A stretch of 64,000 nt of DNA from Variovorax sp. PAMC26660 (GTDB lineage: Bacteria; Pseudomonadota; Gammaproteobacteria; Burkholderiales; Burkholderiaceae_C). The translations under genes were made by a program, and so were the position numbers. Where the stretch lies: assembly GCF_014302995.1 (NCBI RefSeq), contig NZ_CP060295.1:186001-250000 (forward strand), written 5' to 3'. This document shows, in pieces, positions 1-64,000 of the stretch; positions within the stretch are counted from its first letter, which is position 1, and every line of letters starts with the position of its first letter. Below the pieces are notes generated by a model. The model saw only the letters and a list, made by a program, of their open reading frames with translations. It was not told the origin of the DNA and did not search any database.

Positions 1-777
1 CGACTTCTGCAGATTGACCTTGCCCTTGCCCAGCAGCGCGCCGCGCTTGCGGCCGATGGTGTCGAGCAGCGCCTCGTCCTTCATCTCGGCCATGGTGGCG
101 TCGTCGAGTTCCACGAGCTTGAAGCGCGATGCCACGCCGGCGGCGTAGTGGGTCTTGAGGTAGTTGAGCAGCTCGAGCGCCACTTCTTCCTCGTCGAAGG
201 CATTGCGGCCGATCGCGCCGCTGGCCGCGAGGTTGTAGCCGCTCTTGGGCACCACGATGCGCGGCCACAGCATGCCGGGCGTGTCCCACAGGTAGAAGTC
301 GTCGGCCAGCGTGATGCGCTGTTCGAGCTTGGTGATGCCGGCCTCGTCGCCGGTCTTGGCCTTGCGCCCGCCGGTCAGGGTGTTGATGAGGGTCGACTTG
401 CCCACATTGGGAATGCCGCAGATCAGCACGCGCATCGGCTTGGCCATGCCGCCGCGCCGGGGCGAGAGTTCGTGGCAGGCGCGCACGATCTGCTGCGCGG
501 GCATGGTCTGGCTCGCATCGAGGCCGATGGCGCGCGTGTCGGGCAGCGCGTTGTAGTGCGCCAGCCAGAGCGTGGTGCGCGCCGGGTCGGCCAGGTCCTG
601 CTTGTTGAGCACCTTGAGCGTGGGCCGGCCGGCCGTGAGCTCGGCCAGCATCGGGTTGGCGCTGGAGCCGGGCAGGCGCGCGTCGAGCAACTCGATGACC
701 ACGTCGATGTCCTTCACCCGCTCGGTGATGGCCTTCTGGGTCGTGTACATGTGCCCGGGGAACCACTGGATCGCCAT
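1..777 (-). CDS. rbgA: Ribosome biogenesis GTPase YlqF/RbgA (C-terminus beyond window)
   Basis: Circularly permuted GTPase that assists late assembly of the large ribosomal subunit. The protein starts with the family signature MAIQWFPGHM. The G motifs appear in permuted order: NKQD (G4) comes first, then GIPNVGKST (G1) and DTPG (G3). 259 codons are visible and the frame is open to the window edge, so the end is missing. The ATG at 777 is chosen because the WFPGHM motif begins there. It is transcribed away from the secreted protein at 985. Family assignment is firm; the role is taken from the family. Confidence 0.93.
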   Translation of the reverse strand, partial: MAIQWFPGHMYTTQKAITERVKDIDVVIELLDARLPGSSANPMLAELTAGRPTLKVLNKQDLADPARTTLWLAHYNALPDTRAIGLDASQTMPAQQIVRACHELSPRRGGMAKPMRVLICGIPNVGKSTLINTLTGGRKAKTGDEAGITKLEQRITLADDFYLWDTPGMLWPRIVVPKSGYNLAASGAIGRNAFDEEEVALELLNYLKTHYAAGVASRFKLVELDDATMAEMKDEALLDTIGRKRGALLGKGKVNLQKS

Positions 778-869
778 CGGTGGGTGTTCTTTCTTTCGCG
801 CTGTCTGGAAGGGGTTGGCCGCAGGGCCGGGTGAGGATTGTGGCCCGCGAACCTGAACGGCAGCTTGCC

Positions 870-886
870 GCTATCTTTTCGATAGC
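870..886. repeat. 17-bp Comamonadaceae-type palindrome, copy 1
   Basis: GCTATC-TTTTC-GATAGC, a perfect 6-base inverted repeat around a 5-base spacer, in the divergent gap between the YlqF GTPase and the secreted protein. Two further copies of the same 6-5-6 design occur at 7985 and 48777. It may be a dispersed small palindromic repeat rather than a local operator. Confidence 0.6.
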
Positions 887-984
887 TGGATACGGCCATT
901 TTGCCTTCGTTGCGGGCACGATCGATCCTAGAATCCCCGCGCCGCGCCCGCGCGGCCATTCCAACAAACACCGAGGAGAAATCC

Positions 985-1593
985 ATGCTCAAGCGCCTTG
1001 CCGCTGCCGCCCTGCTGGCAGCCACCGTCGTTCCCGTGACCGTCGTCCATGCCCAGCGGCCTTCGCCGTCGCCCGGCCCCATGGTCAGCGGCTACCTGTG
1101 CTGCAACATGCGCACCTACGGCGACTCGATCAGCGACATCAACTACGACGAGCAGGGCACGCGCATCGTGGCGGTGGGCACGCCGGCGCGCATCACCTCG
1201 TATGACTTCCGCTGGTTCAGCCTCGATCTCGGCGGCAAGCCCCAGCGCATCAAGAACGACTACAGCCGCAACATCACGCTGCCGGAGTTCGCACAGCGCT
1301 ACGTGGTGACCACCGACCCGAAGCAGACGATGGCGGCCTTCGCGCCCGCGGTGCGCGACGCCATCCTGGCCGCGAAGGTGATGCCCGGCATGACGCGCGA
1401 GCAGGTGCTGATGGCCATCGCCTATCCGGTGACCAGTGAGAACCCCAGCCTCGACGCGCCCATCTGGCGCTACTGGCGCGACAGCTGGTCGGAGTTCCAG
1501 GTCCACTTCGACGAGAAGGGTCTTGTGAAGGCGGTGGTGGGCGACCCGGTGGCGCTCAGCCGCGTGCTGGCGGCATCGACGGCTCAGCCTTAA
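985..1593 (+). CDS. Secreted BamE/SmpA-like protein of unknown function
   Basis: A 202-residue protein with a clear Sec signal peptide (MLKRLAAAALLAATVVPVTV, then an AxA-like site at VHA-Q). Residues about 130-165 (MPGMTREQVLMAIAYP, then a WRYW segment and HFDEKGLV) resemble the small BamE/SmpA fold found in outer-membrane assembly lipoproteins. There is no lipobox cysteine, so it is probably periplasmic and soluble. The ATG at 985 follows a GAGGAG ribosome site. Upstream in-frame codons from 901 lack signal character and were left out. The exact function is unknown. Confidence 0.75.
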   Translation: MLKRLAAAALLAATVVPVTVVHAQRPSPSPGPMVSGYLCCNMRTYGDSISDINYDEQGTRIVAVGTPARITSYDFRWFSLDLGGKPQRIKNDYSRNITLPEFAQRYVVTTDPKQTMAAFAPAVRDAILAAKVMPGMTREQVLMAIAYPVTSENPSLDAPIWRYWRDSWSEFQVHFDEKGLVKAVVGDPVALSRVLAASTAQP

Positions 1594-1726
1594 GTTCTCG
1601 CGCGGCGCACACGCGCAATCCCCTAGAGGTTTTGCATCGCGAGGGGCCTTTGCGCCCCTATCATTTGCTCGAGTGCGGCGCACGAGCGTCGGTGTGAATC
1701 GAAACTTTATTCATGGAGTGACCGCG

Positions 1727-2155
1727 ATGAAACCCGTCTCCGAACTGCTCAAGCGTCATGACTCCGCGGCCTGGCGCACCTCGCCCCACACCAGCGTGTT
1801 CGATGCGCTGGCCACGCTGGCCCACTTCGAGGTAGGCGCGCTGATGGTGATGGACGGCGAGAAGCTGGTGGGCTTCCTGTCCGAACGCGACTACACCCGC
1901 AAGGTGGCGCTGCAAGGCAAGAACTCGAAGGAGATGAAGGTCTCCGAGATCATGACGCCCGACGTGATGACCGTCACCCCGCAGACCCGCACGCGCGCCT
2001 GCATGACGCTGATGAGCCAGCGCAAATTCCGCCACCTGCCGGTGGTGGACGGCGAGAAGGTGGTGGGCATGATCTCCATCCAGGACTTGATGGACGACAT
2101 CATCTCGGACCACGAAGCGACCATCGAACAGTTGACCACGTACATCCAGAGCTGA
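1727..2155 (+). CDS. Tandem CBS-domain protein
   Basis: A 142-residue protein consisting almost only of a CBS pair (a Bateman module), about residues 10-65 and 75-135. Each half ends in the usual signature: LVGFLSERDY in the first, VVGMISIQDL in the second. Such stand-alone pairs bind adenine nucleotides and tune partner proteins; no catalytic domain is attached. The ATG at 1727 has a GGAG element and gives the normal family length; an in-frame start at 1673 would only add a non-conserved leader. The partner is unknown. Confidence 0.88.
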   Translation: MKPVSELLKRHDSAAWRTSPHTSVFDALATLAHFEVGALMVMDGEKLVGFLSERDYTRKVALQGKNSKEMKVSEIMTPDVMTVTPQTRTRACMTLMSQRKFRHLPVVDGEKVVGMISIQDLMDDIISDHEATIEQLTTYIQS

Positions 2156-2273
2156 GCAAGAAAGCCGCATTGCGGACCCTGCCCGGCTTGTGGGTAGGGA
2201 AAAGGCCTACGCGCACAGGGGCGCTTCAGGGCGCACAGTGGGCACTCGTTCATCCATCCAGCAGGGACATTGC

Positions 2274-2633
2274 ATGCAGATTCAGGTCAACACGAGCAAC
2301 GGTATCGAGAACAAGGACACGCTGGAACGCTGGGCCGACACGGAGATCAAGCAACACCTGAGCCGTTTCGTCGAAGACGTGACGCGCATCGAGGTCCATC
2401 TGAGCGACGAGAACCACGACAAGGCAGGCGGCGGCGACAAGCGCTGCGTGATGGAAGCCCGCCTTGCACACCACCAGCCGCTGGCCGTGACACAGCACGC
2501 CAACACGCTCGACGAGGCCTTCCGCGGCGCGGCCGACAAGCTCAAGCGCCTGCTCGACAGCACGCTGGGCCGCCTGAACAACCACCGCGACCGCGACTCG
2601 ATCCGCAAGGACGCGAGCTTTACCGCCGAGTAG
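2274..2633 (+). CDS. hpf: HPF/RaiA-family ribosome hibernation-like protein
   Basis: A 119-residue protein of the sigma-54 modulation / S30AE family, which binds ribosomes in resting cells. The start MQIQVNTSNGIENKDTLE, the acidic middle and the C-terminal region (ANTLDEAFRGAADKLKRLLD) match the short hibernation-factor fold, though the sequence is a divergent member. The ATG at 2274 is chosen by fold length, because upstream in-frame sequence is not conserved. Its 3' end overlaps the convergent hydrolase gene by 14 bp. The family is likely; which ribosome state it stabilises is not known. Confidence 0.72.
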   Translation: MQIQVNTSNGIENKDTLERWADTEIKQHLSRFVEDVTRIEVHLSDENHDKAGGGDKRCVMEARLAHHQPLAVTQHANTLDEAFRGAADKLKRLLDSTLGRLNNHRDRDSIRKDASFTAE

Positions 2634-3765
2634 CGGTTTCCCGCAGAAAGCCGAGCAGCAGGCGGCTGACCTCGCCGGGCTGCTCTTGCTGCACCCAGTG
2701 GCCTGCACCTTCGACAAGATGCACGCCGCGCATCTGCGTGCAGGTCGCCGTATGCATCGCCTCGAAATCGCCCGGCTTCTGGTAGATGCCCCAATCGCTG
2801 CGACCGGCAATGAAGCATGAGGGCACGTTGATCGTGCGGCCCGCCCAACCCTGCATCTCGGTGACGAATCGGCCGCTGGTGCCACAGCGATACCACTGCA
2901 GCCCACCCTGGAAACCGGTGCGCGCGTATTCGGCGGCGTAGATGGCGAGTTCGTCGTCGGGCAGCCAGCGGCAGGCGGCGATCTGCTCGGGTGACGGGAT
3001 CTCCTGCGCCACGGTCTCGGCCATGGTCTGGTCGGCGCGCATCACGTAGTAGCTCGGCAGCCGGGCCATTTCTTCCGCGCTCATCGCCGCCAGCCTGAAC
3101 GGCTGGTTCTGCGGCCAGTCGACGCTCTTGTGGTGGTAGTAGGCGCGCAGGAAGGCGTGCAGGCCTTGCGGCGCATGCTGCATGTGGCCGTTGGCCTCTC
3201 GCGTCGAGTAGTACCACTGGTAGTGCTGGCGCGGCGGATGCAGCGCGGCAAGGCCGTCGAGCAACTGCCGCGTGGCCTCGGCGAGCCCGGTCGCGGCAGC
3301 GGACGGCGGACCGCCGAAAGGCGCGCTCATCAGCACGACCGAGCGAAACACATCGGGGCGCGTCAGTGCACACCATGCCGCCACAGGCGAGCCGAAGTCA
3401 TGGCCCACCACCGCCTCCACCGAGTCATGGCCCAGCGCAGCCAACAGCCCGAGCGCATCGCGCACGAGGTTCAGCAAGCGGAATTCGTCGAGCCCCGCGT
3501 CGTAGCCCTGCTGCCAGCCAGTGGTGCGCCCATAGCCGCGCTGGTCGGGCGCGATCACGTGATAGCCCGCTTCGGCCAGCGGCAGCATCACCTTGCGCCA
3601 GCTATAGGCCAGCTCCGGAAAGCCGTGCAGCAGCAATACGCAGGGACGCCCCGGCGTCTCGAAACCCGCTTCGAGCAAATGCACCGACAGGCCATTGCCG
3701 TTGTCGACCTGGCGCGAACGGATGCCGGCGGGCAGCGGCAAGGGAGCGAGGGTGGTGTCGGTCAT
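2620..3765 (-). CDS. Alpha/beta hydrolase, epoxide-hydrolase-like
   Basis: A 381-residue alpha/beta-hydrolase. The oxyanion motif HGFPE lies at about residues 47-51 and the nucleophile elbow GHDFGS at 121-126, with Asp123 as nucleophile as in epoxide hydrolases and haloacid-type dehalogenases. The base is the His in GAGHW near the C-terminus. An Asp rather than a Ser nucleophile favours epoxide hydrolase over esterase. The ATG overlaps the MerR stop codon in an ATGA junction, so the two genes are probably translated together. The natural substrate is unknown. Confidence 0.82.
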   Translation of the reverse strand: MTDTTLAPLPLPAGIRSRQVDNGNGLSVHLLEAGFETPGRPCVLLLHGFPELAYSWRKVMLPLAEAGYHVIAPDQRGYGRTTGWQQGYDAGLDEFRLLNLVRDALGLLAALGHDSVEAVVGHDFGSPVAAWCALTRPDVFRSVVLMSAPFGGPPSAAATGLAEATRQLLDGLAALHPPRQHYQWYYSTREANGHMQHAPQGLHAFLRAYYHHKSVDWPQNQPFRLAAMSAEEMARLPSYYVMRADQTMAETVAQEIPSPEQIAACRWLPDDELAIYAAEYARTGFQGGLQWYRCGTSGRFVTEMQGWAGRTINVPSCFIAGRSDWGIYQKPGDFEAMHTATCTQMRGVHLVEGAGHWVQQEQPGEVSRLLLGFLRETATRR

Positions 3766-4238
3766 CGGGCTTTCCGTGGCTTCGGTGGCTTGAGGCTGGG
3801 CGTCTCGGCGGGAATGAGCGGCGGCCGATGGCCACTCTCCATCCATTCGTCGTAGAAGTCGATCTTGCGGTCGACCAGCGACAGCGCCCTCTTCCACTCG
3901 GCGATGGTCTCGGTCACGCGTGTGCGGTGCGCCGCGAGCAGGTCGCGCCGCTCGCGCAGCGTGACCTTGCCCTGCACCGCCAGCGCGGTGTATTGGCGCA
4001 TCTCGGCGATCGACATCCCGGTGCGCCGCAGCCGCTCCATCAGGTCGAGCCAGCCCACGTGCAGTTCGCCATAGAGGCGTCGGCCGCCGTCGTCGCGCGC
4101 CACGCCGGGCACCAGGCCCTGCGTCTCATACCAGCGGATGGCGTGCACCGTGCGGCCGGTGCGCGTGGCCAGCTCGCCGATGTGGAAGGGCATGCCCTTC
4201 GCCGCCACCGGTGCGGCGACCGGCTCACTGGCCGGCAT
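3762..4238 (-). CDS. MerR-family transcriptional regulator
   Basis: About 158 residues with an N-terminal MerR winged-helix domain (FHIGELATRTGRTVHAIRWYE) followed by a dimerisation coiled coil. There is no conserved effector cysteine set of the metal-sensing type, so an organic ligand or stress signal is more likely. The start is uncertain: ATG 4238 is given, ATG 4193 would begin right at the DNA-binding domain, and TTG 4250 is also in frame. It sits between the SnoaL and hydrolase genes and overlaps both, which is an unusual place for a regulator and suggests that it controls this operon. Confidence 0.82.
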   Translation of the reverse strand: MPASEPVAAPVAAKGMPFHIGELATRTGRTVHAIRWYETQGLVPGVARDDGGRRLYGELHVGWLDLMERLRRTGMSIAEMRQYTALAVQGKVTLRERRDLLAAHRTRVTETIAEWKRALSLVDRKIDFYDEWMESGHRPPLIPAETPSLKPPKPRKAR

Positions 4239-4653
4239 GGGCCACGGCAAGAGGCGCCTGCAGCGCCTCTTGCACCAGTGCGGTATCGAAGTACTCCGTC
4301 AGCTCTTTCACCTGGCCTCCTTCGAGTCGGTAGATGTAGCAGTAGCGGTTGTTGTAGCGCTTGCCGGCCTTGGTGGGCACATCGCCGCTGAAGAGCACCA
4401 CCACGCGGTCGTCCTCGGCAATGATGCGCTCGGTCTTGCTCACGTAGGGCCCCGCGAACTGCGCGAACAACGGGTTCAGCAGCTCTTTGCGAATCGCCTT
4501 CTTGCCCGCGTAGGTGCGCGACCAGGGCGTGGTGCCTTCCAGTGTCCAACTGGCGTCGTCCGCCAGGCTGTCGACGAAGAACTGGCCGTTGCCCTTGTCC
4601 AGCTCGGCATGGATGCGCTGGACCAGGGCCTTGTTGTCGACGGTGGTGTTCAT
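4225..4653 (-). CDS. SnoaL-like (nuclear transport factor 2 fold) protein
   Basis: A 142-residue NTF2-fold protein of the SnoaL/ketosteroid-isomerase-like type. The WTLEGTTPWSRTYAGKKAI and YCYIYRLEGGQVKELTEYFD segments are typical of this fold. Members act as isomerases, cyclases or epoxide hydrolases, but many have no known activity. The ATG at 4653 has a GAGGAAAT ribosome site. It is the first gene of a three-gene minus-strand operon (SnoaL, MerR, epoxide-hydrolase-like), overlapping the MerR gene by a few codons. The substrate is not predictable. Confidence 0.8.
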   Translation of the reverse strand: MNTTVDNKALVQRIHAELDKGNGQFFVDSLADDASWTLEGTTPWSRTYAGKKAIRKELLNPLFAQFAGPYVSKTERIIAEDDRVVVLFSGDVPTKAGKRYNNRYCYIYRLEGGQVKELTEYFDTALVQEALQAPLAVAHAGQ

Positions 4654-4755
4654 GGCGTGATTTCCTCGATGAGTGAATGAACCGGAATGCCCGGCAAATT
4701 CATTGGAAATGCTCGAGTGCACTCGAGGTCAAGCGCCATGAACGGCGTGGCGCGC

Positions 4756-5685
4756 TCAGCCTTTGAGAGCGCCCGCGCCTGCCTTCGCCTTGCCGACCTC
4801 GTTGCCGCCTTGTGCAGCACCGCTTTGCGGCACGGCTTCACCGTCGCGCGAAGTCACGTCGGCCAGCCGTTCGGCCAGTTGCTCGGGCACGTCGGGGCCG
4901 ATGCCCAGCCACACGCCCTGCGTCAGCGTGATGTGGGCAGCCTCGAACACGCCGGCACCAGCGCACAGCACCGTGCGGTTTGGCGCGTCCTGCGAGGCCA
5001 GCACCAGCATGGCGGGCACCACGGCCTCGGGCCGGAAGGCTTCGAGCATGTCCTTGGGGAACAGGTCCTCGGTCATGCGGGTGGCGGCGGTCGGTGCCAG
5101 GCAGTTCACGCGGATGTCGTTCTTGGCGCCTTCGATGCTCAGCGTCTGCATCAGGCCCACGAGCGCCAGCTTGGCTGCGCCGTAGTTGCTCTGGCCGAAG
5201 TTGCCGTACAGGCCAGTAGATGACGTGGTCATCACGATGCGGCCGTACTTCTGCTCGTTCATGAGCGCCCAGACGGCCTTGGTGCAGTTCACGGCGCCCA
5301 TCAGGTGCACGTCGACCACGAGCTGGAAGTCGGCCACTTCCATCTTGGCGAAGCTCTTGTCGCGCAGGATGCCGGCGTTGTTGATCAGGATGTCGACACG
5401 GCCCCAGGCATCCACTGCCTGCTTGACCATGGCCTGCACGGCCACGAAATCGGTGACCGAGGCGCCGTTGGCAATGGCTTCGCCGCCGGCTGCCTTGATC
5501 TCGTCGACCACCGCCTGCGCGGCGCTCACCGAACCGCCGGAGCCGTCGCGCGCGCCGCCCAGATCGTTGACCACCACCTTGGCGCCGCGTGCCGCCAGGG
5601 CCAGCGCATGCTGGCGGCCCAGGCCGCCGCCCGCGCCGGTCACGATGGCCACGCGGCCCTTGAAGTCGATGCTGTTGCTGCTCAT
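4756..5685 (-). CDS. SDR oxidoreductase (3-hydroxyacyl-CoA dehydrogenase-like)
   Basis: A 309-residue short-chain dehydrogenase. It has the nucleotide-binding motif GAGGGLG near residue 18, an NNAG motif, and a Tyr-x3-Lys active site in SNYGAAKLA. The early VVVNDLGGARDGSG stretch is the mark of the multifunctional-enzyme type 2 dehydrogenase domain, which oxidises 3-hydroxyacyl-CoA in beta-oxidation. The last 35 residues are low-complexity and not part of the SDR core. The ATG at 5685 is chosen because the core begins there; the 28 codons upstream lack conservation. Confidence 0.87.
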   Translation of the reverse strand: MSSNSIDFKGRVAIVTGAGGGLGRQHALALAARGAKVVVNDLGGARDGSGGSVSAAQAVVDEIKAAGGEAIANGASVTDFVAVQAMVKQAVDAWGRVDILINNAGILRDKSFAKMEVADFQLVVDVHLMGAVNCTKAVWALMNEQKYGRIVMTTSSTGLYGNFGQSNYGAAKLALVGLMQTLSIEGAKNDIRVNCLAPTAATRMTEDLFPKDMLEAFRPEAVVPAMLVLASQDAPNRTVLCAGAGVFEAAHITLTQGVWLGIGPDVPEQLAERLADVTSRDGEAVPQSGAAQGGNEVGKAKAGAGALKG

Positions 5686-5768
5686 GGTCTCTGTGTCGCT
5701 TTCCTTGGGGAGTTGCCGGTATTCGGTTGCCGCACTGCGGCAGCGTGGCGTTTTACCCCAGAAAGACA

Positions 5769-5785
5769 CGGTGACGCAGTCACCG
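5769..5785 (-). terminator. Candidate intrinsic terminator after the response-regulator gene
   Basis: CGGTGAC-GCA-GTCACCG, a perfect 7-base stem with a 3-base loop, 15 bases past the stop codon of the response-regulator gene on the minus strand. The downstream minus-strand sequence is moderately T-rich (GTGTCTTTCT) but is not a clean T-run, so termination may be partial. Confidence 0.45.
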
Positions 5786-5799
5786 GTGCGCGGCCCCAG

Positions 5800-6180
5800 T
5801 CACCCGTGCGACGAGCGGACCAGGTCGCAATAGGCCACCAGCTGGTCCAGCTCGGCCGATTTGTCGAAGAAGGCGTCGGCGCCCAGTTGCTCCGAGCGCT
5901 GGCGCATGTCGGCGGTGGCGTAGTTGCTGAGCACCACCACCTTCTGGTGCGGCGCGCGGTTGCGGCACGCGTGAATCACGCCGAGCCCATTGCCGCGCTT
6001 GAGGAACAGGTCGACGATGGTCAGGTCCCAGTCGTTGCGGTGCATGTGCAACCAGGTGACGGCCTCATCCTCGGTGCTGGCGGAGGCCACGACCTCGGCG
6101 TCGGCCACGTCTGCGAGAAAGCCGACAAGGTTCTCGCGGATCACGGGGCTGTCCTCCACCAGGTAGGCCTTGACGGTCAT
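5800..6180 (-). CDS. Single-domain response regulator receiver protein
   Basis: A 126-residue stand-alone REC domain. The acidic pair is Glu9/Asp10, the phospho-acceptor is Asp57 in IVDLFL, the switch residue is Ser85 and the conserved lysine is Lys107 in FDKS. There is no DNA-binding or output domain, so it should act through protein contact, as CheY-like proteins do. No histidine kinase gene lies nearby, so the cognate kinase is elsewhere. The ATG at 6180 begins the fold directly. A hairpin follows the gene. Confidence 0.9.
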   Translation of the reverse strand: MTVKAYLVEDSPVIRENLVGFLADVADAEVVASASTEDEAVTWLHMHRNDWDLTIVDLFLKRGNGLGVIHACRNRAPHQKVVVLSNYATADMRQRSEQLGADAFFDKSAELDQLVAYCDLVRSSHG

Positions 6181-6328
6181 AGAGATCTCACCGGGTCGGA
6201 GCTTGCGCAATGCATGGGTGCCATCCTCGCAGCCCCAGCGAAGCACGCGGTGGGCCATGCAGGCCAAACCCTGTAGGCCATCAGCCAGCGCCGCTGTCGT
6301 CTATGACGAACAGGCCCTGGCCCGAACG

Positions 6329-7885
6329 CTAGGCCGCAACCGCCATGCGGCCACGCGCCATGCCCAGGCGCGCAGGCGACACGTACTGCTCGCGGTAGAT
6401 CTCGAAGGGCAGCGTGTCGGCCGCCTCGATGCGCTTTTGCTCCTGGATGGAGTCGGCCGTCATCTGCTCGAACCCGGCCTGCTGCGCGGCGGAGAACGGC
6501 AGGCCCAGCAACGCGGCACGGGTCTGCTCGGACTGGGCGCGCACAAAGCCGACGAAGGAGTTGCCATGCTGCTGCTCGATGGCCGCCAGCACGCGGGCCG
6601 ACGGCAGGCTGTCGGGGTTCTGCAGCGCAGCCTGGGCAGCGCGCACCGCATCGGCGTGCTGCGTGCCGCCGTGGGCGGCATCGAGCGCGGCGGCGATGGG
6701 CAGGCATTGCCCGGCCAGCTCCAGGCCCCAGTCGGCCAGCGCCACTTCGCTGCCGTCGCGTGACAGGCGCAAGCCCGGCTCGCGGCCGCGCGCGGCGGTG
6801 AGGTGCTGGTTGTGGGCCAGGTCGGCAATTTCCTGCGGCGTGTCGTCGGGGCTGTCGCTCAAGAGGCAATGCAGCAGGAAGACGTCGATGAAGCGCATGG
6901 TCTGCGCGTTGATGCCGACGGTCTCGAAAGGGTCAAGGTCCATCAGGCGCACTTCGACGTATTCCACGCCGCGCTCGCGCAGCGCATGCAGGGGACGTTC
7001 GCCGGGGTTGATCACGCGCTTGGGGCGGATGGTGCCGTAGAACTCGTTCTCGATCTGCAGCAGGCTGGTGCCGAGCTGGTTGTAGTCGCCGCCGAGGTTG
7101 CGGATGCCGATGGATTCATAGGCCGGCCACGGGCGCGTGAGCGCGTCCTGCAGCGAAGCGCCGTAGCCGTCGAGGCTGTTGTAGCTCACGGCCAGCGAAG
7201 CCTGCGCGTCACTCTGGTAGCCCAGGCGCCCCATGCGCAGCGAGGTGCCGTGCGGCATGAACATGCTGCCGTCGCCCAGCGGCTGCAGCTCGTGCGGGCG
7301 TCCCGCGACAAAGCTCGAACACAAGGCCGGCGAGGCGCCGAACAAATACAGCAGCAGGAAGGCGTGGCGGCGGAAGTTGCGGATCAGCGCGAAGTACTGT
7401 TCGCTCGACACATCGGGCAGCGACCAGTTGTAGTGAATGCCCGAGATGGTCTGCATGCGGCGGCCATAGCGATGGCTCAGGCCCATGCGGTAGACGCTCT
7501 TGGCGCGGCCCACGTTCGACGAGCCATAGCGGCCGATCGGAATGGTTTCGTCGGTCGGCAGGCCGCAGGGCATGCTCGACACCCAGAGGCGTTCGTCGCC
7601 GAGCGTGTCGAGTACGCGGTAGGTGAACTGGTGCACCCGGGTCAGTTCTTCGAGCGCCGATTCGACGCCCGCATGCACGCCCGTGATGAGTTCGAGCTGC
7701 GATTCGCTGAAGTCGGTCGTGATGTGCGGATGCGTGAGCGCAGAGCCCAGCGCCAGTGGATGCGGCGTCAGCGCGAGCTTGCCGTCCGGCAGCGCGCGCA
7801 GGCTTTCCTTCTCTATCCCGCGGCGCATGCCTTTCAGTCGTGCGGCTGAAAGTGCACCCAACCTCTCCTGCAATCTGTTGCTCAT
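6329..7885 (-). CDS. gshA: Glutamate--cysteine ligase
   Basis: A 518-residue ATP-dependent ligase that joins glutamate and cysteine, the first step of glutathione synthesis. The proteobacterial GshA core is obvious: GIEKESLR near the N-terminus, then TDFSESQLELIT, the long IHYNWSLP segment and EVRLMDLDPF. The length fits the proteobacterial type. ATG 7885 is chosen because GGGTGA lies 6 bases upstream; ATG 7900 and TTG 7903 are in frame alternatives. Its product gamma-glutamylcysteine is also a substrate of some EgtB enzymes, and egtB lies 40 kb away. Confidence 0.95.
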   Translation of the reverse strand: MSNRLQERLGALSAARLKGMRRGIEKESLRALPDGKLALTPHPLALGSALTHPHITTDFSESQLELITGVHAGVESALEELTRVHQFTYRVLDTLGDERLWVSSMPCGLPTDETIPIGRYGSSNVGRAKSVYRMGLSHRYGRRMQTISGIHYNWSLPDVSSEQYFALIRNFRRHAFLLLYLFGASPALCSSFVAGRPHELQPLGDGSMFMPHGTSLRMGRLGYQSDAQASLAVSYNSLDGYGASLQDALTRPWPAYESIGIRNLGGDYNQLGTSLLQIENEFYGTIRPKRVINPGERPLHALRERGVEYVEVRLMDLDPFETVGINAQTMRFIDVFLLHCLLSDSPDDTPQEIADLAHNQHLTAARGREPGLRLSRDGSEVALADWGLELAGQCLPIAAALDAAHGGTQHADAVRAAQAALQNPDSLPSARVLAAIEQQHGNSFVGFVRAQSEQTRAALLGLPFSAAQQAGFEQMTADSIQEQKRIEAADTLPFEIYREQYVSPARLGMARGRMAVAA

Positions 7886-7984
7886 ATTGTTATCACCCAT
7901 CAATCTTCTGAGGGGCTGGAAGGTAGCACGGGCGCGCAGGCACTGCTCGTGCAGGGAATCCCGGGGTCGGCTACCCTGCAGCGC

Positions 7985-8001
7985 GCTACCTTTTCAATAG
8001 C
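7985..8001. repeat. 17-bp Comamonadaceae-type palindrome, copy 2
   Basis: GCTACC-TTTTC-AATAGC, a near-perfect 6-5-6 inverted repeat in the gap upstream of gshA, with the same spacer as the copy at 870. Confidence 0.55.
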
Positions 8002-8050
8002 AGACACCGATGCGTACATGGTCGTTTGCCGGCTGTTTGGCGTGTGCGAT

Positions 8051-8368
8051 TCAGGCCTTGGCGCGGCCCGCCGCCAGGTCGATCTCCTCCGACTGGTAGA
8101 CGTGGATCTCCGGCGTGCCGTCGGCCATGGCTGCCAGCGCCTTGCCGAAGGCCCGCGAGGCATCGACGCGAAAGTGCGCCTGCAGCACGGCCATGTCGCT
8201 CCAGCGTTCCACGAAAGTCAGGCGCAACGGGTCTTGCACGTCGGTCGTGACTTCGTGCGAGAGGCAGCCGGGCTCGGTGCGCGAGCGCAGCACATGCTCC
8301 ACGCTGATGGCCAGCATCGCCTGCAAGGTGTCGGGCTTGGCGAGGGCGTGTCCGATGACCAGGATCAT
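8051..8368 (-). CDS. Antibiotic biosynthesis monooxygenase (ABM) family protein
   Basis: A 105-residue protein with the dimeric ferredoxin-like ABM fold (ILVIGHALAKPDT; EPGCLSHEVTTD; FVERWSDMAVLQAHF). Family members are cofactor-free monooxygenases or quinol-processing enzymes such as YgiN, and many are uncharacterised. The ATG at 8368 has an AAGGAG site 7 bases upstream. It lies just downstream of the carboxylesterase gene on the same strand, 44 bases apart, so the two may be co-transcribed. No specific substrate can be assigned. Confidence 0.83.
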   Translation of the reverse strand: MILVIGHALAKPDTLQAMLAISVEHVLRSRTEPGCLSHEVTTDVQDPLRLTFVERWSDMAVLQAHFRVDASRAFGKALAAMADGTPEIHVYQSEEIDLAAGRAKA

Positions 8369-8412
8369 TTCGTTGTCTCCTTTTCTCTCGTGGGCCTGCG
8401 CGAGGGGCATGT

Positions 8413-9075
8413 TCAGCCCAGCACGCGCAGCAGGAAGCGGTTCAGGTCGGCAATTTCTTCCATGCAGACCGAATGCGCCATCGTGTATTCGTGCCACTCC
8501 ACGGTGTAGCCCAATGCGGCGAGCGCGTCACGCGATTGCAGGGCCCGCGCGATGGGCACCATCGGGTCTTGCCGGCCGTGCCCGAGGAACACCGGCGTGT
8601 CGTGGTTGGCCGCATGGCGCTCGGCCGCGGTGCTGGCCGCCAGCGGCAACCAGCCCGACATGCCGACGATGCCCGCCAGGCGCTCGGTGTGGCGCAGGCC
8701 GGTCAGCAGCGCCATCGCGCAGCCCTGGGAAAAACCCGCCACCACGATGCGGCCGGCGGCGACGCCACGGGCCTTTTCATTGGCGATGACAGCCTCGATG
8801 CTGGCCTGCGAGCGGCGCAGGCCGGCCGCGTCTTCCTGCACGTTGAAATCGGGGCCCGCAATGTCGAACCACGCCGGCATCTGGTAGCCGTTGTTGAGCG
8901 TGACCGGGATCACCGGCGCATTGGGGAACACGAAGCGCACCGGGCCCACGCCCGACAGGTCGAGCTCATTGGCAATCGGCACGAAGTCGTTGCCGTCGGC
9001 GCCAAGGCCGTGCATCACGATCACCGTGCCGGTGGGGTTGGGGGCGGTTTCGATTTCGATGGGAGGACGGGACAT
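8413..9075 (-). CDS. Carboxylesterase/phospholipase family alpha/beta hydrolase
   Basis: A 220-residue esterase of the YpfH/acyl-protein-thioesterase type. The complete triad is visible: Ser116 in GFSQG, Asp170 in HGRQD and His201 in MAHSVC. The oxyanion motif MHGLGADGND is at residues 21-30. Such enzymes cleave short- and medium-chain esters in the cytoplasm; there is no signal peptide. Its start lies close to that of the divergent ferredoxin-like gene at 9193. Confidence 0.9.
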   Translation of the reverse strand: MSRPPIEIETAPNPTGTVIVMHGLGADGNDFVPIANELDLSGVGPVRFVFPNAPVIPVTLNNGYQMPAWFDIAGPDFNVQEDAAGLRRSQASIEAVIANEKARGVAAGRIVVAGFSQGCAMALLTGLRHTERLAGIVGMSGWLPLAASTAAERHAANHDTPVFLGHGRQDPMVPIARALQSRDALAALGYTVEWHEYTMAHSVCMEEIADLNRFLLRVLG

Positions 9076-9192
9076 GGTCGGGCAAAGGTATTCAAAGACG
9101 CGAATGACCAGACCTTAGCGCATTCGGGCGGTTGACTGACTTGCCCACTGCCCCTTCCCACCCAAGATGGCTGGAAACAAAAGGAAAACCCC

Positions 9193-9501
9193 GTGAGCTC
9201 ATCCCCTCCCCTGGTCGAGACCAAGCTGGCCGGCGTCGTGCTGGTCTGCGGCGACTGCGAAGAGCGCAGCGACGGCCCCACGAAGCTGCGGGCCCGGCAG
9301 GTCCGCAAGGAACTCAAGCGCGACCTGGTGCACCTGCCGGTGCGTCTGCGCGTCGTGCAGTCGAGCTGCCTCGGCCTGTGCCCCAAGAAAGCGATGGCGC
9401 TGGCGGCCGTGGCACAGGGCCACGCCCCGCTGGCCGCCGAAGTCTGCCGCGACGATGACGTCGAGGCCTTCGCCAAGGCGCTGGCCAAGTCCGTTCGGTA
9501 G
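9193..9501 (+). CDS. Thioredoxin-like [2Fe-2S] ferredoxin-type protein
   Basis: A 102-residue protein. Cysteines at 19 and 22 (VCGDC) and at 59 and 63 (SSCLGLC) fit the thioredoxin-like 2Fe-2S ferredoxin fold, with one more Cys at 85. Start is a GTG with an AAGGAAA ribosome site. These small proteins probably carry electrons, but partners differ between genomes. It converges on the Bug receptor gene with 24 bases between stops. Confidence 0.78.
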   Translation: MSSSPPLVETKLAGVVLVCGDCEERSDGPTKLRARQVRKELKRDLVHLPVRLRVVQSSCLGLCPKKAMALAAVAQGHAPLAAEVCRDDDVEAFAKALAKSVR

Positions 9502-9525
9502 TTGGCCGCGCCTTACTCGGCCTTG

Positions 9526-10512
9526 TTACTCGGCCTTGATGCCGACCGCCTTCACGATCTGCGCATAGCGCTCGTATTCGGCATTGACCTGCGTCTGGAA
9601 CTGGCGCTGTGGATGGCCGGTGGCCTCGATGCCTTGCGCGGCGAGTTCTGCTCTGGCTGTGGGTGCCTGCACGATGCGCCCGGCTTCGGCCGCGATCGCA
9701 TCGAGCACCGGCTGCGGCGTGCGCGCCGGCGCGAACAGCCCGAACCATGTGCCCGAGCGGTAGCCCGCGTAGCTTTCACCCACGGTCGGCACCTCGGGCA
9801 ACAGCGCGTGGCGCTTTTCCCCGCTGGTGCCCAGCGCCACCAGCCGGCCGCTTCGGATGTGCGGCAGCGCCGGCCCCACGGCAATGAACATCACGTCGAC
9901 CTGCCCCGCGATCACGTCCTGCATGCCGAGCGGGCCGCCACGGTAAGGAATGTGGGTCACGTAGATGCCCGTCTTCTGCTTGAGCAGTTCCATGCTGAGC
10001 TGCTGCGGGCTGCCGTTGCCGGCCGAGGCGTAGTTCAGGCGGCCCGGATGGGCCTTGGCCGCGTGAACGAAATCGGCCACGGTGCGAAAGCCGGTCTTCG
10101 GGTTGGCCACCAGCACGAAATCGATCTGGCCGAGCGACACCACCGGCACCAGGTCGCGCCGCGCGTCGTAGGGCAGGCCGGCCTGGATGTTGGGCAGGAT
10201 GGTGATCGGCCCGTCGGCGCCTACCAGCAGCGAATAGCCATCGGGCTGCGCCTTGGCCAGCCCGTCGGCCGCCAGGATGCCCGCCGCCCCGGCGCGGTTG
10301 TCCACCACCACCGGCTGCTTCCATTGCTCCGACAGGCGCTGCGCCAGGTAGCGTGCCAGCACGTCGGGCGAGCTGCCGGGCGTGTTCGCGACCGTGATGT
10401 GAACGGGCTTCGACGGGTAGGCGGCCGGCTGCTGCTGCGCTTGCGCTCCAGCAGACAGCAAGGCACCGGCCCACAGTGCAAGGAAGGGTTTCAGCAGGGA
10501 ATGGGCACGCAT
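9526..10512 (-). CDS. Bug-family tripartite tricarboxylate transporter receptor
   Basis: A 328-residue periplasmic binding protein. It has a signal peptide (cleavage after SAGAQA), the family start YPSKPVHITVANTPGSSPD, the RAGAAGILAAD ligand loop and the LNYASAGNGSPQQLSMELL segment. Bug proteins bind small carboxylates, often aromatic or nicotinate-like; many are orphans without TctAB, as here. It lies 111 bases downstream of the FAD monooxygenase gene on the same strand, so it may feed that pathway. The ligand is unknown. Confidence 0.92.
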   Translation of the reverse strand: MRAHSLLKPFLALWAGALLSAGAQAQQQPAAYPSKPVHITVANTPGSSPDVLARYLAQRLSEQWKQPVVVDNRAGAAGILAADGLAKAQPDGYSLLVGADGPITILPNIQAGLPYDARRDLVPVVSLGQIDFVLVANPKTGFRTVADFVHAAKAHPGRLNYASAGNGSPQQLSMELLKQKTGIYVTHIPYRGGPLGMQDVIAGQVDVMFIAVGPALPHIRSGRLVALGTSGEKRHALLPEVPTVGESYAGYRSGTWFGLFAPARTPQPVLDAIAAEAGRIVQAPTARAELAAQGIEATGHPQRQFQTQVNAEYERYAQIVKAVGIKAE

Positions 10513-10623
10513 GGAAGGCTCTCGGTTGCGGAAGGCAAAGCGCGCGATTCTGTCGCGCGCCCGCCTCCACGCCAACGACCTATTCGTCAGATGCTTAGCT
10601 GCATCCAGGCATATGCAGGCACG

Positions 10624-11796
10624 TCAACCCGGCAGCGCGCGCAGCGCATCGAGTTCGCGGTAGAAGGCATCGACCTGCTGCTGCGCCGTGGCCTGCATCG
10701 CGGTGTTGCGGCGCGCGCAGCTTGCGGCGTCTTCCACGGCGCCCGCCCCGCCCACTTTCCGCGAGGCGTCCTGCACGAACCTGCACATCGGATAGCGGCG
10801 TTGGCCGAAGGCCTGCAGGGTCTGCTCGCCGATGCCATCCGCTGCCAGCATCTCGGCCAGCACCACGGCGTCTTCCACGGCCATGGCACCGCCCTGCCCC
10901 ATGAACGGCGTCGAAGCGTGCGCCGCATCGCCGATCAGGAGCACGCGCCCCGCATGCCAGGGCAAGGGCGCCTGCACTTCCTCGACCGCCGTGTAAAGCA
11001 CTTCCGAATCCGCCGAGAGCTGATCGAGGAACTGCCGTGCCGGGCCACCGAACTCCGCGAACCGCTCCCGCATCCGTTCGGGCCAGGTTTCCCTCGGATA
11101 CCAGCGGTCCGCCGGCTCGCTCACCGTGCCGAAGATGTAAAGCCTGTCGTCGCTGATCGGCATGATGCCCAGCCGCTTGCCGACGCCCATCATCATGATC
11201 TTCGCGTCTAACATGCGCGGGCGGTCGTGCACGCTGCGCCACACGCCGAAGCCGGTGTAGCGCGGCGCCACGGGTCCGGTCACGGTTTCGCGGACCTGCG
11301 AGCGGATGCCATCCGCGCCGACGACCAGGTCGAAGCGCTGCGTCGATCCGTCGGACAGCCTGACCTGCGCGTGATCGCTCCCGGAGGGCGAATGGATCGC
11401 CGTCATCGTCGTCGCCAGCCGGATATCGACGCCCAGCGCATCGAGCCGGCCCGCAAGGATGCGGTGCATCTGCGCGCGCCGGATGCCCAGGATCGGCACC
11501 GCGCCACCGCGCGAGGCGGGATAGAAAACATCGACGATGGGCACACCATGGTGATCGAGGTAGACGTTCCTGCCGTCCGCAATGCCGAAGCCCGCGTCGA
11601 GGATCTGCGGCAGCACCCCCACCGCGCGCAATGCCTCCAGCCCGTTGCTGTAGATGAAGATGCCCGAGCTCTGGAAGCGCCACTCGGCCTGCTTCTCGAT
11701 CAGCATGACGTGCATGCCCTTGTCGGCCAGCGCAATGGCGGCGGAGCAACCCGCGATGCCGGCGCCGACGATCAGCACCCTGTTTGTTGCAGTCAT
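10624..11796 (-). CDS. Group A FAD-dependent monooxygenase
   Basis: A 390-residue flavoprotein hydroxylase. It has the N-terminal dinucleotide motif VLIVGAGIAG, the middle motif VVGADGIRS (the DG box) and the GD box LLIGDAAHAS. These are the three hallmarks of NAD(P)H-dependent aromatic hydroxylases. It is shorter than kynurenine 3-monooxygenase, lacks that enzyme's C-terminal membrane part, and resembles urate- or hydroxybenzoate-hydroxylases more. It starts 11 bases after the stop of the tryptophan-dioxygenase-like gene, so the two probably form one transcript and consecutive steps. Confidence 0.87.
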   Translation of the reverse strand: MTATNRVLIVGAGIAGCSAAIALADKGMHVMLIEKQAEWRFQSSGIFIYSNGLEALRAVGVLPQILDAGFGIADGRNVYLDHHGVPIVDVFYPASRGGAVPILGIRRAQMHRILAGRLDALGVDIRLATTMTAIHSPSGSDHAQVRLSDGSTQRFDLVVGADGIRSQVRETVTGPVAPRYTGFGVWRSVHDRPRMLDAKIMMMGVGKRLGIMPISDDRLYIFGTVSEPADRWYPRETWPERMRERFAEFGGPARQFLDQLSADSEVLYTAVEEVQAPLPWHAGRVLLIGDAAHASTPFMGQGGAMAVEDAVVLAEMLAADGIGEQTLQAFGQRRYPMCRFVQDASRKVGGAGAVEDAASCARRNTAMQATAQQQVDAFYRELDALRALPG

Positions 11797-11807
11797 GAAT
11801 GGGCGGC

Positions 11808-12743
11808 TCAGAGTTGGGTGCGAACAGACCACAGTTCGGGAAAGAACCTGTGATCGACCACGCTGCGCAGCCAGCCCACGCCGGCCGAGCCGCCCGTGCC
11901 CGGCTTGAAGCCGAGGATGCGCTCGACCGACACGAAATGCCGCCAGCGGTATTGCGAGAACACATCGGCGATGTCCATCAACGCCTCGCCGAGCCGGTAG
12001 AGATCGTTCTCGGATGTCGGGTCACCGTACACCCACAGCCATGCGGCTTCCACGCCCGGATTCACCACGTACGGCGCCGACCAGTCGCGCGACAGCGCCT
12101 CGGGCGGCATCGCGATGTCGCGGCGGTGCAGCAGCGCCAGCACGTCGTCGTACAGGCTCGGCGAATTCAGCGCCTTCTCCATGTAGGGCCACACATCGGG
12201 GTTGTTCGCATGCGCGCGCGCCAGCGGCACCGACTTGTTGCCCAGGATGAACTCCACATGCCGGTACATGTACGACTGCTGGCCCGAGGCAATGCCCAGC
12301 GTGTTGCGGAACTGGTTGAACTCGTGCGGCGTGATGGTCGAGAGCACGTCCCAGGTCTTGCCCAGAAACTCCAGCAGCGCGCGCACCCGCGGCACCAGTT
12401 GCAGCGCACCGGCCACGTCGTCGGCGCGGATGCGCGCCTGCATGTTGGCCAGTTCGTAGTGCAAGGCCTTGAAAGTCAGCTCCTTGCAGTGCGTGATGCA
12501 CATGAAGACCATTTCGTCGTGGCCTTCGCTGCGCATGTGCTGGATGCTCAGCAGCAGGTCGTTGCGCTGGTGTTCCAGGTAGGGATTGCTGTTGCCCTCG
12601 AACCGCAGCAGCGGCTCGCCGTCGGTGTTCTTCACCGTGGCTTCGCGCTGCCGGTTGTCGCCGGACACGATCGCCTTCACAAGGGAATTTTCGAGCGCGG
12701 GGTTGCGGACTTCGGGAATGACTCTTTTGCGTTGGATGGCCAT
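11808..12743 (-). CDS. Divergent tryptophan 2,3-dioxygenase superfamily enzyme
   Basis: A 311-residue heme dioxygenase homologue. Compared with the remembered Xanthomonas enzyme, the alignment has a constant offset of 29. The heme ligand is His269 (His240), the carboxylate-binding Arg146 matches Arg117, Thr283 matches Thr254 in GTGGS, and Phe80 matches Phe51. The distal His55 is replaced by Thr84 with a His one position later, and the HQTSELW signature is HCKELTF. This suggests an altered substrate or mechanism rather than ordinary tryptophan cleavage. kynB and kynU are not nearby. It is followed by an FAD monooxygenase gene. Confidence 0.85.
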   Translation of the reverse strand: MAIQRKRVIPEVRNPALENSLVKAIVSGDNRQREATVKNTDGEPLLRFEGNSNPYLEHQRNDLLLSIQHMRSEGHDEMVFMCITHCKELTFKALHYELANMQARIRADDVAGALQLVPRVRALLEFLGKTWDVLSTITPHEFNQFRNTLGIASGQQSYMYRHVEFILGNKSVPLARAHANNPDVWPYMEKALNSPSLYDDVLALLHRRDIAMPPEALSRDWSAPYVVNPGVEAAWLWVYGDPTSENDLYRLGEALMDIADVFSQYRWRHFVSVERILGFKPGTGGSAGVGWLRSVVDHRFFPELWSVRTQL

Positions 12744-12824
12744 GCGCCGATTGTTCGGCGCCCATGCAACCGCCTCAACCTCCGGCACGCCGGATTTAGG
12801 CACCGATCGTCCGGCGCGACGAAA

Positions 12825-13802
12825 TCAGCCGGACTCGGGCCTGCCGTGCTGGCGGGCGTAGGCGCCGGGCGTCATGCCCGTCCAGCGCTGGAAGGCGCGA
12901 GAGAACGCCTTTTCCGATGCATAGCCCACGGCTTCGGCCACCTGATGCAGGCTCAGCTGCCGGTTTTTGAGCTTCTCGGCCGCCAACGTCATGCGGTAGG
13001 AGCCCAGGTAGTGCATGGGCGTCACGCCCACCAGCGCGCGAAAGCGCTCGCTGAAGACGGTGCGCGACAGGTAGCTGGCCTGCGCCAGCGTCGCTACCGA
13101 CCACGGGTGCTCGGGCCGCTCGTGCATCAGCGACATCGCACGGGCGATGCTCTCGTCATCCAGCCCGCGCAGCCGCCCGGTCTGTTGCGCCTGTTGGGTC
13201 TGGGGTTGGGCGTACAAGTGCTCGCAGAGGACGTGCACCAGCAGCAGGTCGGCCATGCGCGCCGCCGACAGTTGCCAGCCCGGCCGCTGGGCGATGGTCT
13301 CGTTCACCAACGACTCCATGGCCTGCGCCAGCGACGCGGTCGTCGGAATCTGCCCCTGGCGCAGCACGATCAGTGGCGGCAGGCTGGCCATGATGGAGCC
13401 CAGGCCCTGCGCGGGCATCCACAGGTGCAGCGAGAACAGTTCGGTCGCCGGTCCACCGCCGCCATGCGAGAACACGATCGGGTGGTCGCCGTGCCGGCCG
13501 ACCGAGTGGGCCGTGATCAGGTCGCGAAAGGGTTCAGCCTCAAGCCCCGACGCGGACGACACGGTGTGGGCGCTGCCCTGCGGCAGCATCGCGATGTCGC
13601 GCGGCGCCACGGCCACCGGCTCGGCGCCGTCCACCGCAATCCAGTACGGTGCGCCGGTGCACAGGCGGATCAGCGGGCCGGCAACCCCGGTCGAATGCAG
13701 CGCCCAGGGGGCGGTCAAAGAAAAACGGGCGGTGACCGCCCGCTCGGACCTGTACGTTGCAAGCACGCGGCTGAGTACGTCGCCGCCCCGCTCTGAGTCC
13801 AT
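12825..13802 (-). CDS. AraC-family transcriptional regulator with cupin sensor
   Basis: A 325-residue regulator. The N-terminal part is a cupin-type ligand domain (YWIAVDGAEPVAVAPRDIAMLP). The C-terminal 100 residues carry two helix-turn-helix motifs of the AraC type (WSVATLAQASYLSRTVFSERF; LHQVAEAVGYASEKAFSRAF). It lies upstream of the dioxygenase-like gene on the same strand with an 81-base gap, so it probably controls that operon and may be co-transcribed with it. It is divergent from the Zur-like gene at 13904. Confidence 0.88.
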   Translation of the reverse strand: MDSERGGDVLSRVLATYRSERAVTARFSLTAPWALHSTGVAGPLIRLCTGAPYWIAVDGAEPVAVAPRDIAMLPQGSAHTVSSASGLEAEPFRDLITAHSVGRHGDHPIVFSHGGGGPATELFSLHLWMPAQGLGSIMASLPPLIVLRQGQIPTTASLAQAMESLVNETIAQRPGWQLSAARMADLLLVHVLCEHLYAQPQTQQAQQTGRLRGLDDESIARAMSLMHERPEHPWSVATLAQASYLSRTVFSERFRALVGVTPMHYLGSYRMTLAAEKLKNRQLSLHQVAEAVGYASEKAFSRAFQRWTGMTPGAYARQHGRPESG

Positions 13803-13903
13803 GCTGTTCGTGCCGCCCGTTGATCGCGATGCGGGCGATTATCTGGCATGGCAGGCGGGCGATTTTTCCTGGTTCTGCGCAAGAGGCGCGGGGATGCAAC
13901 ACA

Positions 13904-14392
13904 ATGTCGTTTCGCATGAAGACAATGAACCCGCACCCGAAGCCCCCTCTCGCCGCCGCTGTATTCGACAGCGAATCCCTGCTGCGCGACAGCGGCCTGC
14001 GCGTGACGCGCGCCGCACAAACGGTGCTCGAACTGCTCGAACACAACTCCCAGCCCCTGACGCACGAGGAAGTCGCCGCCGCCTACACCGCCGCCACCGG
14101 CGAGGCGCCCGACCGCGTGACGATCTACCGCGTGCTCGACCGGCTGGTCGAAGCCGGCCTGTGCGACCGCCGTGTGGGCCCCGACCGCGTCAACCGCTTC
14201 TCGCGCCACGTGGAAACCGAATCAGGCAATACCTTCGAGTGCGACCAGTGCCACAAAGTGCTGGCCCTGCCGTCCGACCCCGAACTGCCCAAGGTGATGG
14301 GCCGGCTGGGGAAGGCGCTGCGCAAGCAGGGCATCGATACGCGCCATACGGCGCTCACCCTGCACGGCACCTGCGGCGACTGCGCGAGGTAG
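13904..14392 (+). CDS. zur: Fur-family regulator, probably Zur (zinc uptake)
   Basis: About 162 residues with the Fur winged helix (THEEVAAAYTAATGEAPDRVTIYRVLDRLVEAG) and the structural zinc site C113-x2-C116 plus C157-x2-C160. The identification as Zur rests on its neighbour, a COG0523 zinc-chaperone GTPase whose promoter carries two palindromes. Fur and PerR cannot be excluded by sequence alone. Start is uncertain among 13904, 13916 and 13925; 13904 has a GGGG stretch at a suitable distance. Confidence 0.8.
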   Translation: MSFRMKTMNPHPKPPLAAAVFDSESLLRDSGLRVTRAAQTVLELLEHNSQPLTHEEVAAAYTAATGEAPDRVTIYRVLDRLVEAGLCDRRVGPDRVNRFSRHVETESGNTFECDQCHKVLALPSDPELPKVMGRLGKALRKQGIDTRHTALTLHGTCGDCAR

Positions 14393-14432
14393 CTTCCTCC
14401 CCCTTCGCGCACTGTCGCGCGCAGACCCCGGC

Positions 14433-15626
<1,194 letters not shown>

Positions 15627-15643
15627 CGTGGCGAACTCCATAT

Positions 15644-15660
15644 ATGCAACAGTATTGCAT
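15644..15660. promoter_or_regulatory. Candidate Zur operator 1
   Basis: ATGCAA-CAGTA-TTGCAT, a perfect 6-base inverted repeat with a 5-base spacer, lies 17 bases upstream of the chosen start of the GTPase gene. It sits in an AT-rich strip of a GC-rich genome. The Zur-like regulator is encoded on the other side of the GTPase gene, which supports but does not prove the assignment. Confidence 0.6.
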
Positions 15661-15670
15661 TATATGAATC

Positions 15671-15689
15671 ATCGCAACAATGTTGCATT
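15671..15689. promoter_or_regulatory. Candidate Zur operator 2
   Basis: GCAACA-A-TGTTGC, a perfect inverted repeat (15674-15686) with AT-rich flanks, 10 bases beyond operator 1 and sharing the TGCAA/TTGCA half-site. Two related palindromes in tandem are typical of a repressed metal-uptake promoter. Confidence 0.55.
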
Positions 15690-15728
15690 TCATGCCAACC
15701 AGCCGCCCCACCTCCCCCCTTTTCAGGC

Positions 15729-16295
15729 TCAGGCCGCCCGCGCAACCGCCTTCACGGAAATGTCCGGCTTGCGCTTGTACCCCAGCGTCTTTTCGATCAC
15801 GTACTCCACGCCGTGCCAGAAGTTGATTTCCTCCAGCAGCGGGTTGAGGAAATTGGTGATCGAGCAGTAGTGCGAGTTCTTCTGCCCCGCGTGGTGCTGC
15901 GCGTGGTGGCGCTGCGTCTGCAACAGCCTGAGTTTCTGCAGCATCGTGATCAATCGGCCGTTTTCATGCGGCGCGCGATGCGCCCATTTGTGGACCTGGT
16001 TGGCGTTGATGCTGATCACCGTGAACAGCCACACCTTCCAGGTCAGCGCCTTGAGCCACCATGCGCCCATCAGTACCAGTGCACCGGTCAGCACCAGGTC
16101 CCACGAACTGGCCCACCAGCCGCGCAGCACGAAGGCGCGGGGCCGCACGTGGTGCTCGATGTTGGCCTCGCCGATCCATCTGCCCACCACGGGTGTTTCC
16201 TTGCGGACGTAGGCGTCTTCCGCCCAATGCACGAGACCACTGATGAAGTCGGCCAGAAGAACCACGCCGACGAACTGGAACACAAGATCTCTCAT
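15729..16295 (-). CDS. Kua/CarF/PEDS1-type desaturase (plasmanylethanolamine desaturase homologue)
   Basis: A 188-residue membrane protein matching TMEM189/PEDS1, CarF of Myxococcus and plant FAD4. It has HWAEDAY (His23), NIEHHVRPRAF (His48/49), NQVHKWAH (His102/106) and QRHHAQHH (His130-135), then NFLNPLLEEINFW, all in family order. At least two hydrophobic segments span residues 7-22 and 64-98. CarF and PEDS1 introduce the vinyl-ether bond of plasmalogens using oxygen. It is shorter than CarF (about 281) but has the full catalytic core. No ether-lipid synthesis gene is visible, so the substrate is open. Confidence 0.85.
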   Translation of the reverse strand: MRDLVFQFVGVVLLADFISGLVHWAEDAYVRKETPVVGRWIGEANIEHHVRPRAFVLRGWWASSWDLVLTGALVLMGAWWLKALTWKVWLFTVISINANQVHKWAHRAPHENGRLITMLQKLRLLQTQRHHAQHHAGQKNSHYCSITNFLNPLLEEINFWHGVEYVIEKTLGYKRKPDISVKAVARAA

Positions 16296-16493
16296 ACAAC
16301 CGACGCGGGAGCGTCATGGACTTTCCGGAGTTGAACACGCATGCCCTGGAGCGGGTTCGCACAAGGGCGAGGGCATTGTTTACGGGCCGGAGGGTTTCGC
16401 GGCGCAGCGCTTGCGCAGTATCTTCCGGCGATGCCCGATGTGCCGTGCGGTGCTACTTCGCAACCCACGCCGGCTCACCTACCATCGAAGGAC

Positions 16494-16910
16494 ATGACCG
16501 ACTTTTCCACCTTCGTCGCCCCGCCGCCATCCGACGAACCAAACGCCGACGCCGTCGAAGCCGCATCCGACTGCCTCGACCGGTTCACGGCGGCGTTCAA
16601 TGCGTCGGACACCCGCGCGATGGATGCCGAGCTTCATTTTCCGCACCTGATGCTCTCCGGCGCGCAGCGGCTCGAATGGGCCGAGCCCGGACAGCATCCG
16701 CATGACTTCTTCGACAAGCTGAAAGCCTCAGGCTGGTCCCGGACGCAGTACGAGAAAAAAGACGCCGTGCTCGTGAGCAACGACAAGGTGCATTTCGTCG
16801 TCACCTACACACGGCGGAACGACGCGGGCGTGGTGCTCAGCACCCATTGCAATCTGTGGATCGCCACGCGAGTCGATGGGCACTGGGGAATCGCCCTGCG
16901 CTCGTACTAG
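16494..16910 (+). CDS. SnoaL-like/DUF4440-type protein
   Basis: A 138-residue NTF2-fold protein. The N-terminal helix (DCLDRFTAAFNASDTRAMDAEL), the central KLKASGWSRTQYEKKDAVLVS segment and the terminal LWIATRVDGHWGIALRSY are typical of SnoaL-like folds. The ATG at 16494 has GAAGG immediately upstream. It is divergent from the desaturase gene and converges on the phosphonate-locus HD gene. No catalytic motif allows a function to be assigned. Confidence 0.75.
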   Translation: MTDFSTFVAPPPSDEPNADAVEAASDCLDRFTAAFNASDTRAMDAELHFPHLMLSGAQRLEWAEPGQHPHDFFDKLKASGWSRTQYEKKDAVLVSNDKVHFVVTYTRRNDAGVVLSTHCNLWIATRVDGHWGIALRSY

Positions 16911-16929
16911 ACGCGCGCGGCGGGCGTCT
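16909..16929. terminator. Weak hairpin between convergent genes
   Basis: AGACGC-N9-GCGTCT lies between the convergent stops of the SnoaL-like gene and the HD-domain gene. A 6-base GC-rich stem without a T-run on either strand; it could act as a bidirectional pause site. Confidence 0.3.
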
Positions 16930-16930
16930 G

Positions 16931-17488
16931 CTACAGCGCGACCTGCGCCATCTTCTGCAGATAGTGCGCCAGCGGCGGTGTCACCTTTCCCGTCACCTTC
17001 GCCAGGTCGTCATAGCGCCGCACACGCAACGATTCTTCGGCGAACGGCGCGCGCATGAAGGCCTCGGCTTCTTCCTGCGTATGGCGCCCGCCCTGCAACT
17101 CCAGGCTGTGCTTCGAAGCCGGCGACAGCGTGTCCCAGTAGCCCGCGTCCAACGTGCACAGGCAGCGCTTCGCATCCACATGCAGGCGGATCGGCGCCAG
17201 CACGCCGGGCGGAAACACCCCGTGCAGGAAAGGCAGCGCGATGTATTGGTGCAAGTCGTCCCGCGCCCGCGGCGCTTCGGTTGCTTCTTCCTGTGCGTTC
17301 GTGGGCGCGAGCAGATGGCCGAGGTCGTGCAGCAGCGCCGCCACCACGGTCTCTGTGCTCTCCCCCGCGTCTTCCGCCAGCGCCGCGCACTGCAGCGCGT
17401 GGTCGAGCTGGCTCACGGCTTCGCGGCCGTATTGCTGCTGGCCACGCCCGGCCAGCAACCGTGCGATGTCGTCCAGGGTCAATGCCAT
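16931..17488 (-). CDS. PhnZ-like HD-domain mixed-valent diiron oxygenase
   Basis: A 185-residue HD-domain protein of the phosphonate-operon type. The PhnZ ligand set is complete: His30, His54, Asp55, His80, His103 and Asp160 or 161. The Tyr20-x2-Glu23 pair matches Tyr24/Glu27 of PhnZ. PhnZ cleaves hydroxylated aminoethylphosphonate to glycine and phosphate using oxygen. No PhnY-type hydroxylase gene is in the window. The gene starts 9 bases after phnE and is probably the last gene of the phnCDE transcript. Confidence 0.87.
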   Translation of the reverse strand: MALTLDDIARLLAGRGQQQYGREAVSQLDHALQCAALAEDAGESTETVVAALLHDLGHLLAPTNAQEEATEAPRARDDLHQYIALPFLHGVFPPGVLAPIRLHVDAKRCLCTLDAGYWDTLSPASKHSLELQGGRHTQEEAEAFMRAPFAEESLRVRRYDDLAKVTGKVTPPLAHYLQKMAQVAL

Positions 17489-17497
17489 GCTGTGCGC

Positions 17498-18301
17498 CTA
17501 GATCAGCACCTTGCGAATGCGCGCCGACACCAGGTCGATCGCGCTCACGCTCACCACGATGATGATCATCACCGCGCAGGTCTCGGCGTACTGAAACCCA
17601 CGAATGATTTCCCACAGCACCACGCCGATGCCGCCCGCGCCCACCATTCCGACCACCGACGCCGAACGGATGTTCGACTCGAAGCGGTACAGCGCATAGG
17701 AAATCCACAGCGGCATCACCTGCGGCAGTACGCCGTAGACGATCTCATGCAGCGCGCTCGCACCGGTCGAGCGAATGCCCTCGACCGGCTGTGTGTCGAT
17801 GGCCTCCACCGCCTCGGCAAAAAGCTTGGCCAGCACGCCGGTCGTGTGCACCCAGAGCGCCAGCACGCCGGCAAACGGCCCCAGGCCCACGGCCACCACG
17901 AACAGCATCGCGAACACCATCTCGTTGATGGCGCGGCAGCTGTCCATCAGGCGGCGCATCGGCTGGTAGATCCACCACGGCACGATGTTGGCCGAGGCCA
18001 GCAGCGCCAGCGGCACGGCCGTCACCACCGCCAGCACCGTGCCCCACAGCGCGATCTGCAGCGTGACCACCATCTCCTGCAGGTACATGCGCCACTGCGT
18101 GAAGTTGGGCGGAAAGAACTCGGCGGCGTAGGTCGCCATGTTGCCGCTGTCGCGGATCAGGTCAAGCGGCCGCATGTCGGCCCCCTTCCACGAGGCGAGC
18201 AGCAGAACCAGCAGCACGGCCCAGGAAAGCTGCCACGCCAGGTTGCGCTTGGGAACCACCGCGGCAAGCGGCGGGCGGGTCATCGGAATCGTCGAGGCCA
18301 T
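17498..18301 (-). CDS. phnE: Phosphonate ABC transporter permease
   Basis: A 267-residue inner-membrane permease with about six hydrophobic segments. The [20 protein letters not shown] segment is the coupling loop that contacts Phn[16 protein letters not shown] is the family-typical C-terminal stretch. It carries phosphonates across the inner membrane with PhnC and PhnD. There is only one phnE, not the split pair found in some strains. It follows phnD with a 37-base gap. Confidence 0.94.
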
Positions 18302-18338
18302 GGCGGTCGGTCTGTGGTGGTGCTGCAGCGGTCGGCGA

Positions 18339-19283
18339 TCAGTTCAGCGCGGACAGCTTCTTGTCGATGTCGGCCAGGCGCGTCTTCTTTTCGGCGTCGC
18401 TCAGCACGGTGTCGGCTTCGATCTTGGTGCGCTGGCCGAACAGGTCGAGCTGGCGAATGGGCACCAGTTGCTTGTCGCTCGATTCCTTGAAGCCCGAGAG
18501 CTTGGAGATCTTCATGACGATCTCTTTCTCGCGCGGATCGGTCTTGGCGTAGTTGAAGAAGAAGTTCTTCAGCTTCGTCTTGGTGGCTTCGGGCAGGTCC
18601 TTGCGCATGACCAGCGGGTCGAGCGGAATCAGCGGCGAGGTCCAGACGATCTTGATGTCCTTGAACTTCTCGGGGAAGCGCTCCTTGACCTTCTCCAGGT
18701 TTTCGCTGTTGTTGGTCGCCACGTCGACCTGCTTGTTGGCCACGGCCAGCGAATTGGTTTCGTGGTTGGCGCTGCGCGTCACGCGGAATGCGGTCTTGGC
18801 GTCGATCTTGTTCTGCGCAAAGACGTAGAAGCCGGGCACGAGGTAGCCCGAGGTCGAGTTCGGGTCGCCGTTGCCGAAGCTCAGGTTCTTGGCGTTCTTC
18901 AGCACATCGTCGAGCGTGTTGAGCGGGCTCTCGCGGTTGACGATCAGGTGCGAGTAGTAGCCCTGGGTGCCGTCGGCATTGACCATCTGCGCAAACACTT
19001 CGCCGCTGGCGCGGTCCACGGCTTCCATGGCCGACTTATTGCCGAACCAGCCCAGCTGCACCTTGTTGAAGCGCATGGCTTCGATGATGCCGGCGTAGTC
19101 CGGTGCGAAGAAGGCCGTGACCTTCAGGCCGGTCTGGCGGCTCATGTCGTCGATCAGCGGCTGCCAGTCGCCCTTGAGGTTCTGCGTCGCCTCTGTCGAG
19201 ATGATGCCGAAGTTGATGTCTTGCGCAAACGCGCCGACCATGCCCAGGCCGAGGGCCAGGGCTGCACAGAGTTTCTTGATCAT
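18339..19283 (-). CDS. phnD: Phosphonate ABC transporter periplasmic binding protein
   Basis: A 314-residue binding protein with a signal peptide (cleavage after GAFA, then [15 protein letters not shown]). The conserved ligand region is [24 protein letters not shown], followed by [14 protein letters not shown] and [18 protein letters not shown]. The ATG at 19283 has GGAG seven bases upstream. The gene lies between phnC and phnE in the usual CDE order. Its exact ligand may be 2-aminoethylphosphonate or another phosphonate. Confidence 0.95.
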
Positions 19284-19345
19284 GGATGACTCCAAAGTGG
19301 AACGTTGGGAAAGAAAAACGGGGCACGCCGCAGCGCGCGCGAGAG

Positions 19346-20233
19346 TCAGGCGACCTTGGCCGGGCGCGCAGCCCATGGCATCGCCACGGGCGGTGGCAGC
19401 ACATGCACGCTGGCGCCTTCGGCGGCCGGCGCGACTGGTGCAGCGGACACCGCGGGCCGCAGCAGTTCTTCGGCCTGCACGCCATACAGCTCGTGCAGCA
19501 GCGCGGGCGTGAGCGCCGACGAAGGTCCGTCGAACACCACCTGGCCCTGGTTCAGCGCCACGACGCGCGGGCAGTACTTCATGGCAATCTCGACCTGGTG
19601 CAGCGACACGACCACGGTGCAGCCGTCTTCGCGGTTGATGCGCGCCAGGATCTCCATGACCTTGCGCGACGACTCCGGGTCCAGCGAGGCAATGGGTTCG
19701 TCGGCAAGCACCACCTTGGCACCCTGCACCAGCGTGCGTGCGATGGCAGCGCGCTGCTGCTGCCCGCCCGACAGCGTGGAGGCACGCTGCGCATGGCAGT
19801 CGGCAATGCCCACGCGCGCCAGCGCTTCAAGGGCCAATGCGCGCTCCTGCGCAGTGAACAGGCGCATCCAGCTGCGCCACCACGGCATGCGGTGCAGCGA
19901 GCCCACGAGCACGTTCACCAGCACCGGCAGCCGCGCGACAAGATTGAACTGCTGGAACACGAAGCCGACCTGCGAGCGCACCTTGCGGATGTCGCAGTGA
20001 ATGCGACCGCCCTGCTGCACGCAGCGCCCGTCGATCTCCACCAGCGACCGCGTCGCGCCGTCGGCCGCCACCAGCCCGGCGATGTGCCGCAGCAGCGTCG
20101 ACTTGCCGGAGCCCGAGGCGCCGATGAGCGCCACCATCTCGCCGCGTGCCACATCGAGATTGATGTCGCGCAACGCATGCTTGCCGTTGGCGAAGTGCTT
20201 GTTGAGCTGTCGGATATGCAAAAGAGTGTTCAT
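19346..20233 (-). CDS. phnC: Phosphonate ABC transporter ATP-binding protein
   Basis: A 295-residue ATPase. It has Walker [10 protein letters not shown], the ABC signature [13 protein letters not shown] and Walker [13 protein letters not shown]. The ATPase is followed by a tail of about 40 Pro/Ala-rich residues not found in the shorter E. coli protein (262 residues). ATG 20233 follows GAGG. A PhnF-type operator lies 15 to 26 bases upstream of the start, so phnCDE has its own control separate from phnG-M. Confidence 0.95.
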
Positions 20234-20247
20234 GGCGGGCCTCAAAG

Positions 20248-20259
20248 TCGTCTAGACAA
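20248..20259. promoter_or_regulatory. PhnF-type operator upstream of phnC
   Basis: TCGTCTAGACAA contains the perfect palindrome GTCTAGAC, the core of HutC/PhnF-type operators (GTnTAnAC). It lies 15 to 26 bases upstream of the phnC start and 10 of 12 bases match the site at 26108. It probably lets PhnF control phnCDE and the HD gene. Confidence 0.75.
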
Positions 20260-20326
20260 ATGCAGTCTCGCCAACCGGTATGACGCGGCAGCGACACTTC
20301 AGCGACGAGCGCGTGTCACGCAGATT

Positions 20327-21481
20327 TCAGATGACGCGGCGCCCTTCGCGCCAGACGCCGCGCACCAGCGGATGCCGGGTGCCATCGGGCAAGGTGCACA
20401 TGCGCACCTGCACCAGGTCCGCACGCAAACCGGCTTCGAGCGCACCGCGGTCGTGCAGCCGTGCGGCGCGTGCCGGCGCCTGCGTCACCATGGCCACGGC
20501 TTGCGGCAGCGTGACGAGTGCGTCGTCCACCAGCCGCATCGCCGCGCCCAGCAGGCTGCTGGGCACATAGTCGGAAGAAAGAATGTCGAGCAGGCCGTCA
20601 CGCGCCAGATCGGCCGCGGCCACATTGCCCGAATGCGAGCCGCCGCGCATCACGTTCGGCCCGCCCATCACGTTGGCAAGGCCCAATGCACGCGCCGCGC
20701 GTGCCGCCGCCAGCGTGGTCGGAAACTCCGACATGCTCGCGCCCTCGGCATGGGCCTGCTCCACATGCGCCACCGTGGTGTCGTCGTGGCTGGCAAGCGC
20801 AATGCCATGGGTGCGGCAGTGGTCGACAAAGTGTCGACGGTGCGGTTGCGCGTACTCGGTCTGCAACCTGCCCGACTCGGCCAGACGCCGCTCGAACTTG
20901 CTGTCGCTCCAGCCCTTCTTGCCGGTGTAGTACACACGCGCCAGCTCGATGTCTTCCCACTGCCGCTGGCCCGGTGTGTGGTCCATCAATGAAATCAGCG
21001 ACAGCCGCGCGTGTCCGCGAAAGGGCTCGAACAGCTCGATGGTGTTGGGCGCGGGCAGCTCGCAGCGCACATGCAGGTGATGATCGGCGCGCAGCAGGTC
21101 CTGTGCGGCGCAGGCATCGAGCATGGCCAGCGTCGCGCCCCAGGTGCTGCCGCGCAGGCTTTCCGGGTCGGCCTCGCCCACGCCGAGCGCGTCGAACACC
21201 GTGGTGATGCCGGCGGCAGCCACCTCGGCGTCGTGTGCCAGCAGCGCCGGCAGCGGGTTCCAGTGCACCTTCGGGCGCGGCATCAGGTGGCGCTCGAAGT
21301 TGTCGGTGTGGATCTCCACCAGGCCCGGCAGCAGGTAGTCGCCGTCCAGGTCGATCGAGCCTTCGGCGCTCGGGCCGCTGTGAATCGCGTCGATGCGGCC
21401 ACCGGCCACCGACAGTGAACCTGACACCACTTCGTTCGGCAGCACCATGCGTGCGTTGGCGAAGACCATGCGTGCGCTCAT
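20327..21481 (-). CDS. phnM: Alpha-D-ribose 1-methylphosphonate 5-triphosphate diphosphatase
   Basis: A 384-residue amidohydrolase-fold enzyme that removes diphosphate from the C-P lyase intermediate. Metal ligands are in the early LVEIHTDNFERH motif and the later DHCRTHGIALASHDDTT and HSGN segments. The start overlaps the phnL stop in ATGA, so translation is coupled. It is the last gene of the C-P lyase run, and 93 bases separate it from phnC, which has its own operator. Confidence 0.95.
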   Translation of the reverse strand: MSARMVFANARMVLPNEVVSGSLSVAGGRIDAIHSGPSAEGSIDLDGDYLLPGLVEIHTDNFERHLMPRPKVHWNPLPALLAHDAEVAAAGITTVFDALGVGEADPESLRGSTWGATLAMLDACAAQDLLRADHHLHVRCELPAPNTIELFEPFRGHARLSLISLMDHTPGQRQWEDIELARVYYTGKKGWSDSKFERRLAESGRLQTEYAQPHRRHFVDHCRTHGIALASHDDTTVAHVEQAHAEGASMSEFPTTLAAARAARALGLANVMGGPNVMRGGSHSGNVAAADLARDGLLDILSSDYVPSSLLGAAMRLVDDALVTLPQAVAMVTQAPARAARLHDRGALEAGLRADLVQVRMCTLPDGTRHPLVRGVWREGRRVI

Positions 21482-22191
21482 GGCTGGCTCCTGAATTCGC
21501 CGACGTTGACGCGGCGCGTGGCCACTGCGGCACCGACTTCGGCGTCGTGAAAAATCCCGACCGTGGCGGCGCCGCGCGCCGTGGCCTCGCGGATCAACGC
21601 GATGACCGTGTCGGTGTTGGCCGCGTCCAGCGACGCGGTGGGCTCGTCCAGTAGCAGCAGCGGCTTCGGCTTGATCATGTTGCGGGCGATGTTGATGCGC
21701 TGCTGCTCACCGCCCGAGAAGGTGGCGGGCGGCAGGTGCCACAGGCGCTCGGGGATGCGCAGGCGCGTGAGCCAGCGGCGTGCTTCCTCGCGCGCGGCCT
21801 CGATGCCGGCGGGGTCATCACCGGCGTCCTCGGCCAACGGTTCGGCCACCACGTCGAGCGCGGGCACGCGCGGGATCACGCGCAGAAACTGGCTGACGTA
21901 GCCGATGGTGTCGCGGCGCAGGCGCACCAGCTCGCGCGGCGTCACCTGCGTCACGTCGACCGGGCCGTCTTCCGACTGCACGGTAATGTGGCCTTCGCTC
22001 GCACGGTAGTTGGCATAGATGAGCTTGAGCAGCGTGCTCTTGCCTAGGCCCGAGGCGCCGTCGAGCACCACGCATTCGCCGGCGGAAACGCTCAGATCGA
22101 CCTGATCGAACACCGACAGTTCAAGCCGGTTCTGGTGGTGCAGCGTGAAGCGCTTGGCCACGCCCTGGATGTGAAGCAATGGAGTCGTCAT
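21478..22191 (-). CDS. phnL: C-P lyase-associated ABC-type ATPase PhnL
   Basis: A 237-residue soluble ABC ATPase. It has Walker A GASGLGKST, the signature FSGGEQQRINIAR and Walker B LLLLDEPTASLD. The opening (LHIQGVAKRFTLHHQNRLEL) and the GYVSQFLRVIPRVPALDVVAEP stretch are PhnL-specific. It associates with the C-P lyase core complex. It starts in an ATGA overlap with phnK and ends in one with phnM. Confidence 0.94.
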   Translation of the reverse strand: MTTPLLHIQGVAKRFTLHHQNRLELSVFDQVDLSVSAGECVVLDGASGLGKSTLLKLIYANYRASEGHITVQSEDGPVDVTQVTPRELVRLRRDTIGYVSQFLRVIPRVPALDVVAEPLAEDAGDDPAGIEAAREEARRWLTRLRIPERLWHLPPATFSGGEQQRINIARNMIKPKPLLLLDEPTASLDAANTDTVIALIREATARGAATVGIFHDAEVGAAVATRRVNVGEFRSQP

Positions 22192-22976
22192 GGGGTGAGC
22201 ACCGAAGAAACAAGCAGTTGGGTGTAGGCGTGTTGCGGGTCGTCCAGCACCTGATCGGTGAGGCCGGACTCGACCACGCGGCCGTGTTGCATCACGACCA
22301 TGCGGTGCGCGAGCAGCCGCGCCACGGCCAGGTCGTGCGTGACGACGATGGCAGCCAGCTGCATCTGCCGCGTGAGCTGGCGCAGCAGGTCGAGCAGGCG
22401 GGCCTGCACCGACACGTCGAGGCCCGAGGTCGGCTCGTCCATGAACATCAGGCGCGGCTGCGTTACCAGGTTGCGCGCGATCTGCAGGCGCTGCCGCATG
22501 CCGCCCGAGAAAGTGCGCGGCGCGTCGTCGATGCGCTGCGGATCGATCTCCACGCGCTGCAGCCATTCGGCGGCGGTGGCACGCAGGCGGCCGTAGTGGC
22601 GCTCGCCCAGGCCCATGAGGCGTTCGCCGACGTTGGCGCCGGCCGACACGTCCATGCGCAGGCCGTCGGCCGGGTTCTGGTGCACGAAACCCCAGTCGGT
22701 GCGTGCCAACAGGCGCTGCTGGGCTTCAGTCATCGCGAAGATGTCCTGCAGCCCGCCGCCGCGCACCTGGAATTCGACGCTGCCGGCATCGGGATTGTCT
22801 CGTGCCGCAATGGCGTTGAGCAGCGTCGACTTGCCGGAGCCGGACTCGCCGACCACGGCCAGCACTTCGCCGGGCCAGAGGTCGAAGGACGCGTCCTGCA
22901 GCGCCACGCGGTCGCCATAGCGCTTGCCGATGCCGCGCACGCGCAGCAAAGGAGGAAGGGAAAGTGCGGCGTTCAT
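22188..22976 (-). CDS. phnK: C-P lyase-associated ABC-type ATPase PhnK
   Basis: A 262-residue ABC ATPase that binds the PhnJ subunits of the C-P lyase complex. It has Walker A GESGSGKST, the signature FSGGMRQRLQIARN and Walker B LMFMDEPTSGLD. The segment TDWGFVHQNPADGLRMDVSA is typical of PhnK. There is no transmembrane partner, consistent with a soluble assembly role. ATGA overlaps join it to phnJ upstream and phnL downstream. Confidence 0.94.
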   Translation of the reverse strand: MNAALSLPPLLRVRGIGKRYGDRVALQDASFDLWPGEVLAVVGESGSGKSTLLNAIAARDNPDAGSVEFQVRGGGLQDIFAMTEAQQRLLARTDWGFVHQNPADGLRMDVSAGANVGERLMGLGERHYGRLRATAAEWLQRVEIDPQRIDDAPRTFSGGMRQRLQIARNLVTQPRLMFMDEPTSGLDVSVQARLLDLLRQLTRQMQLAAIVVTHDLAVARLLAHRMVVMQHGRVVESGLTDQVLDDPQHAYTQLLVSSVLTP

Positions 22977-23848
22977 GCGGAGACCTGTTCTTCGGGTGCG
23001 GCCTGTTCGGTGGATGCCTGCTGGCGCGACTGGCAATAGTCGGAGTCCGAGCACACATGCATGCGCGAGCCCCGGTCGTCGGTGATGATTTCGTCGAGAA
23101 AGCTGTCGGTCGCGCCGCACAGCGCGCAGGGTTCATCCCAGCGCTGCACCTCGAACGGGTGGTCGTCGAAGCCCAGGCTTTCGACCGGCGTGTAGGGCGG
23201 CAACGCGTAGATGCGCTTTTCGCGCCCGGCGCCGAAAAGCTGCAGCGCGGGGTTCATGTGCAGCTTCGGGTTGTCGAACTTCGGAATCGGCGACGGCGAC
23301 ATCACGTAGCGGCCATTCACCAGCACCGGGTAGTCGTAGGTGGTGGCGATGTGGCCGTAGCGCGCGATGTCCTCGTACAGCTTCACGTGCATCAGGCCGT
23401 ATTCGGCCAGCGCGTGCAGGGTGCGCGTGGTGGTCTCGCGCGGCTCCAGCCGCTGCATCGGCTCCGGCACCGGCACCTGGTAGACCAGCACCTGTCCTTC
23501 GGCGAGCGGCGCTTCGGGAATGCGGTGGCGCGTCTGGATCAGCGTCGCCTCTGCCGTGCGCGTGGTGGTCTCCACGCCCGTGGTGCGCTGGAAGAAGCGG
23601 CGGATGTTGACCGCGTTCACGGTGTCGTCCGAGCCCTGGTCGATGACCTTGAGCACGTCCTTCGGCCCGATCACCGCGGCCGTGACCTGGATGCCGCCGG
23701 TGCCCCAGCCGTAGGGCAGCGGCATCTCGCGCGAGCCGAAGGGCACCTGGTAGCCGGGAATGGCCACGGCCTTCAGGATGGCGCGGCGGATCATGCGCTT
23801 GGTGCGCTCATCGAGGTAGGCGAAGTTGTAGGTGGTGGCGGTGGTCAT
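22973..23848 (-). CDS. phnJ: Carbon-phosphorus lyase subunit PhnJ (radical SAM)
   Basis: A 291-residue catalytic subunit that breaks the C-P bond of ribose-1-phosphonate-5-phosphate, releasing for example methane from methylphosphonate. The four iron-sulfur cysteines are Cys241, Cys244, Cys266 and Cys272, at exactly the numbers known from E. coli. Gly32 (IPGYQVPFGS) is the conserved radical glycine. The enzyme should therefore be fully active. The start is in an ATGA overlap with phnI. Confidence 0.97.
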   Translation of the reverse strand: MTTATTYNFAYLDERTKRMIRRAILKAVAIPGYQVPFGSREMPLPYGWGTGGIQVTAAVIGPKDVLKVIDQGSDDTVNAVNIRRFFQRTTGVETTTRTAEATLIQTRHRIPEAPLAEGQVLVYQVPVPEPMQRLEPRETTTRTLHALAEYGLMHVKLYEDIARYGHIATTYDYPVLVNGRYVMSPSPIPKFDNPKLHMNPALQLFGAGREKRIYALPPYTPVESLGFDDHPFEVQRWDEPCALCGATDSFLDEIITDDRGSRMHVCSDSDYCQSRQQASTEQAAPEEQVSA

Positions 23849-24948
23849 GGCTGTTCTCCCGTGGCGTCTTCGTTCCTGCTCGAGGAGGCGCGCATCTTTC
23901 GCACGAGTTCGAGTTCGGACTGGAAGTCGACGTAGTGCGGCAGCTTCAGGTGCTGCACGAAACCGGAGGCTTCGAGGCTGTCGCTGTGCGAGAGCACGAA
24001 TTCCTGCATCTGCGCTGGGGCTTCGACCGCTTCGCCCAGTTCTTCGGCGCGCAGCGCGCGGTCGACCAGGCTCATGGCCATGGCCTTGCGCTCGCTGTGG
24101 CCGAAGGCCAGGCCGTAGCCGCGCGTGAACTGCGGCGGCTCGGTCTTGCTGCCGGCGAACTGGTTCACCATTTCGCATTCGGTGAGTTCCATGTCGCCGA
24201 TGGAAATGGTGAAGGGCAGTTCTTCGGGCGCCAGTTCCAGTTCGACGCTGCCCACGCGGATCTCGCCGACGAAGGGGTGGCTGTGCGAGTAGCCGCGCTG
24301 CGTCGAATAGGCCATGGCGAGCAGGAAGCCCTCGTCGCCGCGTGCCAGGTTCTGCAGGCGCGTGGCGCGGTCGGCGGGAAAGCGCAGCGGCGTGCGCGTG
24401 AGGTCCACGGGTGCCGGATCGCCGGGTGGCACCTCGTGGGTCTCGATCAGGCCTTCGTGATTGAGCAAGTCGACCACGCGCGGCGTGACGGTGGGTGCGG
24501 CCACGCCTTCGCGCGTCTCGGCCTGTTGCGATGGCTGGGCATTGGCCAGCAGCGTGAAGTCGAGCAGGCGTTGCGTGTAGTCGTAGGTCGCGCCCAGCAC
24601 CTGCCCGCCGGGCAGGTCCTTGAAGGTGGCGGAGATGCGGCGGTCCAGCTGCATGCGCGCAGTGTCGAGCGCAACGCTGGTGCCCAGGCGCGGCAAGGTG
24701 GCGCGGTAGGCGCGCAGCAGGAAGATGGCTTCGACCATGTCGCCCGCCGCCTGCTTGATGGCGAGCGCGGCCAGCTCGGGGTCATACACCGAGCCTTCGG
24801 TCATCACGCGATCGACCGCGAGCTTGAGCTGCCCGCGAATCTGCGATACCGACAGCTCAGGCGTGCCCGCATCGCCACGGCGCTGTTCGGCCAACAGCTC
24901 GTAGCTGCTGAGGATGGCGGCTTCACCGCCCTTGACGGCAACGTACAT
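23845..24948 (-). CDS. phnI: C-P lyase subunit PhnI (nucleosidase)
   Basis: A 367-residue subunit that displaces the base of ATP with a phosphonate, aided by PhnG, H and L. The N-terminus MYVAVKGGEAAILSSYELLA and the middle SVYDPELAALAIKQAAGDMVEAIFLLRAYRATL are typical. ARGDEGFLLAMAYSTQRGYSHSHPFVGEIR is the most conserved stretch. Its start is separated from the phnH stop by one base (TGA-G-ATG), so coupling is likely. Confidence 0.96.
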   Translation of the reverse strand: MYVAVKGGEAAILSSYELLAEQRRGDAGTPELSVSQIRGQLKLAVDRVMTEGSVYDPELAALAIKQAAGDMVEAIFLLRAYRATLPRLGTSVALDTARMQLDRRISATFKDLPGGQVLGATYDYTQRLLDFTLLANAQPSQQAETREGVAAPTVTPRVVDLLNHEGLIETHEVPPGDPAPVDLTRTPLRFPADRATRLQNLARGDEGFLLAMAYSTQRGYSHSHPFVGEIRVGSVELELAPEELPFTISIGDMELTECEMVNQFAGSKTEPPQFTRGYGLAFGHSERKAMAMSLVDRALRAEELGEAVEAPAQMQEFVLSHSDSLEASGFVQHLKLPHYVDFQSELELVRKMRASSSRNEDATGEQP

Positions 24949-24949
24949 C

Positions 24950-25588
24950 TCAAGCCTCCAGTTCTTCGATGCGGGTGGTGCGCGGCAAGCCGACGATCTG
25001 TTGCGGCGCGGCCAGGAACAGGTCGACGCCGCGCGGGAACCCGGCGTGGTTGGCGGCCCACTGAACGGTGAAGGCAGAGGCGCCGGGGTGTGGCAGGCCG
25101 TCGACCTCGATCCGCGTGCTGTGCTGGATGCCGGGCCCGCGCAGCGTCCAGCCTTGTGCGTTTCCTGCACCGCCTTCGGTCAATGCGGCCACGTCGAGCA
25201 CGCAGGTGGCCGACTGGTCGGGGTAGGCATCGCTGCCATGAGCAAAGCGATCAAGCGGCGGGCATTCGTCGCCCTGCGCGACCCATGCGAACTGCGCGTT
25301 CTCCGGCGCGTCGACCAGCACGCAGCCGGTGTGAAAACGCAGCCATGCGGCGGCATCGCTGCCCGCCAGCGAAGGCGAGAGCCAGAGGGTGCAGTCGGGG
25401 TCGAGCAGCGCCAGCAGCAGTGCGGCGGATGCGGCATGGCCGCGCGACGGCGTCTGCGCGTCGTGCGGCAGCGCGATCACGCGGCCGGGGTGCGACAGCG
25501 CCTGCAGCGCCGCGCGAAACACCGACTGGCTGCCCAGTGCCGCGTCGGAAAAGCCGGCGCCGAGATTCGAGAGATCGTGCGCGTTCAT
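24950..25588 (-). CDS. phnH: C-P lyase core subunit PhnH
   Basis: A 212-residue core subunit. The N-terminus (GAGFSDAALGSQSVFRAALQALSHPGRV) and the C-terminus (ANHAGFPRGVDLFLAAPQQIVGLPRTTRI) match the family closely. PhnH pairs with PhnI and PhnG in the core complex and has no catalytic residues of its own that I can point to. It starts in an ATGA overlap with phnG. Confidence 0.94.
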   Translation of the reverse strand: MNAHDLSNLGAGFSDAALGSQSVFRAALQALSHPGRVIALPHDAQTPSRGHAASAALLLALLDPDCTLWLSPSLAGSDAAAWLRFHTGCVLVDAPENAQFAWVAQGDECPPLDRFAHGSDAYPDQSATCVLDVAALTEGGAGNAQGWTLRGPGIQHSTRIEVDGLPHPGASAFTVQWAANHAGFPRGVDLFLAAPQQIVGLPRTTRIEELEA

Positions 25589-26088
25589 TCGTCGCCCTCC
25601 TCTTCGTCGGCGCCACCGGCTTCGCGTGCGACGGTGAAGAACTCGACCTTGCTGCTCTGCGCGCGGGCGTGGCGCCGGGCGCGTTGCAGCGCGAGGTGGC
25701 GGCGCACCGGCACCAGCAGTTGCGTGTTCAGCAAGGCCTGCTGCTCGGGGTCTTGCAGCAGCGCGTCGGCCACCGCAGCCAGTTGTGCGTGGCGGTGCGA
25801 GCGGCCCAGCACGTAGGCAACGCCGACCGCCGCGCTCACATCGCCCAGGCGCAATGCACAACGCGTCACCGTGACCTCGCCCACGTTGAATCGTTCACCC
25901 GTGCCACCGGCGCGGCCCTGCACCATCACCAGCCCGGTTTCGGGTGGACGCAGCCAATGCGGCGCGCCCTGCGCATGCGCGCCCAGAGCAGGTTCGAGCA
26001 GGTCGAGCGGGGCCCGCGCCAGTGTCGCCATCCACTGCGCCCGGTCGAGGGGGCGCTCTGCGGGTTCCGTGTCAAAAGCATGAAACAT
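25585..26088 (-). CDS. phnG: C-P lyase core subunit PhnG
   Basis: A 167-residue core subunit. WMATLARAPLDLLEPAL opens the fold. GLVMVQGRAGGTGERFNVGEVTVTRCALR, with its GRxGGTGxxFNxGE motif, is the signature. The first gene of the C-P lyase operon, starting opposite phnF across a 75-base divergent gap that contains a PhnF-type operator. There is no recognisable Shine-Dalgarno sequence before the ATG. Confidence 0.95.
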   Translation of the reverse strand: MFHAFDTEPAERPLDRAQWMATLARAPLDLLEPALGAHAQGAPHWLRPPETGLVMVQGRAGGTGERFNVGEVTVTRCALRLGDVSAAVGVAYVLGRSHRHAQLAAVADALLQDPEQQALLNTQLLVPVRRHLALQRARRHARAQSSKVEFFTVAREAGGADEEEGDE

Positions 26089-26107
26089 GAAAGTGATATT
26101 CTGAAAG

Positions 26108-26119
26108 TTGTATAGACAA
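26108..26119. promoter_or_regulatory. PhnF-type operator in the phnG/phnF divergent promoter
   Basis: TTGTATAGACAA, a dyad with half-site TTGT/ACAA and the HutC/PhnF core GTnTAnAC. It lies 20 bases from the phnG start and 45 from the phnF start, where one repressor could control both directions. The related site at 20248 controls phnC. Confidence 0.8.
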
Positions 26120-26163
26120 ATTGAACAACCGGCGCGAGCTTAGATAGCGCGCAAGACGACTTC

Positions 26164-26928
26164 ATGACAACCACAACAAGTCCTTCCGCATCGCTTCCAG
26201 CACGCACTGAACGCCCCACTCGAGAAAGTTTCTGGACCCGCATCGCCGCCGACCTTGCCGACGCCATCGCGCGCGGCGTCTATCCGCCGGGGCAACGCTT
26301 GCCCTCCGAACATGCGCTGGCAGAGCAGTTCGGCGTCAATCGCCACACCATCCGGCGCTCGCTGGCCGACCTCATCAGCCAGGGCCTGCTGCGCGCGACG
26401 CAAGGCAGCGGCACCTATGTCGAAGAGTTCGCGGTCGACATCGCACTGGGCAAGCGCCCGCGGCACCATCAGCGCCTCGCGCAGGCGGGGTTGCGGGGTG
26501 CACTGCACGTGGTGGCATCCAGCACCGTGCGCGCCACTGCTGCGCAGGCCCGCGCGCTGGATGTCGCGGCGCGCAGCACGCTGCTGTGCCTGAACCTGAT
26601 CGGCGATGCCGAGGGGCAGCCGCTGCACTTCAGCGAACGCTTCTTTCCGCTGCCGCGCTTCGCGAGGCTGGAGGCCGTGGTGCGCGAGACCGGCTCCATC
26701 ACGGCCGGCTTTGCGGCCCATGGCGTGGACGACTACACGCGGCGCGAAAGCCGCATCACGGCGCAGATGCCCGAGGCTCCTGTGGCCGCACAGTTGCGCC
26801 AGCCTGTTGGCCGGCCAGTGCTCTTTGTCGAGAGCGTGAACGTGGACACGGCCAATGCGCCGATCGAATACGCGCGCACCTGGTTTGCGGGCGACCGCAC
26901 CACGCTGACGGTGAAGCACGATGACTGA
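26164..26928 (+). CDS. phnF: GntR/HutC-family phosphonate regulator
   Basis: A 254-residue repressor. The N-terminal winged helix (YPPGQRLPSEHALAEQFGVNRHTIRRSL) is followed by a UTRA ligand domain (residues about 100-245, RVTA-type LEAVVRETGSITAGFAAHG). It faces phnG across a shared operator. Its stop overlaps the next gene by 8 bases. Ligand identity is unknown; release may occur when a phosphonate or a C-P lyase intermediate builds up. Confidence 0.94.
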   Translation: MTTTTSPSASLPARTERPTRESFWTRIAADLADAIARGVYPPGQRLPSEHALAEQFGVNRHTIRRSLADLISQGLLRATQGSGTYVEEFAVDIALGKRPRHHQRLAQAGLRGALHVVASSTVRATAAQARALDVAARSTLLCLNLIGDAEGQPLHFSERFFPLPRFARLEAVVRETGSITAGFAAHGVDDYTRRESRITAQMPEAPVAAQLRQPVGRPVLFVESVNVDTANAPIEYARTWFAGDRTTLTVKHDD

Positions 26929-27646
26929 ACACGCGTCCCGCAGGGCGCACCGCTACGCCGCCTACTTCGCACCCGCCATCGAAAGCGCCTGGTGGGAAGC
27001 CGGCAGCAACTGGCTGGGTCGTTGCGCGGCCAGCGGCGCACCAAGACCGCAGCCGGTCTTCGACGGATTGCCAGCAGAGCTGCAACGCAAGGCCACTGCC
27101 GCGCCGCGCCGCTACGGCTGGCATGCCACGCTGGCAGCGCCCTTCACGCTGTGGCCGCACATCGGGGAAGCGACCTTGCGCGATGGCCTGCAAACGCTCT
27201 GCCAGGCCTGGGAGCCGTTCGCCATGCCCGCGCTCGAAGTGGCGCTGCTCGACGATTTCCTGGCGCTCGTGCCCGTGCAGCCGAGTCCCGCGCTGCGCGC
27301 GGTGGCCGGTGCCTGCGTGACGGGCCTGCATGCCTTTGCCGAACCCCTTTCGCCCGCCGAGCTTCAGCGCCGCCGCGCGGCCGGCCTCACGCCCGAGGAA
27401 GACGCGCTGTTGGTGCGATGGGGCTACCCCTTCGTGCTGGAGCGTTTCCGCTTTCACATGTCGCTGACGGGCTCGCTGCGCGACACCGCGCCCGACATGG
27501 TGGAAGCACTGCGCGCAGCGGCACAGCGACATTTCGCGCCGCTCCTGGCATCGCCGCCTTTGCGCTTCGAGGGCATCAGCCTCTTCGCCGAACCCGCGCC
27601 CGGCGCCGACTTCATGTGCCTGGCGCAGATGGAGTTGGGCCGGTGA
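26921..27646 (+). CDS. DUF1045 2H-phosphoesterase-fold protein of phosphonate operons
   Basis: A 241-residue protein of the phosphonate-operon DUF1045 family. The two H-x-T/S motifs that define the 2H phosphoesterase superfamily are His68-Ala-Thr70 (YGWHAT) and His179-Met-Ser181 (FHMS). These enzymes act on cyclic phosphates. phnP is missing from this locus, so it may open the 5-phosphoribosyl 1,2-cyclic phosphate that C-P lyase leaves. It overlaps phnF by 8 bases and phnN by 4. Confidence 0.85.
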   Translation: MTEHASRRAHRYAAYFAPAIESAWWEAGSNWLGRCAASGAPRPQPVFDGLPAELQRKATAAPRRYGWHATLAAPFTLWPHIGEATLRDGLQTLCQAWEPFAMPALEVALLDDFLALVPVQPSPALRAVAGACVTGLHAFAEPLSPAELQRRRAAGLTPEEDALLVRWGYPFVLERFRFHMSLTGSLRDTAPDMVEALRAAAQRHFAPLLASPPLRFEGISLFAEPAPGADFMCLAQMELGR

Positions 27647-28200
27647 CCGGACGGCTCGTGTACGTTGCCGGTCCCTCGGGCGCCGGCAAGGACAGCCTGC
27701 TCGCGTGGCTGAAGAACCGACTGTCGCCCGACGCGCCGGTCGCATTCGCCCGGCGCACCATCACGCGCGCCGCCACCGCCGACGGCGAGCAGCACGACAG
27801 CATCGATGTGCACGGCTTCCTGCACCTGCGCGAGGCCGGCGCCTTCGGGCTCGACTGGGAGGCCAACGGCCTTTGCTATGGCGTGCGCCATGCCGAGCTG
27901 CCACCGCTGCGCGGCAGCGCCGTCGTGATCGTCAACGGATCGCGTGCCTATCTGCCGGAGGCGGCGCGGCGCTATCCGGAGATGACAGTGGTTCACATCA
28001 CGGCCAGCGTCCAGACCTTGCGGCAACGCCTCACGGCCAGAGGCCGTGAGTCCGCCGACATGGTGGAGGCGCGCGTGCAGCGTGCGCTCGATTTCCGGAT
28101 GCCATCGGGCATGGCCGCCATCGAGATTCACAACGACCATGGACTGGCCGAGGCCGGTGAACGGCTGGCCCACGCGCTCCAGTTGGCGGCCGTTGCGTAG
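27643..28200 (+). CDS. phnN: Ribose 1,5-bisphosphate phosphokinase
   Basis: A 185-residue guanylate-kinase-like enzyme that makes PRPP from ribose 1,5-bisphosphate. The P-loop is GPSGAGKDS (residues 10-18). RRTITRAATADGEQHDS is the second conserved stretch. It starts with a GTG in a GTGA overlap with the 2H gene, which makes coupling probable. It lies after phnF and DUF1045, not with phnM. Confidence 0.93.
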   Translation: MTGRLVYVAGPSGAGKDSLLAWLKNRLSPDAPVAFARRTITRAATADGEQHDSIDVHGFLHLREAGAFGLDWEANGLCYGVRHAELPPLRGSAVVIVNGSRAYLPEAARRYPEMTVVHITASVQTLRQRLTARGRESADMVEARVQRALDFRMPSGMAAIEIHNDHGLAEAGERLAHALQLAAVA

Positions 28201-28215
28201 GGCGCGCCCGCCGGC

Positions 28216-29112
28216 CTACATCTCGAACGCTTCGACCTGTCGCCCGTCGATGTCGGTGAAGCCATATTCCCGCGCGAGGTCGGCCACGCGCAGCACTTCA
28301 CCGCTCTTCTCCATCACTTTCGGATCACCCGCCAGCGCCGCGACCGCCCGACCCAGGTAGCGCGGCGATTCCGTGCGTGCCAGCGCCGGCTGTTCGTGCC
28401 AGTGCGCCTCGTCGGTCTTGTGGCCAGCCAGAACGAATTCGGTGCGCATCCAGCCCGGCGACACAGCGATGGAAGCGACGTTGTGCGGTCGCAGGTCCTG
28501 CGCCATGCCAAAGGACAGGCGAGTCATCGCGGCTTTGGCGAGGTCGTAGAAGAGATTGCCGCGCAGGTAGTGGTCGCGGTCCCAGAAGGTGGTGGTGAGC
28601 ACCAGCCCCTTCTTCTGGCGCACCATCAGCGGCGCGGCACAGCGGCCAGCCACGAGATGGTTGCGCACGCCACGGTCGAACATCGCGTCCCAATTGGACA
28701 GCGGGTGCTCCCAGAAAGGCGCGTCGAACACGCCGTTGAAAGTCTCGTGGCCGCCCCAGGCGTTGTTCACGAGCAGGTCGAGCCGGCCCGCGTCTTTCTC
28801 TACGCGGGCGAAGAGCGCCACCACTTCTTCTTCGCGTGTGTGATCGCATGACACGGCAATGCCGTGCCCGCCCATGCGGGTGACTTCGTCGGCCGTGTCG
28901 TCGATGCTGCCGGGCACGGCCTGCATGTCCGACAGGGCCAGCAACTGTGCGTAGGTGGTCGCGGGTTGTTCGCGTGTGCTGCGCCCGGTGACGTACACGG
29001 TGGCTCCGGCGGCGCCCAGTTCCACGGCGATGCCGCGACCCGCGCCGCGGCTTGCGCCTGTCACGACGGCCACGCAGTTCTTCAATGGGCGGTTGGCGCT
29101 TTCGTTCTGCAT
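28216..29112 (-). CDS. SDR oxidoreductase (DHRS1-like)
   Basis: A 298-residue short-chain dehydrogenase. The cofactor motif is TGASRGAGRGIA (residues 18-29), with NNAWGG in place of NNAG and a Tyr-x3-Lys site in FYDLAKAAM. The WDRDHYLRGNLFYDLAK insertion is typical of the DHRS1 group. The substrate is not known. It converges on phnN with 15 bases between stops, so it is not part of the phosphonate operons. Confidence 0.88.
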   Translation of the reverse strand: MQNESANRPLKNCVAVVTGASRGAGRGIAVELGAAGATVYVTGRSTREQPATTYAQLLALSDMQAVPGSIDDTADEVTRMGGHGIAVSCDHTREEEVVALFARVEKDAGRLDLLVNNAWGGHETFNGVFDAPFWEHPLSNWDAMFDRGVRNHLVAGRCAAPLMVRQKKGLVLTTTFWDRDHYLRGNLFYDLAKAAMTRLSFGMAQDLRPHNVASIAVSPGWMRTEFVLAGHKTDEAHWHEQPALARTESPRYLGRAVAALAGDPKVMEKSGEVLRVADLAREYGFTDIDGRQVEAFEM

Positions 29113-29166
29113 GTTCGGTTGTTCCTTCGATCTGCCTGCATAAGAGCCGACGAAGATAGTGCGCCC

Positions 29167-30042
29167 TCAGGCAGCCGTCTTGGAAGAACCCGAAATGGCC
29201 TGGTCCATGAACTCGGTCGGCGTGACGCCGCAGAGCGCGCGGAATTCGTTCACCAGGTGCGACTGGTCGTAGAAGCCGCCATCGACCGCCATGTCCGCCC
29301 ACGCAGGCGAAGGCTGCAGGCGCAATGTGCGCAGGCAGGCATGCAGCCTTGCGAGGCGGCTCCAGGCGCGCGGCGACAGCCCGACGTGCCCGTGAAAGAG
29401 TTGCTGCAGGCGCCGCTCGCCCACGCCGACAGCAGCAGCCACTTCGCGCAAGGGCCGGCGTCCACCCGATGCAGTGATGAGCTGCGCCGCGCGCATCGCC
29501 ATCGCAACGGACTGGCCCATGGCATCGCCCGCAGCCAGCCGGTGCTGCAAGGCGCGGTGCAGCAACGCCACTCGCGCCGCATCGCCCGGCGCCTCGGCCA
29601 TGCGTTCCAGCAACTCGGCGCCTTCGCCACGCCAAAGCGCATCGAGGTGCACGGCGCTGCCGCCGATCTCGCCAGCCGGCATTCCCAGCAGGGCGGCGGC
29701 GGCGCCAGGGCGCAGCGTGACGGAGAGCCCTTCCACGCGCCGGCGCATGCGCACCACCACCGGTGCGATCGATGCGCCGATGGCTTCCGCCGCATGCCCT
29801 TCGCCTTCATCCGCGGACGGCGCGTCGCCGAAGTTGAAGACCAGCCGCACCGCGCCATCGGGCAGCACGCGCTCGCGCACCTCATGGCCTTCCGCAATGG
29901 TTTCGCGGTACAGCAGGATGTGCGAGACATGCGCCCGCAGCGCGGCCCCCACCGGGACCGCGCGCAGCGTTCCGGCGGGCACGCTTGATTCCGGCCCGTG
30001 CAAGGGATCTTCGTCGAGGCGAAGGAAGAGGCGTTCGGCCAT
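29167..30042 (-). CDS. AraC-family transcriptional regulator
   Basis: A 291-residue regulator. The N-terminal part (YRETIAEGHEVRERVLPDGAVRLVFNFGD) is a sensor domain found with this AraC group. The C-terminal helix-turn-helix pair is (PLREVAAAVGVGERRLQQLFHGHVG; AVDGGFYDQSHLVNEFRALCG). It is divergent from the GST-like gene, so the shared 85-base gap may hold its operator. The SDR gene 54 bases downstream on the same strand could be co-transcribed. Confidence 0.87.
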   Translation of the reverse strand: MAERLFLRLDEDPLHGPESSVPAGTLRAVPVGAALRAHVSHILLYRETIAEGHEVRERVLPDGAVRLVFNFGDAPSADEGEGHAAEAIGASIAPVVVRMRRRVEGLSVTLRPGAAAALLGMPAGEIGGSAVHLDALWRGEGAELLERMAEAPGDAARVALLHRALQHRLAAGDAMGQSVAMAMRAAQLITASGGRRPLREVAAAVGVGERRLQQLFHGHVGLSPRAWSRLARLHACLRTLRLQPSPAWADMAVDGGFYDQSHLVNEFRALCGVTPTEFMDQAISGSSKTAA

Positions 30043-30127
30043 GGCTGCTGATTGTGATGAAAACCCCGCGCTGGCGCGAGCCGCCGGCAGTCGCTGAAAA
30101 TCGGCCGCTTCCGCCCGCCCCACACGA

Positions 30128-30784
30128 ATGTCTACCGCCGCCCTCCCCGTCCTCTATTCGTTCCGCCGCTGCCCCTATGCGATGCGGGCACGGCTCGCGC
30201 TGGTCGCAAGCGGCCAACACTGCGAGCTGCGCGAGGTGGTGCTGAAGAACAAGCCACCCGAGATGCTGGCCGCCTCGCCCAAGGGCACGGTGCCGGTGCT
30301 GCTGACGCAAGACGGCACGGTGCTCGAACAAAGCCTGGACGTGATGCGTTGGGCGCTGCAGCGCAACGACCCGCACCGCTGGCTGCAACCCGACGCCGGC
30401 ACGCCCGAAGACATGCTGGCGCTGGTCGCCACATGCGACGATGAATTCAAGCCCCAGCTCGATCGCTACAAGTACCCCGGCCGGTTCGCGGATGCCGGGG
30501 ATTCGGCGCGCGAGCAAGGCGCCCGGTTCCTGCGCGATCTCGAAGCCAAGCTCACAGCCTCGCCCCACCTGGCCGGCACGCACGCCACGCTGGCCGATGC
30601 CGCCGTCATGCCCTTCGTGCGCCAGTTCGCAATGGTCGAGCCCGCATGGTTCGACGCGCAACCCTGGCCGCGCCTGCACGCCTGGCTGTCCGGCTGGACC
30701 GCTTCGGATCTGTTCGCACGCGCCATGCACAAGTACGCGCCCTGGCAAGGCGGCGAACGCGGCGTCGACTTTCCCCCGGCCTAA
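30128..30784 (+). CDS. Glutathione S-transferase-like protein
   Basis: A 218-residue protein. An N-terminal glutaredoxin-like domain (YSFRRCPYAMRARLAL, with a single active-site Cys15) is followed by a helical C-terminal GST domain. The LYSFRRCPYAMRARL and SPKGTVPVL motifs are typical of this bacterial group. The role may be glutathione-dependent detoxification. It shares 4 bases at its end with the convergent LysR gene. Confidence 0.9.
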   Translation: MSTAALPVLYSFRRCPYAMRARLALVASGQHCELREVVLKNKPPEMLAASPKGTVPVLLTQDGTVLEQSLDVMRWALQRNDPHRWLQPDAGTPEDMLALVATCDDEFKPQLDRYKYPGRFADAGDSAREQGARFLRDLEAKLTASPHLAGTHATLADAAVMPFVRQFAMVEPAWFDAQPWPRLHAWLSGWTASDLFARAMHKYAPWQGGERGVDFPPA

Positions 30785-31689
30785 CCCGCCGTCGCAGCCA
30801 CGGACGCGCGCTGCACGCATTCCACAAAGTGCTGCGCCGCCGGCGTCAGCAACTGGCCCTTGCGCTTGATGACGCACACGTTCAGCGTCGGCAGCGTTTC
30901 CTGGATGTCCACGCGGCGGATGCCGTGGCGCTTGAAGGTGAGCTTGACCAGCGGCTCGACGAACAGGCCGATCAGGTCCATGTGCCCGACCAGCCCGAGC
31001 GCCACCGTGACCGACTGCCCCTGGATCACGCGCGTGGGCGGTGGCAGGCCCAGCGGCATGAACAGCGGCGCCACCGAGTCGCTTCCCCGTTGGTCGTGAT
31101 CGTCGCCCGGCAGTATCCACTCGGCCTCGTACAGGTCCATCAGCGAGCGGCTCGCGCGCAGTGGATGGCGCTCGCGCAGGCCGACCACCAGTTGCACGGG
31201 AAACAGCTCGATGGCCTCGAACTGCGGATCGAGCTTGCCCGGCACCACGTGGGCGACCGCGAAATCCAGATAGCCGTCGCGCAGCCTTGCCAGCATCCAC
31301 GGCAGCACCGCTTCGCTGAACTGCACGTCGACCGCGGGCAGGCGCGTGTGGAAGTCCTTGAACGCGGCGGGCAGCACGGTCAGCGCGAACGAGGCGCTGA
31401 CAGCGATCGAGATGGAGCCGGTGGCACCGTCGCGGATCTGCGTGATCTCGTCGCGCGCACGTTGCATGTCGGCCAGCAGCAGCCTGGCCCGGGGCGCGAA
31501 GGCCCGGCCGAATTCGGTGAGCCGCACGCCCTTGACGCTGCGCTCCACCAGCGGCGCGCCGACCTCGCGCTCCAGTTCGCGCACGATCTTGGTCACGGCC
31601 GGCTGTGAGATGCCTAGCACGCGCGCGGCGGCGCGAATGCTCATCTGCTCGACCACCGCCACGAAGGCGTGCAACTGGTTGGGTTTCAT
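30781..31689 (-). CDS. LysR-family transcriptional regulator
   Basis: A 302-residue regulator. The N-terminal helix-turn-helix is MKPNQLHAFVAVVEQMSIRAAARVLGISQPAVTKIVRELE with the typical SQPAVTK recognition helix. A type 2 periplasmic-binding-protein-like effector domain follows. It is divergent from the MHS-type transporter gene, which with the peptidase gene is probably its target. The AT-rich 134-base gap between them should hold the operator. Confidence 0.92.
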   Translation of the reverse strand: MKPNQLHAFVAVVEQMSIRAAARVLGISQPAVTKIVRELEREVGAPLVERSVKGVRLTEFGRAFAPRARLLLADMQRARDEITQIRDGATGSISIAVSASFALTVLPAAFKDFHTRLPAVDVQFSEAVLPWMLARLRDGYLDFAVAHVVPGKLDPQFEAIELFPVQLVVGLRERHPLRASRSLMDLYEAEWILPGDDHDQRGSDSVAPLFMPLGLPPPTRVIQGQSVTVALGLVGHMDLIGLFVEPLVKLTFKRHGIRRVDIQETLPTLNVCVIKRKGQLLTPAAQHFVECVQRASVAATAG

Positions 31690-31823
31690 GAAAACTAAAA
31701 GTTATCTTTAACGCCCAATTATTGTCTTTTCATGACAGCGGCGAGTCTCTAGCATCCGGCGCGGTCGGGGTGTAGATACCTTCGACCGACATCCACGAAA
31801 AGCAAAGCACACACTGGAGAGAC

Positions 31824-33140
31824 ATGAACATTCCAAGCACGCCGTCCTCGGCGCCCGCGCGCAGGCGCCAGACCATCGTGGCGACCACCATCGGCAACGG
31901 ACTGGAGTTCTTCGACTTCACGGTCTATGGCTTTCTGGCCCTGGTGATCGGCAAGCTGTTCTTTCCGACCTTCAATTCGTACGGCCAGTTGCTGCTGACG
32001 GTGGCCAGCTTCGGTGTCGGCTTCATCATGCGACCGCTGGGCGGCATCATCATCGGCGCGTACGCCGACCGCGCAGGCCGCAAGAAGGCCATGACGCTGA
32101 CCATCTTTCTGATGGCCCTGGGCTGCGCAATGATCGCCTTCACGCCCACCTACGCCAGCATCGGTGTCGCGGCGCCCATCCTCATCGTGCTGGCGCGGCT
32201 GATCCAGGGCTTCTCGGCCGGCGGCGAAGTGGGCGCATCGACCACGCTGCTGGTCGAACACGCCACGCCGGCCAACCGCGGCTACATGGCAAGCTGGCAG
32301 TTCGCAAGCCAGGGCCTGGGCGTGTTGCTCGGCGCCGCAGTAGTGGGCGTGCTGACTGCCTCGCTGTCCACGGAAGCCATGCAAAGCTGGGGCTGGCGCG
32401 TGCCGTTCGTCCTCGGCATGCTGATCGCGCCGGTGGGCATGTACATCCGCCGCCACCTTGAGGAATCGCTCCACATCTCGCCGGAAGAAGCCGCCAAGCC
32501 ACGTGAAAGCAGCCTGAAGATCGTCTGCACGCAGCACGGCAAGACGGTGCTGGCCGCCATTCTTGCGCTGGTCGGCGGCACCACGGCCGCCTATGTGGTG
32601 ACCTTCTACATGCCGACCTACGCCGTGCGCGAACTGGGCCTCACGCCATCGGTGGCGCTGATCGGTGCGGCTCTGACCGGCCTGATCTCGTTCGCGCTCG
32701 CGCCCTTCGTCGGCAAGCTGTCGGACGTGGTGGGCCGCAAGCCGCTGATTCTGTGGAGCCGCGTCGCGCTCGCGATCCTGATCTACCCGGCCTTCCTGTG
32801 GCTCAACACCTCGCCGACGCCGACCGTGCTGTTCATCGTGCTGGGCGCACTGAGCGTCGGCCTCGTGGCGCAGACGGTGCCGGGCATCACGATGCTGCCG
32901 GAGATGTTCCCGAAGGCGGTGCGCGCCAGCGGCATGTCGCTGGTGTACAGCGTGGGCGTGGCGCTGTTCGGTGGCTTCGCGCCGTTCATCAGCACCTGGC
33001 TGGTCAATGCCACGGGCAGCAAGCTCGCACCGGCCTGGTACCTGGTGGGAATGACGGTGGTCTCGCTGCTGGGCCTGCTCTGGCTGCGCGACCACACCGG
33101 CCGCGACATCGATGCCGCCAACGCGTACGCGCGAACCTGA
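31824..33140 (+). CDS. MHS-family MFS metabolite:proton symporter
   Basis: A 438-residue transporter with about twelve hydrophobic segments. The start (IVATTIGNGLEFFDFTVYGFLALVIGKLFFP) and the GAYADRAGRKKAM loop are the hallmarks of the metabolite:H+ symporter group (citrate, alpha-ketoglutarate, proline/betaine permeases). It lies downstream of a divergent LysR gene and 43 bases before a peptidase gene, so the pair may import and then cleave one substrate. The substrate is unknown. Confidence 0.92.
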   Translation: MNIPSTPSSAPARRRQTIVATTIGNGLEFFDFTVYGFLALVIGKLFFPTFNSYGQLLLTVASFGVGFIMRPLGGIIIGAYADRAGRKKAMTLTIFLMALGCAMIAFTPTYASIGVAAPILIVLARLIQGFSAGGEVGASTTLLVEHATPANRGYMASWQFASQGLGVLLGAAVVGVLTASLSTEAMQSWGWRVPFVLGMLIAPVGMYIRRHLEESLHISPEEAAKPRESSLKIVCTQHGKTVLAAILALVGGTTAAYVVTFYMPTYAVRELGLTPSVALIGAALTGLISFALAPFVGKLSDVVGRKPLILWSRVALAILIYPAFLWLNTSPTPTVLFIVLGALSVGLVAQTVPGITMLPEMFPKAVRASGMSLVYSVGVALFGGFAPFISTWLVNATGSKLAPAWYLVGMTVVSLLGLLWLRDHTGRDIDAANAYART

Positions 33141-33183
33141 CTGACAACACATTCGCCCCCACTTTCCGGACAGGAGCCATTCC

Positions 33184-34287
33184 ATGCAAACACAACGCAC
33201 CGCCGCCACCCGCCATTTCTCGGGCACGTATGTCGAAGCCCGCGCCAAGTTCCTTGAAGCCGCTGCGCAGCGCGGCGCGGCCATTGAATCCTTCGTGCTC
33301 GAAGCACACCGCGGCGCGCTCGGCGAAGAACTCGCCACCGACGTGGCGCTGATCGGCGCGAAAGACGCCAAGAAACTGCTGCTCGTGACCTCGGGCACGC
33401 ACGGCCCCGAAGGCTTCTGCGGCTCGGGCGCGCAGGTCGCCACGCTGAACGACGCCGATCTGCTGAGCCGGCTCGAACAGGCCGGTGTGGCGCTGCTGCT
33501 GGTGCATGCGGTGAACCCGCACGGTTTTTCGCACCTGCACCGCACGAACGAAGACAACATCGACCTGAACCGCAACCACATCGACTTCAACACGCCGCTG
33601 CCGGTGAACGCCGGGTACGCCGAGGTCGAGCCGCTGGTGCTGCCCGCAAACTGGCCGCCCACACCCGCCGATGACGCGGCCGTGGCCGCCTACATCGGCA
33701 AGCACGGCATGACCGCCTTTCGCGCGGCCGTCACCAAGGGCCAGTACACCTCGCCCGACGGCCTGTTCTACGGTGGCACCGCGCCGTCGTGGAGCAACAA
33801 GACCATTCGCGCGATCCTGCGCAAGTACGCGGCATCGGCCACGCACATCGGCTGGATCGACGTGCACACCGGCCTTGGCCCCTACGGTCATGGCGAGAAG
33901 ATCTACCCGGGCCGCAACACGCCCGAAGACCTCGCGCTGGCGCATGCATGGTGGGGCGCCGATGTGTTCGCGCCCTTTGCCGGCGACTCGGCTTCAGCCG
34001 ACGTATCGGGGCCGGTGATTTCGACCGCCTACGACGAATGCCCGAACGCGCGCGTCGCGCCGATGGGCCTGGAGTTCGGCACGCTGCCCGACCTGGAGGT
34101 GCTGGTGCGCCTGCGCGCCGACACCTGGCTGCGCCGCCATCCCGAAGCATCGGAAGCGCAAAAGCGCGAGATTCGCGCGCAACTGCGGGACGCCTTCTAC
34201 TGCGACAACGAAGAATGGAAGGGCATGGTGCTGGGCCAGACGCGCGTCGTGCTGCTGCAGACGCTGCAAGGCTTGCGCAAGGCCTGA
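33184..34287 (+). CDS. DUF2817/M14-like zinc metallopeptidase
   Basis: A 367-residue protein of the M14-like DUF2817 family. The zinc-site pattern is visible: [10 protein letters not shown] (His-x2-Glu), IDVHTGLG (His) and MGLEFGT (Glu). [11 protein letters not shown] is the conserved substrate stretch. There is no signal peptide, so it is cytoplasmic. Carboxypeptidase or aminoacylase-like activity is possible. It is next to the MHS symporter gene, which suggests cleavage of an imported amide or peptide. Confidence 0.87.
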
Positions 34288-34321
34288 TGTCGACGAGTCC
34301 GGCAGACGCCGGACTTCTTCT

Positions 34322-35119
34322 TCAGCCGAAGTTCGGCGCGCGCCGCTCGCGCAGCGAGGCCACGCCCTCGCGCACGTCGGCGCCCGCGAAGCCCATGAAT
34401 TCGAGCGCCAGCGAGGCGTCGAAGGTCGGGCCGGCCTGGCGCAGCCAGTTGTTCAACGCGTACTTGGTCAGGCGGATCGCGCTCTGGCTGCCGGCGGCCA
34501 GCCGGTCGGCCACTTCGTAGGCGCGCGGCAGCAGGTCAGCCTCGTCCACAGCGAGCGACACGAGGCCGATGCGCTCGGCCTCCTCGCCGCTCACCGGCTC
34601 GCACAGCAGCAGGTGGTACTTGGCCTTGGCCATGCCACACAGCAGCGGCCACACGATGGCCGCATGGTCGCCCGCCGCCACGCCGAGCCGCGTATGTCCG
34701 TCGACGATCTTCGCGTTCTTCGTGGCGATGGAAATGTCGGCCAGCAGGCCCGCCACCAGCCCCGCACCCACTGCCGGGCCATGCATGGCGCTCACGATGG
34801 GCTTGTCGCAGTTGATGATGTTGTAGACGAGGTCGCGCGCCTCCCTCCACACGCGCTGGCGCACCGCGTCGTCGGTGGTCATGTCCTGCACCATGGCGAG
34901 GTCACCGCCGCCCGAGAAGCCCTGCCCTTCGCCCCGCAGCACCGCGCAGCGCACGCTGTCGTCGGCCGACACATCGCGCCAGATTTCGGCCAGCTCGCGA
35001 TGGCCGTCATGGCCCGCCGTGGGCAGCTTGCCGTTGGCCGCGCGCATCTGGATGTCGAGGACCGCCCCATGGGTGCCTCGGCGCGTGATGGCAAGGGTCT
35101 GGTAGCGGGCGTAGTCCAT
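34322..35119 (-). CDS. Enoyl-CoA hydratase/isomerase family protein
   Basis: A 265-residue crotonase-fold protein. The oxyanion-hole stretches [16 protein letters not shown] and [17 protein letters not shown] are conserved. The usual glutamate pair of classical hydratases is not clear, because the second one is replaced in [13 protein letters not shown], so it may be an isomerase or lyase. It converges on the peptidase gene with 34 bases between stops. Confidence 0.88.
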
Positions 35120-35137
35120 GGCGGGTGTCTCTTTCGT

Positions 35138-35560
35138 CTATTTTCTGGCCGCCACTTCGCGGCAGCGCTGCACGTTGGCATCGAAACGCGACGCCAACCC
35201 GGGTTCGCACTCTTCGGAAGGCGTGAGCTTGCACATGCCGACCACCGCGTAGTCCATGACCGCCGCCGTACACATCGGGTAGGCCGCCAGATCGGGGTTG
35301 GCCTTGACCTTGAAGCCCCAGCGCTCGGAAAACTCCACCGTGCGGACCATCGCGCCGTGGAAGAAGCTGCGGTCTTTCGCGGCAATGGCGGCCTCCATGC
35401 GGGGCAATTCCTCATTCAGGTAACCGACCGAATCCAGCGGAAAGACGGACGGGTCCTGTTGCGCGACGGCCAGCGAGGCCGCCAGCACGAGGGGCAAGGC
35501 GACAAGGGTGCGTGGCAGCGAACGGAACATGAAGCGGATGGGCGTGCGGTGGTGTTGCAT
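35138..35560 (-). CDS. Secreted small protein of unknown function
   Basis: A 140-residue protein with a signal peptide (RTLVALPLVLAASLAVA, cleavage before QQDPS). The mature part is mostly helical with several Cys (MCTAAV, GMCKLT, EECEPG, QRCREV), possibly forming disulfides. No family is recognised with certainty. ATG 35560 is given; ATG 35530 would start directly at the signal peptide, and neither has a strong ribosome site. It follows the crotonase gene on the same side. Confidence 0.65.
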   Translation of the reverse strand: MQHHRTPIRFMFRSLPRTLVALPLVLAASLAVAQQDPSVFPLDSVGYLNEELPRMEAAIAAKDRSFFHGAMVRTVEFSERWGFKVKANPDLAAYPMCTAAVMDYAVVGMCKLTPSEECEPGLASRFDANVQRCREVAARK

Positions 35561-35656
35561 GGCTTCGGATTCTGCAACGTTTGGAAGCATTTTTGAATTG
35601 GAAACGATGCGTCGGCGCTACGTCGTGATTTCGACGCCCGGTGGAGCGGTCGGCAT

Positions 35657-35929
35657 TTACCGGCCCTTTTTCTGTTTGTCGAACTTGCGCCAATACTGGA
35701 ATTCGTCCTCGTGCACTTCGAGGTCGACTTCCGAAAGCCGGGACTGCAAGCGCTCCTGCACGTCGGTCACGGCCTTGTTGTAGACGACCGGGCCAACCTC
35801 TTCGAGAAAGAAACCGAGCAGCGCACCGGCTCCAATGTTGCCGATCGGCTCTTCCATGTTCTCGCGGAAATAGCGCTCGATCGACGCGATGGCCTGCTGT
35901 CGCGCTTCCTTCGATATCTCGATGCTCAC
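35657..35929 (-). CDS. DUF2164 family protein
   Basis: A 90-residue protein with the DUF2164 pattern: SIEISKEARQQAIASIERYF, an IGAGALLGFFLEEVGP loop, VYNKAVTDVQERLQ and an acidic C-terminus. Function unknown; the family is a small helical protein found across proteobacteria. The start is a GTG at 35929 with an AGGGAGA site 8 bases upstream. The longer reading would add 35 non-conserved residues. Confidence 0.82.
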   Translation of the reverse strand: MSIEISKEARQQAIASIERYFRENMEEPIGNIGAGALLGFFLEEVGPVVYNKAVTDVQERLQSRLSEVDLEVHEDEFQYWRKFDKQKKGR

Positions 35930-35951
35930 GGTTCGTCTCCCTGGGATTGGG

Positions 35952-36446
35952 TCAATCGATTGTGCCGGGGCCTGGCTTGGCCACGAAGCCGCGCTCCACG
36001 TCGCCGCGAAACCCGACGGATTCGTAGAGGCCATGCGCCTCCTCGCGCGCCATGCCCGACAACAGCATCACCTTGCAGCAGCCCTGCTGCCACGCCAGCG
36101 CGAGTGCATGTCCGAGCACCACGCGGGCCAGCCCGCGCCTGCGAAAGGCGGCAGCCGTGATGACGTGTTCGATGACACCGATGCGCCGGCCGCCGCTGGC
36201 AAGGTTCGGCAGGGTCGCCAGCATGCAGGTGGCACCCAGTTGGCCGTCGATCTGCGCGACGACGATGCAGGCATGCGGGTTGTCGACGATGCCGGCCCAG
36301 AGCCGCTTCGCCTCTTCCGGCGCCAGCATCGGGTCATGCGGCCGGAGTTCGGCGTACAGCGCCTGCACCGCGCCAAGGTCGGCCATCACGGCTTCGCGCA
36401 CCTGGGCGCTGGCGGCGATGGGAGAAGCGTTCGTCGAGGTGTTCAT
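35952..36446 (-). CDS. GNAT-family N-acetyltransferase
   Basis: A 164-residue acetyltransferase. The acetyl-CoA site RRRGLARVVLGHALALAW (motif A, Q/R-x2-G-x-A) is clear, and GLYESVGFR near the C-terminus is motif B. The acceptor cannot be predicted. It lies 22 bases upstream of the DUF2164 gene on the same strand, so the two may be co-transcribed. Confidence 0.9.
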   Translation of the reverse strand: MNTSTNASPIAASAQVREAVMADLGAVQALYAELRPHDPMLAPEEAKRLWAGIVDNPHACIVVAQIDGQLGATCMLATLPNLASGGRRIGVIEHVITAAAFRRRGLARVVLGHALALAWQQGCCKVMLLSGMAREEAHGLYESVGFRGDVERGFVAKPGPGTID

Positions 36447-36549
36447 GGCGGGACCGGATGGCTGCGACTTTTCGCATTCTCGCTACCATCCGCTGCCGGG
36501 CCCCGCCGCCTGCGCAACAACGACGACATAACAACACGGAGACAACACC

Positions 36550-37737
36550 ATGAAGTTTCGCCCTGCCGCATTGGCGGCCCTCGCCCTGGCCGCACTCGCC
36601 GGCTGCAACAGCATGACCCCCACGGTGCCGCAGCGCCAACTGATGCTGGTCGCCAACGACGAAAAGCAGTCGTGGAACGACGCCGGCGGCGTGATCCTCG
36701 GGCCGATGGGGCGCGACACGGTGCAGGTGCTCGACATCGGCACCGACCCGCTGGCGCCCAAGGTCATCGGCACGCTGCAGCTCGACAACACCATCGCCGG
36801 TCCGCCGACCAACCTTGCGATCACGCCCGGTGAAACGCTGGCGCTGGTCGCCAATTCGCTCAACGTGGTTGAAGAGAACGGCGCGCGCAAGCAGGTGCCC
36901 GACAACCGCCTCTTCGTGATCGACCTGACGACCACGCCGCCCAGGCTGATCGACACGCTGCAGATCGGCAAGCAGCCCTCGGGCCTGTCGATCAACCGCG
37001 CGGGCAACCTCGCGCTAGTGGCCAACCGCGCCGACAACTCGGTCAGCGTGCTGCGCATCGCTGGCAAGAAAGTCACGCTGATCGACACCGTGGCCATGGG
37101 CGACTCGGTGGCGCATGTGCGCTTCACGCCCGATGGCAAGCGTGCGCTGGCGGCCAAGTTTCCGAGCCACAAGATCGCGCTGCTCGACGTGAACGGCGAG
37201 AAGGTCACTTACAACAAGGTCGACCTCGCGGCCGGCCTGTGGCCCTACAACGTGGACGTGACACCTGACGGCAAGCTCGCGCTGACGGCGGACAACGGCA
37301 ATTCGGGCGCGTCCGATGGCCAGATCGACACCGTGAGCGTGATCGACATGGAGGCCGCACCGCCGCGCGTGGTCGACAAGGTGGTGGTCGGCGACGGCCC
37401 CGAAGGCCTGGCCGTAAGCCCGACCGGCAAGCATGCCGTGGCGGTGATCCTGCGCGGCAGCAACGCGGCCAAGAACGCCTACTTCTACAACCGCAACGGC
37501 TCGGTCGTGCTGCTGAAGATCGACGGCAAGAAGGTTACGCGTGCCAACGAAGTCGAGGTGCGCGGCCTGCCCGAAGGCGCGGTGTGGAGCGCCGATGGAA
37601 AGTACCTCTACGTGGGCAACTTCATCGACCAGGACATCACGATCCTGCGGCTCGATGGCGAGGCGCTGGTGCCCACCGGCAAGTCATTCCCGCTGCAGGG
37701 GCATCCGGCCTCGATGCGCGGGACAATGACGCACTGA
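36550..37737 (+). CDS. YncE-like beta-propeller lipoprotein
   Basis: A 395-residue lipoprotein. The lipobox LAGC gives an acylated Cys19. A seven-bladed YVTN-type beta-propeller follows, with several repeats of the form SVSVLRIAGKKVTLIDTV and GxLALVANRAD. Such proteins can act as periplasmic or surface-exposed scaffolds, with quinoprotein-like folds but no cofactor site visible here. It is followed 25 bases later by a small membrane protein gene that could be a partner. Confidence 0.83.
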   Translation: MKFRPAALAALALAALAGCNSMTPTVPQRQLMLVANDEKQSWNDAGGVILGPMGRDTVQVLDIGTDPLAPKVIGTLQLDNTIAGPPTNLAITPGETLALVANSLNVVEENGARKQVPDNRLFVIDLTTTPPRLIDTLQIGKQPSGLSINRAGNLALVANRADNSVSVLRIAGKKVTLIDTVAMGDSVAHVRFTPDGKRALAAKFPSHKIALLDVNGEKVTYNKVDLAAGLWPYNVDVTPDGKLALTADNGNSGASDGQIDTVSVIDMEAAPPRVVDKVVVGDGPEGLAVSPTGKHAVAVILRGSNAAKNAYFYNRNGSVVLLKIDGKKVTRANEVEVRGLPEGAVWSADGKYLYVGNFIDQDITILRLDGEALVPTGKSFPLQGHPASMRGTMTH

Positions 37738-37762
37738 CCCACTCATCCCCGACGAAGAATCC

Positions 37763-37975
37763 ATGGCGCAACCCAAACGACAACTCCGCACGCTCGAACG
37801 CGGCATCCTCTGCCTGGTGATCGGCGTCGCCGTTCTGCTGGGGCCCCGCTTCCTGCAGGGCACGCGCTGGTTCGAGATGGTGGCGGGCGCCTACCTGGTC
37901 GGCTGGTTCGCGCTGGTGCTGGGGGCTGCGCTGATCGTGGTCGAGCTGGTCAAGCGCGGCAAGTCGCGCCAGTAG
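37763..37975 (+). CDS. Small two-helix membrane protein
   Basis: A 70-residue protein with two hydrophobic stretches, ILCLVIGVAVLLG (about 15-27) and MVAGAYLVGWFALVLGAALIVVELV (about 39-63), and basic ends. No family is recognised. It is 25 bases after the beta-propeller lipoprotein gene, so it may be its inner-membrane partner. The ATG is at 37763 and the small size fits a regulatory or assembly subunit. Confidence 0.7.
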   Translation: MAQPKRQLRTLERGILCLVIGVAVLLGPRFLQGTRWFEMVAGAYLVGWFALVLGAALIVVELVKRGKSRQ

Positions 37976-38002
37976 CAGGTACGAACGCGCGGCGAGACAG
38001 GC

Positions 38003-38911
38003 TCAAGCCTTCTTGCCGCGCAGCTTGCCGAAGAGTTCCACGCCCGCCAGCACGATGGCGCCGGCCACGAGGCCCACGCCTGCGTTCACGCCCATCGAGC
38101 CGAGCGTGCCGAACACGCCGCCCGTGGCCTTGGCCCAGTCTTCGATCGCATGGCCGAACGAGGGCACGCCGTGCACCAGGATGCCGCCGCCCACGAGGAA
38201 CATGGCCGCCGTGCCGGCAACCGACAGGCCCTTCATGAGCCAGGGCGCCGTGGCCAGGATGCTGCGGCCCAGGGCGCGTGCAGCCGCGCTGGCGCGCTGG
38301 CTCAGGTAGAGGCCCGCGTCGTCGAGCTTCACGATGCCGGCCACGAGGCCGTACACGCCGATGGTCATGATCAGCGCGATGCCTGCCAGCACGCTGAGCT
38401 GCGTGATGAAAGGCTGGCCCTGCACGGTGCCGAGCGTGATGGCGATGATTTCGGCCGAGAGAATGAAGTCGGTGCGCACCGCGCCCTTGATCTTTTCTTT
38501 TTCCACCGCGACCACGTCGACCGCAACATCGGCCACAGCCTTTTCGTGGCGTTCGGTGTCGGCCTCGTGTTCCTTCTTGTGCAGGAACTTGTGCGCGAGC
38601 TTTTCGGTGCCTTCGAAGCAGAGAAAAGCGCCACCCACCATCAGCAGCGGCGTCACCAGCCAGGGCAGCCAGGTGCCGATGGCCAGCGCCGCGGGCACCA
38701 GGATGAGCTTGTTGACGAACGAGCCCTTGCACACCGCCCACACCACCGGAATCTCGCGCTCGGCCCTGACGCCGGACACCTGCTGCGCATTGAGCGCCAG
38801 GTCGTCGCCCAGCACACCGGCCGTCTTCTTGGCGGCCACTTTGGTAAGGATCGACACATCGTCAAGGACGGTCGCGATGTCGTCGAGCAGCAGGAGCAGG
38901 CTGGTGGCCAT
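38003..38911 (-). CDS. DUF808 (YedI-like) inner-membrane protein
   Basis: A 302-residue protein with several membrane segments. The N-terminus MATSLLLLLDDIATVLDDV and the LVTPLLMVGGAFLCFEGTEKL stretch are typical of DUF808, and KGAVRTDFILSAEIIAITLGTV is well conserved. The E. coli homologue is YedI; function unknown. An acidic and basic loop (HKKEHEADTERHEKA) separates the halves. ATG 38911 is preferred over TTG 38917. It converges on the small membrane gene. Confidence 0.9.
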   Translation of the reverse strand: MATSLLLLLDDIATVLDDVSILTKVAAKKTAGVLGDDLALNAQQVSGVRAEREIPVVWAVCKGSFVNKLILVPAALAIGTWLPWLVTPLLMVGGAFLCFEGTEKLAHKFLHKKEHEADTERHEKAVADVAVDVVAVEKEKIKGAVRTDFILSAEIIAITLGTVQGQPFITQLSVLAGIALIMTIGVYGLVAGIVKLDDAGLYLSQRASAAARALGRSILATAPWLMKGLSVAGTAAMFLVGGGILVHGVPSFGHAIEDWAKATGGVFGTLGSMGVNAGVGLVAGAIVLAGVELFGKLRGKKA

Positions 38912-39027
38912 GGGCAAGGAAGGGGCAGAAAAGAAGCGGCGAGCTTATCCGCAGCCGCCGGCCACCCCGGCAATAACCGTACGCCCCCGCCCCGAACGCG
39001 GGGCCGGATGCGGAATTTATTTGCGGA

Positions 39028-39705
39028 TCAGAGCGCGCTGAGCGCGATCGCCAGCATGGCGGCCAGCGAGGCGCCGAACAGCGCCAGCCCCACGCGGCGG
39101 CGGTGCGTGAGCATCCACAGCGCCACGCCCGAGAGCGACAGGAAGATCAGGCTGCCGGCCAGCGTGTCGACCAGCAAAATCCACGGCAGCGGCATGCCGC
39201 CGCCCTTGTGCATGTTGGTGAGCGTGGCGACAAAGCCGTTGTGCGTGGTGTTCACACCGACCGAGCGATTGCCCTGCCAGTACTCGGCCTGCACCACTTC
39301 GTTCGGGCCGCCGAAATTGAACAGCCAGTGCGCCGGCTGCGTGAGCGCCGGGGCACTCTTGTCGCTCTTGTCGGCCCAGGCCACCGGCTTGGCCGGCTCG
39401 ATGCGCGTGGAATTGGGCGGCCCGCTCATGCGCAGCGCGCCCTGCAGCCATTGGCTCATGGCCTCGGGCGTTTCGGGCACCGGGTCGGGCAGCGCCAGTT
39501 GGGCGCGGGTGCGCTCCTGGGCCTGCGGCAGCTTCAACACATTGCGGTGGTTGAGCCAGATGCCGCTGAAACCGAACAGCAACCCGAGCACCGCGCCCCA
39601 CAGCCCGAACCAGCCGTGGGTGCGGCGAATCCATTGCACGATGGTCGTGCGGCGCTGGTGGGCCCGCACGCGTGCGGTGTGGCCGAGGCTGCTGTCGCGG
39701 TCCAT
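39028..39705 (-). CDS. PepSY-associated membrane protein
   Basis: A 225-residue protein with an N-terminal membrane helix (FGLWGAVLGLLFGFSGIWL), a central periplasmic part with WLFNFGGPNEV and HKGGGMP, and two C-terminal helices (ILLVDTLAGSLIFLSLSGVALWML). It resembles the PepSY-TM proteins often associated with iron or heme uptake, but no siderophore gene is nearby. Its ATG overlaps the GNAT stop in TGATG, so translation is coupled. Confidence 0.8.
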   Translation of the reverse strand: MDRDSSLGHTARVRAHQRRTTIVQWIRRTHGWFGLWGAVLGLLFGFSGIWLNHRNVLKLPQAQERTRAQLALPDPVPETPEAMSQWLQGALRMSGPPNSTRIEPAKPVAWADKSDKSAPALTQPAHWLFNFGGPNEVVQAEYWQGNRSVGVNTTHNGFVATLTNMHKGGGMPLPWILLVDTLAGSLIFLSLSGVALWMLTHRRRVGLALFGASLAAMLAIALSAL

Positions 39706-40223
39706 CAGGCGACGGTGCGCTTGAGGCGGATTTCTTCCACGCGCACGGTGCCCAGTGCGGTGGTCTTGGCGGTCTTCATCTCGCGCTTGAAGCCGGCGAG
39801 TTCATGGAAGCGCATGGCGCGGTCGTTGCGGATGGGCACCCAGATGGTGACCGTGCTGCAGCCTTCTTCTTCCAGGCCTTCGCGCGCGGCGTCCCACAGG
39901 GCCACGCCGACGCCCTTGCCCCAGTGTTCGGGCTTGACGTAGATGGCCCAGATTTCACCCGTGGTGGGCGGCGTCTTGGGGTCGCGCGAGCGGTCGAAAC
40001 CGACAAAGCCGACGATTTCGCTGCCCAGCACGGCCACGCGCACCTGCGGCTCGCTGTATTCGATGGCTTCGCGCCACTTGGCTTCGCGCGAGGCGGGAGC
40101 GATGACGCGCAGGTCTTCTTCGGAGAGGATGCCTTCGTAGGCGGCCTTGGCGGCCAGGGCATGGACTTCGGCGACGGCCTTGGCGTCGCGCAGGGTGGCG
40201 GGGCGAACTTCGTAATCTGACAT
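39705..40223 (-). CDS. GNAT-family N-acetyltransferase
   Basis: A 172-residue acetyltransferase. The acetyl-CoA site [16 protein letters not shown] is typical, and [13 protein letters not shown] forms the C-terminal motif. [13 protein letters not shown] also matches phosphinothricin/ribosomal-type acetyltransferases, but the acceptor is unknown. Its stop overlaps the start of the PepSY-associated gene, and it is divergent from the small basic protein at 40309. Confidence 0.9.
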
Positions 40224-40308
40224 GGATGCGGGGGAATCAATGGAACCTCGTATTGTCGCCGCACCGCTAAACTGCCCGGTGTATCCGTCGTATCAACAGG
40301 AGAAATAC

Positions 40309-40458
40309 ATGGCCAAGAGTCAGCAACGCAGCACCAAGGAAGCGAAGAAACCGAAGAAGGACACCTCGCCACCGAAGCCCGTGGGCACGGGCGGCATCGA
40401 GCCGGTCCGCACGATCACCACCGCGGTGATTCCGCGCGGCAAGCTCAAGAACAAGTGA
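40309..40458 (+). CDS. Small basic protein (49 residues)
   Basis: A 49-residue lysine-rich protein ([21 protein letters not shown]), with a Pro-rich middle and the ending [13 protein letters not shown]. There is no family that I recognise. An AGGAG site 8 bases upstream of the ATG supports real translation. The stop overlaps the next start in GTGA, so it is coupled with the VF530-like gene. It may bind nucleic acid. Confidence 0.72.
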
Positions 40459-40751
40459 CCGACGAGACGCCAGCGCCAGGCAAGCCGATCCAGCCCCGGA
40501 ACCCGTTGCACGGGCTCACGCTGGAGGCCATCGTGACGGCGCTGGCCGACTACTACGGATGGGAGCACCTGGGCGAGCTGGTGCCCATCCGCTGCTTTGC
40601 GATCGACCCGAGCGTGGGCTCCAGCCTGAAGTTCCTGCGCAAGACACCCTGGGCGCGCGAGAAGGTCGAGAGCCTCTATCTCTTCATGCTGCGCGAGCAA
40701 CGCCGCGAACAGCAGCAGCAACAACCCCCGCAAGACCCGCAGCAACCGTGA
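40455..40751 (+). CDS. VF530/DUF2132 family DNA-binding-like protein
   Basis: A 98-residue protein. [22 protein letters not shown] is the family start, and [24 protein letters not shown] is the second conserved stretch. VF530 from Vibrio is a small helical protein with DNA-binding-like fold. A Gln-rich tail follows. It starts with a GTG in a GTGA overlap with the small basic gene. The stop overlaps an in-frame GTG of the ferredoxin gene. Confidence 0.85.
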
Positions 40752-40753
40752 CG

Positions 40754-41035
40754 ATGAGGGTCCGACTCGAACCATCCGGGCTGGACTTCGAGACCGAAGC
40801 CGGCACCACGCTCCTGAAGGCCGCCGAAGCGGCCGGCATCGAGCTGCCGAGTTCGTGCCGCAACGGCACCTGCCGCACCTGCATCTGCCAGCGGCTGTCC
40901 GGCGAAACGCGCCACATCATCGAATGGCCCGGCCTGAGCGCCGATGAAAAGGACGAGGGCTGGATTCTTCCCTGCGTGGCCGAGGCGCTGAGCGACCTCG
41001 TGCTCGACGTGCCGAAGGCGTTCTCGGTTTTCTAG
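40754..41035 (+). CDS. Plant-type [2Fe-2S] ferredoxin
   Basis: A 93-residue ferredoxin. The cluster cysteines follow the pattern CRNGTCRTC with the fourth in ILPCVAEAL (C-x4-C-x2-C and C). ATG 40754 is given; GTG 40748 overlaps the VF530 stop in GTGA and is equally plausible. Electron partner unknown. It ends overlapping the convergent MFS gene by 4 bases. Confidence 0.88.
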   Translation: MRVRLEPSGLDFETEAGTTLLKAAEAAGIELPSSCRNGTCRTCICQRLSGETRHIIEWPGLSADEKDEGWILPCVAEALSDLVLDVPKAFSVF

Positions 41036-42351
41036 GCCGTTCCGGGCGATTTGACGGCGGCGGCGGGCATTGCCACCACCATCCGGTCCCGCTGCGCCAG
41101 CGACGGGAACAGCCGGAACCAGGTCAGCGCCACCAGCACAGTTCCCACACCACCCACGACCACCGAGCCGACCGGCCCAAGCAATGCGGCCGTGGCGCCT
41201 GACTCGAATTCGCCAAGCTGGTTGCTGGCACCGATGAAGATCGAATTGACCGCGCTCACCCGCCCGCGCATGGCGTCGGGCGTTTCGAGCTGCACCAGCG
41301 TCTGGCGGATCACCACGTTGACCATGTCGGCCCCACCGGACACCGCCAGCGCAATCAGGGAGACGACAAAGCTCTTCGACAGGCCGAACACCACCATGCA
41401 CAGGCCGAACAGCGCAATCGCCATCAGCAACGTGCGTCCGATGTGGCGCTCGACTGGCCGCCGCGTGAGCGCGATCGACATCACCAGCGCGCCGACCGCG
41501 GGCGCGCCGCGCAGCAGGCCCAACCCCCACGGCCCCGTGTGCAGGATGTCCTTGGCATAGATCGGCAGCAGCGCCACGGCACCACCGAGCAGCACCGCGA
41601 ACAGGTCCAGCGAGACGGCACCCAGCACGGGCTTGCGTTTCCAGATGAAGTCGACGCCCGCGAACACGGTGGCCAGCGTGACCGGCTCGCGTGCGGCCGG
41701 CGTGTAGGCATAGCGCAGCCGCAGCACCAGCGCGCAGGCCACGGCGAAGAAGGCCACGCTGGCGCCGTAAACCACCGCCATGCCCGCCACGAACAGCAGC
41801 CCGCCGAGCGCGGGCCCGCCGATGATCGCGCCCTGCATGCCGGCCGAGCTGAAGGCCATCGCGCGCGCCAGCATGGTCGGCGGCACCAGCAGTGGGGTCA
41901 GCGCCTGCTGCGCGGGCATCTGGAAGGCGCGCACCGCCCCCAGCACCAGCGACAGGCCCAGCAGCAGGCCGCGTGTGTCGTGCTTCTCCTGCACCGCCAG
42001 CAGCAGCACCAGCGCCACCAGCCCCTGTACCGCGAAACAGGCGGCCACGATGCGACCGCGATGGTGGCGATCGACGATGTGGCCGGCCAGCAGCGCCAGC
42101 AGCAGCGCGGGCACGAACTGGTAAAGGCCCACGAGGCCCAAATCCCAGGCGCTGCCGGTGAGTTCGTACATGTGCCAGCCGATGGCCACCAGCAGCATCT
42201 GCGAAGCAGCCGTGCCAAAGAGCCGCGCCGTCCACATCTGCATGAACGGGCGCTCGCGCGTCAGGTCGGAAAAGCTCGGCGAAGGGAGATTGCCGGGCGC
42301 AATGGCGGCGGCGTCTGGAGAGGGGGAAGAGGCTGGGGCAGGGCCGGACAT
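41032..42351 (-). CDS. MFS transporter, EntS/DHA3-like
   Basis: A 439-residue transporter with about twelve hydrophobic segments. The N-terminal FMQMWTARLFGTAASQMLLVAIGWHMYEL and the middle GHIVDRHHRGRIVAACFAVQGLVAL match the EntS-like MFS_3 group, which exports siderophores or drugs. The first 30 residues are a low-complexity Pro/Ala/Ser tail. The substrate is unknown. It is divergent from the pseudouridine synthase gene. Confidence 0.88.
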   Translation of the reverse strand: MSGPAPASSPSPDAAAIAPGNLPSPSFSDLTRERPFMQMWTARLFGTAASQMLLVAIGWHMYELTGSAWDLGLVGLYQFVPALLLALLAGHIVDRHHRGRIVAACFAVQGLVALVLLLAVQEKHDTRGLLLGLSLVLGAVRAFQMPAQQALTPLLVPPTMLARAMAFSSAGMQGAIIGGPALGGLLFVAGMAVVYGASVAFFAVACALVLRLRYAYTPAAREPVTLATVFAGVDFIWKRKPVLGAVSLDLFAVLLGGAVALLPIYAKDILHTGPWGLGLLRGAPAVGALVMSIALTRRPVERHIGRTLLMAIALFGLCMVVFGLSKSFVVSLIALAVSGGADMVNVVIRQTLVQLETPDAMRGRVSAVNSIFIGASNQLGEFESGATAALLGPVGSVVVGGVGTVLVALTWFRLFPSLAQRDRMVVAMPAAAVKSPGTA

Positions 42352-42450
42352 TCGTTCGAGGATAGCCGAGGCTCCATGAGCAGGGCATGAGCGGGCATGA
42401 GCGCCCCGCCCTGCCCCTGGGAACGCGGCTCTCTAAACTCGGCGGCATCC

Positions 42451-43125
42451 ATGACCGTGCCACCGCTTCTGCAACCGATCCACGAAGACCCGTTCCTGCT
42501 GGTGCTCGACAAGCCCGCCGGCCTGCTCTGCGTGCCCGGCCGCGGCGACGACAAGCAGGACTGCCTGAGCGCACGCGCCTTGCGGCAATGGCCCGATGCG
42601 CTGATCGTGCATCGCCTCGACATGGGCACCAGCGGCCTTGTGGTGATGGCGCGCGGCGTCGAGATGCAGCGCGCACTGAGCGCAGCCTTCGCCGAGCGCC
42701 GGGTGCACAAGCGCTACGAAGCGATCGTCGACGGACGCATGTCGCTGCGCGAGGACTGGTCGCTGATCGACGCGCCGCTGATGGCCGACTGGCCGCGCCG
42801 TCCGCTGCAAAAAACCGATCCGGACGGAAAACCCAGCATCACGCGCTGGCGTGCGCTGGCTTCAACGACGCCGCTCGATGAACCCGAAGCCACGCATGTG
42901 TTGCTGGAGCCGCTGACCGGCCGTACCCATCAATTGCGCGTGCATCTCTTGTCGATCGGGCATCCGATCCTCGGCGATGCGCTGTACGGCGATGCCGCAG
43001 TGCAGGCGCGTGCTCCGCGCCTGCTGTTGCATGCGAGCGAACTGGGTTTCGTGCACCCGGTGACGCAGCAAGACCTTCGATGGAAGAGCCCGCCCGGCTT
43101 TTCTCTTGCGCTGCTCAGCCCTTGA
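42451..43125 (+). CDS. RluA-family pseudouridine synthase
   Basis: A 224-residue enzyme that isomerises uridine in RNA. The catalytic Asp57 lies in HRLDMGTSG. The motifs LLVLDKPAGLLCVPG, KRYEAIVDG and TGRTHQLRVHLLSIGHPILGD are conserved. There is no S4 domain. ATG 42451 is preferred to 42397, since the core begins there. It may modify 23S rRNA or tRNA; the exact site cannot be told. It overlaps the convergent UspA gene by 11 bases. Confidence 0.93.
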   Translation: MTVPPLLQPIHEDPFLLVLDKPAGLLCVPGRGDDKQDCLSARALRQWPDALIVHRLDMGTSGLVVMARGVEMQRALSAAFAERRVHKRYEAIVDGRMSLREDWSLIDAPLMADWPRRPLQKTDPDGKPSITRWRALASTTPLDEPEATHVLLEPLTGRTHQLRVHLLSIGHPILGDALYGDAAVQARAPRLLLHASELGFVHPVTQQDLRWKSPPGFSLALLSP

Positions 43126-43552
43126 CGACCAGCACCGGCATGTTCGCGTCCTGCAGCACGCGCTGCGTCACGCTGCCGAGCAGCAGTTTCTCGATGCCGC
43201 TGCGGCCATGCGACCCCATCACGATCAGGTCGGCTGCAATGGCGATGGCGGTGTCGACGATGCCTTCGTGCACCACGTGGCCGTCGATCACACGCTGGTC
43301 GCTGTGCAGGCCCTCGGCCGCCAGCGCCGCGACGCCGCGTGCCAGGGCTGCATTGGCGCTCGCCGTGGCGGCAGCCAGGTATTCGTTCTGGCCGAGCGCG
43401 TAGTCCGCGCCCACGCCGATGAAGGGGTAGTTGTCGATCACGTGAATCAACGTGATGCGGCTTCCAAAGGCCAACGCCAGGCCACTGGCCTTGCTGACCG
43501 CGAGCATGGAAGTTTCGGAGCCGTCGATGGGTACCAGGATGTGATTGAACAT
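43115..43552 (-). CDS. Universal stress protein (UspA) family
   Basis: A 145-residue UspA domain. The start MFNHILVPIDGSETS and the ATP-binding loop GSHGRSGIEKLLLGSVTQ (G-x2-G-x9-G-S) are both complete, so it belongs to the nucleotide-binding class. It probably supports survival under starvation or oxidative stress. It overlaps the pseudouridine-synthase end by 11 bases. Confidence 0.93.
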   Translation of the reverse strand: MFNHILVPIDGSETSMLAVSKASGLALAFGSRITLIHVIDNYPFIGVGADYALGQNEYLAAATASANAALARGVAALAAEGLHSDQRVIDGHVVHEGIVDTAIAIAADLIVMGSHGRSGIEKLLLGSVTQRVLQDANMPVLVVKG

Positions 43553-43692
43553 GGCGGACCTCGCTTTCGTTCGCAGACAGACACGGCTCGATCTCGAGCC
43601 GGGCCCCGAATTTAACCTCTGTTCCCAAGGGTGGCTGTAGGACTCCAGCCAGCGACGGCGCACGGCTTGCGTGCGCATGCCGCGCAGAGGGT

Positions 43693-44448
43693 TTATTCCC
43701 CCTGGAAACCCTTGGCGCGGCAGGTGACCACGAGCGTGTCGCGCCATCCGTCGCCGCCCTCTTCCATCGGCTGGATCGGCGTCGATTCGTGAATCACACG
43801 TGCGTCGTCGAGCACCAGCAGCGTCCACGGCTCGGTCATGGTGAAGCGTTCGCCGCGGCGGCCGTTGGCCTCGAACACGCGCGTTTCGCCGCCCTTGATG
43901 CCCTGGCGCCCGACCAGCGCCACCGCGACCAGATCGACGCCATCGCGATGCGCACCTTCCGGCGTCGGGCGGCCGATGCCGCCGGCGGTGTCGATGCGGA
44001 ACTGGTGCGCCTCGACGTACCAGCGCTGCGGTGCACCGCGCATGTCGCTGCTGGCCTTGCCGAGCTGCTGCAGCAGCCGCTGCCACACCGGCTGTGCCAC
44101 CGTGGCGTCCAGCATCGGCGCAAACCAGCGCTGCATGCCGCCGTGCAGCGCGTTGTACTCCACCGGCTGCCAGTGCGCGCGATGCGGCACTTGCTGCAGC
44201 GTGGCGTGGTCGTCGGCCTCGACGGTGAAGCAGGCATGGCGCCGCGTGCGATAGCGGCCGCCGTCCTTCAGGTAGTCGTCGGGCGGCAGATCGTTCCAGT
44301 CCGCATGCAGTGCGTTGAGTTGCGCGAGCGGCACGCCGAGCCAGTCGGACACGCCTTGCGGGCTCAGCACAGCATAACCCTGCTCGCGCAATGCGGCGGG
44401 CAGTTCGGCGGGGTTGATGAAGGGCGGGGTGAATGCGGCCGTTGTCAC
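43693..44448 (-). CDS. 2-oxoglutarate/Fe(II) dioxygenase family (2OG-Fe_Oxy_2)
   Basis: A 251-residue protein of the family that includes amino-acid hydroxylases such as isoleucine dioxygenase. The iron triad is His167, Asp169 (GAHRDGVD) and His220 (RVIHES). An Arg further on (GWRDTLVVTC) could bind 2-oxoglutarate. The substrate is unknown; a free amino acid is a fair guess. It overlaps the DUF427 gene in ATGA, so the two are probably translated together. Confidence 0.85.
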   Translation of the reverse strand: MTTAAFTPPFINPAELPAALREQGYAVLSPQGVSDWLGVPLAQLNALHADWNDLPPDDYLKDGGRYRTRRHACFTVEADDHATLQQVPHRAHWQPVEYNALHGGMQRWFAPMLDATVAQPVWQRLLQQLGKASSDMRGAPQRWYVEAHQFRIDTAGGIGRPTPEGAHRDGVDLVAVALVGRQGIKGGETRVFEANGRRGERFTMTEPWTLLVLDDARVIHESTPIQPMEEGGDGWRDTLVVTCRAKGFQGE

Positions 44449-44726
44449 GCGGCGACCTTCACGTCCTTCCAGAACGCGACGCGGTCGCGAATTTCCTCGG
44501 CTTCGGGCTTCGGGTCGGCGTAGTACCAGGCGGCGTCGGTGTTGAGCTCGCCATTGACCAGCAGCGAGTAATAGCTCGCGGTGCCCTTCCAGGGGCAGGT
44601 GGTCTTGTGGTTGCTGAAGGTGACGTGATCGCGATTGAGCGAACTCATCGGGAAATAGTGGTTGCCTTCGACGAGCACGGTGTCGTCGCTATCGGCGATG
44701 GTGACGCCGTTCCAGGTTGCTTTCAT
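44445..44726 (-). CDS. DUF427 family protein
   Basis: A 93-residue protein of the DUF427 beta-tent family. VLVEGNHYFP, TTCPWKGTASYYSLLV and AAWYYADPKPEAEEIRDRVAFW are signature stretches. Some members share biology with nucleotide or ligand binding, but function is unknown. It is first in the transcript and its stop overlaps the start of the dioxygenase gene. The 187 bases upstream, to the repeat element, hold nothing that I can identify. Confidence 0.9.
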   Translation of the reverse strand: MKATWNGVTIADSDDTVLVEGNHYFPMSSLNRDHVTFSNHKTTCPWKGTASYYSLLVNGELNTDAAWYYADPKPEAEEIRDRVAFWKDVKVAA

Positions 44727-44913
44727 GGTCTTGGTCTCCAGAGGGAGGGAGTGCTGCGCGTCAGCGCAGGTGGCGGGGGCGCTGGCCGTTGCGCTGCCGC
44801 ACGGGGCTGGGGGGTATTGTGCCGTTGCTTGTGGTGGTCATTTTTTTCAGGGCGATATGGGCACTATTGCTTTGTTTGTTTTCTGAAGCTGGGAGTTTGT
44901 TTTTCCGGTCGAA

Positions 44914-45540
44914 GGTTTGCTTCCCGAGGCCGGGTCTCGCCCCGGCGGGCGACCTACTTTTCTTTGCTTCGCCAAAGAAACGTAGGCAAAAGAAAGGCGA
45001 CCCCGCTGTCTGCGACCCCTGCGCTTCGCTACGGGGCAACCTGCGGTGCTCACGTTTCGCGGGGTCCGCAGAACTCGCTTCGCTCAAACAACTGCGGCCC
45101 TGATCCGCGAAACGCTCCGCTCCTCGGCGCAGCCAGAGGGGGTTGGAGACAACTCGGGCCGTCGCTTCGCTCGGCCCGGGAACCGCCCGCAGGCAGCAGC
45201 CATCAGCACCAGCCACCGTCGAACTCGATGCGCCATCCCAAGGCACCGCGGCGCGCAGCGCAGGAGTGCCTTGGTGGCCGAGCGAAGCAAAGGCCCGTAC
45301 GGTTTCCAAACCCCTTCTGGCTGCGCCTGCGGTGCTCGGCGCCGGTGGGATCAGGGCCGCAGCTGTCTGAGCGAAGCGAGTTCTGCGGACCCCCACCGGC
45401 GTCGTGCACCGCAGGTCGCCCGTAGCGCAGCGAAGGGTCGCAGACAGCAGGGTCGCCTTTCTTTTGCCTACTTTTCTTTGGCGAAGCAAAGAAAAGTAGG
45501 TCGGCCGCCGGGCCGAGACCCGGCCTCGGAACCCAAACTA
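44914..45540. repeat. Imperfect inverted repeat of about 620 bp
   Basis: A noncoding element whose two arms of about 300 bp are reverse complements with some differences. The outermost part pairs CGAGGCCGGGTCTCG (44925-44939) with its complement at 45514-45528. Bases 44951-45003 and 45450-45502 pair with one mismatch in 53. Each arm has its own hairpin (44953-44986 and 45467-45500). The centre lies near 45230. Open frames here have no family signal. The right end reaches the egtD stop codon. Confidence 0.8.
45467..45500 (-). terminator. Strong hairpin 3' of egtD
   Basis: CCTACTTTTCTTTG (45467-45480) pairs perfectly with CAAAGAAAAGTAGG (45487-45500) across a 6-base loop, a 14-base stem that begins 37 bases past the egtD stop. 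The stem is AT-rich, which is unusual for a terminator, but it could end the egtBD transcript. It is part of the larger inverted repeat. Confidence 0.5.
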
Positions 45541-46551
45541 GGCAAGCAACCAGTGAACGCTGAAGAGCTTTTCAGGATCGGTCCAAACAGCCCCAGGCCG
45601 AAACCCCGCCCGCACAGCCAAAGCACGCAACCCATCCACAGTGAACTTGTGCGAGTACTCCGTATGAATCGTCTCCCCCTCCTCAAACCCGAACTGTTCC
45701 CCCTTCAAGGAAACGGTCTGGGCCCGCCGACTCACAAGGTGCATCTCGATCCGTTGCCGCGGCGCGTTGTAGAACGCCGCGTGCGCAAACCCATCCAGAT
45801 CGAAGTCCGCATCCAGTTCCGAATTCGCCCGGCGCAGCAGGTTGAGATTGAACTCACCCGTCACCCCTTGCGCATCGTTGTAAGCCGCATGCAGACGCCC
45901 CGGATCTTTCACCAGGTCGACCCCGATCAGCAGCCCACCCCCACGCAGCATCCGCGCAGCCAACTGCAGGAAGGCCAGGGCCTCTTCAGGCTCGAAATTA
46001 CCGATCGTCGACCCCGGAAAGAACCCCACGCGCCGCCCGGCCCCGGCCATCGGCGCAGGCAGCACCAGCGGCATCGTGTAGTCCGCAGCAATGGGCTGCA
46101 CCACGAGCTTCGGATAGTCCGCCTTCAACCGCTCGGCCGCAGCTTCGAGATGCTCACCTGAAATGTCGATGGGCAGATAACGCTTGGGCGTCTCCAGCGC
46201 ATCGAGCAGCAGGCGCACCTTGGTCAGCGACCCCGCGCCGAACTCGACGATCTCGGCATTCGGCCCGATCTGCCCGGCGATCTCTCCCGCGCACTCGCCA
46301 AGAATCCGCAGCTCGGTGCGCGTGGGGTAGTACTCGGGCAACTCGCAGATGCGATCGAACAGTTGCGACCCCGCCGCGTCGTAGAAGAACTTGGGCGAAA
46401 TGCTGCGCGGCGTGCGCGCAAGGCCTGCCTGCATCTCTCGCCCGAATTCGGACAGCGGCTCGCCCGCCGATGGCGCGCGTTGCGATGACTGCTGCTGCGG
46501 CTTCGCGGACACGAACGACAGCGAAGAAGGCGAGGTGTTTGGATTGCGCAT
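45538..46551 (-). CDS. egtD: L-histidine N-alpha-methyltransferase EgtD
   Basis: A 337-residue SAM-dependent enzyme that trimethylates histidine to hercynine. The motifs SPKFFYDAAGSQLFDRICELPEYYPTRTE, EFGAGSLTKVRLLLD and the FFPGSTIGNF box match EgtD closely. The first 40 residues are Ser/Gln-rich and not conserved. It follows egtB by 2 bases and is the last gene of the pair. It may add to thiol protection together with GshA. Confidence 0.95.
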   Translation of the reverse strand: MRNPNTSPSSLSFVSAKPQQQSSQRAPSAGEPLSEFGREMQAGLARTPRSISPKFFYDAAGSQLFDRICELPEYYPTRTELRILGECAGEIAGQIGPNAEIVEFGAGSLTKVRLLLDALETPKRYLPIDISGEHLEAAAERLKADYPKLVVQPIAADYTMPLVLPAPMAGAGRRVGFFPGSTIGNFEPEEALAFLQLAARMLRGGGLLIGVDLVKDPGRLHAAYNDAQGVTGEFNLNLLRRANSELDADFDLDGFAHAAFYNAPRQRIEMHLVSRRAQTVSLKGEQFGFEEGETIHTEYSHKFTVDGLRALAVRAGFRPGAVWTDPEKLFSVHWLLA

Positions 46552-46553
46552 GA

Positions 46554-47831
46554 TCAAAGGTCTTTCGCGAGCCGCAGCCCCGAGAACTGCCAGCGCGCCG
46601 CCGGCGGAAAGAAGTTGCGATAGCTGGGCCGCGTGTGCCCGGCCGGCGTGGCCACGCTGCCACCGCGCAACACAAGTTGCCCCACCATGAACTTGCCGTT
46701 GTATTCGGCCGCGATGCCGGGCATCGGGCGGAAACCCGGATACGGATCGTAGGACGAGCGCGTCCACTGCCAGACATGGCCCGTCATCTGCACGATGCCG
46801 GGAGCGTCGCATGCGGCTTCCCACTCGAACTCGGTCGGCAGTCGCGCACCGGCCCATTCGGCATACGCGGCAGCTTCGTAAAAACTCAGTTGTGCCACCG
46901 GCGCATCGGCCTCCATCGGGCGCACACCATGAAGACCGAACACATGCCAGCCCGCAGCAGCGCCTTGCGGCGACGGCTGTTGCTGTTGCGGCTGCAAACC
47001 GACTGCAAGACGCGGGTCGTCCGGCGCAAGCCAGTACGCCGGATGACGCCAGCCATTCGCCTGCACCGCAGCCCAGCCATCGGACAGCCAGAGTTCGGCC
47101 CGCTGGTAGCCACCATCGGCAATGAACTGCGCGTAGTCGCCACAGTTCACCAGGCGGTCGGCCATGGCATAGGGCAGCACCAACGCCTGATGGCGTGGCG
47201 TTTCGTTGTCGAAAGAAAAATCGGGGCCTGCATGCCCCACCTCGACCACACCACCGGGCCGCGACAGCCAGCGCACCGCGGGCGGCACGGCAGCCAATCG
47301 CACAGCCGGCCCGCTCGCAGGCTTGTACGCCGGCAGCAGCGGATTGCACGACAGCGCATGCAGGATGTCGGTGAGCAACAGCTCCTGGTGCTGCTGCTCG
47401 TGGTTGAGCCCGAGCGTGACGATGGGCTCGATCGCAGCCCAATCGAGCCCGCCCTCTTCGAGCAGCGCCACCACTGCTTCGTCCACATGCCGGCGGTACG
47501 CATGCACCTCGTCCACCGAAGGCCGTGTCAGCAGCCCGCGATGCGGCCGTGGATGGCGCGGCCCCAGCGCTTCGTAGTACGAGTTGAAGAGGTAATGAAA
47601 ACGCGGATCGAAAGGCTGATAGTCCGCGGCATGCGGCTGCAGCAGCACGGTCTCGAAGAACCAGGTGGTGTGCGCCAGATGCCACTTGGTCGGGCTCGCA
47701 TCGGGCATCGACTGGATGCACTGGTCTTCGGACGAGAGCGGCGCGGCAAGCGCCAGGCTCATGGCGCGCACCTCACGAAACTTGTCGCGCAGTGCGCCCG
47801 CCGCCTGTGTGATCGGCCGGGAAAGCGTCAT
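46554..47831 (-). CDS. egtB: Ergothioneine sulfoxide synthase EgtB
   Basis: A 425-residue iron enzyme joining hercynine to a thiol. The DinB-like N-terminal domain has His51 (HLAHTTWFFE), His144 and His148 (LNHEQQHQELL), in the same order as the known His51/His134/His138 iron site. A C-terminal formylglycine-generating-enzyme (FGE/sulfatase-modifying factor) domain ends with RGGSVAT and YRNFFPP. ATG 47831 is chosen because upstream residues are not conserved. No egtC or egtE is adjacent. The sulfur donor is open. Confidence 0.95.
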   Translation of the reverse strand: MTLSRPITQAAGALRDKFREVRAMSLALAAPLSSEDQCIQSMPDASPTKWHLAHTTWFFETVLLQPHAADYQPFDPRFHYLFNSYYEALGPRHPRPHRGLLTRPSVDEVHAYRRHVDEAVVALLEEGGLDWAAIEPIVTLGLNHEQQHQELLLTDILHALSCNPLLPAYKPASGPAVRLAAVPPAVRWLSRPGGVVEVGHAGPDFSFDNETPRHQALVLPYAMADRLVNCGDYAQFIADGGYQRAELWLSDGWAAVQANGWRHPAYWLAPDDPRLAVGLQPQQQQPSPQGAAAGWHVFGLHGVRPMEADAPVAQLSFYEAAAYAEWAGARLPTEFEWEAACDAPGIVQMTGHVWQWTRSSYDPYPGFRPMPGIAAEYNGKFMVGQLVLRGGSVATPAGHTRPSYRNFFPPAARWQFSGLRLAKDL

Positions 47832-47986
47832 GGGGTCTCCAGTGGGGTCAGCCGCAAGTTTTAGCCCATTCAGGTTGCGGCCGTGCGTAGGACAGAACGC
47901 CGCGGGCCCGCCGCCAAAAATTCGGCGGGCAGCCACTGTGGCACAAGATTCGAGGGCGTGCAAAACGCCTGCGTATCATCCGTCGG

Positions 47987-49333
47987 ATGCAAACGACCAA
48001 CCCTTCGGACAGGCCACGTGTCGTCATCGTCGGCTGCGGATTTGGCGGACTCGAAGCGGCGCGCAAGCTGCAGGGCGCCGACGTCGATGTCACGGTGATC
48101 GACAAGACCAACCACCATCTGTTTCAGCCCCTGCTCTACCAGGTGGCGACCGCCGGGCTTGCCGCCCCGTCGATCGCGGCGCCGGTGCGTTCGCTGTTCC
48201 GCAAGCAGCCGCGCATCACCACGCTGCTGGGCGAAGTGAGCGCCATCGACCCGGCCACGCGCTCGGTGCAACTGGCCCACGGCGACCACGTGCCCTACGA
48301 CCACCTGATCGTGGCTGCCGGCGCCACGCACAGCTACTTCGGGCACGACGAATGGGCGCCCGTTGCGCCGGGCCTGAAGACGCTGGCCGATGCCTTCGAG
48401 ATCCGCCGCCGCGTGCTGCTGTCCTTCGAGGCGGCCGAAATCACCGCCGACCTGGAACATCGCCGCGCCCTGCTCACCTTCGTGGTGATCGGCGCCGGCC
48501 CCACAGGCGTCGAAATGGCCGGCACGCTGGCCGAGATCGCCAAGCACACGCTCTCGGGCGAATTCCGCCACATCGATCCGTCGAGTGCGCAGGTGCTGCT
48601 GGTCGAAGGCGGCCCGCGCGTGCTGCAGGCCATGCCCGAATCGCTGAGCCAGAAGGCGCTGGAGCAACTGGAAAAACTGGGCGTCGAAGTGCGGCTGAAT
48701 GCGCGCGTCACCGCCATCGACGCCACCGGGCTCGAAGTGCAGACCGGCGGTGGCGCCGATGGCGCGGCCATCGCGAGCTACCGAATCGATAGCAGTTGCG
48801 TGGTCTGGGCGGCCGGCGTCGCGGCCTCTCCGCTGGGGCGCATGCTCGGCAGCGCAACCGGCGTCGAATGCGACCGCGCAGGCCGCATCAAGGTCGAGCC
48901 CGACCTGAGCCTGGCGGGCCACCCTGAAATCAGCGTGGTGGGCGACCTCGCCGCCGCCATGAGCCACGCGCCCGGCAAGCCGCCGAAGCCGGTGCCCGGC
49001 GTGTCACCCGGCGCCAAGCAGATGGGGCGCGCCGCAGCCGCGAACATCCTGCGCCGCATCGCGGGCCAGCCCACGGTGCCGTTCCGCTACGCGGACTACG
49101 GCAACCTGGCCACCATCGGCCGCAACTCGGCGGTGGTGGACCTGGGCACGCCCTTCGGCCCGCTGCGCTTCAGCGGCCGGCTCGCGTGGCTGTTCTGGCT
49201 GTTCGCGCACGCGTACTTCCTGATCGGTTTTCGCAATCGCATCGTCGTGATGATGGACTGGGCCGGCGCCTACTGGAGCTTCCAGCGCAATGCGCGCGTG
49301 GTGGCGGACGTGCAGGGCAAGAGCGAGTCGTAG
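47987..49333 (+). CDS. ndh: Type II NADH dehydrogenase (NDH-2)
   Basis: A 448-residue flavoprotein that oxidises NADH without pumping protons. The first nucleotide fold VVIVGCGFGGLEAARKL and the second VVIGAGPTGVEMAGTLAE bind FAD and NADH. VVGDLAAAM is the conserved FAD-end motif. The C-terminal amphipathic part (LAWLFWLFAHAYFLIGFRN) ties it to the membrane. A 17-bp palindrome lies inside the coding sequence at 48777-48793 without breaking the frame. Confidence 0.95.
   Translation: MQTTNPSDRPRVVIVGCGFGGLEAARKLQGADVDVTVIDKTNHHLFQPLLYQVATAGLAAPSIAAPVRSLFRKQPRITTLLGEVSAIDPATRSVQLAHGDHVPYDHLIVAAGATHSYFGHDEWAPVAPGLKTLADAFEIRRRVLLSFEAAEITADLEHRRALLTFVVIGAGPTGVEMAGTLAEIAKHTLSGEFRHIDPSSAQVLLVEGGPRVLQAMPESLSQKALEQLEKLGVEVRLNARVTAIDATGLEVQTGGGADGAAIASYRIDSSCVVWAAGVAASPLGRMLGSATGVECDRAGRIKVEPDLSLAGHPEISVVGDLAAAMSHAPGKPPKPVPGVSPGAKQMGRAAAANILRRIAGQPTVPFRYADYGNLATIGRNSAVVDLGTPFGPLRFSGRLAWLFWLFAHAYFLIGFRNRIVVMMDWAGAYWSFQRNARVVADVQGKSES
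48777..48793. repeat. 17-bp palindrome inside ndh
   Basis: GCTACC-GAATC-GATAGC has the same 6-5-6 form as the noncoding copies at 870 and 7985, though it lies in the ndh reading frame, where it encodes SYRIDS. It may be an insertion of a mobile short palindrome that kept the frame, or chance. Confidence 0.45.
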
Positions 49334-49415
49334 CCCGTCATGTCGTCGTTCTGGTGGACCGTCTCCTGAGAACGTCCTGGGCCTGCGGGACGGCATGCGC
49401 TCGCCGACGACCTCC

Positions 49416-50795
49416 TCATGCAGGTTGTGTCCGATCCTTCTGAATTCCGAAGAGGCACATCAGGCTTCCCGCCAGCAGCAGCGCAACCGATATACCGAGC
49501 GACCAATGCATGCCGCGCATGAACGGCTCTGGCGCAGTGTCGCGGACCAGATAGCCAAACACGGCCACGCCCAACATGCCTCCGATCTGGCGCGCCGAGT
49601 TGAGGACACCCGAGGCGATACCGGCACGCGAGGCGTCAACCGATGACAGCGTGGCGTTGGTCATCGTAGGCACGGTCAGGGCGACACCGCTGGCCGCCAA
49701 GAGCATCGGAACGACCAGCATCCAATAGGAGCCGTCGATGCTGACCGGCAGCAGCATCAGATAGCCGCAAGCCGCAAGTGCCAGCCCCAGAACCATCAGG
49801 CGCCTGGCGCCCATGCGCGTGATCAAACGTCCGGCGATGACGTTCACCGCCATCAGCACGATCGTCATGGGCAGGAACGCCAGGCCTGCCTGCTGAGGCG
49901 AAAGCTGCTGCTCAATCTGGAAGAACAGGCTGAAGACAAAGATCAGCCCGTAATAGGCAAAGTTCACGACAACGCCGGCCAGTGAAGCCACGGTGAAAGT
50001 AGGGATGCGAAAGAGCCCGAGGGGCAGCATCGGCGCCTGGCTGCGCAACTCGATGCGCACGAAGCTGATGGCCGCGACCAGTGCCAGCAGGAGGCCACCC
50101 TGGACCCACGGATGCTGCCAGCCCAGGCGACCGGCCTCGGTCAGAGCCACCGTGAGAGCAGCCAGTGCCGAGATGATCGCCACCTGACCGGGAAGATCGA
50201 GGTTGCGGCGATGACCAGCGCTCCCCGGCGCGGTATGACGCAAGGCAAGGAACAGTCCGATCAAACCCACAGGCAGATTGATCAGGAAAATGCTGCGCCA
50301 GCCGGTGTGCGTGATCAGCAACCCGCCCAACACCGGCCCCGCAGCCAAGGAAATACCGCCGATGGCGCCCCACCAACCGACCGCGCGGCTGCGCTGCTCC
50401 CGATCAGGGAAAGCCTGCTGCAACATGGAAAGGGAATTGGGCACCAGCAGCGCCGCGCCCAGACCCTGGATCACTCGTGCAGCCACCAGTGCCGACAGGT
50501 TTGGGGCCAGACCGCAGGCTCCCGATGCCAGCGTGAACAGGACAAAGCCGAATATGAAAACCCGCCGAGCGCCAAAGCGGTCGCCCAGTGCACCACTGGT
50601 TAGGAGCAACGCTGCGAAAACCAGCGTGTAGGCGTTGAGCACCCACTGCAGTCCTGACACGTCAGCACCGAACTCCTGGCGGAGGGCCTCAAGGGCAACG
50701 TTGACAACACTGACATCCAACAGGACGACGACGAATCCGAGTGCGGCAGCGACCAGCGTGGCACGAGGATGGCGAACAGAAATTGAGGGCTTCAA
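49416..50795 (-). CDS. DHA2-family MFS efflux transporter
   Basis: A 459-residue transporter, 14 predicted helices. The N-terminal LVAAALGFVVVLLDVSVVNVALEAL and the GALGDRFGARRVFIFG loop are DHA2 hallmarks, and GPVLGGLLITHTGWRSIFLINLPVG is motif C. It may export drugs or toxic compounds. TTG 50795 is chosen because KPSIS precedes the first helix closely, with GGA five bases upstream. GTG 50819 and ATG 50873 are in frame. Base use looks poorer in GC than its neighbours. Confidence 0.88.
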   Translation of the reverse strand: MKPSISVRHPRATLVAAALGFVVVLLDVSVVNVALEALRQEFGADVSGLQWVLNAYTLVFAALLLTSGALGDRFGARRVFIFGFVLFTLASGACGLAPNLSALVAARVIQGLGAALLVPNSLSMLQQAFPDREQRSRAVGWWGAIGGISLAAGPVLGGLLITHTGWRSIFLINLPVGLIGLFLALRHTAPGSAGHRRNLDLPGQVAIISALAALTVALTEAGRLGWQHPWVQGGLLLALVAAISFVRIELRSQAPMLPLGLFRIPTFTVASLAGVVVNFAYYGLIFVFSLFFQIEQQLSPQQAGLAFLPMTIVLMAVNVIAGRLITRMGARRLMVLGLALAACGYLMLLPVSIDGSYWMLVVPMLLAASGVALTVPTMTNATLSSVDASRAGIASGVLNSARQIGGMLGVAVFGYLVRDTAPEPFMRGMHWSLGISVALLLAGSLMCLFGIQKDRTQPA

Positions 50796-50863
50796 AATGA
50801 TCCAAAAAAGCTGATTCACTTCGATGCTAGGTCGACAGGCTGTCCGCGTAAATTCTGTATAAG

Positions 50864-50880
50864 CTCCAGTCATACTGGAG
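50864..50880. promoter_or_regulatory. Palindrome between the divergent LysR and DHA2 genes
   Basis: CTCCAGT-CAT-ACTGGAG, a perfect 7-base inverted repeat with 3-base spacer, ends 11 bases before the LysR start and lies next to a TATAAG-like -10. It is a good candidate binding site for the LysR regulator, for autoregulation and control of the transporter. Confidence 0.65.
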
Positions 50881-50891
50881 AAAATGCACAG

Positions 50892-51770
50892 ATGTTCGAC
50901 TGGGAAAATCTTCGCCATTTCCTGGCAGTGGCCCGTGCCGGAACCTTATCCGGCGCCGCCCGTGCACTGCAGGTAGACCATGCAACGGTCAGTCGGCGGC
51001 TGGCCGCATTTGAAAGCGAGTTGCAGGCCTCATTGGTCCAGCGCTTGCCGCGCGCCTGCCAGTTGACCCCGATGGGCCAACAAGTCTTTGAACAAGCGCT
51101 GGCCATGGAGGAAGGCGCTTATGCCATCGAGCGACGAACCCAGGCGAGCCGGCATCCCCTGAATGGCAAAGTGACGCTCAGTGCGCCGCCGATCCTGGCA
51201 ACGCACCTGTTGGCCGGCAAGCTGGCCGACTTCCGTGTCGCCCATCCTGGTATCCAGCTTTCCATATCGGCACAGGCCCATCAGGTTTCGCTGAGCCACA
51301 GGGAAGCCGATATCGCACTGCGGTTGGTACGCCCCAAGGAAGCAGGCAGTGTCGTGCGCAAGCTGGGGTGCATGCCCTTTGCGCTGTATGCAAGTCGCGA
51401 CTATGCGCCGCTGCGCCGCCCGCAGGACTGGACGTTCATTGCCTATGACGCACAGTTCGCCGACATGCCGCAGCAACACTGGCTTCTGGGAATCGCTGGC
51501 CACCGGCCAGTGAGTTGCGAACTCAGCGACATCAGCGGCCACCTGGCCGCCGCACGCGCGGGGGCCGGCGTCGCAGGGCTGCCGTGCTTCCTCGCCGATA
51601 CCGATCCCGTGCTGCTGCGCCTGAAGCACGAAGGCGAGAGCTTTTCACGCGACATCTGGTTGGTGGTGCATCGCGACCTGCGACGTGCGGCTCCAATGCG
51701 CGCGGTAATGGATTTTCTGATCGAGGTCGTCGCCTCGCAAAAGGCTCTCGCCTTGGACAAGACAAGGTAG
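50892..51770 (+). CDS. LysR-family transcriptional regulator
   Basis: A 292-residue regulator. The N-terminal helix-turn-helix is TLSGAARALQVDHATVSRRLAAFE, a variant with DHATVSR in place of SQPAVS. The effector domain is of the periplasmic-binding type. It is divergent from the DHA2 transporter gene, which is the probable target. A 17-base palindrome lies between the two. Both genes look foreign in base composition. Confidence 0.9.
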   Translation: MFDWENLRHFLAVARAGTLSGAARALQVDHATVSRRLAAFESELQASLVQRLPRACQLTPMGQQVFEQALAMEEGAYAIERRTQASRHPLNGKVTLSAPPILATHLLAGKLADFRVAHPGIQLSISAQAHQVSLSHREADIALRLVRPKEAGSVVRKLGCMPFALYASRDYAPLRRPQDWTFIAYDAQFADMPQQHWLLGIAGHRPVSCELSDISGHLAAARAGAGVAGLPCFLADTDPVLLRLKHEGESFSRDIWLVVHRDLRRAAPMRAVMDFLIEVVASQKALALDKTR

Positions 51771-51795
51771 GCCGGGACGGCGTGCGCCCAGCCGC

Positions 51796-52317
51796 TCAGA
51801 AGAACCCGCCCCAATGCGGCTGCTCGCGCTGGCGCTTGCGCCAGTCCCAGGGCGGTGTCGGCTTCGCGTCGGCCCACAGGCCCAGGCGCTTGGCCCGCGC
51901 GCTGTCCTGCAGCTTGAACAGCCCGCCACCGCGCTTGGTGGCCAGCCGGTTGTAGTCGTAGACCCAGGCCCAGCCTTGGGACACCATGCGGCTGCCGGCG
52001 TCCTCGCCGTTGCAGCTCACGTCGGCCACCGTGCGGCCGTAGCGGTCGGTGTCGATCTCGGTGATGCGCGCGTTCTCGCGAAAGCACATGTCGCTCAGTG
52101 CCTGCTTGCTGCGCTGGCCGTAAGGCTGTGCTTTTTCGGGCGCATCGATGGCGGCAATGCGCACCTTGACGCGCTCGTAGGCGCCGATGCGGCCGCACCG
52201 CGCGGTGAGCGTGTCGCCGTCGCTGATGCCGACGACGAGGCAGGTTCGGGGAGCCGCTTGGGCCAGGAAGGAAGAAAAGACAAGAAGGCTGAAAAGCAGC
52301 GGCGCGCGCAAGAGCAT
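51796..52317 (-). CDS. Secreted thermonuclease-family (SNase) protein
   Basis: A 173-residue SNase-fold protein. A signal peptide (LLFSLLVFSSFLAQA) precedes APRTCLVVGISDGDTLTA. The catalytic residues are in place: Arg in VRIAAIDAPE, the Glu there, and Arg in DRYGRTVADV. It is likely an exported nuclease. ATG 52317 is chosen because the signal peptide starts there. It converges on the LysR gene with 25 bases between stops. Confidence 0.88.
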   Translation of the reverse strand: MLLRAPLLFSLLVFSSFLAQAAPRTCLVVGISDGDTLTARCGRIGAYERVKVRIAAIDAPEKAQPYGQRSKQALSDMCFRENARITEIDTDRYGRTVADVSCNGEDAGSRMVSQGWAWVYDYNRLATKRGGGLFKLQDSARAKRLGLWADAKPTPPWDWRKRQREQPHWGGFF

Positions 52318-52439
52318 GAAGAAGAAACGGGAGGTAGGCAGAATGGCTGGGCCGATCGAGGCTAAGTGATCCACGCGCCTGAACGGATCGGTACACAGAC
52401 TTTTTCTTTTGAGCAGCGCGTCGAAGGAGAGCAAGCACC

Positions 52440-52919
52440 ATGCAAGAACCCACTCAGGACGACTGGTTCCTCGAAGCGAACAACGCATGGGATGCGGGCG
52501 CGCACAAGAAGGCGCTGTCACTCTTCCTCAAGGCCGCGGCAGCAGGCGAGACCCACGCGCTGAACAGCGTCGGCTATTTCCTCGACCACGGCATCGGCGT
52601 GAAGAAAAACGCCGCGGCTGCGCGCGACTGGTATCGCAAGGCCGCCAAGGCGGGCGACGTTGCGGGCTGCGCCAACCTGGCCATCTGCTACCGGGACGAA
52701 GGCAACTTTCGCTGGGCCCGGTTCTGGTTCGAGCGCGCTTTCGCCCAGGGCGATGGCGACGCGGCGCTGGAACTGGGGCGGCTCTTTCTCTGGGAAGGCC
52801 CGAACCGGAACGACCACAAGGTCGTTCACTACCTGACCCAGGCAGTGGCCTCGCCCGGCGTCAGCGCGGACGGAAAGAAAGAAGCCGGGAGGCTGCTGAA
52901 GTCGCTGGGACGAAAGTGA
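52440..52919 (+). CDS. Sel1/TPR-like repeat protein
   Basis: A 159-residue protein with three or four helical repeats of the Sel1 type (GETHALNSVGYFLDHGIGVKKNAAAARDWYRKAAKAG; then GCANLAICYRDEGNFRWARFWFERAFAQG). There is no signal peptide, so it is cytoplasmic and could be a scaffold. The ATG is at 52440. It converges on the acyl-CoA ligase gene. Confidence 0.85.
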   Translation: MQEPTQDDWFLEANNAWDAGAHKKALSLFLKAAAAGETHALNSVGYFLDHGIGVKKNAAAARDWYRKAAKAGDVAGCANLAICYRDEGNFRWARFWFERAFAQGDGDAALELGRLFLWEGPNRNDHKVVHYLTQAVASPGVSADGKKEAGRLLKSLGRK

Positions 52920-52943
52920 ATTTTCCCGGCGATCTTCCGCGGC

Positions 52944-54644
52944 CTACTTCTTCGCCCCGTTCTCGTCTTCCTGCAGTAGCCGCCACATCACCTTGCCGCT
53001 GCCGCTCTTGGGCAACGCATCGACAAACTGCACCTTGCGCGGGATCTTGTAGACCGCCATGTTCTCGCGGCACCAGTCGATGATCTGCTGCTCAGTGGTG
53101 TCCTTGTGCGTGGCGCGCAGCACCACCACGGCCTTGACCGATTCGCCGCGGTAGTCGTCCTTGGTCGAGATGACGCAGGCCTCCTGGATCGCGGGGTGGC
53201 GGAACATCAGCAGCTCGACCTCGGCCGGCCACACCTTGAAGCCGCTCGCGTTGATCATCCGCTTGAGGCGGTCGGTGATGAAGAAGTAGCCGTCCTCGTC
53301 CATGCGGCCCATGTCGCCCGAGCGGAAGAAGCGCTTGCCCTCGAACTCGACGAAGGCGGCGGCGGTCGCGTCGGGGCGCTTCCAGTAGCCCTGGAACACC
53401 TCGGGGCCGTGGATGATGATTTCGCCCGATTCACCGACCGGGAGTTCCTTCAACGTATCGGGGTCGACCACGCGCGCGTCGGTGCTCATGAACGGAATGC
53501 CCAGGCACTGCTGCTTGGGGTTGTCCGAAGGGTTGGTGTGCGAAGGCGCGGCGGTCTCGGTGAGGCCGTAGCCCTCCTGGTACTTCAGGCCGTACTGCTC
53601 GAACAGGCGCTGTGCCACGGCCTGCGGCATGGCCGCACCGCCACCGCCGATGTGGGTCATGCTCGACAGGTCGTAGCTCGCAAAATTGGGGCTGGCCATG
53701 AGGTCGATCACCATGGTCGGAATATTGGTCCAGCTCGTGACCTTCCAGCGCGAGATCAGCCGGCCCGCCACGTCGCGGTCCCAGCGCGGCATGATGACCA
53801 GCGTGGCCGCCGCAAGGATCGAGGTGTGCATCATGCTCACCACGCCCGTGATGTGGAACATGGGCACCACGGCCAGCACCACCGCCTCCGATGTCGCCTG
53901 GCCCCAGAGCTGGCCGGCCACGGCGTTGTGCATCAGGCTCGAATGGTGGTGCACGCAGCCCTTGGGCAGACCGGTGGTGCCGCTGGTGTAGGGCAGCAGC
54001 GCCATGTCGTTGGTGCCCACCACGTGCTCGGGCGGCGCATGGCCGGCGGCCAGCGCGTCGGTCCAGGCGATCACCTGGCCGTCGGCCAGGGCCGGCAGCG
54101 GATGGCGCTTGGTGAGCCAGTCGTTCCACGCGGGTGCCGGCGCGTCGTCGCCGGTCACGCCGGCGTCGAAGGCGTCGGTGAACTGGGTCACGATCATGTG
54201 CGTGAGCTGCTGGCTGGCCGGCAAGGCGTCGCTGGCCTTGGCGAGTTCGCCGGCCAGGTCGCCGGTGGTCAGGGCCACCCGGGCGTCGGGGTCGGTGATG
54301 TAGTGCTTCAGCTCCTCGGCCCGATTCATCGGGTTGACCGGCACCACCACGGCATTGGCCCGCAGGATCGCGAAATGCGCGATCACCAGTTGCGGGCAGT
54401 TCTGCATGTTCAGGATCACGCGGTCGCCGCGCTTCACGCCCAGCGCCTGCAGCGTGCCGGCCAGGCGCTCGGCCTGGGCAGCGAAATCGCGGTAGCTGAC
54501 CACGCGGCCAAAGAACACCAGCGCGGCCTTGTCCGGGTAGCGCGCGGCCGATGTAGCCAGGTTGTGCCACATCGAGGTGGCAGGCACGGTGATCGAATGC
54601 GGCAGGCGTTTGGGCCAGAACTTGTAATGCGGGCGTTGTTGCAT
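52944..54644 (-). CDS. Long-chain fatty acid--CoA ligase-like enzyme
   Basis: A 566-residue ANL-superfamily adenylate-forming enzyme. The P-loop is YTSGTTGLPKG, the A5 motif EGYGLTET, and the A8 hinge DGYFFITDRLKRMINASGFKVWP. The catalytic Lys is in PKSGSGKVMWR. It activates a fatty or aryl acid to its CoA ester. ATG 54644 is used because PHYKFWPKRLPHS starts the family core. The substrate length is not predictable. Confidence 0.93.
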   Translation of the reverse strand: MQQRPHYKFWPKRLPHSITVPATSMWHNLATSAARYPDKAALVFFGRVVSYRDFAAQAERLAGTLQALGVKRGDRVILNMQNCPQLVIAHFAILRANAVVVPVNPMNRAEELKHYITDPDARVALTTGDLAGELAKASDALPASQQLTHMIVTQFTDAFDAGVTGDDAPAPAWNDWLTKRHPLPALADGQVIAWTDALAAGHAPPEHVVGTNDMALLPYTSGTTGLPKGCVHHHSSLMHNAVAGQLWGQATSEAVVLAVVPMFHITGVVSMMHTSILAAATLVIMPRWDRDVAGRLISRWKVTSWTNIPTMVIDLMASPNFASYDLSSMTHIGGGGAAMPQAVAQRLFEQYGLKYQEGYGLTETAAPSHTNPSDNPKQQCLGIPFMSTDARVVDPDTLKELPVGESGEIIIHGPEVFQGYWKRPDATAAAFVEFEGKRFFRSGDMGRMDEDGYFFITDRLKRMINASGFKVWPAEVELLMFRHPAIQEACVISTKDDYRGESVKAVVVLRATHKDTTEQQIIDWCRENMAVYKIPRKVQFVDALPKSGSGKVMWRLLQEDENGAKK

Positions 54645-54825
54645 GGTGAGAACAGGCGGGGGAAAAGAGAAAAATTGGCGGCGCACCAGCGTAAGCCGCC
54701 CGGGGCCCCGCTCCCATCGGGGAAGCCCCCGGGGCGTCACCTTGGCGACGCCCATTTTTCGTACGCCAGGCATCGGCTATCGTGCAGACCCCGGGCCGCG
54801 CGCCCGCAGCCTGGTCCTGTTTGTC

Positions 54826-55377
54826 ATGCTCGAGCCCATCCGAAAAGCACTCCGACGACGATTCATCCTCTTCGGTGCCGCGCTGGCCGCGTCGGGCTGC
54901 GCGCTGGCCTCCCGGTTCGGACCGCAGGACCCGCCGGCGGACTCGCAGCCCAAGGAGCCGCCGACGTGGTTCATGGCCGACTGCTCGCTCGGCACCGAAG
55001 ACGTGGTCCCGCCCCACGCCGGCAAAGGCGGCGGCTCGATGTTCGGAACACTGACGCTGGCCACCGGCCGCTTCACGTGGCGCGTGAACTACGCGCGCCT
55101 GAGCGGGCCGGCCACGCTCGCGGGCGTTTATGGCCCTGCCGCCAAGGGCAGCAACGGTCCGCTGGTGGTCCGGTTGCCGCCGCACAGCGAAGGCGTGCAA
55201 CACAACACGGGCCCCGACGCCGGCTACGAGCTGACCGGGACGAGCACGTTGACGCAGGCCCAGATGGACGACCTCATGGCCGGCCTCTGGTACGTCAGCG
55301 TATCGACCCGCGATTGGCCGGCAGGCGAAGTCCGGGGACAGATGAAGCGCAGCACTGCCGGCGTGCACGGCGGCTGA
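54826..55377 (+). CDS. CHRD-domain lipoprotein
   Basis: A 183-residue protein. The N-terminus has a basic stretch (RKALRRRFILFGAALAASGCALA), with Cys in the lipobox-like AASGC. The rest is a CHRD domain: FTWRVNYARLSGPATLAGVYGPA, TLTQAQMDDLMAGLWYVSVST and the ending PAGEVRGQMK. CHRD domains are beta-sheet modules of unknown role. The gene is divergent from the acyl-CoA ligase gene. Confidence 0.85.
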   Translation: MLEPIRKALRRRFILFGAALAASGCALASRFGPQDPPADSQPKEPPTWFMADCSLGTEDVVPPHAGKGGGSMFGTLTLATGRFTWRVNYARLSGPATLAGVYGPAAKGSNGPLVVRLPPHSEGVQHNTGPDAGYELTGTSTLTQAQMDDLMAGLWYVSVSTRDWPAGEVRGQMKRSTAGVHGG

Positions 55378-55488
55378 CATCGGCCAGGGGCGCGGCGCTG
55401 GCGGCACCGCCGCGCGCGATGCGCCCTGCGACTACAGACAGGCGCGATTTTCGGAGCGATACCTGCGGTTTTTCAAAAAGGAAACTCC

Positions 55489-55929
55489 ATGGCCGCAGAC
55501 AAGCACGCAAGCGTTCACTGGGAAGGTGCCGGCAAGACCGGCAAAGGCCAGGTCAGCACCGAGACCGGCGCCCTCAAGGACTACCCCTACGGCTTCGCGA
55601 GCCGTTTCGAGGACGACAAGCGCGGCACCAACCCCGAGGAAATCGTCGGCGCGGCCCATGCGGCCTGCTTCACGATGGCCTTTGCATTCGCGCTCGAAAA
55701 AGAAGGCCTGGCCGCCACGAAGATCGACACCCGGGCGGCCGTGCGGCTGGCCAGGGATGGTGACGGCTTCAAGATCGACCGCATCGCGCTGGAGCTTGAT
55801 GCGAGCGTGCCGAACCTCGACGAGGCGAAGTTCCAGCAGATCGCAGCCGCCGCCAAGGCCGGTTGCCCGCTGTCGAAAGCGCTGGCGAGCGTGCCCGAGA
55901 TCACGCTGAAGGCCACGCTGGCCGGCTGA
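55489..55929 (+). CDS. OsmC-family peroxiredoxin
   Basis: A 146-residue thiol peroxidase of the OsmC type. The paired active cysteines are Cys60 (AACFTM) and Cys126 (AGCPLSK). Arg39 and Glu51 complete the site. It reduces organic peroxides. The start MAADKHASVHWEGAGKTG and the segment TGALKDYPYGFASRFED are typical of OsmC rather than Ohr. GGAAA lies before the ATG. Confidence 0.93.
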   Translation: MAADKHASVHWEGAGKTGKGQVSTETGALKDYPYGFASRFEDDKRGTNPEEIVGAAHAACFTMAFAFALEKEGLAATKIDTRAAVRLARDGDGFKIDRIALELDASVPNLDEAKFQQIAAAAKAGCPLSKALASVPEITLKATLAG

Positions 55930-56108
55930 TCGCCCGCACTGGCTGCTCGCGGTCGAGCAGCCCGGGTGCATGGCATCGGGGGTTTGTCCGGGGTGGCGAT
56001 TGCCAACAACGGACAGTCTTGCTGCAAGGGGGTGCCGATAGTACGCAGGCAACCCGGGTCGACGCATTCGCGGCGACCCGATGTCCCCTGTCACATGGAG
56101 CACCCCCG

Positions 56109-56615
56109 ATGAAAGAACAGACCGAACTTCAAGCCCGCCGCGAGCGCCTCGTCCTCGACCATTTCGCCGACGAGACCCGGCAGGATTTCGACGCCGTGCT
56201 CGGCACCTTCCCGCATCCGCACTACGAGTTGATTCCGAGCGGCGAGGTGCACGACGGCATCGCCGATGTGCGCCAGTACTACACCGACACGCGCCGCGCC
56301 TTCCCCGACCAGCGGCACGAGATCATCCAGCTTCGGCATGCCGACGATTCGGTGATCGTCGAGTTCTGGCTGCTCGGCACGCACCGTGGTCCGCTCAAGG
56401 GACTGCCACCGACGGGCAACAGCTTCCGCTGCCGCATGAACGCCTTCTTCATCTTCGAGGGCGACAGGCTGGTTTGCGAACGGGTGTATTTCGACACGCT
56501 GACGATGCTGCGGCAACTGCTGGTGGGCGTGCCGGCAGAGGCAGTGGGCCCACTGGTCGCCGGGCTGCTCAGCCAGCCGGCGGCGGCGCCCAAGCCAGAG
56601 ACCGCTGCTGCATGA
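56109..56615 (+). CDS. SnoaL-like/ester-cyclase-type protein
   Basis: A 168-residue NTF2-fold protein. LVLDHFADETRQDFDAVLGTFPHPHYELIPSGEVHDG and GLPPTGNSFRCRMNAFFIFEGDRLVCERVYFD are typical SnoaL stretches. It might process a product of the following SDR. Its stop overlaps the SDR start in ATGA, which suggests one pathway. The 180 bases upstream hold nothing that I can identify. Confidence 0.82.
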   Translation: MKEQTELQARRERLVLDHFADETRQDFDAVLGTFPHPHYELIPSGEVHDGIADVRQYYTDTRRAFPDQRHEIIQLRHADDSVIVEFWLLGTHRGPLKGLPPTGNSFRCRMNAFFIFEGDRLVCERVYFDTLTMLRQLLVGVPAEAVGPLVAGLLSQPAAAPKPETAAA

Positions 56616-57391
56616 CCACGATCGCACACGGCCGGCCCCTCGAAGGCCGCCATGCGATCGTGACTGGCGGTGCACGCGGCATCGGCCTGGCCATCGCGCG
56701 GCGGTATCTCGCGGCCGGCGCGAGCGTCGCGCTGTGGGACGTGGAAGCCGCAGCGCTGGCCGATGCGGTGCAACAGCTTGCACCGCTCGGCACGGCAATC
56801 TCGGCGCTGGTCGATGTGCGCGACGAAGACCAGGTTGCCCGCGGGGCCTCGCAGGCACAGGAGAACTTCGGCCGCATCGACATCCTCGTCAACAACGCGG
56901 GCGTGCTCGGGCCGACGGTGACCGCCTGGGAGCACACGCCCGCGCAATGGCGCCAGGTGCTCGACATCAACCTCACGGGCGCGTGGCTGTGCTGCCGCGC
57001 GGTCGTGCCGGTGATGCTGGCGCAGCAGCAACGCGGGCGCATCGTCAACATCGCCTCGGTCGCGGGCAAGGAAGGCAATGGCTTCAACGCCGCGTACTCG
57101 GCCTCCAAGGCGGGGTTGATCGCGCTGACCAAATCGCTGGGCAAGGAGCTGGCCGCGTCCGGCGTGCTTGTGAACTGCATCACGCCATCGGCGGCTGACA
57201 CCGCAGTGTTCGCAGGCGTTCCTGCCGAGCACCGCGAGCAACTGCGCAGCGCCCTGCTTGCGCGTGTGCCGATGGGGCGCTTTGTCGAGGTCGACGAAGT
57301 GGCTGCGATGGCAGCCTGGCTGGCGTCGGACGACTGCTCTTTCAGTACTGGGGCGGTGTTCGATATTTCTGGTGGGCGTTCGATGTATTGA
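56612..57391 (+). CDS. SDR oxidoreductase (FabG-like)
   Basis: A 259-residue classical short-chain dehydrogenase. The cofactor motif is TGGARGIG, the conserved NNAG lies in LVNNAGVL, and the active site is Ser (IASVAG) plus Tyr-x3-Lys in AAYSASKAG. The glycine-rich tail ends FDISGGRSMY. It probably acts with the SnoaL protein. The ATG is in an ATGA overlap with the SnoaL stop. Confidence 0.92.
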   Translation: MTTIAHGRPLEGRHAIVTGGARGIGLAIARRYLAAGASVALWDVEAAALADAVQQLAPLGTAISALVDVRDEDQVARGASQAQENFGRIDILVNNAGVLGPTVTAWEHTPAQWRQVLDINLTGAWLCCRAVVPVMLAQQQRGRIVNIASVAGKEGNGFNAAYSASKAGLIALTKSLGKELAASGVLVNCITPSAADTAVFAGVPAEHREQLRSALLARVPMGRFVEVDEVAAMAAWLASDDCSFSTGAVFDISGGRSMY

Positions 57392-57428
57392 GTTTTTCTC
57401 TGTACTGGTACGGGTTCATTCGGGGCGG

Positions 57429-57637
57429 GTGCGAATGACGCCAGGTGCTCCCCTCCGCGAATGTCCCCCGCTTCGCTCCTCCTTTATTTCGCTGCGGGGA
57501 GCACCTGGCGTCATTCGCACATGGGCAGGCTGCTGGTGATCGTCGATCAACGACCGCTCTGAGCGCTCACGTCGATACGGGGCTCTTTTTCGCGAAATAA
57601 AGGAGGAGCGAAGCGGGGGACATTCGCGAAAAAGAGC
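57429..57637. repeat. Paired hairpins with mutually complementary loops
   Basis: A noncoding cluster between the SDR and MBL genes. Hairpin A has perfect 25-base arms at 57429-57453 and 57496-57520 around a 42-base loop. Hairpin B has perfect 15-base arms at 57582-57596 and 57623-57637 around a 26-base loop. A perfect 37-base inverted pair (57456-57492 with 57592-57628) places complementary sequence inside both loops. Bases 57392-57428 and 57638-57737 hold nothing else that I recognise. Function unknown. Confidence 0.85.
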
Positions 57638-57737
57638 ACCGTGTCGGCGTGAGCGTCGCCCTGAACAGCAGCAGCAGCGCTCAACCCACACAAACACGAC
57701 GAATCGAAAAGCAAGTTTTCATCTCCAGGAGACGCAC

Positions 57738-58811
57738 ATGACCCGAGACCCCGAACCGACCGGCTTCGCACAGCTCACACAATTCGACGGCGCACGCAAC
57801 GCCGCCATGCCGCAAGACCGCCTGCGCGCCATCCGCCACGGCGCCGAAGCCCTGCGCGAACAACTGCTCGCCGGGCCGCCCGTGCGCTTTGCACGCAGCT
57901 TCAACCTGCTGCGCATTCCGTATCCCGCATGGTTCGCCTTCACCGGCGTGTACTCGCAGCAGTTGCTCAAGCCGCACATGGTCCACCTGCTCGCACGCAC
58001 CACGCTGGTCCAGTACGACGACTTCGAAGGCCGGCTGCGCACCCTGCTCTTCACGCCTGCCGATTTCGAGGCGGGCAACGCAACGCCCTACTTCAAGCGC
58101 CTGAGCGACCAGACGCCGAAGTTCCTGCACAAGGCCATCGCACCGGTCTACCAGACCGTGCTGCAGGCGCTGCAAAGCTGCGGCGTGTCGCCCGCGCAGA
58201 TCGACTACATCACCTACGACCACCTGCACACACAGGACGTGCGCCGCTGGCTCGGCAGCGCGGATGCGCCGGGGCTGCTGCCGAACGCCAGGCTGCTGGT
58301 GCATCGCCAGGAACTCGCGAACGTGCACGGCCTGCTGCCGGTGCAGGCCGAGTGGTATTGCCCGCATGGGCTGGACGACATACCCGCCACGCGCATCGTC
58401 GCCTTCGACGGCAGCATCCAGCTGGGCCACGGCCTCGCACTGGTTCACACACCAGGCCATACCGAAGGCAACCATTCGCTGGTCTACCGCACCGACGACG
58501 GCCTGCGCGTGAGCAGCGAGAACGGCGTGGCGGCCGACAGTTGGGCACCGCTGCAGTCGCGCCACAACGGCATCCGCCGCTATGCACAGGCCACGGGCGC
58601 GGAGGTGATTCTCAACGGCAACACGCAAGAGAGCAGCAACGACCAGTACCTGTCGATGGTGCTGGAGAAAACGCTGGCCGGTACTTCGTCCCTGCACGGC
58701 TTCAGCAACGTCGTGCCGTCGGCCGAATGCTCGCCGCACTGGCTGTTTCCGGGCGCGCCGGCCAGCTACCTTTGGGGCGAAACGAGCTTCGGCACCCCGG
58801 TGCGCGCCTGA
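57738..58811 (+). CDS. MBL-fold metallohydrolase
   Basis: A 357-residue metallo-beta-lactamase-fold hydrolase. The first metal motif is DHLHTQD (a variant of HxHxD) and the second is HTPGHTEGNH. The N-terminal 150 residues are a helical extension not typical of small MBL enzymes. The AGGAG site lies 7 bases before the ATG. It is 33 bases upstream of an ACS-type MFS gene, so the two may handle the same organic acid or ester. The substrate is unknown. Confidence 0.82.
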   Translation: MTRDPEPTGFAQLTQFDGARNAAMPQDRLRAIRHGAEALREQLLAGPPVRFARSFNLLRIPYPAWFAFTGVYSQQLLKPHMVHLLARTTLVQYDDFEGRLRTLLFTPADFEAGNATPYFKRLSDQTPKFLHKAIAPVYQTVLQALQSCGVSPAQIDYITYDHLHTQDVRRWLGSADAPGLLPNARLLVHRQELANVHGLLPVQAEWYCPHGLDDIPATRIVAFDGSIQLGHGLALVHTPGHTEGNHSLVYRTDDGLRVSSENGVAADSWAPLQSRHNGIRRYAQATGAEVILNGNTQESSNDQYLSMVLEKTLAGTSSLHGFSNVVPSAECSPHWLFPGAPASYLWGETSFGTPVRA

Positions 58812-58844
58812 CGCACCGTCGAAAAAAACAAAGAGAGACATACG

Positions 58845-60185
58845 ATGAACACCGCCACCCTCGATGCCGCCGATGCGCGCACGCCCGCGTCTGCCGATGC
58901 CAGCGCGCGCGACGACGCTGCCCTGTTCCGCAAGATCACCTGGCGCCTGATGCCGCTGCTGTGCGCCTGCTACGTGCTGAACTATCTGGACCGCACCAAC
59001 GTCGGCTATGCGCAGTTGCAGATGAAAGACCAGCTGGGCTTCAGCGATGCGGTGTTCGGACTGGGCGCGGGCATCTTCTTCATCGGCTATGCGGTGTTCG
59101 AGATTCCGAGCAACCTGATGCTCGCGAAGATCGGCGTGCGCGCCACCTTGCTGCGCATCATGGGCCTGTGGGGGCTGGCGTCGGCGGCGATGGTGTTCGC
59201 CACCACGCCCACGCAGTTCTATGTGCTGCGCTTCCTGATCGGCGTGTTCGAGGCAGGCTTCGCGCCCGGCGTGCTGTTCTACCTGACGCTCTGGTTCCCG
59301 TCGCACCGCCGGGCGCAGGCCACCGCGCTGTTCTTCATGGCCTTCGGCGCGGCGCCCATCGTGGCGGGGCCGATCGCCGGGCTCACCATGACCTACCTCG
59401 ATGGCGTGCTGGCGCTGCGGGGTTGGCAGTGGCTGTTCTTGCTCGAAGGCCTGCCGAGCGTGTTGCTGGGCATCGCGGCCTTCCGCTACCTGTCGAACAA
59501 CCCGGCGCAGGCACCGTGGCTTTCCGCGCCCGAGAAAGAGCGCGTGGCGCATCTGCTGGCCGAAGACCAGGCCGTGCACGGCGCTGCCGAGCGCCACACC
59601 TTTGGAGCGGCGATGCGCGATGGGCGCGTGTGGCTCATCGGCTTCATGTCTTTCCTGATCATCCTGGGCATCTACGCGCTGTCTTTCTGGCAGCCCACGA
59701 TCCTGAAATCGATGGGGCTGAGCGTGCTGCAGATCGGTTTCTATTCGGTCATTCCCGCGGTTGCGGGCATCGCGGCCAACATCGTCGTCGGGCGGCATTC
59801 CGACCGGCACAAGGAACGGCGCTGGCACTTCGCGCTGGGTGCGCTCGTGGGCGCGGCCGGCCTGGCGCTGACCACGATGTTCATGCACAACCCCTTCGCC
59901 GCCGTGCTGTGCCTGGCGTTGGCGGCAATGGGAATTTCGAGCGCGTTCACTGTGCTCTGGTCGATTCCCGGCAGCTTCATGTCCAGGCGCGCAGCGGCCG
60001 CGGGCATCGCGCTCATCAGCACCATCGGCGGCAGCGCGGGGCTGGTGGCGCCGATGATGGTCGGCGCCCTCAAGACCGCGACGGGCGGGTTCACGGCGAG
60101 CCTGTACATCCTGAGCGGTGCGCTGGTGCTGTCGGCGCTGCTCATGCTGCTGGCGCTACCGCGCAGCGCGCTCGGCAAGCGGTAG
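58845..60185 (+). CDS. ACS-family MFS transporter (organic anion)
   Basis: A 446-residue transporter of the anion:cation symporter type with about twelve hydrophobic segments. The start (FRKITWRLMPLLCACYVLNYLDRTNVGYAQ) and the KMGLSVLQIGFYSVIP stretch are typical of tartrate/phthalate/hexuronate-like permeases. It probably imports an aromatic or sugar acid. It lies 33 bases after the MBL-fold gene, so the two form a likely operon. RBS is AGAGAGA. Confidence 0.9.
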   Translation: MNTATLDAADARTPASADASARDDAALFRKITWRLMPLLCACYVLNYLDRTNVGYAQLQMKDQLGFSDAVFGLGAGIFFIGYAVFEIPSNLMLAKIGVRATLLRIMGLWGLASAAMVFATTPTQFYVLRFLIGVFEAGFAPGVLFYLTLWFPSHRRAQATALFFMAFGAAPIVAGPIAGLTMTYLDGVLALRGWQWLFLLEGLPSVLLGIAAFRYLSNNPAQAPWLSAPEKERVAHLLAEDQAVHGAAERHTFGAAMRDGRVWLIGFMSFLIILGIYALSFWQPTILKSMGLSVLQIGFYSVIPAVAGIAANIVVGRHSDRHKERRWHFALGALVGAAGLALTTMFMHNPFAAVLCLALAAMGISSAFTVLWSIPGSFMSRRAAAAGIALISTIGGSAGLVAPMMVGALKTATGGFTASLYILSGALVLSALLMLLALPRSALGKR

Positions 60186-60294
60186 CGCGCACCAGCCGCG
60201 CCCCGGAACGGCGGGTGCGGGCACCGGCCGAGGCCCATTTCGGTGCACACGCCTTGCATACCAGTTGGCACAGAAGCTGCTGATATGCAGGCCT

Positions 60295-61068
60295 ATGGCC
60301 ATTTCCGCATCCGAAATCAGTGCACGCATCGTCGAAGCGGTGATGGCGCAGAAGCTCGCACCCGGTTCGCGCCTGGGCGAGCAGCAGCTGGCCATGCTGT
60401 TCGACTGCAGCCGCACCATCGTGCGCGAAGCCCTCACCCGGCTGGCGGCGCGCGGCATCGTCACGGTGAGCGCACGGCGTGGCTGGTTCGTCATCGAGCC
60501 TTCGCAGGACGAGGCGCGCGAAGCCTTCGAGGCGCGTCGCGTGATCGAGCTGGGCCTGATCCGCAGCACCGGCCGCATCGACAAGGCCGCGCTGCGCCAA
60601 CTGAAGGCGCACCTGCAGCGTGAAAAAGCTGCACTGAAAGAAAGCGACGTCGGTAACCGCAGCTTTCTGCTGGGCGATTTCCACGTGTGCCTGGCCGAAT
60701 GCCTGGGCAACACGCTGCTGGCCGACACGCTGCGCGACTTCACGGCGCGCACCACGCTGATCGCCATGCTCTACCAATCCACGCACGACGCCGTGCAGTC
60801 GTGCGAAGACCACGTGCAGATCGTTGCGGCGCTGGAGCGTGGCGACCACGCCGTCGCCGAGGCGCTGATGGCCGAGCACATCGGCACGGTGCAATCGGCG
60901 CTGCGCGTGCAGGCGCCCAGCGATCCGCTCGCGCAACTGCGCGACGCGCTGGCACCGCTTCACAACACCAACGCCGTCGCCCCTGCCAAACCCAGGCGTC
61001 GCAAGGCCGCCGCGCCCTCCCCCGACGACACCACAGATTCTTCGACTTACCTAGGAGCCCTGCTATGA
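60295..61068 (+). CDS. GntR (FadR/FCD) family regulator
   Basis: A 257-residue regulator. The winged helix is (APGSRLGEQQLAMLFDCSRTIVREALTRLAARGIV) followed by a helical FCD ligand domain (EAREAFEARRVIELGLIR; FLLGDFHVCLAECLGN). It is likely to control the ABC importer genes, which begin in an ATGA overlap at its stop. A TGCATA-N23-TATGCA inverted repeat lies at 60255-60289 just upstream and may be its operator. Confidence 0.9.
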   Translation: MAISASEISARIVEAVMAQKLAPGSRLGEQQLAMLFDCSRTIVREALTRLAARGIVTVSARRGWFVIEPSQDEAREAFEARRVIELGLIRSTGRIDKAALRQLKAHLQREKAALKESDVGNRSFLLGDFHVCLAECLGNTLLADTLRDFTARTTLIAMLYQSTHDAVQSCEDHVQIVAALERGDHAVAEALMAEHIGTVQSALRVQAPSDPLAQLRDALAPLHNTNAVAPAKPRRRKAAAPSPDDTTDSSTYLGALL

Positions 61069-61865
61069 ACTTCTCTTCCTCCAAACGCCACCTCTCGCTC
61101 GCGCTGGTGTCCGTCGCCATGCTGGCGGCCGCCGGTGCCGCCCAGGCCCAGAACGCCCTGGACAACGTGCTCAAGGCCAAGACCATCAAGATCGCGGTGC
61201 CGACCGACTACCCGCCGTACGGTTCGGTCGACAAGAACATGAAGCCCCAGGGCCTGGACGTCGAGATGGCCGAGCTGATCGCCGCCAAGCTCGGCGTGAA
61301 GATCGAGCTGGTGCCCGTGACCAGCGCCAACCGCATCCCGTACCTCCAGACGCGCAAGGCCGACCTCGTGATCTCCACGCTCGGCAAGAACCCCGAGCGC
61401 GAGAAGGTGATCGACTTCTCTTCGGCCTACGCGCCCTTCTTCCAGGCCGTGTTCGCGGCCAAGAGCCTGAGCATCAAGACCTTCGCCGACATGGGCGGCA
61501 AGAGCGTGGCCGTGACGCGCGGCGCGATGGAAGACCAGGAACTCGCCAAGGTCGCGCCCACCAGCGTGGACTTCAAACGCTTCGAGGACAACAACGCCAC
61601 CATTGCCGCCTTCGTCTCGGGCCAGACGCAGACGCTGGCCGCCAGCGCCGCCGTGGCGGGCGACATGATGGTGAAGAACCCGCAGCTCAATGCCGAATAC
61701 AAGCTGCTGCTGAAAGACAGCCCCTGCTTCGTCGGCATCGCCAAGGGCGAAGACAAGCTCAAGGCCAAGGTCAACGAGATCATCGCCGCCGCGCGCAAGG
61801 ACGGCACGATCGATGCCATGTCCAAGAAGTGGCTCGGCCGTCCGGCCGGCGACCTGCCCGTTTAA
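61065..61865 (+). CDS. Polar amino-acid ABC transporter binding protein
   Basis: A 266-residue periplasmic binding protein. A signal peptide (LSLALVSVAMLAAAGAAQA) is followed by TIKIAVPTDYPPYGSVDKNM and the family motif VPVTSANRIPYLQTRKADLVIS. It is of the polar amino-acid (PAAT) type, and the ligand might be an acidic or basic amino acid or an opine-like compound. It starts in ATGA with the GntR gene. Confidence 0.93.
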   Translation: MNFSSSKRHLSLALVSVAMLAAAGAAQAQNALDNVLKAKTIKIAVPTDYPPYGSVDKNMKPQGLDVEMAELIAAKLGVKIELVPVTSANRIPYLQTRKADLVISTLGKNPEREKVIDFSSAYAPFFQAVFAAKSLSIKTFADMGGKSVAVTRGAMEDQELAKVAPTSVDFKRFEDNNATIAAFVSGQTQTLAASAAVAGDMMVKNPQLNAEYKLLLKDSPCFVGIAKGEDKLKAKVNEIIAAARKDGTIDAMSKKWLGRPAGDLPV

Positions 61866-61880
61866 ACGACCGACGCGGCC

Positions 61881-62543
61881 ATGAACATCGAGTTCGATTT
61901 CGGAGCGGTGCTCGCCGAATGGCCGCTGCTGCTGCGCGGCGTGGCGTGGACCATCGGCCTCACGGCCGTGGGCACGGTGCTGGGCATGATCGTGGGCACT
62001 TTCTGCGCGTGGGCCCGCTCGGGCGGGCCGCGCTGGCTGCGGCTCATCGTGGGCACGTACGTGGAGCTGATCCGCAACACGCCCTTCATCGTGCAGTTGT
62101 TCTTCATCTTCTTCGGCCTGCCGGCGGCGGGCGTGAAGCTCTCGCCCGAAGTGGCGTCGGTGATCGCGATGGTGATGAACCTGGGCGCCTACTCCACCGA
62201 AATCATCCGCGCCGGCATCGAGGCCACGCCCAAGGGGCAGATCGAGGCGGCTGTGAGCCTGGCGCTCAGCAAGGCCCAGGTCTTTTTGCGCGTGGTGCTG
62301 CCCCCAGCGCTCAAGAAGGTATGGCCCGCGATGGTGAGCCAGATCATCATCGTGATGCTGGGCTCGGCGGTGTGCGGCCAGATATCGACCGAAGAGCTGA
62401 GCTACGCCGCCAACCTGATCCAGAGCCGCAACTTCCGCGCCTTCGAGGCCTTCATCGTCGCCACGCTGATCTACCTGGCGCTGTCGGTGGCGCTGCGGCG
62501 GCTGCTCGACTGGGCGGGGCCGAAATTCTTCTTCGGCCGCTGA
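61881..62543 (+). CDS. Amino-acid ABC transporter permease 1
   Basis: A 220-residue permease with about five hydrophobic segments. The HisM/GlnP-type motif RNTPFIVQLFFIFFGLP and the coupling loop EAAVSLALSKAQVFLRVVLPPALKK are clear. It pairs with permease 2 and the ATPase. A 15-base gap follows the binding-protein gene. Confidence 0.92.
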   Translation: MNIEFDFGAVLAEWPLLLRGVAWTIGLTAVGTVLGMIVGTFCAWARSGGPRWLRLIVGTYVELIRNTPFIVQLFFIFFGLPAAGVKLSPEVASVIAMVMNLGAYSTEIIRAGIEATPKGQIEAAVSLALSKAQVFLRVVLPPALKKVWPAMVSQIIIVMLGSAVCGQISTEELSYAANLIQSRNFRAFEAFIVATLIYLALSVALRRLLDWAGPKFFFGR

Positions 62544-62561
62544 ACGCAGGAGCCCGTCGTC

Positions 62562-63215
62562 ATGACCGATTTTTCTCTCTGGGACATCCTGCGCAACCTG
62601 CTGATGGCGCTGCGCTGGACCGTCGTGCTCTCGCTCATCGCCTTTGTCGGCGGTGGCATCGTGGGGGCGCTGCTGCTGTTCTTGCGCATGCGCGGCGGCA
62701 AGATCGCGAACAAGGCCGTCGGCCTCTACGTGCAGCTCTTCCAGGGCACACCGTTGCTGATGCAGCTCTTTCTTGCCTACTTCGGCATTGCGCTGTTCGG
62801 CATCGACGTGTCGGCGTGGACGGCCGCCAGCGTGGCGCTCACGCTCTACACCAGCGCCTTTCTCACCGAAATCTGGCGCGGCTGCGTCGCCTCGATTCCG
62901 AAGGGCCAGTGGGAAGCCTCTGGCAGCCTGGCCCTGAGCTTCGGCGAGCAGATGCGCCATGTGATCCTGCCGCAGGCCGTGAAGATCGCGATCGCGCCCA
63001 CGGTCGGTTTTCTGGTGCAGGTCATCAAGGGCACGGCGCTGGCTTCGGTGATCGGGTTCGTCGAACTCACCAAGGCCGGCAGCATGATTTCGAACGCCAC
63101 CTTCAAGCCCTTCGTGGTGTTCAGTTGCGTGGCCCTGCTTTACTTCGTGCTGTGCTTCCCCGTGAGCCTGTACGCCAAGAACCTCGAGAGGAAGACCCAT
63201 GGCCGCCGTGCTTGA
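62562..63215 (+). CDS. Amino-acid ABC transporter permease 2
   Basis: A 217-residue permease of the same type. QGTPLLMQLFLAYFGIALFG and the EAS(G)SLALSFGEQMRHVILPQAVK loop mark the family. It forms a heterodimer with permease 1. Its end overlaps the ATPase start by 17 bases, which suggests coupling. Confidence 0.92.
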   Translation: MTDFSLWDILRNLLMALRWTVVLSLIAFVGGGIVGALLLFLRMRGGKIANKAVGLYVQLFQGTPLLMQLFLAYFGIALFGIDVSAWTAASVALTLYTSAFLTEIWRGCVASIPKGQWEASGSLALSFGEQMRHVILPQAVKIAIAPTVGFLVQVIKGTALASVIGFVELTKAGSMISNATFKPFVVFSCVALLYFVLCFPVSLYAKNLERKTHGRRA

Positions 63216-63978
63216 AAAACAACCGGAACCCGCTACCTTCGCCGCGCCCATCGTGCGCATCACGGCGCTGCGCAAGTCCTACGGCACCAACGAAGTGCTC
63301 AAGGGCATCGACCTGGACGTGAAGCGCGGCGAGGTCATCGCCATCATCGGCAAGAGCGGCTCGGGCAAGAGCACGCTGCTGCGCTGCATCAACGGACTGG
63401 AAGTGTTCCAGGAAGGCTCGCTCACCGTCGACAGCAAGCCGCTGCTGCACGAGAGCGCCATGGCCATGCGCGAGCTGCGCCAGCGCGTGGGCATGATCTT
63501 CCAGAGCTTCAACCTGTTCCCGCATCTCACGGTCGGCAAGAACGTGATGCTCGCGCCCACGCTGGTGAAGAAGCGCTCGTCGATGGAAGCCGCCTCGCAG
63601 GCGCGCAAACTGCTCCAGCGCGTGGGGCTGGCGGAGAAGTTCGACGCCATGCCCGAGCAACTGTCCGGCGGCCAGCAGCAGCGCGTGGCGATTGCGCGTG
63701 CGCTGGCGATGGAGCCCGCGGTGCTGCTGTGCGACGAGATCACCTCGGCGCTCGACCCCGAACTGGTGGGCGAAGTGCTGCGCGTGGTGGAGTCGCTGGC
63801 CGACGAGGGCATGACGCTGCTGATGGTCACACACGAGATGAGCTTCGCGCGCAAGGTCAGCGACCGCGTGATCTTCATGCACCAGGGCCGCGTGCACGAG
63901 ATGGGGCCGCCGGCGGAGATGTTCGGCAACCCGCAGACAGCAGAGCTGAAGCAGTTCCTGTCGTCGCTGCATGACTGA
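63199..63978 (+). CDS. Amino-acid ABC transporter ATP-binding protein
   Basis: A 259-residue ATPase of the GlnQ type. Walker A is GKSGSGKST, the signature is [15 protein letters not shown], and Walker B is VLLCDEITSALD. The end RVIFMHQGRVHEMGPPAEMF is typical of this group. It overlaps permease 2 by 17 bases and finishes the importer. After 63978 the window has 22 bases and nothing else. Confidence 0.95.
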   Translation: MAAVLEKQPEPATFAAPIVRITALRKSYGTNEVLKGIDLDVKRGEVIAIIGKSGSGKSTLLRCINGLEVFQEGSLTVDSKPLLHESAMAMRELRQRVGMIFQSFNLFPHLTVGKNVMLAPTLVKKRSSMEAASQARKLLQRVGLAEKFDAMPEQLSGGQQQRVAIARALAMEPAVLLCDEITSALDPELVGEVLRVVESLADEGMTLLMVTHEMSFARKVSDRVIFMHQGRVHEMGPPAEMFGNPQTAELKQFLSSLHD

Positions 63979-64000
63979 GGGCGGCGACCTGCGCTATCCT

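What the first reader, a model, noticed from the sequence alone, without database searches (positions are those of the whole stretch)
15729..16295. Kua/CarF/PEDS1-type plasmalogen desaturase homologue in a betaproteobacterium
The 188-residue protein keeps every histidine cluster of TMEM189/PEDS1 and CarF in order (His23; His48/49; His102/106; His130-135) and the C-terminal NFLNPL/INFW region. CarF-type enzymes use oxygen to form the vinyl-ether bond. A short, complete-core homologue in this genome suggests either ether-lipid/plasmalogen biology or a related fatty-acyl desaturation such as that of FAD4. No ether-lipid gene is visible nearby.
Basis: partly seen in the sequence, partly recalled or inferred. 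Interest (0 to 1): 0.7.

Follow-up and report, generated by a model that had tools for sequence, protein, structure and literature searches.

The report
Uncharacterised CarF/FAD4-superfamily lipid desaturase in Variovorax
A soil bacterium carries a small iron-type membrane lipid enzyme related to the one that makes plasmalogens in animals, but it belongs to a separate bacterial branch with a different active-site residue, so what lipid it modifies is unknown and probably not a plasmalogen.

Summary
In detail: window 15729-16295, minus strand, encodes a 188-residue Pfam PF10520 (Lipid_desat) protein (E 8e-38) with the eight catalytic histidines and the essential aspartate of PEDS1/CarF/FAD4. 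It is under purifying selection (dN/dS 0.07-0.14). The plasmalogen reading is not supported. The ninth, plasmalogen-linked histidine is Arg58, as in FAD4; mouse Phe118 is Asn45, invariant in the query plus 120 listed homologues and in 46 of 46 genomic relatives. On the CarF profile two animal PEDS1 score 221-238 bits, FAD4 80, this protein 71. In a tree it falls with short bacterial proteins, split from PEDS1+FAD4 by a 95/92 branch. The PlsA/Ger-type domain PF09989 is in 0 of 52 carrier genomes. An AGPS-like gene exists in this genome, but beside glpD- and glpP-like genes, and reaches E<=1e-40 in only 2 of 51 other carriers. Against this, profile comparison puts it nearer PEDS1 than FAD4. Best reading: a di-iron acyl-lipid desaturase (possibly a hydroxylase) of a third PF10520 subfamily, substrate unknown.

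The parts
15729..16295 (-). PF10520 Lipid_desat gene, 188 aa, third (short bacterial) subfamily
   Evidence: E 8.2e-38; tree; AF2 pLDDT 94.1
16227..16229 (-). H23, equivalent of mouse PEDS1 H96 (essential)
   Evidence: alignment; mutagenesis in PMC8960569
16215..16217 (-). D27, equivalent of mouse PEDS1 D100 (the non-His residue whose loss abolished activity)
   Evidence: D in 121 of 121; PMC8960569
16161..16163 (-). N45, at the position of mouse PEDS1 F118; diagnostic of this subfamily
   Evidence: N in 121 of 121 and 46 of 46; PEDS1 F 7/7; FAD4 F5 S2 A1
16149..16154 (-). H48-H49 (mouse H121-H122)
16122..16124 (-). R58, at the position of the plasmalogen-linked ninth histidine (mouse H131, CarF H113)
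   Evidence: PEDS1 H 7/7, FAD4 R 8/8; PMC9131029
15978..15992 (-). H102-x3-H106 (mouse H187, H191)
15891..15905 (-). H131-xx-H134-H135 (mouse H215, H218, H219)
14433..15641 (-). zigA, zinc metallochaperone GTPase, downstream neighbour (context only)
   Evidence: NF038288 691.2 bits, above its 600 cut-off
16494..16910 (+). unnamed ORF that lies directly beside zigA in three Variovorax genomes lacking the desaturase (context only)
   Evidence: no Pfam or NCBIfam match; start at 16494 inferred from where conservation begins

Best explanation
A compact integral-membrane di-metal (most likely di-iron), oxygen-dependent lipid enzyme of a third, bacterial subfamily of the PF10520 superfamily. Shown: the family, the eight metal-binding histidines plus the essential Asp, a confident helical model, purifying selection, a position outside PEDS1 and FAD4 in the tree with its own signature residues (N45 121/121, E26 120/121, Q126 119/121, P152 117/121, N148 116/121), and a patchy presence beside zigA. 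Inferred: the histidines bind two irons; with electrons from a cellular donor and O2 the enzyme removes two hydrogens from a saturated chain of a membrane phospholipid close to the head-group end, as FAD4 does on the sn-2 acyl chain of phosphatidylglycerol. Because ether-lipid precursors are not indicated in most carriers, an ester-linked acyl chain is the likelier substrate. The bond position, and desaturation rather than hydroxylation, are not established.
Against: By profile-profile comparison the subfamily is nearer PEDS1 (E 3.6e-32) than FAD4 (E 4.8e-22), and it shares K103, N99 and T147 with PEDS1. Core identity to either is only 27.6-31.9%. The tree carries long-branch warnings. No conserved lipid operon was found. 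The sub-cut-off PF04116 match (E 5e-5) and Scs7p as best fold leave hydroxylation open. Foldseek against the PDB was not significant.
Confidence: 0.5

Rival explanations
1. It is a true plasmanyl-lipid (vinyl-ether) desaturase like CarF/PEDS1, acting on alkyl-ether lipids made with the AGPS-like enzyme of this genome.
For: Eight His plus Asp; profile closer to PEDS1 than to FAD4; this genome has an AGPS-like protein whose best solved relative is alkyl-DHAP synthase (2uuu, E 1.9e-45), with an SHHHGVG stretch aligned to both AGPS entries shown; that gene is in 2 of 37 same-genus genomes, both of which carry the desaturase; NCBI and JGI name homologues 'CarF family' or 'plasmanylethanolamine desaturase'.
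Against: R58 replaces the ninth His and N45 replaces Phe118; plant and alphaproteobacterial homologues without that His did not complement carF (PMC9131029); CarF-profile score at FAD4 level; the AGPS-like gene lies between glpD-like and GlpP-antiterminator genes; the genome of EL159, whose desaturase is 97% identical, has only a 29%-identical match at 5.7e-33, and 2 of 51 other carriers reach E<=1e-40; PF09989 in 0 of 52.
Confidence: 0.13
2. It is a lipid hydroxylase: the same di-iron site inserts one oxygen atom into an acyl chain or head group.
For: Secondary match to PF04116 FA_hydroxylase (24.2 bits against a cut-off of 31), also listed for many homologues; best fold match is the Scs7p hydroxylase domain.
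Against: PF10520 outscores PF04116 by over 100 bits; the fold is shared by desaturases and hydroxylases, so it does not decide; Foldseek alone gave no significant PDB match.
Confidence: 0.2
3. [quoted passage not shown]
For: Arg at the ninth-His position in 8 of 8 FAD4 rows and in this protein; a TPVVG stretch shared with Arabidopsis FAD4; CarF-profile score at FAD4 level.
Against: N45 versus F in 5 of 8 FAD4 rows, N99 versus Q in 8 of 8, K103 versus A in 7 of 8; not grouped with FAD4 in the tree, where the FAD4 stem is long and its place unsure; profile farther from FAD4 than from PEDS1.
Confidence: 0.12

Closest known systems
PEDS1/TMEM189 and CarF (plasmanylethanolamine desaturase)
   Same: PF10520; eight essential His and the Asp100 equivalent; K103, N99; 31.9% identity over the core to mouse PEDS1
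   Different: ninth His is Arg, Phe118 is Asn; aligns only to 66-244 of the 269-position CarF model, so the N-terminal part is missing; shorter loop before the HxxxH motif; outside PEDS1 in the tree
FAD4 (3-trans desaturase of chloroplast phosphatidylglycerol)
   Same: PF10520; eight His; Asp; Arg at the ninth-His position; 30.1% identity to Arabidopsis FAD4
   Different: N45, N99, K103, Q126, N148 and P152 differ; not in the FAD4 clade
Other proteobacterial PF10520 proteins (L053-L056, genomes unnamed)
   Same: same domain; L054 is 38.0% identical; three of four fall on this side of the main split
   Different: two of four carry the Asn
Scs7p / fatty-acid hydroxylase superfamily (PF04116)
   Different: 13% identity; PF04116 below cut-off

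Membership tests
PF10520 Lipid_desat superfamily | domain match over the curated cut-off, whole length | tested here: met
   130.6 bits against 26.4, 2-172/175
PF10520 Lipid_desat superfamily | eight conserved histidines and the essential Asp (mouse D100) | tested here: met
CarF/PEDS1 plasmanyl desaturase | ninth histidine (mouse H131, CarF H113) | tested here: not met
   R58; PEDS1 H in 7 of 7 rows
CarF/PEDS1 plasmanyl desaturase | Phe118 (F118A keeps 5.9% activity, PMC8960569) | tested here: not met
   N45
CarF/PEDS1 plasmanyl desaturase | groups with PEDS1 in a tree | tested here: not met
   95/92 branch; long-branch warning stands; no Myxococcus CarF row was available
CarF/PEDS1 plasmanyl desaturase | NF045946 equivalog score | tested here: not met
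   70.8 bits against cut-off 500; animal PEDS1 also miss that cut-off (237.9, 220.8), so the ranking matters more: FAD4 79.8
CarF/PEDS1 plasmanyl desaturase | forms a vinyl ether bond / complements carF | not testable with these tools
   needs lipidomics or complementation
FAD4 | groups with FAD4 in a tree | tested here: not met
   FAD4 stem length 2.41, placement unsure
FAD4 | Arg at the ninth-His position | tested here: met
   R58; FAD4 R in 8 of 8 rows
FAD4 | 3-trans desaturation of phosphatidylglycerol | not testable with these tools
   needs lipid analysis
Fatty acid hydroxylase superfamily | PF04116 over its curated cut-off | tested here: not met
   24.2 bits against 31
Fatty acid hydroxylase superfamily | shared fold with a solved hydroxylase | tested here: inconclusive

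The most novel reading that the evidence does not exclude
The short bacterial PF10520 proteins with the invariant Asn form a third functional class, whose reaction is neither the vinyl-ether nor the 3-trans desaturation but a still undescribed double bond or hydroxyl in a bacterial membrane lipid, with the Phe-to-Asn change three residues before the HH pair re-tuning the di-iron site.
Probability: 0.4. Interest if true: 0.6.

Novelty: new variant of a known kind. Interest (0 to 1): 0.37.

Why it matters
Databases name these bacterial proteins 'CarF family' or 'plasmanylethanolamine desaturase', which invites unsupported claims of plasmalogens in aerobic bacteria. The residues given here (N45, E26, and the lack of the ninth His) separate this group from PEDS1 and FAD4 by eye. 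If the reaction is new, the enzyme is a small, single-domain handle on PF10520 chemistry, for which no solved relative was found by sequence (at E<=1; one search gave only two unrelated chains at 0.37 and 0.73).

Tried and rejected
Conserved operon partner: 48 related loci, L050 and the window were compared. zigA adjacency was seen only in five Variovorax copies (window, L002-L005), and phn genes in three of them (window, L002, L003; the contig of L004 ends before it could show any). Annotated neighbours in other Burkholderiales are a chromate transporter (L006), a RES-domain protein (L008), an ABC1 kinase (L011) and a DUF1993 protein (L033) (ten neighbours scanned, most others not). So zinc or phosphonate biology is not supported for the gene.

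Zinc control of the desaturase: the two palindromes near zigA lie beyond the desaturase stop, beside zigA; I saw none upstream of the desaturase (by eye only, no scan run).

AGPS-desaturase co-occurrence: looked striking in the genus (2 of 2 AGPS-like carriers among 37 genomes also carry the desaturase) but failed in the wider set (2 of 51 at E<=1e-40). L003 was not held and not searched. Many of these genomes are MAGs and may be incomplete. Eight further genomes had matches only between 9.4e-35 and 3.4e-31, which I take as ordinary FAD-oxidase level without further test. Of the own-genome FAD oxidases, L057 and L060 were judged by NCBIfam names only, L058 and L059 also by solved relatives; L062/L063 gave no solved relative at 1e-20.

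Direct solved relatives by sequence: none. Foldseek PDB: none significant. A family absent is not excluded.

Dropped before counts: loci L044 and L048 were not caught by the motif filter, and L001, L051, L052 were left out as copies of the window, L004 and L005; one of the 47 locus rows is a gap in the first columns. Only the 120 listed of 182 homologues entered; seven PEDS1 rows and eight FAD4 rows were picked by hand from the 120 listed of 2729 and of 662. The tree used 67 rows chosen by hand; the AF2 alignment used 61.

Full report
What is there. The ORF at 15729-16295 is real and lies on the minus strand. It encodes 188 residues, and six codons separate the preceding in-frame stop from the ATG. 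Pfam gives PF10520 Lipid_desat at 130.6 bits, E 8.2e-38, covering 2-172 of 175 positions, and PF04116 FA_hydroxylase at 24.2 bits, below its cut-off of 31. The genome (7.39 Mb, one contig) has one copy. The host is a Variovorax: the best named relative is Variovorax sp. EL159 at 97%. Five Variovorax copies give dN/dS of 0.067-0.144 over 10 pairs; the gene has 61.5% G+C against 66.6% for the window.

Active site. Werner et al. 2022 (PMC8960569; abstract and parts 1 and 2 of 4 of the text read) report that histidines 96, 121, 122, 187, 191, 215, 218 and 219 of mouse PEDS1 are essential, that D100A is dead, that F118A keeps 5.9%, and that H131, conserved in PEDS1 and not in FAD4, keeps 7.4% when changed. 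The review PMC9131029 (passages read) says that the matching CarF histidine H113 is essential, is absent from plant and alphaproteobacterial homologues, and that those homologues did not replace CarF. In an alignment of seven PEDS1, eight FAD4 and 172 bacterial rows, this protein has the eight histidines and the Asp (D27), but Asn45 at the Phe118 position and Arg58 at the H131 position. Across the query and 120 listed homologues the eight histidines stand in 120, 121, 121, 121, 121, 118, 119 and 119 of 121. Asn45 stands in 121 of 121, in 46 of 46 genomic loci with a letter there, and in 2 of 4 other proteobacterial proteins; PEDS1 has F 7/7, FAD4 F5 S2 A1. The R58 column is R88 K13 H9 L6 N5 in the 121 and L18 R11 N8 H4 K4 in the loci, so it is not conserved, and a minority of relatives do have His there. 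Glu26 is 120 of 121, against Ala 7/7 in PEDS1 and Ile 7 Thr 1 in FAD4. K103, N99 and T147 are shared with PEDS1.

Place in the superfamily. A tree of 67 rows and 194 columns separates PEDS1 + FAD4 + one proteobacterial row (L053) from 48 short bacterial rows and three other proteobacterial rows by a 95/92 branch. The program warns of long branches (among them L053, L056, L049, L055 and the FAD4 stem), and the 48 short rows are not strictly one side of a branch because L054 and L056 fall among them. No Myxococcus CarF row was at hand. Core identity is 31.9% to mouse PEDS1 and 30.1% to Arabidopsis FAD4. On NCBIfam's CarF model the scores are 237.9 and 220.8 for two animal PEDS1, 79.8 for FAD4, 70.8 for this protein, and 76.6 and 61.7 for two relatives. 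Against this, profile-profile comparison puts the subfamily closer to PEDS1 (E 3.6e-32) than to FAD4 (E 4.8e-22). So it is a separate branch, neither a demonstrated PEDS1 nor a FAD4.

Distribution and site. PF10520 is found in 3 of 37 same-genus genomes and 4 of 61 relatives in all, the own genome counted, in 5 of 398 Pseudomonadota, own genome counted, and in 1 of 194 Verrucomicrobiota, that one being the chosen centre itself. Of nine same-genus genomes that have zigA but no desaturase and whose zigA flanks were fetched, three (G009, G010, G016) have zigA directly beside the small ORF that in the window lies on the far side of the desaturase, with about 100 bases between them; in the other six that ORF was not seen within the flank. 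So the gene was gained, or lost, as a unit at this place.

Ether-lipid genes. PF09989, which I recall as part of the PlsA/Ger type of ether enzyme, is absent from this genome and found in 0 of 52 carrier genomes including it; the control rang in 4 of 14 genomes. Of seven PF02913 matches in the genome, one (G000:C1:7276784-7278331) has alkyl-DHAP synthase as best solved relative (2uuu E 1.9e-45; 4bby E 9.8e-38), ahead of lactate dehydrogenase LctD, and an SHHHGVG stretch aligned with both. It directly abuts a glpD-like gene (DAO and DAO_C domains) and ends 10 bases before a GlpP-type antiterminator gene, which points to glycerol-3-phosphate metabolism. It occurs in 2 of 37 same-genus genomes, both desaturase carriers. 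Among 51 other carrier genomes it reaches E<=1e-40 in two: G453, the same assembly as G007 judging by identical coordinates, and G476 (genome of L028), where the match holds two in-frame stops. EL159 has only a 29% match at 5.7e-33. Thus most carriers keep the desaturase without it.

Mechanism. Shown: family, metal ligands, Asp, selection, separate branch. Inferred: di-iron, O2 and an electron donor, removal of two hydrogens from a chain of a membrane phospholipid near the head group. I hold this at 0.5, with a hydroxylase at 0.2, a vinyl-ether desaturase at 0.13 and a strict FAD4 equivalent at 0.12.

Literature. Searches (listings and starts of abstracts; text of PMC8960569 and passages of PMC9131029 as said) showed no paper describing the short bacterial group. 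One search listed one paper that holds both 'Variovorax' and 'plasmalogen' (PMC3339601, a review of hydrocarbon remediation), which I did not read. The library lacks most subscription papers and preprints. [quoted passage not shown]

Noticed in passing
L064:7784-9334 (own genome G000:C1:7276784-7278331): An alkyl-DHAP-synthase-like FAD protein with SHHHGVG sits between glpD-like and GlpP-antiterminator genes, in only 2 of 37 same-genus genomes; its role in an aerobic betaproteobacterium is unexplained.
   Followed up: partly
window 15644-15660 and 15674-15686: Two palindromes (ATGCAACAGTATTGCAT and GCAACAATGTTGC) just upstream of zigA, with a Fur-family gene at 13820-14392; perhaps a zinc-responsive operator (inference).
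   Followed up: no
L012-L022, L024-L026, L030, L036-L039: In 19 loci from verrucomicrobial records the desaturase has the same divergent neighbour, a LysR-type regulator by eye (no family search run), while the other flank changes.
   Followed up: partly
L032:1558-4725: A fused acyltransferase/AMP-ligase gene lies downstream on the same strand as a verrucomicrobial desaturase; the only direct lipid-gene neighbour among those scanned.
   Followed up: no
L005:3493-4697: zigA of Variovorax sp. E3 matches in two frames (residues 1-66 and 67-402), an apparent frameshift.
   Followed up: no
homologues P0016, P0034, P0051 and others: JGI names many of these proteins 'ubiquitin-conjugating enzyme E2 variant', a misnomer that probably stems from the human Kua-UEV1 fusion.
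   Followed up: no
window 16931-21481: Next to the gene lies a phosphonate cluster: a Phn-HD oxygenase, PhnE, PhnD, PhnC and PhnM matched NCBIfam models.
   Followed up: partly
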